In this document: in pieces, positions 1-37,048 of the stretch
How the letters are laid out: the number at the start of each line of letters is the position of its first letter
Position numbering within the stretch: position 1 is the first letter of the stretch
Assembly (NCBI GenBank): GCA_027364875.1
Contig: DAHXON010000027.1
Coordinates: forward strand, 1-37,048
Source: Chloroflexota bacterium
Lineage (GTDB): Bacteria > Chloroflexota > Limnocylindria > Limnocylindrales > CSP1-4
Reading direction: 5' to 3'
DNA length: 37,048 bases
Translations under genes and position numbers: made by a program
Notes under the pieces: model-generated
Told to the model about the DNA's origin: nothing
Databases searched by the model: none
What the model saw: the letters and a program-made list of their open reading frames with translations, nothing else

Positions 1-610
1 CTCCACACCCGTCCCGAGCCCGACGCCCACCCCAACCGCGACGTCGTCGGGGTCGCTGCCGGCGCCCTGGCTCGACGCGGACGTCGGCTCGACAACGCCC
101 GCCGGCTCGGCTTCCAACAGCGGCGGCGTCTTCACCGTGAAGGGTTCCGGTGCCGACATCTGGGGCACTCTCGACCAGTTCCACTACGTCTATCAGCCGG
201 TGACCGGCGACGGATCGATCGTGGCCCGTGTCACGTCCCAGTCGAACACCGGCAGCTCGAACAGCAAAGCCGGTGTCATCTGGAAGGCATCGACCGCCGC
301 CGGCTCGGATTACATCCTGATCGCGGCCGGACCGACCGGAACGGTGAAGGTCCAGTACAACTTCAACACCGATGCCGGCTCGTCCACTTCCTACGCCTTA
401 CCGAACATCTGGATGAAGCTCACACGCACGTCCGCAGGCTTCAGCGCGTATCTGAGCTCCGACGGCGTGAACTGGTCGGCGTTAGCCGTCAACGAGACAG
501 TGACCGGCATCCCGCCGAACGCGACCGTCGGAATCTTCGAGTGCTCACATAAATCGGGAGTGCTCGGCACGGCCACGTTCGACTCACTCAACTTCGCGAC
601 GGCGCCCTAG
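1..610 (+). CDS. C-terminal part of a secreted protein with a DUF1349-like beta-sandwich domain (5' partial)
   Basis: The reading frame is open from base 2, so the ATG at 137 in the ORF track is internal and the gene begins outside the window. The visible part starts with a Pro/Thr/Ser linker (repeats such as PTPTPT), then LPAPWLDADVG and a domain rich in Gly, Ser and aromatic residues (SGADIWGT, FHYVYQPVTGDGSIVARV, KAGVIWK). That pattern is typical of the concanavalin-like DUF1349 domains found at the ends of large secreted glycosidases or surface proteins, where they probably bind glycans. No catalytic part is visible, so the function of the whole protein is unknown. It lies just upstream of an exosortase locus but ends without a sorting tail, so it is probably not a substrate of that system. 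Confidence 0.8.
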   Translation, partial: STPVPSPTPTPTATSSGSLPAPWLDADVGSTTPAGSASNSGGVFTVKGSGADIWGTLDQFHYVYQPVTGDGSIVARVTSQSNTGSSNSKAGVIWKASTAAGSDYILIAAGPTGTVKVQYNFNTDAGSSTSYALPNIWMKLTRTSAGFSAYLSSDGVNWSALAVNETVTGIPPNATVGIFECSHKSGVLGTATFDSLNFATAP

Positions 611-708
611 CGGCGAAGCCCTCTGAAGAGAAAGGAGAGCAACCATCGAGAGAAGCCAAAGGAAGAACGCCAGCTGTTGATTGGTTTTCGTGCATCTATG
701 GAGGAGGC

Positions 709-1209
709 ATGAAGAAGCTCGGAATTGCGTCGATCGCGGTCGCCGGCCTATTGCTGATGAGCGCGGTCCCCGCATTGGCCGACAACAGTCCAAACGTTGA
801 CACCATCAAGGTCTGGGCCAGCCTGGACGCACAGAACAACGTCGTGATCAACGGATCCTTCACCGTGGACAACGGTATGCAGGGTCCCGTGAAGCTGGAT
901 CTGCTCGGCAACAAGTCGGGCTGGCATGACACCGGGCTCATGACCACGGTCAACCTGGTCAAGGGTCAGACGCTCTACCAGTTCAGCTTTGACACGAAGT
1001 TCGACGTCCACCACTACAAGGACTACCGCGTCGTCAGCGATGACGGCAAGAAGTCCCGCACCATCGATATCGATGAAGGCGGCTTCCGAGTTCCGGAGGC
1101 GCCATCTTCGAGCATGCTGCTGCTCGGAGCGCTTCCGGTTCTGGGAATCGTGGCCGCGCGCCTCACCGGCGCACGGATTCCACGACCCAGCTGGCGGCGA
1201 GTCGCGTAG
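709..1209 (+). CDS. Small exported protein with PEP-CTERM-like sorting tail
   Basis: This 166-residue protein has an N-terminal signal peptide (MKKLGIASIAVAGLLL, cleavage likely after PALA). A soluble, probably beta-rich middle part follows, containing the charged stretch HHYKDYRVVSDDGKKSR. The last ~40 residues form a tripartite signal: VPEAP at 128-132, a hydrophobic helix (SMLLLGALPVLGIVAARL), and a basic tail ending RRVA. That is the layout of PEP-CTERM substrates. The next gene is an exosortase, so this is very likely its dedicated client, cut near the PEP-like motif and released or attached at the surface. The start is set by a strong Shine-Dalgarno (GGAGGAGG) directly upstream of the ATG. 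The function of the middle part is not recognised. Confidence 0.85.
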   Translation: MKKLGIASIAVAGLLLMSAVPALADNSPNVDTIKVWASLDAQNNVVINGSFTVDNGMQGPVKLDLLGNKSGWHDTGLMTTVNLVKGQTLYQFSFDTKFDVHHYKDYRVVSDDGKKSRTIDIDEGGFRVPEAPSSSMLLLGALPVLGIVAARLTGARIPRPSWRRVA

Positions 1210-1296
1210 CCGATAACGAGAACATCCCAATGGTTGGACGCTCCGTGCGTTGGGACGGCGTACGGAGCGAGCCGACCTCGCGCTCAAGAGGACCCG

Positions 1297-3000
1297 ATGG
1301 AACTGCCAGCGCACAGAAATTCGAAGGTCGCCCGGTCGAGTACGGAATCGTCGCCGGCCGATCCGCCGACGGCGCTGCGGAGCTTCGCAGCCGCGCTCGT
1401 CGAGCGATTCCCGATCCGCGCTACCGCGGTCGTCGCCGCCGTGGCCATCGCCTACAACTACTCGTTGGAGACGCTGGTCCGCGGCCTCGATCTCCAAACG
1501 CCGCTGGCGTATCTCGCGCTCGTGCCGCCCATCGCGGTCCTTCTTGGTGCGGCCAACTTCCGGCTGCAGCCCAACCTGCCCGCCATTCACGACCGGCAGG
1601 TCGACTGGATCGTCGGGCTCCTGCTCATCGGCATCGCGGCTGCTTTCACGGTGCTGCTGCCGTCCGCCTATTCCGCCGAGTACTGGCTCCGCCGCTTTGA
1701 CATGCTCGGCCTGCCGTTCTTTGCCGCGGGCGTGATCTCCCTGGTGTACGGCGTTCGCCGGCTGTGGGCCATGCGCTGGGCCGTCGCGTTCCTGCTGCTC
1801 GCGTGGCCCGATCCGTACGTATCGGCCCTGGCCTCGCTCATCGGTGCTTCGACGGACGCCGCTCTCACGGCCGTCACCGCGACGCTCGTCGTGCTGCCAT
1901 TCGGTCATCCGCTCGGCAACGGCGTGTTCCTGATCGACAACGCCTCCGGCCCGTTCAGTCTGGCCGTGAGCTCGGCCTGCAGTGGCGTCAACAGCCTCGT
2001 CGGCTTCCTGATCGTGGGTGCGGCGCTCAACACGGTATTCCGCGGCGGCCTGCTGCGAAGGCTCGCCTGGCTCGCGACCGGCCTGATCGTCGTCGGCGCG
2101 CTGAACGTGTTTCGGATCGACCTCATCTTCGTGGCGGGCTGGCTCCTCGGCGAACCGTTCGCCATCGACGTGCTACACCCTGTGGCCGGCGTGATCGTCT
2201 TCGGCGTGGGGGCGCTCGCGATGCTCGCGATGGCGCCATTCTTCGGACTCGAGATTCCGAGACCCGAACCAGTGCGCAGAGCCATCACGGACCAGGTCCA
2301 ACACAGAGCAAACATTCGGCCGTCGCACCAGGTCCTTCGTCCCGCGGCCGCCATCGGTGCAAGCCTGCTGCTCGCGATAGGCATGGGTCTTCCGAACTCG
2401 GCATTCGCGAGCTACGACTCGTTGATCAACGCATTTGGCACGCCCACGCTCGGCACCATCGACCCGGCCACAATCTCCGTGACGGGCTGGCAGGCGTCGA
2501 AGCCCAGTGATTTCGGCCAGGCGACGCAGTATTTCGGCCCGAACGGTACGTGGGAGCGGATCGCCTTCGCGGCCGCGGCGCCTCCGCCAAACACGCCCTC
2601 GACGGTCTATCTCGATGTGATCCGGACTGACGATTCCGGGACGCTGGCGGCCTATGGCGTGGAGGCCTGCTACGACTTCCACGGCTTCGCGCAGGTCGAC
2701 TCGGCAACGGCGGACGTAGGGGCGGGCGTGGTCGCGAAGGTTGCCAGCTACCGAAGCCCGATCGGGGGCACGGATTGGTCGATCCTGTGGTGGGAGTGGC
2801 CCTACAACGCCGGCGGCCAAACGAGATTCGAGCGCATCGTCCTGCTCGCCCCACTCGCCGAGGCGGACCAGCCGGGGGGCGTGACCACGACCGAGACATT
2901 TGCCGCGAGCCGAACGACCCTGATCGGTCTCGCCCGGGCCGTCACAGCCGAAGCGATTCGGTACCTCGCGCCGACTCCCGACCCGGCGAGCCAGGAGTAG
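1297..3000 (+). CDS. Exosortase with fused C-terminal EpsI-like domain
   Basis: An integral membrane transpeptidase-like protease that processes PEP-CTERM-type proteins. About eight hydrophobic segments cover residues ~30-330. The family motifs are visible in order: SSACSG with the predicted nucleophile Cys228, NVFRIDL with Arg273, and VLHP with His294. From about residue 350 a second export-type hydrophobic segment leads to an extracytoplasmic domain of ~190 residues (VTGWQASKPSDF, YLDVIRTDD, ACYDFHGF, WWEWPY). It resembles the EpsI/DUF3485 domain often fused to or encoded beside exosortases; that assignment is weaker. The track starts at a TTG (1234), but the ATG at 1297 follows AAGAGGA at good spacing and gives a normal N-terminus of 567 residues. 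The next gene starts 7 bases after its stop. Confidence 0.88.
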   Translation: MELPAHRNSKVARSSTESSPADPPTALRSFAAALVERFPIRATAVVAAVAIAYNYSLETLVRGLDLQTPLAYLALVPPIAVLLGAANFRLQPNLPAIHDRQVDWIVGLLLIGIAAAFTVLLPSAYSAEYWLRRFDMLGLPFFAAGVISLVYGVRRLWAMRWAVAFLLLAWPDPYVSALASLIGASTDAALTAVTATLVVLPFGHPLGNGVFLIDNASGPFSLAVSSACSGVNSLVGFLIVGAALNTVFRGGLLRRLAWLATGLIVVGALNVFRIDLIFVAGWLLGEPFAIDVLHPVAGVIVFGVGALAMLAMAPFFGLEIPRPEPVRRAITDQVQHRANIRPSHQVLRPAAAIGASLLLAIGMGLPNSAFASYDSLINAFGTPTLGTIDPATISVTGWQASKPSDFGQATQYFGPNGTWERIAFAAAAPPPNTPSTVYLDVIRTDDSGTLAAYGVEACYDFHGFAQVDSATADVGAGVVAKVASYRSPIGGTDWSILWWEWPYNAGGQTRFERIVLLAPLAEADQPGGVTTTETFAASRTTLIGLARAVTAEAIRYLAPTPDPASQE

Positions 3001-3007
3001 ACCAGCC

Positions 3008-4420
3008 ATGACTCCAACTCTGACGACCGCCAATGTGGGGCTCGAACCCTGGGCCGACGAATCCGCCTCGCGGACCTTGACCCGGCCGCAGCAGGTCGCG
3101 GGCCTGGGCGTCGCCGCCGCCATGTTGGTCTCGCTGCTGGTGTGGCCGCTCGCGACGGGCATTCTCCTGATCGCCGCGGCCACCTTGGCCTATCTGCTCG
3201 CGCTCATCTACCGGCTCATGTCCTTCTGGCTCGCGATCCGGCGGCCGGAGCTGATCCACGTAACGGACGAAGAGGCGCGGGCCGTGCCCGTCCGCCGTTT
3301 GCCGGTCTACACGGTCCTCGTGCCGGCCTATCGCGAGCCGTCGGTGATTGCCCAGCTGATCGATCGGCTGCGGGCGATGGAGTATCCCAGGAGCCGGCTC
3401 GACATCCGCCTCCTGCTCGAAGAGGACGATGAGGAGACGATCGCGGCGGCCCGTGCCGTTCAGATGGGCCCCGAGTTCACGGTCGTGATCGTTCCCCACG
3501 GCATCCCCAAGACGAAACCGAAGGCCTGCAACTATGGCCTCGTCGGGGCGCGAGGAGAGATCGTCACCGTCTACGACGCGGAGGACCGCCCCGACCCGCT
3601 GCAGCTTCGGCGGGCCGTTGTGGCGTTCGAGCGGGCGGACCCCTCGGTCGCCTGTCTGCAGGCGAAGCTTTCCTACTACAACGCGGGCCAGAACATGCTC
3701 ACGCGCTGGTTCACGATCGAATACGGCATGTGGTTCTCGAGCCTCCTTCCGGGTCTGGTTTCGCAGCGGGGCCCGTTGCCGCTCGGCGGGACTTCCAACC
3801 ACTTTCGAGCCGACATACTTCGCCAGGTTCGAGGCTGGGATCCCTACAACGTGACCGAGGACGCGGATCTCGGCATCCGTCTGGCCCGGCGGGGATTTCA
3901 GACGCGCGTGCTCGACAGTACGACCCTCGAAGAGGCGAACAGCGACGTCATCAACTGGATCAAGCAGCGATCGCGCTGGTACAAGGGTTACATGCAGACG
4001 TGGCTCGTCCACGCCCGACATCCCCGCACGCTTCGGCGCGAGCTGGGCTGGCGCGGCTTCCTGGGCTTCAACCTGTTCATTGCGGGCACGCCATTGCTCG
4101 CGCTCGTGAACCCGCTGTTCTGGGCGATGACCGCGCTCTGGTTCCTCGTCCACCCGCCGGTCGTGCTGCAGCTGTTCCCGGCGTGGCTCTACTACCTGGG
4201 TCTGTTCGTGATGATCGTCGGAAACATGTCGCTCTTCTACAGCTGGCTCGTGAGCGCGAGGCTCGTTGGCTGCCGCGATCTGGTCGTCGCGTCTCTGCTC
4301 GTGCCCATCTACTGGGCACTCATGTCATTGGCGGTCACCAAGGCGGTCGTTCAGCTCGTTTCGGCTCCGTCGTTCTGGGAGAAGACCGTTCACGGACTCG
4401 ACAAGCCCGAGACGGTCTAG
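3008..4420 (+). CDS. Family 2 processive glycosyltransferase (cellulose synthase-like)
   Basis: A 470-residue membrane glycosyltransferase. Two N-terminal membrane helices precede a GT-A domain beginning TVLVPAYREPSVI. Nucleotide-sugar and metal binding is marked by YDAEDRPD, the acceptor region by TEDADLGIRLARRGF, and processivity by the QRSRW signature. Three or four membrane helices follow. The family makes beta-linked polysaccharides at the cytoplasmic face and passes them through its own membrane channel; the sugar cannot be read from sequence. It is almost certainly co-transcribed with the exosortase (7-base gap). Exosortase genes in other bacteria usually sit in exopolysaccharide loci, so this enzyme may make the matrix in which the sorted protein is retained. 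Confidence 0.88.
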   Translation: MTPTLTTANVGLEPWADESASRTLTRPQQVAGLGVAAAMLVSLLVWPLATGILLIAAATLAYLLALIYRLMSFWLAIRRPELIHVTDEEARAVPVRRLPVYTVLVPAYREPSVIAQLIDRLRAMEYPRSRLDIRLLLEEDDEETIAAARAVQMGPEFTVVIVPHGIPKTKPKACNYGLVGARGEIVTVYDAEDRPDPLQLRRAVVAFERADPSVACLQAKLSYYNAGQNMLTRWFTIEYGMWFSSLLPGLVSQRGPLPLGGTSNHFRADILRQVRGWDPYNVTEDADLGIRLARRGFQTRVLDSTTLEEANSDVINWIKQRSRWYKGYMQTWLVHARHPRTLRRELGWRGFLGFNLFIAGTPLLALVNPLFWAMTALWFLVHPPVVLQLFPAWLYYLGLFVMIVGNMSLFYSWLVSARLVGCRDLVVASLLVPIYWALMSLAVTKAVVQLVSAPSFWEKTVHGLDKPETV

Positions 4421-4423
4421 CTG

Positions 4424-4822
4424 TCAGGTACTTGGCCTCGGATGCGAGGGCTGGTACAGCGATAGCTGGGCGCCGCCGGGCATCGTCATCAGCGCGATGC
4501 GGCCCCAGCGTTGCTCCCGGACCGGTCCGAATGTTGCGCCGGCGGTGGTCAGCCTGGCCATCGTCGCCGACAGGTCCTCACACATCAGGTAAAGCTCCTG
4601 GCTGGCATCGGCCGCCGGGTGGACCGCAACCTCGTCCGGCGGGAGGGCGAAGATCAGCCAACCTTCCCCGGCATCCACCGACGAGAGGCCCAGAGAGTCG
4701 CGCAGAAACTCCCGCGTTGCCTCTGCCGCCGGGGTGAACAAGATCACGTGTGCGCCGCTAATCACTCGACTCTCCCATGCCAGGGACCCGCTGGTGACGA
4801 TCCTGGCAATCGATGAAATCAC
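4424..4822 (-). CDS. VOC-superfamily (glyoxalase/bleomycin-resistance fold) protein
   Basis: A short protein of one paired betaalphabetabetabeta unit: GAHVILFTPAAEATREFLRD at the start, then GWLIFALPPDEVAVHPA with a likely metal-binding His, ELYLMCEDL, and RWGRIALMTMPGGAQLSLYQP near the end. Such single-module VOC proteins act as dimers in metal-dependent lyase, dioxygenase or resistance roles; the substrate is unknown. The annotated ATG gives 132 residues. A GTG 19 codons further in (at 4765), preceded by GGGAGAG, gives a more typical VOC N-terminus (VISGAHVILF) and is the better start. The gene converges on the glycosyltransferase with only 3 bases between the stop codons. Confidence 0.75.
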   Translation of the reverse strand: MISSIARIVTSGSLAWESRVISGAHVILFTPAAEATREFLRDSLGLSSVDAGEGWLIFALPPDEVAVHPAADASQELYLMCEDLSATMARLTTAGATFGPVREQRWGRIALMTMPGGAQLSLYQPSHPRPST

Positions 4823-5025
4823 GGCCCACCGGATGGATCGGACGGCGGCGTGCGCGGCTGCGTCGTCCCGTCCTGCGCCCGGCCCAAGAAACGCCCGATC
4901 CGACCGGCCGCGATCGGAGTCTTATCCGCAGGTACCGGCCCCGACAACGGCGAACCCAGAAACGTCGCCGAATTCCGGGCCACGCTGCTTGACAAAAATG
5001 AAGCTTCTTCTAAAGGAGCATGCCG

Positions 5026-6390
5026 ATGAATCGCCGCTCCGGCTTAGTCCTTGCAGCCATGGCGCTCTGTGTCGCGGCTTGCGGCTCGGGGTCGAGCCAG
5101 GCCACGTCCGCCAGCAGCTTCAGCACCGCATCGGTCGGAAAGGCTTTCGTCTCGGCCCTCGCGCGTGGTGACTTCGCGGCCGCCGAAGGCATGGAGGACG
5201 GGCAGATGCGTGCGGCCGCCCCGGCCGCCCACCTCTCGTCGATCTGGCAGGGTTTCGTCCGCCAGTACGGGACATTCGACTCGGTCGGGGCCGTCGCTAC
5301 CTCGTCCGACCCGCCCAACACGATCGCGATCGTCTCGACCCAGTTCGCCAGGTACCTTGTCGGCCTGAGAGTCACAGTTGACCGTTCCGGTGAGGTGGCA
5401 GGGCTGTTCGTCAACAGCGCCGTCGCCGCTGGCCCCTCTGCCTCCGGCTCCATCCCACCCGCCTCGTACGTCCGACCCGGCTCGTTCACGGAGACGGACG
5501 TGACCGTCGGCGCCTCCCCATGGGCCCTGCCCGGCACGCTCACGATGCCGACCGGCCCCGGTCCGTTCCCGGCGGTGGTGCTCGTGGCCGGCTCCGGACC
5601 CGCGGACCGCAACGAGAGCTATGGGCCGAACGCGCCGTTCCGTGACCTCGCCTGGGGCCTGGTCTCGAACGGCATCGCGGTCCTGCGCTACGACAAGCGC
5701 ACCCTGGTCTACGCCAGGCAAATAGCCGCCGATGAGTCGAGCCTGACAGTTCGCCAGGAGACCACCGACGACGCCGTGGCCGCGATCGCCCTGCTGCGCG
5801 GAACCGCGAAAGTGGATCCGGCGCGCGTCTTTCTCGTCGGGCATAGCCTCGGTGCATACCTGGCTCCGCGCATTGCGGCCCAGATCCCGGGGCAGCTTCG
5901 AGGACTCGTGCTGCTCGAGGCGCCGAGCACCCCCTTGCCGGAACTGATCCTGGCCCAGGAGCGGTATCTGGCCTCGCTGCAGAGTCCGGGGCCCAGTGCC
6001 AGCGACCAGTTGACGACGCTCGCGGCAGAGGTGGCGCTGGCCGAGTCGGCCTCTTTGAGCCCTTCCACACCGGCGTCCGAGCTCCCGCTCGGGATCCCGG
6101 CCTCTTACTGGCTCGACCTTCGCTCATATGACCCGTTGACGACGGCCGCCGAGCTGGATCTCCCCATGTTGTTCTCACAGGGCGGCCGTGACTATCAGGT
6201 GCCCCCAAGCGAGCTGCAGGGTTGGGAGCACGCGCTCACGGACCGGTCGAACGTCACGTTCAAGACGTACCCATCCATGGACCATCTGCTGCTCGACGGC
6301 AGCGGACCCGCCACTCCCGCCGAGTACAGCATCCCAGGGCACGTCGACCCCCAACTCGTGGCCGACATCGCAGGCTGGATCAACCGGTAG
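5026..6390 (+). CDS. Lipoprotein alpha/beta hydrolase with N-terminal DUF3887-like domain
   Basis: The protein starts with a lipoprotein signal (RRSGLVLAAMALCVAAC), lipidated at the Cys of VAAC, so it should be anchored outside the membrane. Residues ~30-145 look like the small alpha+beta domain (DUF3887-like, FVSALARGDFAAAEG) that often precedes such hydrolases. The rest is a serine hydrolase: oxyanion region LVAGSGPADRN, nucleophile elbow GHSLG with Ser274, acid in QGGRDYQVP, and His in MDHLLLDG. The substrate is unknown; relatives are general esterases or peptidases. The track uses the ATG at 5020, but AAAGGAG ends only one base before it. The second ATG at 5026 has correct spacing and is chosen here. 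A perfect TTGACA lies at 4989-4994, but no convincing -10 follows. Confidence 0.85.
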   Translation: MNRRSGLVLAAMALCVAACGSGSSQATSASSFSTASVGKAFVSALARGDFAAAEGMEDGQMRAAAPAAHLSSIWQGFVRQYGTFDSVGAVATSSDPPNTIAIVSTQFARYLVGLRVTVDRSGEVAGLFVNSAVAAGPSASGSIPPASYVRPGSFTETDVTVGASPWALPGTLTMPTGPGPFPAVVLVAGSGPADRNESYGPNAPFRDLAWGLVSNGIAVLRYDKRTLVYARQIAADESSLTVRQETTDDAVAAIALLRGTAKVDPARVFLVGHSLGAYLAPRIAAQIPGQLRGLVLLEAPSTPLPELILAQERYLASLQSPGPSASDQLTTLAAEVALAESASLSPSTPASELPLGIPASYWLDLRSYDPLTTAAELDLPMLFSQGGRDYQVPPSELQGWEHALTDRSNVTFKTYPSMDHLLLDGSGPATPAEYSIPGHVDPQLVADIAGWINR

Positions 6391-6479
6391 TCCTGATCCC
6401 GCCCGCGCGAAGCCACGAGCTACAGGCCCGCGGTGTTGACCCGACTACTTAGTTACCCATACCAAAGGCAAAAAGCACC

Positions 6480-6767
6480 ATGAACACTCGGATCGATGCC
6501 ATCTCCTCTTCGTTGACGATGCAGGCCGCAGCCGTTGCCAGCGCTCCCACGAAGAAAGGAGCCCCGGCCGGCGCTCCGGCCCCGGCCGCTGCTCCGGCCG
6601 CGCCGCAGGCGACCCCCGCGGCAAAGGTCCAGCTGACGTCCGTGCCTGCAAGCGTGGCCGCGGACGATCGGGCCACATACCTGCAGATCCTCAAGTCCAA
6701 CGGCGGGAATACGGCCGCCGCTCTCGCAGCGATCGCGGCTATCGAGGCAAAGGAAGCGAACGGGTAG
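6480..6767 (+). CDS. Small Ala/Pro-rich hypothetical protein
   Basis: This 95-residue protein is not recognised. It has an N-terminal segment MNTRIDAISSSLTMQ, a low-complexity Ala/Pro linker of about 35 residues (GAPAGAPAPAAAPAAPQ), and a short C-terminal part that looks like a folded helix pair (DDRATYLQILKSNGGNTAAALAAIAAIE). No signal peptide or membrane helix is visible. Only a weak AAAGG lies upstream of the ATG. A possible promoter (TTGACC at 6436, ATACCA 17 bases later) lies in the gap after the hydrolase gene. A hairpin follows the stop codon, which supports it being a transcription unit. An antisense ORF covers the same stretch, so coding is likely but not certain. Confidence 0.5.
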   Translation: MNTRIDAISSSLTMQAAAVASAPTKKGAPAGAPAPAAAPAAPQATPAAKVQLTSVPASVAADDRATYLQILKSNGGNTAAALAAIAAIEAKEANG

Positions 6768-6776
6768 TCGCAGCCT

Positions 6777-6806
6777 GCTCGCAACGTCGCTTAGGGCGTT
6801 GCGGGC
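6777..6806. terminator. Hairpin between convergent genes
   Basis: Arms GCTCGCAACG and CGTTGCGGGC pair at 9 of 10 positions around a 10-base loop. The hairpin lies between the stop codons of the small Ala/Pro protein (+) and the COG4705 gene (-), which are only 45 bases apart. There is no T-run on either side, so it is a candidate bidirectional terminator or mRNA-end stabiliser rather than a textbook intrinsic terminator. Confidence 0.5.
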
Positions 6807-6812
6807 GACCGA

Positions 6813-7592
6813 TCACGCGGACGCGGGCGTCGCGTATCGCTTCACGTCGATCCGGCTCACCGTCAGGTAGACCACGAAGGCGAGGATCGCGAGCCCGAGG
6901 ACAAGGCTGACCTGGAGCTGGCCAATCCCGATGCCTCCGAGGTCAGGAGTGCGGCCGCTCCAATCGGCAAACGATGCTCCCACCGGCCGCGTGAGCACGT
7001 AGCCGATCCAGAAGCAAGCGATCGAGTTGGCTCCAAAGAAGCGATACGCGATCGCGGGCAGAACGAATAGCACCGCGAAGACGACCCCGGACAGAAAGTA
7101 GCCGAGGCCGAGCGTGCTCGCGGTCATGTCCCCGGTGGCGGTCCCGAGCGCGAACGTGGTGCCGACGGCGAGCCAGTAGAAGAACTCGCGATCGAGACTG
7201 TCGACGCTGTGGATCGAGAGCGTGCCCTCGACCAGGTACCAGGCGGCGAAGACGACGACCAGCGCAACCGCGAAGAAGGCGGCCGAAACGGCGTACGGAA
7301 TGCCGATGACGATGTGGAGGACGTCGGCGCACATCGTCCCGAAGAGGGCGACCATAAGAACCGCGAGCCAGTACGTGGGCGCGTAGTAGCGCCGCACGAG
7401 GAGGTGGATGAGCATCGCCACCCCGAAAGCGGCCGCGCCCAGCAGGACGGCAACGACGGGATCGATCGCGTGGACCAGATAGTCCGAGGTGGACTCGCCC
7501 ATTGCCGTGGTGAGCAACTTGACGATCCAGAAGAAGACCGTCAGCTCCGGAACGCGGCGCAGCCCGGGCCAGAGGTGTCGTCGGAGGGGCAT
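6813..7592 (-). CDS. COG4705-type multi-pass membrane protein
   Basis: A 259-residue protein with about seven to eight hydrophobic helices. The family pattern is clear: RVPELTVFFWIVKLLTTAMGE at the start, STLGLGYFLSGVVFA in the middle, then AYRFFGANSIACFWIGYVLTRP and VGASFADW near the end. These are hallmarks of the uncharacterised membrane-anchored COG4705 family. No biochemical role is established; members are sometimes found near metal or stress genes. The ATG has no clear Shine-Dalgarno, so the exact start is open. It converges on the small Ala/Pro gene. Confidence 0.78.
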   Translation of the reverse strand: MPLRRHLWPGLRRVPELTVFFWIVKLLTTAMGESTSDYLVHAIDPVVAVLLGAAAFGVAMLIHLLVRRYYAPTYWLAVLMVALFGTMCADVLHIVIGIPYAVSAAFFAVALVVVFAAWYLVEGTLSIHSVDSLDREFFYWLAVGTTFALGTATGDMTASTLGLGYFLSGVVFAVLFVLPAIAYRFFGANSIACFWIGYVLTRPVGASFADWSGRTPDLGGIGIGQLQVSLVLGLAILAFVVYLTVSRIDVKRYATPASA

Positions 7593-7834
7593 TGGCGCAG
7601 TCTAGCCAATCGAGTGTCGAGTCCCACGGCTCGGGGCTCGGGCGGTCCGGAGCCTCGTGTCATCCGCAACCGGCACTCCCTAGCGAGGCCGAACAGCGGG
7701 ACTGTGGCGAAGAAGATCGCGAGGCCGCCGCCGGCACCCGGAGCGCCGGGGCTGGTCGTAGAAACCGAGTCGCAGCCTGCGACCGTAAAGGCGATGCCTG
7801 AGGCGATAGCGATGAGTCGGCGACGCGAGCGCAC
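7541..7834 (-). CDS. Doubtful small lipoprotein-like ORF
   Basis: Using a GTG at 7834 (preceded by GAAGGG) this frame encodes 97 residues with a lipoprotein-like start: basic RSRRRL, a hydrophobic stretch IAIASGIAFTVAGC with a lipobox Cys, a Ser/Gly/Pro-rich linker and a second short hydrophobic segment (GLAIFFATVPLFGLA). The end is rich in Arg and Pro and resembles non-coding translation, and it overlaps the start of the COG4705 gene by about 50 bases. No family is recognised. It is the only candidate in the 341-base gap before the ArsR gene. Confidence 0.3.
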   Translation of the reverse strand: MRSRRRLIAIASGIAFTVAGCDSVSTTSPGAPGAGGGLAIFFATVPLFGLARECRLRMTRGSGPPEPRAVGLDTRLARLRQCPSDDTSGPGCAAFRS

Positions 7835-7921
7835 TAAACGCCCTTCTCGGGCCACATGTGTGACCGCTGCTGTCAGCGGGGGACGGATGCCTGGCCGGGC
7901 TCCGGGCCGCAATCATGCCGT

Positions 7922-7946
7922 TATACTTGAGCGGTGGCTCAACTAT
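7922..7946 (+). promoter_or_regulatory. -10 element plus ArsR/SmtB-type operator overlapping the start codon
   Basis: TATACT at 7922-7927 is a near-consensus -10. Seven bases after it lies the GTG start codon of the ArsR gene, so transcription would begin at or next to the start codon (leaderless mRNA). An inverted repeat, ATACTTGAGC / GCTCAACTAT (9 of 10 pairs match, 4-base loop GGTG), covers 7923-7946. Its loop contains the start codon. The arms share the TTGA/TCAA character of ArsR/SmtB operators, so this is likely the autoregulatory site. Confidence 0.65.
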
Positions 7947-8350
7947 TGACGGAAGACCGCTGCGAGGAGATGTGCCTCCATCCCGAGGCGGTCAGCCCCA
8001 TCCTCGCACGCCTGCTATCGCGGCCTCAGGCAGATGTCGCCGCTGCCTGGTTCGCGACACTTGCGGATCCCACCCGAGCGCGCATCCTCCATGCCCTGGC
8101 TCTCGCGCCTGAGCTGTGTGTGTGCGATCTGGCCCTCGCGCTCGACATGTCCGTTTCGGCCCTGTCGCACCAGCTCCGGTATCTGCGGGAACGCGACGTC
8201 GTGGCGCGCCGCAAGGACGGCCGCATCGCGTTCTACGCGCTGGCGGACCAACACGTCCGCCACGTCCTCGCGGATGCCCTGACTCACATCGCCGAAGGTC
8301 CGATGGTCGCCACACCCGAGGTTCCAGCCGAGGCGGTGCCGGTCGAATGA
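7934..8350 (+). CDS. ArsR/SmtB-family metal-sensing repressor, CadC/CmtR-like
   Basis: A 138-residue winged-helix repressor. The N-terminus carries DRCEEMCLHPE and the alphaR helix begins ELCVCDLA. The latter is the thiolate metal site of CadC-type sensors for soft metals such as Cd(II), Pb(II) or Zn(II), which in that family is completed by N-terminal Cys residues. The helix-turn-helix is SVSALSHQLRYLRERDVV, followed by the wing RRKDGRIAFYAL. Binding metal should release the operator and turn on the downstream exporter. The GTG start lies inside the operator loop with no room for a Shine-Dalgarno. The stop overlaps the start of the CDF gene (ATGA), so the two are translationally coupled. Confidence 0.9.
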   Translation: MAQLLTEDRCEEMCLHPEAVSPILARLLSRPQADVAAAWFATLADPTRARILHALALAPELCVCDLALALDMSVSALSHQLRYLRERDVVARRKDGRIAFYALADQHVRHVLADALTHIAEGPMVATPEVPAEAVPVE

Positions 8351-9237
8351 GCCACGGTCACAGCGCCGCGGGTCGGGATCGTCGCCGGCTCCTCGCCGTC
8401 TTCGGACTCTCGAGCTCTGTTCTTGTCGTCGAGATCGCTGGCGGGCTTGCGGCCAACAGCCTCGCTCTCCTCGCCGACGCGGCCCACGTCTTCGCCGACC
8501 TCGGAGGGATCGCCCTGGCGCTAGGTGCGATCTGGATTGCCTCGCGACCGGCAGGTAACGGGCGAACGTTCGGCCTGTATCGGGTCGAGATCCTCGCCGC
8601 GGCAGCAAACGCCGGGGTGCTCATCGCCCTCGCCTGCTTCATCTTGTTCCAGGCCTGGCAACGTCTCGCGAGCCCGCCGGAAGTGGAGTCGGGGTTGATG
8701 CTCGCCGTCGCGTTGGTCGCCTTTGCCGCCAACGCAGTTTCTCTCTACCTTCTTCGCGATGCGCAGGCACGCAGCCTCAACATGAGAGGCGCGTATCTCG
8801 AGGTCATGGGCGACCTGCTCGGCGCGATGTCCGTCGTCGTGGCTTCGGTGGTCATCGGGCTGACGGGCTTCCGAGCCGCCGACGCCATCGCCTCGGCGCT
8901 CATCGGGTTGCTGATCCTGCCCCGAACATGGAGTCTTCTTCGGGATGCGACGAACATCCTGCTGGAGGCGGCGCCAAAGGGCGTTGACCTCGCCCAGGTC
9001 CGGGGCCACATCTGCGCGGAGCCGGACGTACTCGACGTCCACGACCTCCACGCGTGGACGATCACATCGGGCATCAACGTCGTGTCGGCGCATGTTGTCA
9101 TCCGTCGCGACGCCGACGGCGGCGCTGTGCTCGACAGCCTCTGCCGCTGCCTGTCGGGCGACTTCGACATCGAGCATTCGACATTCCAGCTCGAACGCGA
9201 GGACCGTCGCAGGCTCGAGGAGCACGGCCACGCCTGA
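8347..9237 (+). CDS. CzcD-like cation diffusion facilitator (Zn/Cd/Co exporter)
   Basis: The real start is the ATG at 8347 overlapping the repressor stop, not the track start at 8116, giving 296 residues. Six membrane helices are visible, with a His-containing start (MSHGHS) and a cytoplasmic domain from ~205 (DVHDLHAWTITSG, HVVI). The transport-site motif of helix 2 is the usual HxxxD (AHVFAD). Helix 5 has ExxxD (LEVMGDLLGA), where classical CzcD/ZitB have HxxxD. The family exports divalent cations in exchange for protons. Coupling to a CadC-like repressor points to zinc or cadmium detoxification. The altered helix-5 site may shift metal preference. Confidence 0.9.
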   Translation: MSHGHSAAGRDRRRLLAVFGLSSSVLVVEIAGGLAANSLALLADAAHVFADLGGIALALGAIWIASRPAGNGRTFGLYRVEILAAAANAGVLIALACFILFQAWQRLASPPEVESGLMLAVALVAFAANAVSLYLLRDAQARSLNMRGAYLEVMGDLLGAMSVVVASVVIGLTGFRAADAIASALIGLLILPRTWSLLRDATNILLEAAPKGVDLAQVRGHICAEPDVLDVHDLHAWTITSGINVVSAHVVIRRDADGGAVLDSLCRCLSGDFDIEHSTFQLEREDRRRLEEHGHA

Positions 9238-9294
9238 GCCAGGGCCGAGTGAGCGGCCTTGCGCGCCTGCGGCTTCTGGCCCAACCTTGCCGAG

Positions 9295-9987
9295 ATGGAG
9301 GCCGTCCGGACCCAACGCATTCTCGTCGTCGATGACGAGCCGCCGCTCGTCGAGCTGGTGCGCGGTTATCTGGCTCGCGAGGGGTTCGAGATTCTGACGG
9401 CGGCCGACGGCCCGGCCGCTGTCCAGATGGTCCGGGACGAGTCGCCCGACGTCGTGGTCCTCGACGTCATGCTCCCTGGCTTCGACGGGCTCGAAGTCTG
9501 CCGGCAGATCCGGGCATTTTCGGAGGCGTACGTCCTGATGCTGACCGCGCGGGGCGAGGAGATCGATCGAGTTGTCGGCCTCACGGTCGGCGCCGACGAC
9601 TACCTCGTCAAGCCGTTCAGCCCGCGAGAGCTGGTCGCCCGAGTCAAGGCACTGCTGCGGCGCTCGCGAATCCCCGGGGCCCGTCCCGCTGCGCTGCCGG
9701 CGGGTCTCGAGTTCGATGCCGACCGGCATGAAGTCTCGGTCGACGGCTCCGCCGTGTCCTTGACGACGACGGAGTTCGATCTGCTCGCCACTCTGGTGAG
9801 CGACCCTGGAGTCGTGGTGGCGAGGTCGCGGCTCCTCGACCGAGTCTGGGGCGCGGAGTTCGTCGCCGACGACCACCTCGTCGACGTCCACATCGGGAAC
9901 CTGCGCCGGAAGCTCGGTGACGACCCGGCCTCGCCGCGGTTCGTCGAGACCATCCGCGGGGTCGGCTACCGCTTGAGGGCATCTTGA
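9295..9987 (+). CDS. OmpR/PhoB-family response regulator
   Basis: A 230-residue regulator with a receiver domain (acidic pocket VVDDE, phosphoacceptor Asp57 in VVLDVMLPG, Thr in LMLTARG, Lys in LVKPFSP) and a C-terminal winged helix (TTTEFDLLATL, DDHLVDVHIGNLRRKL, ETIRGVGYRLRAS). The track starts at a TTG (9259); the ATG at 9295 fits the receiver domain better. It overlaps the following sensor kinase (TGATG) and lies 57 bases after the CDF gene, so it may belong to the same transcript. The tandem 11-bp repeats before the copper operon are a likely target. Confidence 0.92.
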   Translation: MEAVRTQRILVVDDEPPLVELVRGYLAREGFEILTAADGPAAVQMVRDESPDVVVLDVMLPGFDGLEVCRQIRAFSEAYVLMLTARGEEIDRVVGLTVGADDYLVKPFSPRELVARVKALLRRSRIPGARPAALPAGLEFDADRHEVSVDGSAVSLTTTEFDLLATLVSDPGVVVARSRLLDRVWGAEFVADDHLVDVHIGNLRRKLGDDPASPRFVETIRGVGYRLRAS

Positions 9988-11081
9988 TGCGGATGCCTCG
10001 CTCGCTGCGCGCTCGGCTCCTGATCGCCAACCTCGTCGTGGCCGGCGCGGCCCTTGGCACGGTGGCGGTCGCCGTCAGCCTGGTTGGACCCGGCTATTTC
10101 GCCTCCGCGATGGGGCATAGCCCGAGCGACACGATGGGTCAGATGATGAGCGACGCGACCAGCGCCGCCTTTGTCGACGCGGTTCGCAACGCCCTCGTGG
10201 CGGCCTCGCTGATCGCCGTCATCACGGCGGTCGTCGTGAGCCTGGCAGTCTCCGGCCGTATCGCGCGGCCGGTCAGTCGCCTGTCGGCGGCGGCGCGGCG
10301 GATCGCGGCCGGTCACTACGCGGAGCGTGTTCCCGAGGCAGGCGAGGGCGAGATCGGCGATCTGGCCGAGACCTTCAACGCCATGGCCGGCTCGCTCGAG
10401 GCCACCGAGCGCCGCCGCCTTCAGCTCGTTGGAGATGTCGCACACGAGTTGCGGACGCCGCTAGCCACGCTCGATGGTTATCTCGAAGGCCTCGAAGACG
10501 GCGTCATCGAGCCCAAGGACGAGACCTGGCGGCTGCTTCGCTCGGAGACCGCTCGGCTGACCCGGCTCGTGGACGAGCTGGCCGAGTTGTGGCGGGCCGA
10601 GGCGCATCAGCTACCGCTCAAGATCGAGCGCGTCGATCTCGGGGAAGTCTGCCGCGACGTCGTTGAGCGATTCACGCCCCTCGCCGAGGAACGCCACATC
10701 GGCCTGGCTCTCGACGTGCCTGCGGCTACGCCGGCCCGGGCCGACCGCGACCGAGTCTCGCAGATCGTGGCCAACTACATCTCGAATGCAATCCGCTATG
10801 CCCCTGCGGGTTCGTCGGTTGCAGTCTCGGCTCGCGTCCAGGGAGCGAGCGCGGTCGTGGCCGTCACCGACGAGGGCGCCGGCCTCGCCGCGGATCAGCT
10901 CGAGATCGTCTTCGAGCGGTTCTACCGCGTCGACCCGTCCCGCACGCGTGCCCTTGGTGGCTCCGGGATCGGGCTCGCGATCGTGCGCGCCCTCGCCGAC
11001 GCGATGGGCGGACGCGCCTATGCGGAAAGCGATGGTCCTGGACACGGATCGCGGTTCCTGGTGGAGTTGCCCGCCGCCTGA
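9987..11081 (+). CDS. Sensor histidine kinase with Met/His-containing periplasmic loop
   Basis: A 364-residue kinase: membrane helix 1 (~12-38), an extracytoplasmic loop of ~35 residues, helix 2 (~66-88), HAMP (ISGRIARPVSRLSAAARR region), HisKA with phosphoacceptor His153 in VAHELRTPL, and HATPase motifs NYISNAIRYAP, DEGAGL and GGSGIGLAI. The loop contains AMGHSPSDTMGQMM, four Met and one His in a short stretch, which resembles copper- or silver-binding segments. Start is the ATG at 9987 overlapping the regulator stop. With the copper genes immediately downstream, a copper-sensing role is likely but inferred. Confidence 0.9.
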   Translation: MRMPRSLRARLLIANLVVAGAALGTVAVAVSLVGPGYFASAMGHSPSDTMGQMMSDATSAAFVDAVRNALVAASLIAVITAVVVSLAVSGRIARPVSRLSAAARRIAAGHYAERVPEAGEGEIGDLAETFNAMAGSLEATERRRLQLVGDVAHELRTPLATLDGYLEGLEDGVIEPKDETWRLLRSETARLTRLVDELAELWRAEAHQLPLKIERVDLGEVCRDVVERFTPLAEERHIGLALDVPAATPARADRDRVSQIVANYISNAIRYAPAGSSVAVSARVQGASAVVAVTDEGAGLAADQLEIVFERFYRVDPSRTRALGGSGIGLAIVRALADAMGGRAYAESDGPGHGSRFLVELPAA

Positions 11082-11123
11082 GCCCGGGCTCTTGACCCAA
11101 TCTTGAGCCAACCCAGAGCCCGC
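11080..11123 (+). promoter_or_regulatory. Tandem 11-bp direct repeats and 12-bp palindrome before the copper operon
   Basis: CTTGACCCAAT (11091-11101) and CTTGAGCCAAC (11102-11112) are adjacent direct repeats matching at 9 of 11 positions; the next 11 bases match the CTTGASCCAAY pattern at 7 of 11. An 11-bp period is what OmpR-family dimers bind in tandem. A perfect palindrome, GAGCCCGGGCTC (11080-11091), touches the first repeat. No clear -10 was found downstream. Confidence 0.55.
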
Positions 11124-11209
11124 CTCTCTGGTTTCCCACCCACGCTTCCCCCATCTTCGAACGTGCCGGACGAACGCCCATCAGGCACCCGGCACGGAGG
11201 TCTTTGGCG

Positions 11210-11437
11210 ATGGGCCCAGGCTGGGACATGAACTTCGGCGGGTGGATCTGGATGGGAGTCTGGATCGTCGCCCTTCTAGTGATGGTCTGGTTCATCACGC
11301 GTGCCCCGGACTCGCATCCGGCGACCCAGCAGCCTCTGGACATTCTTCGCACCCGCTTCGCGCGCGGCGAAATCAGTCAGGCCGAATTCGAGCAGGCCCG
11401 TCGCGTGCTCGACCCGGAAAAGGAGCCGAGAACGTGA
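11210..11437 (+). CDS. Small SHOCT-domain membrane protein
   Basis: A 75-residue protein with a short Met/Gly/Trp-rich start (MGPGWDMNFGGWIWMG), one membrane helix (VWIVALLVMVWFI), and a C-terminal SHOCT motif (DILRTRFARGEISQAEFEQARRVL). SHOCT is a short oligomerisation/targeting module common in small membrane proteins of metal and stress loci. The track starts at a TTG (11204), but GGAGG at 11196-11200 is correctly spaced only for the ATG at 11210. The stop overlaps the next start (GTGA). It is the first gene of the copper run. Confidence 0.82.
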   Translation: MGPGWDMNFGGWIWMGVWIVALLVMVWFITRAPDSHPATQQPLDILRTRFARGEISQAEFEQARRVLDPEKEPRT

Positions 11438-12042
11438 TCACCCGTCGGACAGGACTCATCGCCGGGGCGGCACTCGCCGCCGGTCTAGTCATCGGATTGG
11501 CAGGCACCGTTCTGGCCGCCAACCCGACTGCCGCGCCCGGTTACCCATCGATGATGGGAGGCCGGGGAATGATGGGTGGCAGCGGCTGGGGCTGGCAGAG
11601 CTTCGCGCCGGACGCGAGCTATGGCCCGGGCATGATGGGCGGCTTCAACGGTGCCGGCATGATGGGCGGATCGAACTGGAACACAGGGCCTCAGCCCGGA
11701 GCCGCCGGGTTCGTCGCCGGCACAACTGCCTCGCCGCGAGTTATCCACGTCATAGCCGGCCCCGGCTACACGTTCAGCCCGTCGTCGATCACGGTTGAGC
11801 GCGGGGAGACCGTGACGTTCGCGGTCACGACGATGGGCCCGCTCGTCCACGAATTCATGGTCGGTCCGGCGGACGCGGTCGCTGCCGACAAGGCGGGCAC
11901 GCCCGAAGTGGCGGACATCGGGATGATGCAGACCAAATCGCTGACCTACACCTTCGACGGCTCGGGTCCCTACGCCTACGCGTGCCACGCCACCGGCCAC
12001 TACGAAGCCGGAATGCACGGGACGATCACCGTCGTCGGCTGA
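11434..12042 (+). CDS. Secreted cupredoxin with Met/Gly-rich N-terminal region
   Basis: The true start is a GTG at 11434 overlapping the SHOCT gene stop. The 202-residue product has a signal peptide (RRTGLIAGAALAAGLVIGLAGTVLA). A Met/Gly-rich section (PSMMGGRGMMGGSG, GMMGGFNGAGMMGG) follows and should bind Cu(I). The C-terminal ~95 residues form a type-1 copper domain: His in PLVHEFMV, then YACHATGHYEAGMHG with Cys, His and Met ligands. It probably buffers or carries copper outside the membrane. Confidence 0.88.
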   Translation: MITRRTGLIAGAALAAGLVIGLAGTVLAANPTAAPGYPSMMGGRGMMGGSGWGWQSFAPDASYGPGMMGGFNGAGMMGGSNWNTGPQPGAAGFVAGTTASPRVIHVIAGPGYTFSPSSITVERGETVTFAVTTMGPLVHEFMVGPADAVAADKAGTPEVADIGMMQTKSLTYTFDGSGPYAYACHATGHYEAGMHGTITVVG

Positions 12043-12120
12043 TCCTGCGGACGCCGGTCTCCTGTCCCCGCGATGGCCCCCACCCGTTCAATTCGGGACC
12101 GCACTGAGGAGCGCATCTCC

Positions 12121-12621
12121 ATGACCAAGCCACGACCTTCCCGGCCACGAGTTGGCGAACCCGCGACCAGGGCATCGGGCGGGAGGCCCGTCCCGACGAC
12201 GTCGAAGCCCAGCAGACTCCGCGTGTTGGGCTTCGTCGTAGTGGCCGTCGTGCTCCTTGGCGCGGGCGTATACATGGCAGGCAACACCTTCTTCACCGGC
12301 CACGACGTGTCGATTCCCGCGGGAGCGATCGCGGTGAATAGCGGAATGGACGGCTTCACCCCCAGCACCCTCGACGCGAAGCCAGGCCAGACGCTGACCC
12401 TCGTTTGGTCCAACAAGGACGACGCGGCAATGCTTGCCAACGGCGTCCACACCCTGGTATCGGACTCGCTCAAAGTGCACCTGGAGGATCCCGCCGAAAG
12501 CACAGTGACGGTGACCCTCACGGCACCCATGACGCCCGGCGACTACGACTTCTGGTGCGACAGCTGCTGCGGCGGCAAAGACACTCCGGCGATGCACGGC
12601 ACGCTTCACGTCGAGGCGTAG
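12121..12621 (+). CDS. Membrane-anchored cupredoxin-like protein with Cys-rich metal loop
   Basis: A 166-residue protein: a basic N-terminus, one uncleaved-looking membrane anchor (VLGFVVVAVVLLGAGVYMAG) and an extracytoplasmic cupredoxin fold. Likely ligands are His110 (NGVHTLV) and the loop FWCDSCCGGKDTPAMHG with Cys146, Cys149, Cys150, Met158 and His159. Ordinary blue-copper proteins have one Cys here; the C-x3-C spacing of Cys146/Cys150 recalls the CuA site, although the CuA His is missing. The ATG at 12121 follows GAGGAG. The next gene, a CcdA-like protein, begins 4 bases after the stop, which suggests thiol maintenance of this loop. Confidence 0.82.
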   Translation: MTKPRPSRPRVGEPATRASGGRPVPTTSKPSRLRVLGFVVVAVVLLGAGVYMAGNTFFTGHDVSIPAGAIAVNSGMDGFTPSTLDAKPGQTLTLVWSNKDDAAMLANGVHTLVSDSLKVHLEDPAESTVTVTLTAPMTPGDYDFWCDSCCGGKDTPAMHGTLHVEA

Positions 12622-12624
12622 GCG

Positions 12625-13497
12625 ATGACCGATTCCTCTCCCGCGAAGCCCTGGATGGCGCTTGCGGAGTCCTCTGGGATCCCGAAAGCCGCGATCGTGC
12701 TGTTTGGCGGCATCGCCGCAATCACCCTCTCGGCGTCGCTCGTGATCCTTCTTGGACCGGGGTTCATCTCGCCGCGGTTCGGGTCGCTGACCGCGCCCGT
12801 CGTCATCGGCTCGGGCTTCGCCGACGGCTTCAACCCCTGCGCCTATGCGCTGCTCGTTCTCTTCGCGACCTACACGCTCACCCTCGTAAACGCCGTTACC
12901 GCCGACGGGCGCCCGACCCCCAGCGCCCGTCGGACCCTTCTTGGCGCGGGCTCGCTGTATGTCGGCGCCGTATTCGTCACCTACTTCCTGCTCGGGCTTG
13001 GGCTCTACACCCTCTTCGAAGGATTCGGCAAAGACCACATCGTCGGTCGCGTCGGGGCGATCCTCGCGCTTCTTATGGCGGTGTGGATGCTCAAGGATGT
13101 GTTCCTGCCGGGCTGGGGCCCGTCGATGGCCGCGCCTTCGGGGACGCACGGTGCGATGAACAAGGCGATGCAGCGCGGCGGTCTCGCCGGCATGCTGATG
13201 GCCGGAGTCCTGGTGGGGATCTGCACCGTCCCATGCTCGGGGGCGATGTATTTCGCCGTCACGTCCGTCCTCCATGCCTCGGGCGGCGGAGTCGTGGGAC
13301 TGGCGCTGCTCGCGCTCTACAACGTGGCGTTCATCCTGCCGCTGCTGCTGTTCCTGCTGTTCGTCTCGAACCGCCGGGTTCTGGGCGTCATCGGTCGCTG
13401 GAACAAGAAGAACGGCTCGCTCGTAAAGGCCGTGCTCGCGATCGGCGTGATCGTGATGAGCTTCATGCTCCTCAAGACCCTGGGCGGGACGATGTGA
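12625..13497 (+). CDS. CcdA/DsbD-type transmembrane electron carrier
   Basis: A 290-residue polytopic protein of the CcdA/DsbD-beta family, which passes electrons from cytoplasmic thioredoxin across the membrane. About seven helices are visible. Redox Cys residues are Cys72 (GFNPCAYALL) and Cys204 (TVPCSGAMYF), with an additional Cys200 in GICTVPC. It is tightly packed between the Cys-rich cupredoxin and the HMA chaperone (overlap TGATG), so its job is probably keeping extracytoplasmic copper-site cysteines reduced. No thioredoxin-like domain is fused. Confidence 0.87.
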   Translation: MTDSSPAKPWMALAESSGIPKAAIVLFGGIAAITLSASLVILLGPGFISPRFGSLTAPVVIGSGFADGFNPCAYALLVLFATYTLTLVNAVTADGRPTPSARRTLLGAGSLYVGAVFVTYFLLGLGLYTLFEGFGKDHIVGRVGAILALLMAVWMLKDVFLPGWGPSMAAPSGTHGAMNKAMQRGGLAGMLMAGVLVGICTVPCSGAMYFAVTSVLHASGGGVVGLALLALYNVAFILPLLLFLLFVSNRRVLGVIGRWNKKNGSLVKAVLAIGVIVMSFMLLKTLGGTM

Positions 13498-13775
13498 TGG
13501 CCGAGGTGGTGCGCATCCCGATCGAGGGGATGACCTGCACGTCGTGCGTCTCGCGGATCACACGCGCCCTCCGCGGCCTCGACGGCGTCGAGTCCGTGAA
13601 GGTGAACCTCGGGTCCGATTCGGCGGTCGTCGGTTTCGATGGCGGACGGACGTCGTTGGAGATCATCGTCGACGCGATCCACGCGGCGGGTTACGAGGCG
13701 AGCGTGGAAACGGCCGAGCCGTTCACCCCGGCGGCCAATCGAGGCCTGCTCTCGTGGCTTGGTCTGGGCAGGTAG
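13497..13775 (+). CDS. Heavy-metal-associated (HMA) copper chaperone
   Basis: A 92-residue cytoplasmic protein with a single HMA fold. The Cu(I) site is GMTCTSC, followed by SRITRALRGLDGVESVKVNL and a second half with SLEIIVDAIHAAGYEASV, the typical beta-alpha-beta-beta-alpha-beta order. A ~20-residue tail (FTPAANRGLLSWLGLG) is unusual for CopZ. The downstream ATPase has no HMA domain of its own, so this protein may deliver copper to it. The ATG overlaps the CcdA-like gene stop. Confidence 0.92.
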   Translation: MAEVVRIPIEGMTCTSCVSRITRALRGLDGVESVKVNLGSDSAVVGFDGGRTSLEIIVDAIHAAGYEASVETAEPFTPAANRGLLSWLGLGR

Positions 13776-13781
13776 CCGGAC

Positions 13782-14579
13782 ATGCCTTTCGTCATCGACA
13801 TCAATCCGGTCCTGATCCAACTCGGATCGGTCGCGATCCGCTGGTACTCGCTCGCCCTAATCGGCGCAGTCGCCGTCGCCTACTTGATTGCCAGGAAAGG
13901 GACCCGGCGCGTTGGAATCTCCGACGCGATCCTCGCCGACGGCGCGATCTGGGTTGGCCTCGCCGCGCTGGTGGGTGGCAGAGTGCTCTTCGAGATCCAG
14001 AACGACCTGCCGATGCTGGCCGTCGATCCGTTCCACGCGGTCATGGTCTGGGATGGAGGGCTGTCCTTCCTTGGCGGTCTGATAGCCGCTTTGATTGCCC
14101 TGGCCATTTACGCCCGGCGCCACGGCATCCCGGTCGGCATCGTCGCCGACGCGGCGGCTCCGGCGGCGGCGATCGGACAGGCCATTGGCCATCTCGGCTG
14201 CATCGTCACGGGCGATTCGTCCGGGATCCCGACCACGCTCCCCTGGGCATTCATCTACCGAAACCCTTCGGCGATGGCGCCCCACAACATCGCCCTCCAG
14301 CCCACCCAGGCCTACGAAGCACTCGCCCTCCTCGGCCTCTTCGCCATCCTGTGGGTCGGCCGTAAGCGTCTGGCCAGTCTTGGCGCGGGCGCGTCGGCGG
14401 GCGTCTACCTTGTCGCCGTCGCGCTGATCCGATTCACCCTTTTCTTCCTGCGCGACGAAGCCCCGGTCTTTGCCGGCCTCAAGACGGCTCAGCTCCTCGC
14501 CGTTCCGCTCGGGGCTGTCGGGTTGGTCGTCCTCTTTGTGCTCGCCACCCGACGGGCCAGCACCTTTCGCCTCGCATGA
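13782..14579 (+). CDS. Lgt-like membrane protein with substituted catalytic residues
   Basis: A 265-residue, seven-helix protein of the prolipoprotein diacylglyceryl transferase family. Family landmarks are present: RWYSLAL, GGRVLFEI, GGLSFLGG, QPTQAYEA and RFTLFFLRDE. Compared with E. coli Lgt, however, the His of the GGMSFHGG motif is Leu97, and the GRLGNF motif reads GHLGCI, so the key Arg and Asn are His137 and Cys140. It may be a divergent transferase or have another role. It sits inside the copper operon, 6 bases after the HMA gene. Confidence 0.82.
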   Translation: MPFVIDINPVLIQLGSVAIRWYSLALIGAVAVAYLIARKGTRRVGISDAILADGAIWVGLAALVGGRVLFEIQNDLPMLAVDPFHAVMVWDGGLSFLGGLIAALIALAIYARRHGIPVGIVADAAAPAAAIGQAIGHLGCIVTGDSSGIPTTLPWAFIYRNPSAMAPHNIALQPTQAYEALALLGLFAILWVGRKRLASLGAGASAGVYLVAVALIRFTLFFLRDEAPVFAGLKTAQLLAVPLGAVGLVVLFVLATRRASTFRLA

Positions 14580-14593
14580 AGGAGTTCCAGGTC

Positions 14594-14872
14594 ATGACAA
14601 CCCACGCCAGTTCGAGCAGCCAACGTGAGGTCGGCAGCGAGGCGTTGCGTCCCTCGCTCGTGTCGAGCATCGCCGCTCTGCCGACTCGTTTCAAGCTGGT
14701 CGGGGGGCTCGCCGTCGGAATAGCCGCACTCGTCGTGGCAGGCGTCCCGCTCACGACGTTTGTTCCCTTCGCGGGACTGGCTGCGTGCCTTGGAATGCAT
14801 CTATTCATGGGCCACGGTCACGGCGACCATCACGTGGGTGAGCATTCGCCGGAAACGACGGTCGACCGATAA
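14594..14872 (+). CDS. Small His-rich membrane protein, DUF2933-like
   Basis: A 92-residue protein with two hydrophobic segments (FKLVGGLAVGIAALVVAGVPL and TTFVPFAGLAACLGMHLFM) ending in the His-rich tail GHGHGDHHVGEH. The ACLGMHLFM...HGHGDHH pattern resembles the DUF2933 family found beside copper ATPases. The tail could bind metal as it approaches the exporter. The track starts at 14576, but AAGGAG lies at 14579-14584, so the ATG at 14594 is the better start. Confidence 0.72.
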   Translation: MTTHASSSSQREVGSEALRPSLVSSIAALPTRFKLVGGLAVGIAALVVAGVPLTTFVPFAGLAACLGMHLFMGHGHGDHHVGEHSPETTVDR

Positions 14873-14927
14873 GCTCATGAGCGCCGGGCGCCATTCGGAT
14901 GGCGGCCCGACGACAGAGATTCCCTGA

Positions 14928-16988
14928 ATGGGCACCATGGACCACAGCCAACACGAGGTGCGCGGGATAGACCACGCCGGGCACTCAATGGCCGGAATGG
15001 GTCACGCTTCCAGCTCCGGCGCAGTCGCAGCGCATGACAAGCACGCCGGCCACTCGGTCGCGATGTTCCGCGACAAGTTCTGGCTCAGCCTGGTCCTGAC
15101 CCTGCCGGTCCTCGTGTGGAGTCGCGACCCGCAGAGCTGGCTCCACTACGGTGCCCCGACGTTCCCCGGCTCCTCCGTCGTTCCGCCGGTGCTCGGAACC
15201 GCCGTCTTCCTCTATGGCGGGCTGGTCTTCATCCGCGGCGCCGTCGGCGAACTGCGCGATCGACAGCCAGGGATGATGACCCTGATCAGCCTCGCGATCG
15301 TGGTCGCCTTCGTCACCAGCTGGGCGGGCACGCTCGGGCTCTTCGAGGTCGAGATCTGGTGGGAGCTCGCGACGCTCATCACCATCATGCTTCTCGGGCA
15401 CTGGCTCGAGATGCGCTCGATCGCCCAGGCTCGCGGCGCCCTGGCGGCGCTGGCCGAACTCTTGCCCGATACGGCTGAACGTCTCACGGCCTCCGGTACC
15501 GAAACCGTCCCGCTTTCGGCCCTGGCAGTCGGCGACGTCGTGCTCGTCCGCCCTGGCGCGCGAGTCCCGGCCGATGGGGTAGTTGTCGAAGGCTCGGCCG
15601 ATGTCGACGAGTCGATGATCACCGGCGAGTCGAAGGCGGTCGGCAAGGAACCAGGCGACAAGGTGATCGCCGGAACCGTGGCGGCCGGGGGAAGCCTGCG
15701 GATCCAGATCGCCGCGGTCGGTGAGGAGACGGCGCTCTCGGGGATCATGCGGATGGTCGCCGCCGCCCAGGCGTCCGCCTCGCGCGCCCAGGCATTGGCG
15801 GATCGCGCCGCGGCCATCCTGTTCTACGTCGCCCTTGGCTCGGCCATGGTGACGTTCTCCTACTGGTGGCTCGACGGCGACCGCGCCGGGGCGCTCGTCC
15901 GCACTGCCACGGTGCTGGTCATCGCCTGCCCCCACGCGCTCGGCCTGGCCATCCCGCTCGTTATCGCCATCTCGACCTCGCTCGGGGCCCGAAATGGTTT
16001 GCTGGTGAAGAACCGGATCGCACTCGAGCGCCTGCGCAATCTCGACACCGTCATCTTCGACAAGACCGGGACCCTGACCCGGGGGCAGCCTGTACTGGCC
16101 GCCGTGTCTGCCACCGACGAGTCGGACCTCCTGCGACTCGCCGCCTCGGTAGAGGCAGACTCGGAACACCCGCTCGCCCGCGCGATCGTCGCCGGGGCGA
16201 AGGATCGGGGCATCGAGCCGTCTGCGGCCTTCGGATTCGAGTCTCTCGCCGGCCGGGGCGCTCGGGCCACGATCGACGGCCGAATAGTGGCCGTTGGCGG
16301 TCCGCGTCTTCTCGCCGAACTCAGCCTCGAACCCGATCCTGCGGCGGAGCGATGGGGCCGTGAAGGCCGGACCGTCCTGCACGTGATCGTGGACGGCCGC
16401 CTTCTCGGAGCCCTTGCGGTCGAGGATGAGATCAGACCGGAGTCTGTCGATGCCATTGAGCGTCTCCACGCCATGGGCATCAAGGTGGCGATGATCACCG
16501 GCGATTCCCAGGTCGTCGCCGATTCGGTCGCCCGACGTCTCGGGATCGACGAAGTTGCCGCGCAGGTCCTGCCGGCCGACAAGGCCGAGGCGGTCAAGCG
16601 TTTCCAGGCCGGCGGCCGCAAGGTCGCGATGGTCGGCGACGGAGTCAACGACGCACCTGCTCTCGCGACTGCCGACGTTGGGATCGCGATCGGCGCCGGG
16701 ACGGACGTCGCGGTCGAATCCGCCGGCATCGTCCTGGTTCGGAGCGACCCGCGCGATGTGGTCGGCGCGATAAGGCTCTCGCGAGCGACCTACTCCAAGA
16801 TGATCCAGAACCTGGTTTGGGCGACCGCCTACAACCTCGTCGCCATTCCCGTCGCGGCGGGGCTGCTCGTCCCCTGGGGTCTAGATCTCCCGATGGCCGT
16901 CGGCGCCATCGCGATGAGCGCCTCGACGATCATCGTCGCCGCGAATGCGCAGCTACTCCGGCGGGTCCGACTGGCGCCCTCGTCCTGA
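14928..16988 (+). CDS. copB: CopB-type (P1B-3, CPH motif) copper/silver-exporting ATPase
   Basis: A 686-residue P1B-type ATPase. Instead of HMA domains, the N-terminus is a His/Met-rich stretch (MDHSQHEVRG, DHAGHSMAGMGHAS, DKHAGHSVAM). Membrane helices flank the actuator (ITGES). The membrane metal site is CPH at 334-336, which in characterised family members marks copper/silver exporters rather than CPC Cu(I) pumps. Catalytic Asp378 lies in DKTGTLT, the nucleotide-binding His in SEHPLARAI, and the hinge is GDGVNDAP. Late-helix motifs YNLVAIP and MSASTIIVAANAQ fit the same subgroup. It closes the copper operon. Confidence 0.92.
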   Translation: MGTMDHSQHEVRGIDHAGHSMAGMGHASSSGAVAAHDKHAGHSVAMFRDKFWLSLVLTLPVLVWSRDPQSWLHYGAPTFPGSSVVPPVLGTAVFLYGGLVFIRGAVGELRDRQPGMMTLISLAIVVAFVTSWAGTLGLFEVEIWWELATLITIMLLGHWLEMRSIAQARGALAALAELLPDTAERLTASGTETVPLSALAVGDVVLVRPGARVPADGVVVEGSADVDESMITGESKAVGKEPGDKVIAGTVAAGGSLRIQIAAVGEETALSGIMRMVAAAQASASRAQALADRAAAILFYVALGSAMVTFSYWWLDGDRAGALVRTATVLVIACPHALGLAIPLVIAISTSLGARNGLLVKNRIALERLRNLDTVIFDKTGTLTRGQPVLAAVSATDESDLLRLAASVEADSEHPLARAIVAGAKDRGIEPSAAFGFESLAGRGARATIDGRIVAVGGPRLLAELSLEPDPAAERWGREGRTVLHVIVDGRLLGALAVEDEIRPESVDAIERLHAMGIKVAMITGDSQVVADSVARRLGIDEVAAQVLPADKAEAVKRFQAGGRKVAMVGDGVNDAPALATADVGIAIGAGTDVAVESAGIVLVRSDPRDVVGAIRLSRATYSKMIQNLVWATAYNLVAIPVAAGLLVPWGLDLPMAVGAIAMSASTIIVAANAQLLRRVRLAPSS

Positions 16989-17076
16989 CATCGTTCAGCG
17001 CGCGAGGATTCCCAGAAGAACGACGTCGACAAGGCCGAGTTCGAATCCGGGTGCAGATGACCGACTCTGAAGCTCG

Positions 17077-17901
17077 GTGACCTTTGACCCACCGAACCGG
17101 GCCGTCCATCACTCGGTTATGTCAGTCATGGGTGACACAGTTCGCGATGACATGTTGCTCGTACTGACGCCCCTCCTGTTCGGACTCTCGTTCCTCTCGG
17201 GGATGATGGGCCTGGGCGTGGCATTCGTGGCGGTCCCGGTTCTCGGCCTCTTCGGCTACGACCTCAAGGACGTGATCCAGCCCTGGACGCTGCTCCTCAA
17301 CGGCCTCACGGCCATCTCCGGTGCGGTCGCATTCTGGCGAGCGGGCATGGTCGATCGCCGCGGTGCCCTTGTACTCGTGATCATCACGACGATCGGCGCA
17401 CCGCTCGGCGTCTGGCTGCTGCAGTTCGCCTCTACCGACTTCATCTGGTGGCTCTACGTCGCCGTACTGGTGTTCCTCGCGGTCCGGATGGCGATGCCAA
17501 AGGGCGCCTCGACCGAGGACGTCAAGACGATCACGGACCGCTCGCGGGCCAGGGCGAGCGTCGCCGCCGCGCCGATCTCTGTATTCGCCGGCTTCCTCGG
17601 AGTAGGGCCGGGCTTCCTCCTCATGCCGACGCTCGTTCTCGTTGGCTACAGCGCCCGACTGGCAGCCGCCACGAACTCGGTCGCGGTGACGCTGCCATCG
17701 TTCTCGGCCTTCGCCAGCCATTTGGGCTCGGCCCAGTTCGACTGGCCGACGGTGATCGTCACCTCGATCGCCTCGGTCATCGGCGCCTGGCTCGGTGCCC
17801 GTTTCATGGTGGGACGGGTGAAGAGCGCGACGCTGTCGCGGATCTTCGCGATCGCGCTGATCGCCCTCGCCGCGCAGCGCGCCTGGATCCTCCTCACATG
17901 A
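17077..17901 (+). CDS. TauE/SafE-family anion (sulfite) exporter
   Basis: A protein of up to 274 residues with about eight helices in two related halves: FGLSFLSGMMGLGVAFVAVPVL in the first and VFAGFLGVGPGFLLMPTLVLVG in the second. That duplicated pattern, with GA(P/W)LG motifs, marks TauE/SafE permeases, which move sulfite, sulfoacetate or related anions. No Shine-Dalgarno clearly decides among the GTG at 17077 and the ATGs at 17119, 17128 and 17152; membrane topology favours one of the ATGs. It is followed at once by a thioredoxin-like relic and a second possible sulfite transporter. Confidence 0.87.
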   Translation: MTFDPPNRAVHHSVMSVMGDTVRDDMLLVLTPLLFGLSFLSGMMGLGVAFVAVPVLGLFGYDLKDVIQPWTLLLNGLTAISGAVAFWRAGMVDRRGALVLVIITTIGAPLGVWLLQFASTDFIWWLYVAVLVFLAVRMAMPKGASTEDVKTITDRSRARASVAAAPISVFAGFLGVGPGFLLMPTLVLVGYSARLAAATNSVAVTLPSFSAFASHLGSAQFDWPTVIVTSIASVIGAWLGARFMVGRVKSATLSRIFAIALIALAAQRAWILLT

Positions 17902-17951
17902 CGGCGAGCGCTCGAAATTTCCTCATCGCCTGGAGTAGAAGGGATTACCAC

Positions 17952-18002
17952 GTGAAGAAGATCGAAGTCGTCGGATCCGGCTGCCTCTGGCTGAGCGAGT
18001 AG
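17952..18002 (+). pseudogene. Truncated thioredoxin-like (thioredoxin_3) protein start
   Basis: An AAGGG ribosome site precedes a GTG followed by VKKIEVVGSGC, which matches the opening strand and first active-site Cys of the small redox-disulfide thioredoxins (family pattern MKKIEVLGTGCxxC). After this Cys the frame reads LWLSE and stops. The rest of the domain, including the second Cys, is not found downstream. The frame also opens further upstream from an ATG that overlaps the TauE/SafE stop (17898). Best read as a relic; an intact short peptide is less likely. Confidence 0.55.
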
Positions 18003-18060
18003 CGCCCACTCGCCCGCTCGCCACCGCAACACGTACACGCCAAGCCCATAGGGAGCATCC

Positions 18061-19170
18061 ATGTCCGCCACGTCGACCCCAATCCCTTCGCCGGTCCCGC
18101 CGATCGGGCGGCTGCGCGGCTTCCATCCCGGCTGGTTCGGGGCCGTCATGGGGACGGCGATCGTCGGCATCGTCGGCTATCAGAATCCGGGCAACCAGGC
18201 CGGGTTCAGGGACACCGCACACTCCTTCGGCGTCTTCATGGTCGCGGGCGCGGCGATCCTCGCGATTGCCCTTGGCGTTCCGTATCTGGTTCGATGGCTG
18301 CGACATCCGGGGGCGGCGGTCGCGGACCTCCGAAACCCTGTCGCGGGCGCGCTGTACGGCACGTTCCCCGGCGGACTGCTGGTGCTCGCGGTGGGCGTCG
18401 CTACCGTCGGGCCATCGCTGGGTGCGCCTGATGCCGTCACGACGACCGTGGCAGTGCTCGCCTCGTTGGGCATCGTCCTAGCATTCGCCGTCAGCGTCGT
18501 CTTCGCGTACTTGCTGTTCGCGACGCCGCAGATCGGGCCGCAGACGGCGAACGGCGCCTGGTTCATCCCGCCGGTCGTCAACATCGTGGCGCCTCTCGCG
18601 CTTGCCCCGCTCGTTTCCCACGTTGGTACCGGCGACGCGGTCACCCTCGTCGTGGCCGGGTACGCGTTCCTGGGCATGGGTTTGTTGCTCTTCGTTCTCG
18701 TCGCCTCACTGATTTACGACCGGCTCGTGTCCCAGCCGCTGCCGGCCGCGCCGCTCGCGCCCTCGCTGTGGATCGGCCTCGGCCCGGTCGGGGTGGGGGT
18801 CCTCGGGATTCTGCGACTGGCCCAGGTGGGTGCGCCTATATGGGGTTCGGCCGCGGGCGCCGTCTCGGCGTTTTCCAACATCGGCGCCGCGCTTCTGTGG
18901 GGCTTCGGGATCTGGTGGCTCGCTGCCGCGGTGCTTCTGCTCGCGAGCTACCTGCGTGCCGGACGGCTTCCGTACAGCGTGGGCTGGTGGGCCTTCACAT
19001 TCCCGCTCGGCGCATATGCCGCGGCGACGCTGGCACTCGGACGAGCCTGGCAATCCGGCATCCTCGAGGATCTGGCGGTGGCGCTCTTCGTGCTGCTGGC
19101 AGTCTTCTGGCTGGTCGTCAGCCTTGGCACGCTCCGTGCGATCCGGTCCGGAGCCGCGTGGGCGAGGTGA
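18061..19170 (+). CDS. TDT-family (TehA/SSU1/SLAC1-like) anion transporter
   Basis: A 369-residue protein with ten predicted helices and the TDT signature segments: FHPGWFGAVMGTAI at the start, GAWFIPPVVNIVAPL in helix 5, SLWIGLGPVGVG, and GWWAFTFPLGAYA near the end. The fold is that of TehA and plant SLAC1 channels; fungal SSU1 members export sulfite and others carry C4-dicarboxylates or resist tellurite. The adjoining TauE/SafE gene supports sulfite or a related oxyanion as substrate, but that is inference. AGGGAG precedes the ATG at ideal spacing. Confidence 0.85.
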   Translation: MSATSTPIPSPVPPIGRLRGFHPGWFGAVMGTAIVGIVGYQNPGNQAGFRDTAHSFGVFMVAGAAILAIALGVPYLVRWLRHPGAAVADLRNPVAGALYGTFPGGLLVLAVGVATVGPSLGAPDAVTTTVAVLASLGIVLAFAVSVVFAYLLFATPQIGPQTANGAWFIPPVVNIVAPLALAPLVSHVGTGDAVTLVVAGYAFLGMGLLLFVLVASLIYDRLVSQPLPAAPLAPSLWIGLGPVGVGVLGILRLAQVGAPIWGSAAGAVSAFSNIGAALLWGFGIWWLAAAVLLLASYLRAGRLPYSVGWWAFTFPLGAYAAATLALGRAWQSGILEDLAVALFVLLAVFWLVVSLGTLRAIRSGAAWAR

Positions 19171-19198
19171 GGCACTCCCGCAGGCGGCGGGGCGGCAA

Positions 19199-20455
19199 GT
19201 GACGGGCAATACCGTCACGCCAGGCGTGGAATCGGCGAGCGGGCTTTCGGCCGCCACCGAGCCCACCACGGTCGTCGCCATCGCTCCGCCGACTCTGTTC
19301 GGCCTCTTCCGAACTTTCTTCAAGGTTGGATCGACCGCCTTCGGGATGGCCACCCTGCAGAGTGTTCGCACGGCAACGGTCAAGCTCGGCTGGATGACCA
19401 GAGCGGAGATCGACGAGGGGCTCGGTCTGGTCCAGCTCTATCCGGGCGCGATGATTGTCGATCTCGTGACCTACATCGGCTATCGGAAACGCCGCGTGCC
19501 CGGAGCTCTCGTGGCGGCCGCCGGGTTCATAGCGCCTTCGCTGGCTATGACCCTCGCATTGGCCTGGCTGTACACCGCTTACGGGGCAACGCCGGGCGTG
19601 TCGCGCATGGTCGTCGGTCTCGATGCCATCGTCGTCGGCATCGTTGCCAGCGTCGCGGCTGACCTTGGAGCTCACCACTTCCGCGGTCCCGTCAGAGCGT
19701 TGGCGGGCCTCGCCGCGTTCGGGCTCGCGGTCGCCGGCGCCAACCCTCTCCTGATCGTCGTCGTGGGGCTGCTCGTGGGGGTGATCGCCCTACGTCCCGG
19801 CTCCTCCTCGATCGGCGCGGTACCACCGGACGAGCTTCAGTTCTCCCGTTCGAGGCTTGCGGGGGCGTTTGTTCCTGCGGCTCTCGTGGTCGGCGGCGTT
19901 GCGGTCGCGATCCTCGCCGGCGGGACGATTCGCGATCTGGTGTCTTCGATGGCCACGATCGGGACCGTGGCGTTCGGCAACGGATCGACGATCCTCCCCA
20001 TCCTGCAGCAGGACGTCGTGGCCAACCATCACTGGCTGACTCCCCAGGAGTTCGGCGTCGGCATCGCCTTTGGCCAGGCGACGCCCGGTCCTTTCCTGAG
20101 CACCGCGGCGTTCGTGGGCTTCCGTGTCGGAGGTCTGCTCGGCGCGGTCGTTGCCGAGATCGCGATCTTCGCGCCAAGCATCGCCATGACGACCGTCGCC
20201 GCCGAGATCTATCCCTACCTGCGGCGCCATGCCTGGGTCAAGGGCGCGATCGCCGGAATCATGGCGGCGTTCGTTGGTCTCCTCGCCGCGGTCGTCCTCT
20301 CGATGGGCCGTGACGTCATCACGGTTCCCGCAGCCCTGGTTCTGGCCCTCGGAGCGTTCGCGGCCATCCGGGCCTTCAAGCTGAACCCGCCGATCGTTTT
20401 CGGCGCCGGGCTGGCCCTCTGGGCGTTCTACCTCGTGCTCGGGGGAGCGGCGTAA
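19199..20455 (+). CDS. chrA: Chromate transporter ChrA (two CHR domains)
   Basis: The track start (18830) overlaps the TDT gene; the first plausible start is the GTG at 19199, giving 418 residues, close to the usual ~400. Two homologous halves are visible: FRTFFKVGSTAFGMATLQSV with LVQLYPGAMIVDLVTYIGYR in the first, and VAFGNGSTILPILQQDVV with WLTPQEFGVGIAFGQATPGP in the second. This double-CHR layout is the ChrA type, which exports chromate and may also handle sulfate. It converges on the MFS gene with a 17-base gap. Confidence 0.9.
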   Translation: MTGNTVTPGVESASGLSAATEPTTVVAIAPPTLFGLFRTFFKVGSTAFGMATLQSVRTATVKLGWMTRAEIDEGLGLVQLYPGAMIVDLVTYIGYRKRRVPGALVAAAGFIAPSLAMTLALAWLYTAYGATPGVSRMVVGLDAIVVGIVASVAADLGAHHFRGPVRALAGLAAFGLAVAGANPLLIVVVGLLVGVIALRPGSSSIGAVPPDELQFSRSRLAGAFVPAALVVGGVAVAILAGGTIRDLVSSMATIGTVAFGNGSTILPILQQDVVANHHWLTPQEFGVGIAFGQATPGPFLSTAAFVGFRVGGLLGAVVAEIAIFAPSIAMTTVAAEIYPYLRRHAWVKGAIAGIMAAFVGLLAAVVLSMGRDVITVPAALVLALGAFAAIRAFKLNPPIVFGAGLALWAFYLVLGGAA

Positions 20456-20472
20456 AGATATCCGCCGCGATG

Positions 20473-21771
20473 CTAGGTCGCGCCTTCGTGGCCTCGTGCC
20501 CCCAAGCCCGCCGGCATCGGCGGCCGCGTTTCATACATCCGTAGCGCCGCCACCAGGGCCGACCCGAAGGCAAGAAACGCAACGACGCCGATCGCGGACT
20601 GGAAGCCGGCGAGGTCGGCGATCGCCCCCGACAGCAAGGCTCCGATGGCGAACCCGAGATCGCGCCAGAAACGGTAGGCGCCGAGCGCTGAGGCGCGCCA
20701 GGATGGATGGGCGACGTCGCTCACCGCGGCGAGCAGGGTCGGATAGACCATCGCCGTTCCCAGGCCCAGCAGCGCCGAGGCCCCGAGCCAGGGCGCGAAG
20801 CCATGCGCCGTCGCGAGCCCGGCAATCGCGGTGCCCTGGACGGCCATCCCGCCAACGATCAGGCGGCGCCGTCCGATCCGGTCCGAAAGCGGTCCGGTGA
20901 GAAGCTGGAGGAGGCCCCAGACCGCCGGATAAACGGCCGCAAGGATTCCGATCTCTCCGACCGAGAGTCCGGCGGCGGCGTAGTAGAGGGGCAGCAGACC
21001 CCAGGCCATGCCGTCCTTGAGGTTCGTTACGAGACCCGCCTGGCTGCAGGCCGAGAGCGCCGGTTCACGCAGGCTGACCCGAAGGAAGACTTCGGGCAGC
21101 GAGGGTCGTGGCTCTCCCCTGGCGCCGGCCGCCGTCTGCTGGCGCACCTCTTCGTGTGCGTGTCCGCGCGTTTCGCGCACGAGCAGGGTCGAGAGCGACA
21201 GCCCGAGTGCGACGTATCCCAGGCCCAGGAAGAAGGGCGCAGGCCTCAGGCCGGCCTCCTGGGCGATGAATCCGGTGGCCGCCGCGGTCAGCGCGAGGCC
21301 GCTGTATCCGGCCCATTCGTTCAGGCCGACCGCGAGTCCCCGCCGCGCCGGACCGGCCAGGTCCACCATCGCGTTGACCAGGTTCGTCCAGGCCAGGCCC
21401 TGATTGAGCGCGAGCAGGACGTTCGCCACGATGACCCAGCCCCAGTTGGGCGCCCAGATCAGCAGCAGCGGCACTGGAACGCCCGCGAGCCAGCCGGCGA
21501 CGAGAAGCGGCTTTCGGCCGACGCGGTCGGCGAGAGTCCCCGACGCGTAGTTCGTTACCGCCTTCACGACTCCGAAGGCGACGATGTAGGTCAAGGCATA
21601 AGTGGCGGCCTGGAGGCCGAAGATGCGCGTCGCGATGAGCGGCAGGATCGTCCGTTCCTGCCCGAGCACTCCGCCGACCAGCGCCTGGGTCGCGATGAGG
21701 AGGGTGAATTGACCGAGGTTTGCGCGCAGGCCAAGGCGAGGGGTTCGCGAAGCGGCGCGTTCGCTGCTCAT
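20473..21771 (-). CDS. Major facilitator superfamily transporter
   Basis: A 432-residue protein with 12 predicted helices in two halves. The loop 2-3 signature is ASGTLADRVGRKPLLVAGW; the second-half repeat is TGPLSDRIGRRRLIVGG. The central loop has a His-containing stretch (RETRGHAHEEV). The substrate is not evident. It is the second gene after DsrE (13-base gap), so the pair is co-transcribed and diverges from an ArsR-rhodanese regulator. That setting suggests efflux of a thiol- or sulfur-related toxicant, but this is speculative. Confidence 0.88.
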   Translation of the reverse strand: MSSERAASRTPRLGLRANLGQFTLLIATQALVGGVLGQERTILPLIATRIFGLQAATYALTYIVAFGVVKAVTNYASGTLADRVGRKPLLVAGWLAGVPVPLLLIWAPNWGWVIVANVLLALNQGLAWTNLVNAMVDLAGPARRGLAVGLNEWAGYSGLALTAAATGFIAQEAGLRPAPFFLGLGYVALGLSLSTLLVRETRGHAHEEVRQQTAAGARGEPRPSLPEVFLRVSLREPALSACSQAGLVTNLKDGMAWGLLPLYYAAAGLSVGEIGILAAVYPAVWGLLQLLTGPLSDRIGRRRLIVGGMAVQGTAIAGLATAHGFAPWLGASALLGLGTAMVYPTLLAAVSDVAHPSWRASALGAYRFWRDLGFAIGALLSGAIADLAGFQSAIGVVAFLAFGSALVAALRMYETRPPMPAGLGARGHEGAT

Positions 21772-21784
21772 CGACCCATTTGCG

Positions 21785-22135
21785 CTAGAAGGTGACGACC
21801 TTGTCCGCCCAGATCGTCCAGTCGGTCAGCTCGGCCATCGTCGAGCGTCGGGCGGGTTCGACGAGCGGGTCGTCGGTCATGCCGCGGGCGTCGAGGCAGG
21901 TCCCACAGGCGCCCACGCCGACGCCCCTGGCACCGAGTCCCTTGATCATCCGCTCGAGGTTGTAGTAGCCGTCCGGAGTCTTCTGGCCGATCCTCGCGAC
22001 GGTGACGGCGTCGCCCATGAGGAAGACCCGCAGCTCGACGCCGTCGGATTTGGCGAGCGAGTTCGCGAGACGCATGCCGTTGTATGAGCGCTCGTTCCCG
22101 TATGCCGGCTCGTTGAGGATGATCAGAATCTTCAT
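21785..22135 (-). CDS. DsrE/DsrF-family sulfurtransferase-like protein
   Basis: A 116-residue protein of the DsrE/TusD fold: MKILIILNEPAYGNERSYNGMRLA at the start, VELRVFLMGDAV in the middle, and GVGACGTCLDARGM with two Cys, the expected sulfur-carrier position. Relatives bind persulfide on this Cys and hand sulfur to partners. A good AGGAG lies 8 bases before the ATG. It is transcribed divergently from the ArsR-rhodanese gene and precedes the MFS gene in one operon. Confidence 0.88.
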   Translation of the reverse strand: MKILIILNEPAYGNERSYNGMRLANSLAKSDGVELRVFLMGDAVTVARIGQKTPDGYYNLERMIKGLGARGVGVGACGTCLDARGMTDDPLVEPARRSTMAELTDWTIWADKVVTF

Positions 22136-22150
22136 CGGGTACTCCTGGCC

Positions 22151-22202
22151 GTCGAGCCGGGACGAGCTCGACTTATCAAGTATTCAAACGAGTTGTAGAA
22201 TA
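22151..22202. promoter_or_regulatory. Divergent promoter/operator region of the ArsR-rhodanese and DsrE genes
   Basis: For the plus strand, TTATCA (22173-22178), a 17-base spacer and TAGAAT (22196-22201) form a promoter. The ATG at 22209 follows the -10 by 7 bases, so the mRNA is probably leaderless. An imperfect inverted repeat with arms TATTC and GAATA and inner AAC/GTT spans 22181-22202, between and over the promoter boxes, and is a candidate operator. A second repeat, GTCGAG/CTCGAC, lies at 22151-22172 toward the DsrE gene. Confidence 0.55.
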
Positions 22203-22208
22203 TCAGCC

Positions 22209-22907
22209 ATGCAAAATCCCGGCCATGGACCCGCAGCCGACATCGGAACCAGAGCGGCGAAGAACGAACTCCAGGAAGCTTTCTCGCAGGTTGGGAAGGC
22301 GCTCGCCAATCCGCACCGGATCGAGCTCCTCGACCTGCTCGCACAGGGCGAGCGCCAGGTCGAAGCGCTGGCCGCCTCGGCCGACATCTCGGTCGCCCTT
22401 GCTTCGGCGCATCTCCAGGGCCTGCGACGGGCCGGCCTCGTGACCTCGCGGCGGGAAGGCACCAGGATCCTCTACCGTCTTGCCGGTGACGACGCCTACG
22501 CGCTGCTTACAGCCCTTCGGACGGTAGCGTCTCGTCTCGGCGACGCCCAACGGGCCGCGGCCGAGTATCTCGGGGCGCCGATGGAGGCTGTCAGTCGCGA
22601 GGAGCTGTTCGCGCGGGTTCGTTCGGGCGACGCGGTCGTTATCGACGTGCGTCCGCCTGAGGAATACGCGGCCGGGCACATCGCGGGCGCCGTCTCGGTC
22701 CCGCTCGACGATCTCGAGGCACGCCTCGCGGAGCTGCCGGCCGACGTAGAGCTTGTCGCCTACTGCCGCGGCCCGTACTGCGCGATGTCGGCCCAGGGGG
22801 TCGCGCTCCTTCATCGATTGGGCCGACGGGCCAGGCGTCTGGAGGATGGCTACCCCGAATGGCGTCTGGCCGGGTTGCCGGTCGAGCGTGGCGCAAAATC
22901 GTCGTAG
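22209..22907 (+). CDS. ArsR-family regulator fused to a rhodanese domain
   Basis: The start is the ATG at 22209 (232 residues), not the track start inside the antisense DsrE gene. Residues ~12-110 are an ArsR winged helix (ALANPHRIELLDLLAQGER, ADISVALASAHLQGLRRAGLV, RREGTRILYRLAG). Residues ~125-225 are a rhodanese domain (DAVVIDVRPPEEYAAGHIAGAVSVPLDDL) with active-site loop CRGPYC, Cys186. This known fusion joins DNA binding to persulfide chemistry, so it probably senses sulfane sulfur or related thiol chemistry and controls the divergent DsrE-MFS operon and itself. Confidence 0.92.
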   Translation: MQNPGHGPAADIGTRAAKNELQEAFSQVGKALANPHRIELLDLLAQGERQVEALAASADISVALASAHLQGLRRAGLVTSRREGTRILYRLAGDDAYALLTALRTVASRLGDAQRAAAEYLGAPMEAVSREELFARVRSGDAVVIDVRPPEEYAAGHIAGAVSVPLDDLEARLAELPADVELVAYCRGPYCAMSAQGVALLHRLGRRARRLEDGYPEWRLAGLPVERGAKSS

Positions 22908-22929
22908 GCCCGTTGGCAACGAGCGTCCC

Positions 22930-23118
22930 ATGGCCCGTGTCTATCTCGACTACAACGCGAGCACGCCGATCGATCCGCGGGTGGCAGCCGTCATGCGGCC
23001 GCTGCTCGAAGGCCCGTTCGCCAACCCCAGCTCGAGCCACCCGGGCGGGCTCAAGGCTCGGGCGGTCATCGAGCGCGGGCGCTCGCAAGTCGCCTGGCTT
23101 CTCGGCGCGGCGTCCGAG
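22930..23118 (+). pseudogene. N-terminal remnant of a cysteine desulfurase (NifS/IscS family)
   Basis: From the ATG at 22930 the frame reads MARVYLDYNASTPIDPRVAA, then the conserved NPSSSHPGGLKARAVIERGR, QVAWLLGAASE. This is the unmistakable first ~63 residues of a NifS-like enzyme. After about 23118 the similarity stops where ...VFTSGGTE would be expected. The Lys that binds PLP and the catalytic Cys are absent. The sequence then continues as the end of a different gene, so a deletion probably joined two genes. It begins 23 bases after the ArsR-rhodanese stop. Confidence 0.82.
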
Positions 23119-23132
23119 CTCTTCGGAAGCGG

Positions 23133-23318
23133 GGCACACTCGTCGAGGCACGGCTCACGCAGCAGGAGCTGGCCGAGCTGTCGGCGCGACGCGTGAGACT
23201 CTCGCGCGTACGCTCGCCGACTTCAGCTGTCGTGGCCTCCTCGGCACGGGTTGCTCACCAGGTGGTCATTCGTGACGCCGAACGCCTCGCCGAAATCGCC
23301 GACGGCCAGAATGAGTAG
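23133..23318 (+). pseudogene. C-terminal remnant of a Crp/Fnr-family regulator with two frameshifts
   Basis: In frame with position 23142 the DNA encodes VEARLTQQELAEL. One base must be re-read at ~23180 to continue as VGATRETLARTLADFSCRGLL. A second shift brings back the first frame for HQVVIRDAERLAEIADGQNE and a stop at 23318. Together these form the helix-turn-helix and tail of a Crp/Fnr regulator (TQQELAELVGATRETLAR). The cNMP-binding half is missing. It follows the desulfurase remnant without a gap. Confidence 0.7.
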
Positions 23319-23420
23319 GACGGTCCCTGAATGCGAACGCGGCCGACGTGACTACTCGACGAGGCAGTCACCATTCGCGCCGGTGGCATGTTTGATCAAC
23401 AACATGAGTCGGAGGTCGCG

Positions 23421-23849
23421 ATGGCGCAGGCGAGACATTTCGTCGACATCGGCCGCCCCGTCGAGACGGTCTTCGCGTTCATGGCGGATGGCGAGAAGTG
23501 CCCGCAGTGGCGCTCCGGCATTCTCGACATCAAGCACATGTCGGGCGAAGGCGTCGGGGCGACGTACACCCAGGGCGTGCGGGGTCCGATGGGCCGCCGT
23601 GTCGCAGCTGACTATCGGATCACGGTCTTCGAGCCCAACCACCGGATTGAATTCCAGACGACGGCCGGGCCGGTTCGCCCTCACGGCCGCTACGACTTCG
23701 AGACCGTAGCTGGCGGCACGCGACTGACCTTCTCGCTCGACGCCGAGGTCAAAGGATTCCAGAAGCTACTGATGGGCTCGATGGTCCAGAAGACGATGGT
23801 CTCCGAAGTCACGGCCCTGGACAACGTCAAACGCATCCTGGAAGGCTGA
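23421..23849 (+). CDS. SRPBCC-family (polyketide cyclase/START-like) protein
   Basis: A 142-residue protein with the helix-grip fold pattern: ARHFVDIGRPVETVFAFMAD at the N-terminus, KCPQWRSGILDIKHMSGEGVG, central strands, and a C-terminal helix LLMGSMVQKTMVSEVTALDNVKRILEG. Such proteins bind hydrophobic ligands in a deep pocket; no specific activity can be named. The track starts at 23388, but GGAGG at 23411-23415 is spaced for the ATG at 23421. Confidence 0.85.
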   Translation: MAQARHFVDIGRPVETVFAFMADGEKCPQWRSGILDIKHMSGEGVGATYTQGVRGPMGRRVAADYRITVFEPNHRIEFQTTAGPVRPHGRYDFETVAGGTRLTFSLDAEVKGFQKLLMGSMVQKTMVSEVTALDNVKRILEG

Positions 23850-23889
23850 TCCAGGTTGCCAGGAACGGAGAGCGAGCAGAGGTCGCTAG

Positions 23890-24225
23890 ATGCAGATACC
23901 CAGGCCCAGCGATGCGGACAAGGCGCGGTTTCGGGCGCTCGTGCCTGACGATCCGACCGTCCAGGTCAAGCCGATGTTCGGCAACCTCGGAGCGTTTGTG
24001 AACGGCAACATGTTCATGGGCCTGTTCGGGTCGGACCTCGGAATCAAGCTCGCGCCTGTGGACGCGGCCGAGTTCCGCCTCATCGAGGGGGTTGGTCCGT
24101 TCGGCCCCGCCGAGCGGCCAATAGGCGGCTATCTCACCCTCCCGCCGTCGTTGACGGCCGCGGAGAGTGGCCGGTGGATAGCGCGGTCACTACATCACGT
24201 GGCGGCGCTGCCTCCCAGGAAGTGA
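23890..24225 (+). CDS. TfoX N-terminal domain protein
   Basis: A 111-residue protein matching the TfoX-N module: VKPMFGNLGAFVNGNMFMGLFGSDLGIKL, then GPFGPAERPIGGYLTLPPSLT and the C-terminal helix ESGRWIARSLHHVAALPPRK. Stand-alone TfoX-N proteins are widespread. Competence regulation is known only for longer TfoX/Sxy proteins, so no such role is claimed. It lies 40 bases after the SRPBCC gene and is likely co-transcribed. Confidence 0.85.
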   Translation: MQIPRPSDADKARFRALVPDDPTVQVKPMFGNLGAFVNGNMFMGLFGSDLGIKLAPVDAAEFRLIEGVGPFGPAERPIGGYLTLPPSLTAAESGRWIARSLHHVAALPPRK

Positions 24226-24521
24226 GAGGGCGCACGATGGGTGGCCGGGCGAGGCGGCCATGAGGCGTCCCGGGCCGACGCCATTTCCGCGCGGCCCGAC
24301 ATGTTAGGGAAGACCGCGGAGCATCGGGGCGAGATCCATCGATCCGTCGAGAAGCTCCGAGCGATTTCCGACATAGTCCACCGACTGCCGGTATTGTCTC
24401 GGTAAGACGGACGCCAGCTCGCCCGTCCGGTCAGACAATCCGCGGAGGCTCAGGGCTCGATGCCACATATCTGTGCGAGGGCATCTTGGGGGATGGTTGA
24501 GGGCCAGCGGATTTGTAAGCC
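24226..24521. other. Intergenic stretch before the hybrid kinase
   Basis: About 296 bases with no convincing gene. A TAA stop lies two codons before the GTG start of the kinase gene, fixing its 5' limit. Several weak, short inverted repeats occur (for example around GTCTCGGTAAGAC), but none has the shape of a terminator or a known operator. Confidence 0.4.
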
Positions 24522-26441
24522 GTGACGCCCGACGCAGGCAAGCAGCCTGCAGGCGTCGCTCGTGCGGAGGGCCGCCAGGGCTTCCGCTCGCTCTTTGAGA
24601 ACATGCATGAGGGTCTGGCTCTCTGTCAGATGATCTATGCGGACGGCAAGCCGATCGACTGGGTCTACCTCGACGTTAATGCGGCTTTCGAATCCCAGAC
24701 CGGACTCGAGGGCGTGGTGGGCCGACGCGTATCCGAGGTCATCCCGGGCCTCCGTGAGTCTGACCCGGACCTTTTCGCTACGTACGGTCGTGTCGCCGCC
24801 GGCGGGCCGTCGGAACGTTTCGAGACTCACGTTGCCGCCCTCGACATGTGGTTCTCGGTTGCCGCGTACTGTCCGGCGCCGGGCAAGTTCATGGCCGTAT
24901 TCGACGTGATCACCGAGCGCGTTCGAGCCGAGCGAGCACTGCGGAGCGCCAACGCGCTGTTGTCGCGAACCGAATCCGTTGCCCACGTGGGAAGCTGGCG
25001 GGTTCCGCTCGATGGCGGCATGCCGACCTGGTCGGCCGAGATGTACCGCATCTTCGGTCTCGATCCGTCCGCAGCAGCTTCCGATACGGCCGCGATCTGG
25101 CAAAAGGCGATCCATCCCGACGATGCACCCGCAGTCGCGGCCGCGCGAGCCCGAACGCTCGCCGGGGAAGTCCTCGCCATCGAGTACCGGATCATCTGTC
25201 CCAACGGCGATGTCCGCTGGCTGCACGGCGAGAGCGAACAGGAACTGGACGAGGGTGGATCCCCGATCGCTATCGTCGGCTTCGTTCAGGACGTCACCGA
25301 TCGCAAGAACGCGGAAGCGTCGCTCGCGCAATCGCAGAAGATGGAGGCAATAGGCCGTCTCGCCGGCGGTGTCGCTCATGACTTCAACAACCTTCTCACC
25401 GCAATCGGTGGCTACGCCCGGCTCCTCGAGTCCGACCTCGCCGCCGGATCCGGGAGTGCGGAGGATGCTGCCGAGATCCGGCGGGCTGCCGACCGCGCTG
25501 CAGTCCTCACAGCGCGATTGCTGGCATTCGCAGGCCGCCAGGACGTGAGGCCCGAGGCGATCGATCTCTCATCAGCGGTGAACCAGATGCTGCCCATGCT
25601 GAGGCGGATGATCCCCGAGCGGATCCAGGTTGTGGCGGACCTCCAAAACGTCGCCGCGGTCGAAGCCGATCCGGGCGAGGTGGATCAGATCATCCTCAAC
25701 CTGGCCATCAACGCCGCCGATGCCATACCGGATATCGGGCGACTCTCGATCGAGACAGAGATGGTCGAGCACGGCACGGCCTACGTTCTCAGCCACCCCG
25801 GTCGCGGCACCGGCCCCCACGTGCGGCTGCGCGTGTCCGACACCGGAATCGGGATGGACGAGAAGACGCGCTCGCGGATTTTCGAGCCCTTCTTCTCGAC
25901 CAAGCCTGTCGGTCGGGGCACAGGTCTTGGCCTGGCCACCGTCTACGGCGTAGTGACTCGCATCGGCGGTTCCATCGAGGTCAACTCTGCCACCGGGCTT
26001 GGCACTGTGATCGAGGTAGACCTGCCTTCGTCTGGTGTGCTGCCCGCCTCATCCCCCGAGCCCGCCTCTATGGCTCGCGCTGAGGGAACCGAGCGAATCA
26101 TGCTCGTCGAGGACGAGGACAGAGTCCGCCAGTTCACGGCGGCCGTCCTCGCCCGTCTCGGGTACGCGGTCCTGCAGGCGGCGAGCCCTGGGGAAGCGTT
26201 GAGGGTCGCGCCTACCGACTACGACGTCCTCGTCACCGACGTCGTCATGCCGGACCTGAACGGAGCCGAGCTCGCTCGAAAAGTGAGAGACATGCGGCCC
26301 GATCTACCTGTTCTGTTCATGTCCGGCTACTCACATGGGACGGCGGACCTACCAGTCGAGCCCGGGTTCGCTCTACTGGCCAAGCCGTTCACTCCGGTCG
26401 CCCTGGGGAGGGCAATCCGGCGACTTCTCGAAAGAGTCTGA
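24522..26441 (+). CDS. Hybrid sensor histidine kinase (PAS-PAS-HisKA-HATPase-REC)
   Basis: A 639-residue cytoplasmic kinase with no membrane helix. Two PAS regions ([25 protein letters not shown]; then [17 protein letters not shown] with PAC-like [12 protein letters not shown]) precede the dimerisation helix with phosphoacceptor His in [11 protein letters not shown]. HATPase motifs are [18 protein letters not shown] and [17 protein letters not shown]-terminal receiver ([10 protein letters not shown], Asp in [10 protein letters not shown], Lys in LLAKPFTP) completes it. The HDFNNLL box is typical of cytosolic PAS hybrid kinases that phosphorylate their own receiver. No output partner is nearby. 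Confidence 0.92.
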
Positions 26442-26664
26442 GCGGCCTGGGTCTCGGAACGGGCCGATCAGCATTGTCCTGACGGTCGTGATCGTCATCC
26501 TCGTCGGCTACCTCTCGATCAGCGGCAAGGGTGCTGCCGACGACTCCGAAACGATCGAGAGCTGAGCTACTGCCCTTGCCCCATAATCAGTCACCCCTGG
26601 TCGCTCGCTCCTCACAGGCGCCCTCGCCTCGCGGTAGATAGGCCGCTTTACTCGGCGGCCCTGG

Positions 26665-26670
26665 TATCGT
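26665..26670 (+). promoter_or_regulatory. Extended -10 of the first esterase gene
   Basis: TGGTATCGT contains an extended -10 (TGn then TATCGT). The ATG at 26679 follows after 8 bases, leaving no room for a Shine-Dalgarno, so this would be another leaderless or nearly leaderless start. An inverted repeat GGCCGC/GCGGCC (26641-26660) sits just upstream. Confidence 0.4.
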
Positions 26671-26678
26671 CTGCCTGT

Positions 26679-27808
26679 ATGAGCGATCCGTTGTCCAGAC
26701 TCGGTTCGGGGCCTCCATCTGGCGGCCACCGACGCCAGGTCCTCGTCGGCTTCTTGCTCGTTCTGTTTGTCGTCGTGGTGTCTGCGTGCTCCAATACCGG
26801 GAGCCCGCGCCGGTCACGCCCACGCCTGCGGGCGTTGAGACGATCTCGCCTTCTGGCAGCACGACCTCGCCGCTCCTAACCAGCTCGCCCACACCCGAGG
26901 CCCAGCAGACGATCTCGCCCGAGCCCAGTGCGCTGCCCTCGGACACCCCCACCAACGGTCCTACGCCCCACAATCCCAAACCCTGGCTCGCCTGGAAGCC
27001 GAAGGGCAAGGGTGAAGTGCTGAAATCCATCAACTTGCCGCCGCCCTGGATCGGCGGCACGCGGACGACGGAGGACTTCGGGGTATACACGCCGCCCGGC
27101 TACAACCCTCAGGGGACACGTCACTACCCGGTAGTCTACGAAGCGCCCAGCCCATTCAAGTTGTGGAACAACGAGACGAACGCCGTCCAGGCGCTCGACT
27201 CGCTCATCGACGCGGGGACCATCCCGGCCATGATCGTCGTCTTCATCGACGAGTGGGGCGCACCGTACCCGGACACAGAGTGCGCCGACTCGGTCGACGG
27301 CAAGATGTGGATGGAGACCTTCATCTCCAGAACCGTCGTGGACTACGTCGACGCGCACTACCTCACGATCCGCAAGTCCGCAGCCCGGGCAGTCATGGGT
27401 ATGTCTACGGGTGGCTTCTGTGCGGCGATGCTCACCCTCCGACATCCGAGCGTCTTCGGTTCCTCGATTTCGTTTTCTGGCTACTACCAGGCGGGGACCG
27501 TGAGCGCCACGTCCGCCCGTCCCTTCGGCAATCAGCCTGCCGTCCTGCAAGCCCACTCGCCTCTGTATCTGGTTGGCGAGATCCCGCCGGCCGACCGCTC
27601 GAGCCTCTACTTCGTCGTCGTCGCCGATCCGAACCAGGCGTACTACGGACCGCAAGCTACAGCCTTCGAGAAGGCCCTCAAGGCGGACAAGTACCCGTAC
27701 ACCCCGATCGTCTCGGCCTATGGGCACGGCTGGCCCCAGGTCCGCCACGAATTCCAAGGAGCCCTGGAGCACTGGGCTGCCAGGCTCGCGTTCGAGGGGG
27801 TCCTCTAG
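26679..27808 (+). pseudogene. Frameshifted lipoprotein esterase (paralogue 1)
   Basis: From the ATG at 26679 the frame encodes a lipoprotein signal (RRQVLVGFLLVLFVVVVSAC) and then loses sense. One base off, from 26786, the frame continues as a Pro/Thr/Ser linker (APVTPTPAGVETISPSG) and a full PF00756-type esterase: YTPPGYNPQGTRHYPVVYEA, ECADSVDG, nucleophile elbow GMSTGGFCA (Ser207 in the 26786 numbering), a Glu-containing helix and HGWPQVRHEF with the likely His. A missing or extra base between about 26800 and 26820 separates signal and enzyme. It could be a real mutation or a sequencing error. The esterase domain itself is intact and close to the two paralogues downstream. Confidence 0.7.
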
Positions 27809-28112
27809 GCGGATTGGCTGCTACACGCGACAGTCTTCGACGCCCAAGATCCGAGGCATATCGGTCACCCGGCCTCGTCTTGCGCACTTCGATGAGGGCC
27901 TCGGCTCGCCCATCGTAGCGGGCTGTGAGGCTGGCGCCGGGCCCGTCGTTCTCACCTTGCTGGAGGGTCAGATAGCAGATTCCACAAACCAATTCGATCA
28001 GGGGCCCGACGATCTTGCTCCTGGCTTGCCGATCGATCCGATGCGGGGAGCCAGACGCGAGGACGTAGACATCGTTGGCCGGCCCGCAGGTCGATGGAAC
28101 CATGATGATCAC
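27678..28112 (-). CDS. Low-confidence hypothetical ORF in the gap after esterase 1
   Basis: The 396-base gap between esterase genes 1 and 2 holds only this antisense frame. Its first ~80 residues (MIIMVPSTCGPANDVYVLASG, KIVGPLIELVCGICYLTLQQG) have mixed composition that looks protein-like, and GAAGAGA lies before a GTG two codons upstream of the ATG. The last ~45 residues run antisense through the end of the esterase and are Arg/Pro-rich. No family is recognised; it may be a decayed gene. Confidence 0.25.
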   Translation of the reverse strand: MIIMVPSTCGPANDVYVLASGSPHRIDRQARSKIVGPLIELVCGICYLTLQQGENDGPGASLTARYDGRAEALIEVRKTRPGDRYASDLGRRRLSRVAANPPRGPPRTRAWQPSAPGLLGIRGGPGASRAHRPRRSGCTGTCPP

Positions 28113-28204
28113 AAGAGCGTCTCTTCAGATAGACTTCAGGGGTGACCCGGAGGGGCTACCCGTGATTCAGTATGTTGTGAGCAGGGGTTCTGGGTAGGGT
28201 TCAT

Positions 28205-29863
28205 GTGAACTCGAGGGTGGGTGGTCAGGGTTCTGGTCGAAAGGCGCGCGTGGCTCTGCTCGCCCTTCTCCGTCGTCGCCAAGTCGAGTCGATGAGGCCA
28301 CTTGGAGCCGTGCTTCGGCGGTTTCTCAGCCGGACGCCGCTGATCAATGCGACCGTTGTGTCAGTCGTAGTCTCGGCTGCCATCGTCTCCGGGGCGACGG
28401 ACACCAGCAACACCACGCTCGTGCTCATGGGATTCGATGCAGACCGCGCCCAGCTGATCACGGCGCTGCTGGTAGGTGGGGTCGCCGCCGCGGCGGCTGC
28501 GCTAGCCACGGGCAGGATCGGCCAGGCAACTCTCGGCGGCCTGGTCGGTTTCGCCGTTCTCTTCGGCCGCACTTTCCTCCACGAGACCCGTGATGCGCTG
28601 GCCTCGAACGGGGCCTACGGTTCTTTCGATCTCAGTGGGTGGCTGCTGACGTTCCTGACCCTGATCACAATCGGAGTGATCGCGAGTTGGGTCGGAGGTG
28701 CGGCCGCGTCTACTCTTCGCCCGGGGCTCATAGAGGCCGTGTCAGCCGTCGATGCATCCATTCGGAGCAGGCGCCTTGCGCGCCGGCTGTTCGAGCGGCC
28801 CCTGATCGTGGTTCTTGTGCTGGCGCTTCTGTTGACAACTGTCCCGGTTTTCGGGGACATGGTGAACTACACGCCAGACTCTCGGATGCTCGATGGCGGA
28901 CCGCCGCCGGCGGGACTGATCCCCGTCGAATCCTCCGAGTCCCCTGGGCCGGCCGCCGCAACCGCGTCTCCCGAGGAATCCACCTTAGCAACCGCCAGCC
29001 CACTGGTCCACTCAACCGACTCGCAGCTCAGCCCGATGCCCCGGCCGTCGCGGCCACCGTCCGGGACTGGCGCTGTCACGTCGGCCGCGCTGCCGGCCCC
29101 GTGGAAGGCCGGCTCCGTCTCGACCGCTGAGATCGCCATCTACACCCCGCCCGGCTACGCCGCGGGAGGCCCGCGCCGCTATCCGGTCTTGTACGAGGCC
29201 CCCACAAGCTATGAGGCATGGGACAGGGCCACCAACGTCCGGTCGGTCCTAGACACGCTCATTGACGCTGGCGCCATTCCGCCGATGATCGCGGTCTTCA
29301 TCGACGGCAGCCGCGGACCCTACCCCGACTCCGAATGCGCCGATTCGGTTGACGGCCGGGAGTGGATGGACACCCACATAAGCGACACCGTGGTTTCCTA
29401 TGTGGATTCACATTTCGCAACCATCGCCCGCAGGGAAGCTCGCGCCGTCATCGGCTTCTCGCAAGGCGGCTACTGCGCAGCAATACTCGCGCTCCGCCAC
29501 CCGACCGTCTATGGAACCTCGATCCCGATCTCCGGCTATTTCCGGGCAGCCAAGGGGGACGCGAGTTCGTGGCTTCCGTTTGGCAGGAATGCGGCCGCGC
29601 TCGCCGCCGCTTCACCTATGGACGTCGCCCCCAAGATCCCGCGAAACGAGCGAAAAGCGCTGCTTTTCATCGTCGTCGCCTCGCCTGGCCAACCGTTCTA
29701 CGGTGCCGAGGCCGCTGCGTTCGAGAATCTTCTGGCCAAGCAGGGTTATCGATACCTGACTCGCGATTCCAGCATGTCGCACGGATGGGTTCAGGTCCGG
29801 GAGCAGTTCCCGGCTGCCGTCGAAGCTTGGGCGTCGCATCTGGCCGAGGAGGGCGTGGCGTGA
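28205..29863 (+). CDS. Membrane-anchored esterase (paralogue 2), multi-TM plus PF00756 domain
   Basis: A 552-residue protein. Residues ~35-235 contain four or five helices (TPLINATVVSVVVSAAIV; LVLMGFDADRAQLITALLVGG; GWLLTFLTLITIGVIASWVGG; PLIVVLVLALLLTTVPVFGD). A Ser/Pro-rich linker (~245-300) leads to an extracytoplasmic esterase domain: YTPPGYAAGGPRRYPVLYEA, ECADSVDG, nucleophile Ser419 in GFSQGGYCA, Glu in AAAFENLL, and HGWVQVREQF. The family covers acyl esterases and antigen-85-like acyltransferases. The GTG start follows GGGTAGGG; an ATG at 28292 is an alternative. It directly precedes the DUF2156 synthase, and both ends of the gap overlap a tiny ORF. Confidence 0.82.
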   Translation: MNSRVGGQGSGRKARVALLALLRRRQVESMRPLGAVLRRFLSRTPLINATVVSVVVSAAIVSGATDTSNTTLVLMGFDADRAQLITALLVGGVAAAAAALATGRIGQATLGGLVGFAVLFGRTFLHETRDALASNGAYGSFDLSGWLLTFLTLITIGVIASWVGGAAASTLRPGLIEAVSAVDASIRSRRLARRLFERPLIVVLVLALLLTTVPVFGDMVNYTPDSRMLDGGPPPAGLIPVESSESPGPAAATASPEESTLATASPLVHSTDSQLSPMPRPSRPPSGTGAVTSAALPAPWKAGSVSTAEIAIYTPPGYAAGGPRRYPVLYEAPTSYEAWDRATNVRSVLDTLIDAGAIPPMIAVFIDGSRGPYPDSECADSVDGREWMDTHISDTVVSYVDSHFATIARREARAVIGFSQGGYCAAILALRHPTVYGTSIPISGYFRAAKGDASSWLPFGRNAAALAAASPMDVAPKIPRNERKALLFIVVASPGQPFYGAEAAAFENLLAKQGYRYLTRDSSMSHGWVQVREQFPAAVEAWASHLAEEGVA

Positions 29864-29970
29864 ACCGTGGCCAGACTCTGACATCCATTCCCGAGGCGGC
29901 GGTAGAGCAGCCGGGCCGCAGACCACGCGGCTGTCATCCGTCTCGCGCGATCGCGGGGATGCTGCGATGA
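29860..29970 (+). CDS. Possible 36-residue coupling ORF between esterase 2 and the synthase
   Basis: A GTG overlapping the esterase stop (GTGA) opens a frame NRGQTLTSIPEAAVEQPGRR ending CHPSRAIAGMLR, whose stop overlaps the synthase ATG (ATGA). Both 4-base overlaps are typical of translational coupling. The composition (Arg, Pro, no hydrophobic core) does not look like a folded protein, so it may only carry ribosomes across the gap. Confidence 0.3.
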   Translation: MNRGQTLTSIPEAAVEQPGRRPRGCHPSRAIAGMLR

Positions 29971-31706
29971 CGGTGATCCGGACAGGAGAGACCCGGGGCC
30001 GGCCTCGCGGCCGCCGGCCATTCCGTATGGCGGTCCGGGCCTCGGAGTCCGCGCCCGTGATTCTCCTGGCCGTCAGCACCCTGGCCGCCGCAGCGTACTT
30101 CTTCACGTTTCTCCGGCCCGTGGCCAATTCGCTGGATGTGATCCTGCCTATCGATCCGTCCGACACGGATCCAAACCTCGCGGTCCTCTCGGCGGTCGGC
30201 CTCGCAGCGTTGACAGTCGGGCTTTTCCGCGGCAAAGCAGTGGCCTGGTGGTTCGTCATGGCCACGCTGACAGCGTCGCTGCTCGTCCAGGCCGCGGCTT
30301 TCTCACATCCGCTCGGGGTGGTCATTGTTGGCGGTTTGCTGGCCATTCTTCTCGCGGACCGGCGCCGGTACGTAGTCGAGACGGGAATCGGCTCACGTCG
30401 GATCATCGTCGGGTTGATCCTCGTGGGCGTCGTCGTCATCGGTCTCGAGGCCTCCTTGGTCATCGCCGCGACCGGAGACTGGCCCCGACCCCTGTCGGCC
30501 GCCAGCGACATCACCGCGGCCATCGGTGACGCGTTCGGTCTGAGCGATGACGGCGCCAGCCAGGTCCTGCGGCAGACCAGCCGCGAGGCAATCCTGGGCC
30601 TCCTGCTCTTCGCTTCGCGGTTGCCCATTGTGCTGGCCGCGCTCGGGGTCCTGAGCCGCGTGCCCGAGCCGCCTCGCGATCCCACGACGACGGCTCGCGC
30701 TCGGGAGATTGCCGAGCGCTACGGCTGCGGCGCCCTCCTGCCGTTCCAGCTCGGCGATGACAAGCTCATCTACTCCCCGGCCGACGCCGAGGGACTTGTG
30801 GTCTACGGCCTTGTCGGGCGGACCGCTGTGGTGCTGGGCGACCCGATCGGTTCGCCCGAAGCCGCGCCCAGGGTATTCGGCGATTTCCTGGAGCAGTGCC
30901 ACAGGCTAGACCGCGTCCCGATCGTCTACCAGGCCGGCGTCGTCGGACGCTCGATGCTGCGTGGGGCTGGCTTCCGGCTCTTCAAGGTGGGCGAGGAAGC
31001 TCTCATCGACCTGTCAGGCTTCGACACGAGCGGACCGAGGCGCGCGAACCTGCGCCACACGATCACTCGCTGCCGCAAGGACGGTGTGGTCATCCGTTGG
31101 TTCCCGAGCGGCATCCCGGCCGACGAGGCTGCTGTGCTTGACGATCTCGCGGAGATCGATGCCAGCTGGCACGAGAAGGCCGGCCCTCGACTCGGTTTCA
31201 CCGTCAGCCATTTCGACCGGGCAACACTGGCATGGCAACCAACCTCGGTTGCGATCGGCCCAAACGGGCGTGCGCTGGCCTTCACCACCTACCGCAAGAC
31301 CGGCGTGGACGGAGGTTGGGTTCTGGACCTGATGCGCCGCGGTTGCGACGGGCCCCCAGGCGCTGTGGAAGCATGTATATCGGAGGCTGCCATGGCCTTC
31401 CGCGACGTCGGGGCGAAGACCCTCTCGCTTGGGCTCGCGCCACTTGCCGGCCTCGATGTCTCGAGCTCCGCGTTCGAGGAGCGACTGCTGGCCGTCGGCG
31501 GCAGGCTCGTCCGCCGCTGGTATGACGTGACGGGCCTGGCCCGCTTCAAGAACAAGTTCGACCCGTACTGGATACCGCGCTATGGCGCCATCCGCCACCG
31601 CCGCGACGTTGTCGGTTTTGTGGTCAGCCTGCTTTGGATCCACCTCGCCGGCGCCGTCCGCCTTCCCGGTCGCTCGCGCGAGGAGAGGGAGGCCGCAGCC
31701 GCATGA
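29967..31706 (+). CDS. MprF-like membrane aminoacyl-lipid synthase (DUF2156)
   Basis: A 579-residue protein with about six N-terminal helices (residues ~25-230), followed by a cytoplasmic DUF2156 domain: YGCGALLPFQLGDDKLIYSP, AVVLGDPIGSPEAA, SMLRGAGFRLFKVGEEALIDL, LRHTITRCRKDGVVI, and a C-terminal RWYDVTGLARFKNKFDPYW. This is the dual-GNAT catalytic region of MprF/LysX-type enzymes, which move an amino acid from aminoacyl-tRNA to phosphatidylglycerol or another lipid. It has fewer helices than full MprF flippases, and no tRNA synthetase domain as in LysX. The amino acid and lipid are unknown. The stop overlaps the ATG of esterase 3. Confidence 0.85.
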   Translation: MTVIRTGETRGRPRGRRPFRMAVRASESAPVILLAVSTLAAAAYFFTFLRPVANSLDVILPIDPSDTDPNLAVLSAVGLAALTVGLFRGKAVAWWFVMATLTASLLVQAAAFSHPLGVVIVGGLLAILLADRRRYVVETGIGSRRIIVGLILVGVVVIGLEASLVIAATGDWPRPLSAASDITAAIGDAFGLSDDGASQVLRQTSREAILGLLLFASRLPIVLAALGVLSRVPEPPRDPTTTARAREIAERYGCGALLPFQLGDDKLIYSPADAEGLVVYGLVGRTAVVLGDPIGSPEAAPRVFGDFLEQCHRLDRVPIVYQAGVVGRSMLRGAGFRLFKVGEEALIDLSGFDTSGPRRANLRHTITRCRKDGVVIRWFPSGIPADEAAVLDDLAEIDASWHEKAGPRLGFTVSHFDRATLAWQPTSVAIGPNGRALAFTTYRKTGVDGGWVLDLMRRGCDGPPGAVEACISEAAMAFRDVGAKTLSLGLAPLAGLDVSSSAFEERLLAVGGRLVRRWYDVTGLARFKNKFDPYWIPRYGAIRHRRDVVGFVVSLLWIHLAGAVRLPGRSREEREAAAA

Positions 31707-33337
31707 AGCCATTGCTCGCGCCAGACGACCTAGCTGAGAACTCTTTTCCGAAGGCCCACAGGTGGAGCATGGTCGTGAACGCCGCCGTGGTGGCGGCCGT
31801 GGCAGCGCTCGTGGTCGTCGCCGCGGTCGTTTCTGGGACCATCGACTCCTACCGCCTCACCCTTCTGTTCATGGGCTTTGATGAGGATCGCGCACAGCTC
31901 ATTACGTCCCTATTGGTGGCGACAACGGCAGCCGCCGCGGCAACTCTCGTCACCAACAAGAACCGTCAGGCGACACTCTCGGGCCTTGCGAGCTTTGCCG
32001 CGCTATTCGGCTACACGTTCCTTCGCGAGACCCGGGGAGCTCTGCAATCGACAGGCGCCGATGGCTCTTTCGACCTCAGTGGCTGGCTGTCCACGCTGGT
32101 TGCACTGCTGATGGCGGGCCTGATCTCGAGCTGGTCCGGAGCCACTCTCGCCCAAGCGCTACGCCCAGGACTAGTAGGGGCAGGGTCGACCGTCCTTGGC
32201 GCGGTCCGGCGTCGGCGGTCAGACCGTGAGCTTGTGAGAGGGCCCCTCAAGGTAGCCGTCGTTCTGACCCTTCTGGTCTTCACGGCGCCGATCTTCGGCG
32301 ACATGGTCAACTACACACCCGACTCGAGGATGCCCCACGGCGGAGCGCCGCCGGTTGGACTCATTCCCATGGAACCCACCCAGTCGCCGACGGTACCTGT
32401 TCCTATGGAACAGACAGCGTCGCCGACGCTCGCCTCGAACCCACCGCCGCCTGGGCCTCCGACGACAAGCCCAGCGCCCACACCTACGCGGTCCCTGCCG
32501 TCCAACGAGAGGCCATGGCTGGCGTGGCGACCATCGGGTACTGGATCGGTAGTGACCGTGGATCTACCGGCCCCCTGGAGGGATGGCTCCGCCACGACCG
32601 AGAACGTCGGTATCTACACCCCGCCCGGGTACGACCCGCATGGCAACAGGAGATACCCGGTCGCCTACGAGGCGCCTTTCGACTATTCCCTGTGGGATTC
32701 GAGCGTCAACATCAGAGTTGCGCTCGACGCCATGATCGACAGGGGAGCGGTTCCGGCGATCATCGTCGTCTTCATCAACGCCTGGCGTGCTCCGATCTAC
32801 GACACCGAATGCGCGGACTCAGTCGATGGTCGCCAGTGGTTTGACGCGTTCATCAGCCGTACGGTCGTCTCATACGTGGACTCGAAGTATCGGACGATCG
32901 CCCGGGCTGATGCCCGAGCGTTCATGGGTTTCTCGGAGGGGGGCTACTGCGCGGCGATCTTGCCTCTGCGCCACCCGACGGTGTTTGGCACAGCCATCCC
33001 GATCTCGGGCTACTTCCGGGCTGGTGTAGGCGACGCGTCTGCAAAGCTCCCGTTCGGCGGTGACAAAGCCGCACTGGCCGCGGCCTCTCCCATGGTGGTC
33101 GCGACCGAGTTGCCGGCAGCGGAGCGGTCGACGCTCTTTTTCATCGTGGTAGCCAAGCCGGGCGAACCCTTCTTCGGTACCGAGGCCGTCGCATTCGAGC
33201 AGCTCCTAGCCACGGAGGGATACCGCTACGTGGCCCTGGACGCTAGGGTCGGGCACGGTTGGGATCAGGTGCGCCAGGAGCTCCCGGTCGCCCTGGAGGC
33301 CTGGGCGCGGCAACTTGTCACGGTAGGTGCGTTCTAG
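31703..33337 (+). CDS. Membrane-anchored esterase (paralogue 3), multi-TM plus PF00756 domain
   Basis: A 544-residue close paralogue of the protein encoded at 28205. The start is the ATG at 31703, which overlaps the synthase stop and follows GGAGG. The same parts appear in order: helices (VVNAAVVAAVAALVVVAAVVSG; LLFMGFDEDRAQLITSLLVA; GWLSTLVALLMAGLISSW), the shared GDMVNYTPDSRM motif after the last helix, a Pro/Thr linker, and the esterase with YTPPGYDPHGNRRYPVAYEA, ECADSVDG, Ser411 in GFSEGGYCA, AVAFEQLL and HGWDQVRQEL. Coupled translation with the synthase argues for a shared lipid substrate or membrane site. Confidence 0.83.
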   Translation: MKPLLAPDDLAENSFPKAHRWSMVVNAAVVAAVAALVVVAAVVSGTIDSYRLTLLFMGFDEDRAQLITSLLVATTAAAAATLVTNKNRQATLSGLASFAALFGYTFLRETRGALQSTGADGSFDLSGWLSTLVALLMAGLISSWSGATLAQALRPGLVGAGSTVLGAVRRRRSDRELVRGPLKVAVVLTLLVFTAPIFGDMVNYTPDSRMPHGGAPPVGLIPMEPTQSPTVPVPMEQTASPTLASNPPPPGPPTTSPAPTPTRSLPSNERPWLAWRPSGTGSVVTVDLPAPWRDGSATTENVGIYTPPGYDPHGNRRYPVAYEAPFDYSLWDSSVNIRVALDAMIDRGAVPAIIVVFINAWRAPIYDTECADSVDGRQWFDAFISRTVVSYVDSKYRTIARADARAFMGFSEGGYCAAILPLRHPTVFGTAIPISGYFRAGVGDASAKLPFGGDKAALAAASPMVVATELPAAERSTLFFIVVAKPGEPFFGTEAVAFEQLLATEGYRYVALDARVGHGWDQVRQELPVALEAWARQLVTVGAF

Positions 33338-33644
33338 AGATCCATCTGTGACCCGTCATGCCTGCGTTCAACTCGGCTCGATGGCGTCCGAGGTATCGAC
33401 GCAGACATAGCCGTCCGAGGTTGCCGCGTCTCGAGTCGAAGATGGACGTCGCGACGCTGATGCTCGTTGGTCTGGTGTGTGGCGGCTCCGTGGATAGAAT
33501 TAGCCCGAAAAAGGGAGGGCGAATTCGATCTTCCTGATGACTGAAGCCGAGCATTGACACAGGCAGAACTCATGGTTGGCGCCGCACCAGCCTCGGAAGT
33601 TGGGCGAGACGCGCCGGCGGGCCGCAGCTGGACATTGCCGTGCC
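33338..33644. other. Convergent intergenic region
   Basis: About 307 bases between esterase 3 (+) and the sensor kinase (-). No ORF here has a ribosome site or protein-like composition. The only structure is the hairpin at 33497-33526. Confidence 0.5.
33497..33526. terminator. Hairpin between convergent operons
   Basis: Arms GAATTAGCCC and GGGCGAATTC pair at 9 of 10 positions around a purine loop (GAAAAAGGGA). It sits between the end of the esterase/synthase operon and the end of the two-component operon. There is no T-run after either arm, so termination is inferred from position and stem strength. Confidence 0.45.
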
Positions 33645-34955
33645 TCAGCCCCCGACGTCCGGAATCTCGAACCAGAAGACCGCTCCACCCCCATCACGGC
33701 TCGCCGCGCCGTATGTGCCGCCGTGGGCCTGTGCCGCGCCGGCCACGATCGCGAGGCCGAGGCCCGTGCCTGGTTCGGTGACCGACGAGCCACGATGGAA
33801 CGGCTGGAAGAGCTCGTGCGCTGAGTTGTTGCCGATGCCGGGCCCGCGGTCGAGGACCTCCGCCCGTAGGCTCCGCCCTGCCTCGCGCTCGATGATCCGG
33901 CACTGCACGAGAACCTCGCCCTGGCCGCCGTGAACGATCGCATTGGTGATCAGGTTGTTCAATCCGTGCTCGATCCTGGTGCGGTCGACGAGCACCGAAG
34001 CGGCAGGCGCCTCGATGCGGACACGAACCCCGCGCTCGCGGGCCAGCGGCTGAAGACTCCGGACCACGCCGGTCACGAGCTGCCGCAGGTCGACTGACGC
34101 CCGGGCGACGGAGGATGCATCCACTCCGGGGGAGGCAAGCTCCAAGAGGCTCGTCGTCAGCTCCGTAAGCCTGACGATGTCGCCCTGGGCTTCGCGCACG
34201 GCTTCGCGGTACTCGGCGAGCGAGTCGCTCCCGTCGACGACGTCGAGCTCGGCGCGCAGCGACGCAAGCGGCGTCCGAAGCTCATGGGAGGCCATAGCCA
34301 CGAAGCGACGCTGTCGTTCGACGCTGTCGGCGATACGATCGAGCATGCCGTTCAGGGTTGCAGTGAGCCGCCACACCTCATCGTGGCCCCCGGTCATCCT
34401 GAGCCGGCGAGCCAGGTCCGCGGAATCGAGCGCGGCGGCCTCGTCGCTGAGCCGGTGGAGGGGCTGCAGCGCGCGGCCTCCCAGAAACCAGCTGCCGACC
34501 AGGGCGATCGAGCCCGCGACCAGGCCGACGCCAAGAAGGGCTCGCTCCAGGGCGGCCTGGGCGTCGGTCACCGATTGCAGGTCCACGCCGGTGACGACGA
34601 TAGAGCCGTCGGCGGCGACGTCCGTCCGGACGAGGTATTGTCGGCCGCCGACCGACTGGACGCCGGCGGTCGGTCGCAGACCGGACGGCGTATCGGAGCT
34701 GGCATCGAGAACCTGGCCCGACGGAGAGAAGATGGCTGCGAAGACGCCCGGCGCGGAGCGATTGGTCTCCTGGAGTCCGAACTGGCCGTTGTTCTCGAGG
34801 GATGCCAGGACTCCCGAAGATCGCGTCTGGAGTGCCGTGTCCAGCGAGGCCTGCAGGGACTGACCCATCTGCCACCAGACCACGACTCCCGCCGCGAGCA
34901 GCGTCGCAAGGATGCCTGCCGCAAAGGCGATCGTGAACCGCAGGCGGATCGTCAT
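33645..34955 (-). CDS. Sensor histidine kinase (HAMP-HisKA-HATPase)
   Basis: A 436-residue kinase with membrane helix 1 (ITIAFAAGILATLLAAGVVVWW region), an extracytoplasmic domain of ~120 residues (SLENNGQFGLQETNRSAPGVFAA), helix 2 (LLGVGLVAGSIALVGSWFL), HAMP, HisKA with His in MASHELRTPL, and HATPase motifs NNLITNAIVHG, DRGPGIG and GTGLGLAIVAGAA. The signal it senses is not evident. The ATG overlaps the response-regulator stop (ATGA). Confidence 0.9.
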   Translation of the reverse strand: MTIRLRFTIAFAAGILATLLAAGVVVWWQMGQSLQASLDTALQTRSSGVLASLENNGQFGLQETNRSAPGVFAAIFSPSGQVLDASSDTPSGLRPTAGVQSVGGRQYLVRTDVAADGSIVVTGVDLQSVTDAQAALERALLGVGLVAGSIALVGSWFLGGRALQPLHRLSDEAAALDSADLARRLRMTGGHDEVWRLTATLNGMLDRIADSVERQRRFVAMASHELRTPLASLRAELDVVDGSDSLAEYREAVREAQGDIVRLTELTTSLLELASPGVDASSVARASVDLRQLVTGVVRSLQPLARERGVRVRIEAPAASVLVDRTRIEHGLNNLITNAIVHGGQGEVLVQCRIIEREAGRSLRAEVLDRGPGIGNNSAHELFQPFHRGSSVTEPGTGLGLAIVAGAAQAHGGTYGAASRDGGGAVFWFEIPDVGG

Positions 34956-35650
34956 GGCGCCGGCTTCGATGGCGGCCTTGGTACGGTTCTCAAGGCGTAA
35001 CCGGAGCCACGGACGGTCTGGATCCAGGGACCGCCGGGATTGGCGGCGAGCTTGCGGCGCAGAACCCCCACGTACACGTCGATGATCCGCGGATCGCCCT
35101 CGAATGCCCAGTCCCAGACCTGTTCGATGATCACGGCGCGGCTGAGCACCTCATCGGCTCGCCGGGCGAAGAACTCGAGCAGCGAGAACTGTCGCCCCGC
35201 AAGGTCCAGCTCCCCTGAGGCGAGAGTGGCGCGATGCGCGGCCGGATCGATCGTCAGATCGCCAGCTGTGATCAGGGTGGTCTTGCCGCTGGGGCCGCGG
35301 CGATCGAGAGCTCGAATCCGCGCCTCCAGCTCGGCAAACGCGAAGGGCTTCACGAGGTAGTCGTCGGCGCCCACGTCCAGACCGCGCACGCGGTCCCTCA
35401 CGCTGTCACGTGCCGTCAGCATCAGGACCGGGACCGGATTGGAGGCTGCGCGCAGATCTCGGCAGAAGTCGAAGCCGTCGCCGTCCGGGAGCATCACGTC
35501 GAGCACGACCACGTCGAAGCGAGCTTCTGAAAGGTGCCAGCCCGCCTCCTCCAGCGTCGGCGCGATCTCCGCGACGTGACCGGATCTCCTGAGGCCACGG
35601 CCCAGGAGCGTGCCGAGCCGGGGATCGTCTTCGACCACCAGGATTTTCAC
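34952..35650 (-). CDS. OmpR-family response regulator
   Basis: The receiver begins VKILVVEDD, with phosphoacceptor Asp51 (VVVLDVMLPDG), Thr in LMLTARD and Lys in LVKPFAF. The winged helix covers ~130-225 (LAGRQFSLLEFFARR, PRIIDVYVGVLRRKL, TVRGSGYALR). The track begins at 35698, but the GTG at 35650 gives a normal receiver start of 232 residues. CATACT (35657-35662 on the minus strand) lies 6 bases before it, suggesting a leaderless message. It is divergent from the secreted acidic protein gene. Confidence 0.9.
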   Translation of the reverse strand: MKILVVEDDPRLGTLLGRGLRRSGHVAEIAPTLEEAGWHLSEARFDVVVLDVMLPDGDGFDFCRDLRAASNPVPVLMLTARDSVRDRVRGLDVGADDYLVKPFAFAELEARIRALDRRGPSGKTTLITAGDLTIDPAAHRATLASGELDLAGRQFSLLEFFARRADEVLSRAVIIEQVWDWAFEGDPRIIDVYVGVLRRKLAANPGGPWIQTVRGSGYALRTVPRPPSKPAP

Positions 35651-35712
35651 CGGTCCAGTATGCCCATCGAGTGCGAAAGAAATGTGAATCCGGGCCAAGG
35701 CGCCATGGACGC

Positions 35713-35734
35713 ACGATTTACCGTCGTTTCACAG
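35713..35734. promoter_or_regulatory. Candidate response-regulator site with 11-bp repeats
   Basis: ACGATTTACCG and TCGTTTCACAG are adjacent and match at 7 of 11 positions. The period equals one helical turn, as in PhoB/OmpR sites. It lies in the divergent promoter region between the response regulator and the small secreted protein. The match is modest, so this is a suggestion only. Confidence 0.3.
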
Positions 35735-35792
35735 GCCGTGGAGCAGTCTGGGTGCGGTCGGGCAGATGACCCGGCCAGCACAAGGAGACGAC

Positions 35793-36152
35793 ATGAACTT
35801 TGACCGACTCAAGGCGCCGGCCATGGCGGCCATTGCCGTGCTCGCCATCTCCGGCACCGCGACCGTCTTCGCGGCCAGCCCGTCGAGCCCGCCCGCAGGC
35901 GGGGCTACCCCGGTCGTTGCCACGACTCCGGCGCCGGTGGTGGGCTCTTCCTCGGCTCCGGTCCTCGCCACGACCCCGGCCCCCGCCGCGACCGACCAGC
36001 CCGAGTCGACGGCAAGCGCCGAGCCGACTGAGGCTGCCGGCGGCACGGAACCGACGGCCGCCGAGACGACGACTGCCGAGAGCGACGGGCCGGGCGGCCA
36101 CCAGGACCCGGATGGTCAGAACGTCGACCACCAGTTCGACGGCCAGGAGTAG
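35793..36152 (+). CDS. Small secreted Pro/Thr/Glu-rich protein
   Basis: AAGGAG six bases before the ATG at 35793 fixes the start (119 residues), against 35766 in the track. A signal peptide (KAPAMAAIAVLAISGTATVFA) precedes a low-complexity Ala/Pro/Thr section with repeated VVATTPAP / VLATTPAP units. A Glu/Ala/Thr stretch and an acidic His/Gln/Asp-rich end (GGHQDPDGQNVDHQFDGQE) follow. No domain is recognised. Its place opposite a two-component operon suggests it is a target or a sensed accessory of that system. Confidence 0.75.
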   Translation: MNFDRLKAPAMAAIAVLAISGTATVFAASPSSPPAGGATPVVATTPAPVVGSSSAPVLATTPAPAATDQPESTASAEPTEAAGGTEPTAAETTTAESDGPGGHQDPDGQNVDHQFDGQE

Positions 36153-36181
36153 CCGGGCTCGGGCACTTCTCTGGCGACAAC

Positions 36182-36215
36182 CATGGCGGACCGAGTCATG
36201 ACTCGGTCCGCCATG
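36182..36215. terminator. 34-bp perfect palindrome between convergent genes
   Basis: The arm CATGGCGGACCGAGTCA is followed directly by its exact reverse complement. As RNA it would fold into a ~15-bp stem with a minimal loop from either strand. It lies just after the secreted-protein stop (+) and 86 bases beyond the ATPase stop (-). No T-run follows. Confidence 0.6.
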
Positions 36216-36227
36216 ACCCTTGACGGT

Positions 36228-36266
36228 GGGCGCCCGTGGCTCCCCGAAGGGGTTCTCACGGCGCCC
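36228..36266. terminator. Second stem-loop with inner hairpin near the ATPase end
   Basis: Outer arms GGGCGCCCGTG and CACGGCGCCC pair with one bulged base and enclose an inner CCCC-GAA-GGGG hairpin. It is directly downstream of the ATPase gene on the minus strand (35 bases after its stop), so it probably serves that gene, with the palindrome at 36182-36215 as a back-up or serving the other strand. Confidence 0.45.
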
Positions 36267-36300
36267 GCGGGTCGGGGGCCCTGCCAGCCGCGCCGGAACC

Positions 36301-37048
36301 TCAGGCGAGACCTTCGTGCCGCAGCGCTCGGACTTTCAGCGGGTCGGTGATGACGAGGTAGAGCGCCGCCAGGCCGAGCAATGCTCCGACCAGGCCGGCT
36401 CCGATTGGGGCCATCAACCAGCCCAGAAGCGCGAGACACGACACCACCAGGAGGTCGGCCACCGAGCTCAGCGCGAGCCAGCGACTCGGGATGGATCCCC
36501 AGAACCGTCCTCGCTCGCGTACCAGGTAGACCGTCGCCTGGCCGCTGAAGACGAGCCAGACGAAGACCAGGGTGTGCATCTGGTCGGCTCCCAAATGTAC
36601 GTACGACGTGCCGACCCACCACACCGCGAACGACAGGAAGAGCAGCGGCACCGCAAGGACCAGCGAGCTCACGATCAGCGCCCTGACCGGCCATCGGTCG
36701 GGACGCGGCGAGAACGAGACACGGTCGGTCGCGATCGACATCGTGACGAAGTCGTTGGCGAAGAGGAGCAGCACGACCAGCCGGGGCGTGGTGACGAATT
36801 GTCCGGTCGCCAGGAGCCCAATGCTCAGGAAGGCCGCGATCTGGAACGTCTTGATGATCTTGTTGAGGGTGTACGTGAGCATCCGCTGATAAATGCGACG
36901 GCTCGTTTCCACGCCAGCGACGACGCTGGCGAGCCCGGGGGTCGTGAGCACCACGCTGGCCGCGGCCTTGGCGACGTCGGTGGCGGAGGACACCGCGACC
37001 CCCACCTCGGCCTGCCGCAGGGCCGGCGCGTCGTTCACCCCGTCGCCG
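36301..37048 (-). CDS. C-terminal part of a P-type cation ATPase (5' partial)
   Basis: The gene runs in from the right edge: the frame at the border reads GDGVNDAPALRQAEVGVAV, the hinge motif of P-type ATPases, so the ATG/GTG in the track is internal. The remaining ~245 residues hold LTTPGLASVVAGVETSRRIYQRM and then six hydrophobic helices (TFQIAAFLSIGLLATGQF, RLVVLLLFANDFVTMSIATD and later ones). The LTTPGL...SRRIYQRM and NDFVTMSIATDRV pattern is closest to the proton-pump (P-III, plasma-membrane H+-ATPase) group, but a cation pump of another class cannot be excluded from this half. Confidence 0.82.
   Translation of the reverse strand, partial: GDGVNDAPALRQAEVGVAVSSATDVAKAAASVVLTTPGLASVVAGVETSRRIYQRMLTYTLNKIIKTFQIAAFLSIGLLATGQFVTTPRLVVLLLFANDFVTMSIATDRVSFSPRPDRWPVRALIVSSLVLAVPLLFLSFAVWWVGTSYVHLGADQMHTLVFVWLVFSGQATVYLVRERGRFWGSIPSRWLALSSVADLLVVSCLALLGWLMAPIGAGLVGALLGLAALYLVITDPLKVRALRHEGLA

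Follow-up and report, generated by a model that had tools for sequence, protein, structure and literature searches.

A compact exosortase module with one detected client and a membrane glycosyltransferase in a Chloroflexota bacterium

In this study, a 37,048-nucleotide stretch of DNA (the window) from a soil/peat Chloroflexota bacterium was analysed, and a module of three adjacent genes was characterized. The module encodes a secreted client protein, an exosortase and a family 2 membrane glycosyltransferase (GT2), which on sequence comparison are a conserved unit. The module probably works as a compact exosortase system that serves a single dedicated client (estimated probability about 0.78).

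The three genes and their conservation

The initial annotation had described a PEP-CTERM-like protein, an exosortase and a GT2 in a row. The three ORFs were found on the plus strand at 709–4420, in that order and at the same coordinates. The client is a secreted protein of 166 aa (709..1209, plus strand), assigned from sequence, hydropathy, same-genus homologues and an AF2 model; a ribosome-binding site, GGAGGAGG, is located immediately 5' of its ATG. The exosortase (1297..3000, plus strand) has 567 aa when read from ATG 1297, which is preceded by AAGAGGA; the ORF is open from TTG 1234. The GT2 of 470 aa (3008..4420, plus strand) starts 8 bases beyond the end of the exosortase ORF. GC3 was high across the three ORFs (0.81–0.86). 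The promoter and terminator scan gave no signal above chance, and the PHROGs search found nothing.

In the genus, client, exosortase and glycosyltransferase were all present in 7 genomes and all absent in the other 14, a co-occurrence that could stem from a single operon acquired or lost as a whole; the compared genomes were incomplete MAGs. Each exosortase-bearing member had one or two homologous clients and the exosortase-less members had none. Gene order was conserved in nine relatives. Among 34 fused exosortases from Chloroflexota, Dormibacterota and Actinomycetota, a [PS]ExP-tailed protein was directly upstream in 26, whereas 110 kb of control sequence contained 1 spurious tail. A glycosyltransferase was nearby in 28 of the 34 loci and in the other six none was nearby. 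The gene order recurs in three phylum-level groups, in which the client body has been exchanged and the tail retained. Chance was excluded by the Pfam PF09721 match of the exosortase (E 4e-17), the order kept in nine relatives, and the 26/34 adjacency relative to the control. The system extends beyond this lineage, as a PF09721 protein of some kind was encoded by 30 of the 400 Chloroflexota genomes covered.

Directly upstream of the client, at 2..610 on the plus strand, lies the 3' end of a gene for a DUF1349 (lectin-like) surface protein, truncated at the contig edge; the DUF1349 match of its product was under the cut-off (E 2.9e-4). A homologue is located upstream of the client in two further genus members. 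The DUF1349 protein is possibly a further surface partner.

The exosortase, its fused domain and the glycosyltransferase

The window exosortase matched PF09721 with 62.9 bits (cut-off 25.7), and its TIGR04178 signature was above the cut-off; all 26 homologues also matched the PF09721 model. Six invariant family residues in CxG, NxxR and HxxxG were reported by Haft 2006 (PMC1569441). They are kept here as C228-G230, N270-R273 and H294-G298 and are invariant in the 26 homologues, except Asn, which is conserved at 90% or more. With the ATG 1297 start, the Cys228/Arg273/His294 set of the initial annotation was exactly as claimed. About 9–10 long hydrophobic helices were predicted at residues 40–375 in the AF2 model, consistent with the at least eight TM helices of the family. 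A partner with a motif-TM-basic C-terminus, likewise characteristic of the family, is encoded in the same genome.

The window exosortase and six further homologues reached none of the named NCBIfam subfamilies compared (XrtA, XrtD, XrtV, XrtW, XrtT, XrtH, XrtM, XrtX, XrtG, XrtO, cyanoexosortase C and others). The best named subfamily for the window exosortase was XrtA, with 49.5 bits against a cut-off of 208, and TIGR02602 was below its cut-off. The subfamily check confirmed the family, though no named Xrt subfamily. No solved structure resembling the exosortase was found by PDB sequence and fold searches; an LpqN-like fold resembled the model weakly and was given no weight. The exosortase most likely belongs to a subfamily without a name, with a fused EpsI-like domain and mostly few clients, which occurs in phyla that appear to be monoderm.

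The initial annotation recognized the enzyme but did not mention its fused domain. The C-terminal ~220 aa appear EpsI/DUF3485-like and are fused rather than forming a separate protein; with the preceding helix, the domain covers about residues 345–567 (2329..3000, plus strand). In a single hhalign comparison with separate Chloroflexota EpsI, E was 4e-5 and 1.5e-4, and CY..HG of the domain was paired with CY..GW of EpsI; the exosortase core, as negative control, gave E 0.39. The DUF3485 Pfam search was below threshold, with one of 26 members at E 0.082. The domain was predicted by AF2 to be alpha/beta, and it carries an invariant C458-Y-x-F-H.

The GT2 matched PF13641 (1.4e-25) and PF13632 (5.8e-23). 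It has D190-A-E-D193, TED at 283–285, Q320-R-S-R-W324 and TM helices at both ends, which agrees with the D..D, TED, Q(Q/R)xRW and TM helices of processive membrane GT2 enzymes (HAS/CesA/PgaC-like). D190/D193, T283-E-D285 and Q320-R321-S-R323-W324 were invariant in 16 module glycosyltransferases. PDB sequence hits were hyaluronan synthase and, as the best hit, an archaeal membrane GT2; no equivalog model cut-off was reached. The enzyme, initially named a polysaccharide synthase, is a putative one: the processive motifs are present, and polymer-making is deduced from them.

The client tail and the host

The client consists of a predicted signal peptide (~1–24), a body, VPEAP at 128–132, a helix at 134–153 and a basic Arg-rich tail; its C-terminus is FRVPEAPSSSMLLLGALPVLGIVAARLTGARIPRPSWRRVA. 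Residues 32–120 were predicted to form a beta-sandwich (AF2 model, pLDDT 72.5); PDB sequence and fold searches yielded no more specific convincing fold (best E 0.014). The Pro/Glu motif, helix and basic residues correspond to the PEP-CTERM-type architecture. This tripartite sorting tail, VPEAP-helix-Arg, is encoded at 1090..1206 on the plus strand and is supported by a DNA-site survey and a tail-HMM. Six other genomes of the genus together supplied 9 homologous clients, in all of which RVPEAP was invariant. The window client had no match to TIGR02595/PF07589 at E ≤ 1 and reached no CTERM model; one related client scored 12.3 bits with the PEP-CTERM model (TIGR02595 / PF07589; cut-off 16).

The tail-HMM had the client as its sole strong match in the window genome (E 2.3e-24). 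Among 11 VPEAP-type DNA sites in this genome, only that of the client runs into a C-terminal helix and basic residues. Pattern counts alone were uninformative, because the other ten sites were not C-terminal tails and a control DNA pattern gave more matches than the VPEAP pattern. In one relative, about 20 proteins encoded at scattered places carry this type of tail, compared with one detected client in the window genome, and these support tail recognition. In the search for other such tails, which had been proposed initially, the window genome showed that of the client only, but the relatives bore out the initial reading, as did the checks of subfamily and taxonomy.

The contig was placed in Chloroflexota and the same-genus genomes are Chloroflexi MAGs. 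The setting guessed initially was right, and the same exosortase also occurs in Actinomycetota, with one locus in the sequenced strain IMCC26207. Omp85 (PF01103) was absent in 20 of 20 genomes (the host and 19 related or comparison genomes, draft MAGs) and present in 7 diderm controls, so an outer membrane is unlikely in these 20. Classical PEP-CTERM/exosortase systems were proposed to go with an outer membrane (Haft 2006); by the absence of Omp85, an indirect indication from draft MAGs, this host appears to depart from that pattern. In the open literature searched, no paper on exosortases together with Chloroflexi or Acidimicrobiia describes such a system, judging by titles and abstracts; earlier mention elsewhere is possible.

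Proposed mechanism and relation to known systems

Comparison establishes the family membership, the tail and the pairing, and the family suggests that the client is cleaved. Judging from its sequence, the client would be exported by Sec and held in the membrane through its C-terminal helix. The exosortase would recognize VPEAP on the outer side of the membrane, and Cys228, with Arg273 and His294, would cleave the client at PEAP. The released client may then be handed to an acceptor, perhaps the GT2 product. The co-conserved GT2 probably makes a surface glycan or glycolipid; the client would either be attached to this product or hold it at the cell surface. More speculatively, the EpsI-like domain, with its invariant Cys-Tyr-x-Phe-His, would aid acceptor or client handling outside. 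Given the absence of outer-membrane markers, the product would remain on the single-membrane surface or within the cell wall.

A stronger form of this mechanism is possible but rather unlikely: the exosortase would covalently couple its dedicated client to the glycan or glycolipid of the partner GT2, and the fused EpsI-like domain would unite cutting and acceptor handling. The glycan-client coupling is conjectural, since the glycosyltransferase occurs without exosortase in three genomes and six of the 34 loci are without glycosyltransferase. Tentatively, and at somewhat less than even odds, the exosortase may be a protease only, which cuts at PEAP and frees the client without a covalent glycan link, the client binding the exported polysaccharide of the GT2 non-covalently. 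The three genomes with the glycosyltransferase but no exosortase are consistent with this, and HAS-like synthases export their own product. A precedent is an Aquincola PEP-CTERM protein that moves exopolysaccharide from the soluble to the bound state with no demonstrated covalent link (PMC9850573). However, the exosortase-glycosyltransferase pair is strongly conserved (28/34), and the sortase-like triad and the lipid-anchoring precedent of archaeosortase (PMC7157517) favour transfer.

Lipid anchoring of the archaeosortase A type, in which the client is joined to a lipid or glycolipid and the GT2 makes a sugar head group rather than a polymer, is rather unlikely. In the single-membrane cells of Haloferax, ArtA yields a protein anchored to lipid at its C-terminus, and in Methanosarcina a lipid-synthesis gene adjoins artA (PMC7157517). 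The glycosyltransferase occupies that place here, and its best PDB sequence hit is archaeal. However, the module is without a lipid-synthesis gene, and the GT2 retains the processive D..D, TED and QxxRW and also matches hyaluronan synthase.

A reading with the client as a sortase substrate and the exosortase as a bystander is highly improbable. The window genome does encode a sortase-domain protein, the tails are physically LPXTG-like, some related tails weakly match LPXTG models, and some members from Actinomycetota have a sortase 1–2 kb away from a VPEAP-type client. However, the window client has VPEAP, with no LPXTG-like motif and no LPXTG model match, sortases also occur in exosortase-minus genus members lacking the client, and the exosortase adjoins the client and tracks it exactly. 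The subthreshold TIGR02602 and subfamily scores and the lack of a similar solved structure would fit an unrelated polytopic membrane protein beside an ordinary C-terminal anchor, but the invariant triad and client pairing, with PF09721, TIGR04178, the six family residues and the adjacent [PS]ExP tails (26/34), make this very unlikely, to a nearly negligible degree.

The compact exosortase system shares with EpsH/XrtA and PEP-CTERM (TIGR02602, TIGR03109, PF09721) the polytopic core, the CxG/NxxR/HxxxG residues, motif-helix-basic client tails, a glycan-synthesis neighbour and, in EpsI-like form, the EpsI domain. Unlike EpsH/XrtA, the module has a PExP or SExP motif instead of PEP, one or few clients, a host apparently without outer membrane and no large EPS locus in view, and the members tested scored 36–67 bits against 208 for XrtA. 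XrtD/XrtW (TIGR04152, NF038142; long, ~490 aa) also have a C-terminal extension past the core, but module exosortases scored 21–50 bits against cut-offs of 400–425. XrtG and its glycosyltransferase (TIGR03110/TIGR03111) of Gram-positives likewise combine an exosortase-family protein with GT2 in monoderms; however, the window exosortase scored 13.6 bits against 102.75 and its glycosyltransferase 32 against 364, and the XrtG model of 187 aa is without the EpsI domain. The XrtP-associated glycosyltransferase (NF053846) is also an exosortase-paired GT2, for which the window enzyme scored 33 bits (cut-off 520). Archaeosortase A of Haloferax volcanii belongs to the same superfamily and has a single-membrane host and a tripartite C-terminal signal, but its system has a PGF motif and lipid-making partner genes in place of the GT2 (PMC7157517).

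The acceptor of bacterial exosortase clients is hard to address where dozens of clients sit in large exopolysaccharide loci. Here the pathway may consist of three genes, with one client and one glycosyltransferase, so that client processing, the nature of the acceptor and what EpsI does would be directly testable. An EpsI-linked, PEP-CTERM-like system in phyla apparently without outer membrane runs counter to the 2006 outer-membrane proposal, and the same three-gene kit recurs in other bacteria apparently without outer membrane. Covalent coupling, if true, would mean a protein-glycan surface conjugate in bacteria without an outer membrane.

Three-gene locus and its products

The three open reading frames lie on the + strand where the initial annotation had placed them. 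The client gene (709–1209, +) is preceded by a strong ribosome-binding site; its product starts with a signal-peptide-like N-terminus and finishes in a tail composed of VPEAP, a helix, and basic residues. ATG 1297 was the best choice of start for the exosortase, and reading from it reproduced the earlier Cys228/Arg273/His294 numbering. The GT2 gene (3008–4420) begins 8 bases after the exosortase ORF ends. The proposed subfamily HMM check supported the family assignment, with scores of 62.9 bits for PF09721 (cut-off 25.7) and 41.3 for TIGR04178 (cut-off 23); the exosortase scored below the cut-offs of TIGR02602 and of every named exosortase subfamily model.

Beyond the exosortase core lies an alpha/beta domain with invariant C458-Y459-x-F461-H462. 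In a profile-profile comparison with separate Chloroflexota EpsI, CYxxxGW aligned with these residues at E 4e-5 to 1.5e-4 (single comparison; probability 51–70%); the exosortase core gave E 0.39. Since this match was obtained but Pfam detected DUF3485 in just 1 of 26 members (E 0.082), the homology of the C-terminal domain of long exosortases to EpsI is probable from sequence and not proven. EpsH-EpsI fusions were already reported in 2006 (PMC1569441).

The motifs D190-x-x-D193, T283-E-D, and Q320-R-S-R-W of GT2 and the membrane helices on either side are kept across 16 GTs of the module. The PDB matches of GT2 were hyaluronan synthase and an archaeal membrane GT2; none of the equivalog models reached its cut-off. 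An alpha/beta hydrolase gene at 5020–6390 matched NF041096 (EstD) at 369.5 bits, under the cut-off of 600, and the N-terminal part of its product is DUF3887-like.

Clients and sorting tails

A single exosortase is encoded in the window genome, an assembly of 3.8 Mb in 208 contigs with 90% completeness. This assembly holds 11 VPEAP-like DNA sites, and a C-terminal helix with basic residues follows only at that of the client. The client was also the only strong match to the tail profile (E 2.3e-24; runner-up E 0.96). The best match to a broader profile, which misses the client itself, was E 0.009. There is a slight chance of a second, divergent client in this genome. The motif is preceded by DEGGF in the window client versus DECGF in relatives. 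MYXO-CTERM is a cysteine-based tail signal, whereas the window client has no Cys before the motif; therefore, such a signal is not required here.

The suggested genome-wide search for other VPEAP-helix-Arg C-termini thus returned the client's tail alone in the window genome, and many in G263 (loci L162, L163, and L204–L220), a relative from another family of the phylum with two long exosortases. At a threshold of E 0.05, 24 tails matched in G263, and roughly 20 exceeded the level of genomes lacking an exosortase. The 17 tails that were inspected all finish with a PExP-like motif, helix, basic residues, and stop; two or three depart from the motif by one letter. G263 is an expanded exosortase system.

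Inheritance and distribution

Among 151 genomes (the window genome and 150 relatives), the exosortase was found in 10: 7 from the genus, which has 21 members in the set, and 3 from elsewhere in the family. The absences are due in part to MAG incompleteness. Within the genus, these 7 were also the only genomes with full-length clients (E 1e-76 or better); genus members without exosortase had no full-length client, and the remaining matches were short (E 8e-6 or worse). GT2 was present in the same 7 and in the 3 family members. The three genes are passed on together as one module. In the 3 family-level relatives, the client body is a different protein and the tail is PE[AV]P-helix-Arg in every case. 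Tandem client pairs occurred in 3 genus members. GT2 homologues (48–50% identity) were found without exosortase in 3 further genomes (G043:C75, G112:C38, and G118:C44; loci L171–L173); therefore, GT2 can act on its own. Immediately before the client, the window (2–610) and two other genus members carry DUF1349 (lectin-like) surface-protein genes, and that at L023:3-4469 also encodes PKD and Ig-like domains. This gene may belong to the module as well.

As for taxonomic placement, a survey of named genomes put the same-genus records among Chloroflexi MAGs; the same exosortase was seen in Actinomycetota (including Acidimicrobiales, strain IMCC26207) and Dormibacterota MAGs. Some exosortase-bearing genomes carry doubtful record titles (Bifidobacterium breve, Melainabacteria). 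The loci L044, L047, and L048, titled "MAG: Bifidobacterium breve", closely resemble that of IMCC26207, an unrelated actinobacterium, and probably come from mislabelled bins.

PF09721 proteins occurred in 30 of 400 genomes drawn from the phylum. Several short exosortases adjoin a separate DUF3485/EpsI gene; the long ones have at least 550 aa. When 34 long (fused) forms were placed in a tree with 10 short ones, some of whose cores were roughly trimmed, a single branch set the long forms apart (93/84; recovered in 95% of bootstrap trees). A [PS]ExP-helix-basic protein lies directly upstream in 26 of the 34 long-form loci, and 2 of the other 8 have <300 bases of upstream sequence; control loci totalling 110 kb gave 1 spurious tail. 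A homologous GT lies within the retrieved sequence of 28/34 (manual count). In Actinomycetota the motif shifts away from VPEAP/VPEVP/TPEAP and reads VSESP/VSEAP, and only Glu, the Pro two residues further, and one Arg are invariant in the broad tail alignment. A sortase-domain gene was observed about 1–2 kb from a PExP-tailed protein in three Actinomycetota genomes (G498:C6:218017-218379, upstream of the IMCC26207 locus L040; G497:C17:44046-44405, near locus L036; G501:C130:117734-117979), where the sortase and exosortase systems seem to be neighbours.

Envelope setting and proposed function

Omp85 was absent in the window genome and 19 other exosortase-bearing genomes; all controls (E. coli, Caulobacter, Thermus, and others) matched. 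The host lineage is apparently single-membrane. A 2006 proposal tied such systems to an outer membrane. Exosortase relatives have since been named in Gram-positives, e.g., by the XrtG model, which makes the setting an uncommon one but not without precedent.

Comparison established that the exosortase belongs to its family and keeps the catalytic residues, that client and enzyme are paired, that the tail is conserved, and that the GT is linked to them. By analogy with the family, the client would be exported by Sec, Cys228 of the exosortase would cleave it at the PEAP motif, and the cleaved client would be transferred to a nucleophile. The genomic context suggests that the GT2 product may be the acceptor, or material held on the cell by the client.

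The observation in the initial annotation stands, with most, not all, of its interpretation. The system is of a known kind. It belongs to a still unnamed exosortase subfamily with a probable EpsI fusion, here reduced to three genes in a lineage that appears to have a single membrane. The three-gene locus is not categorically new; its value is as a minimal system for testing.
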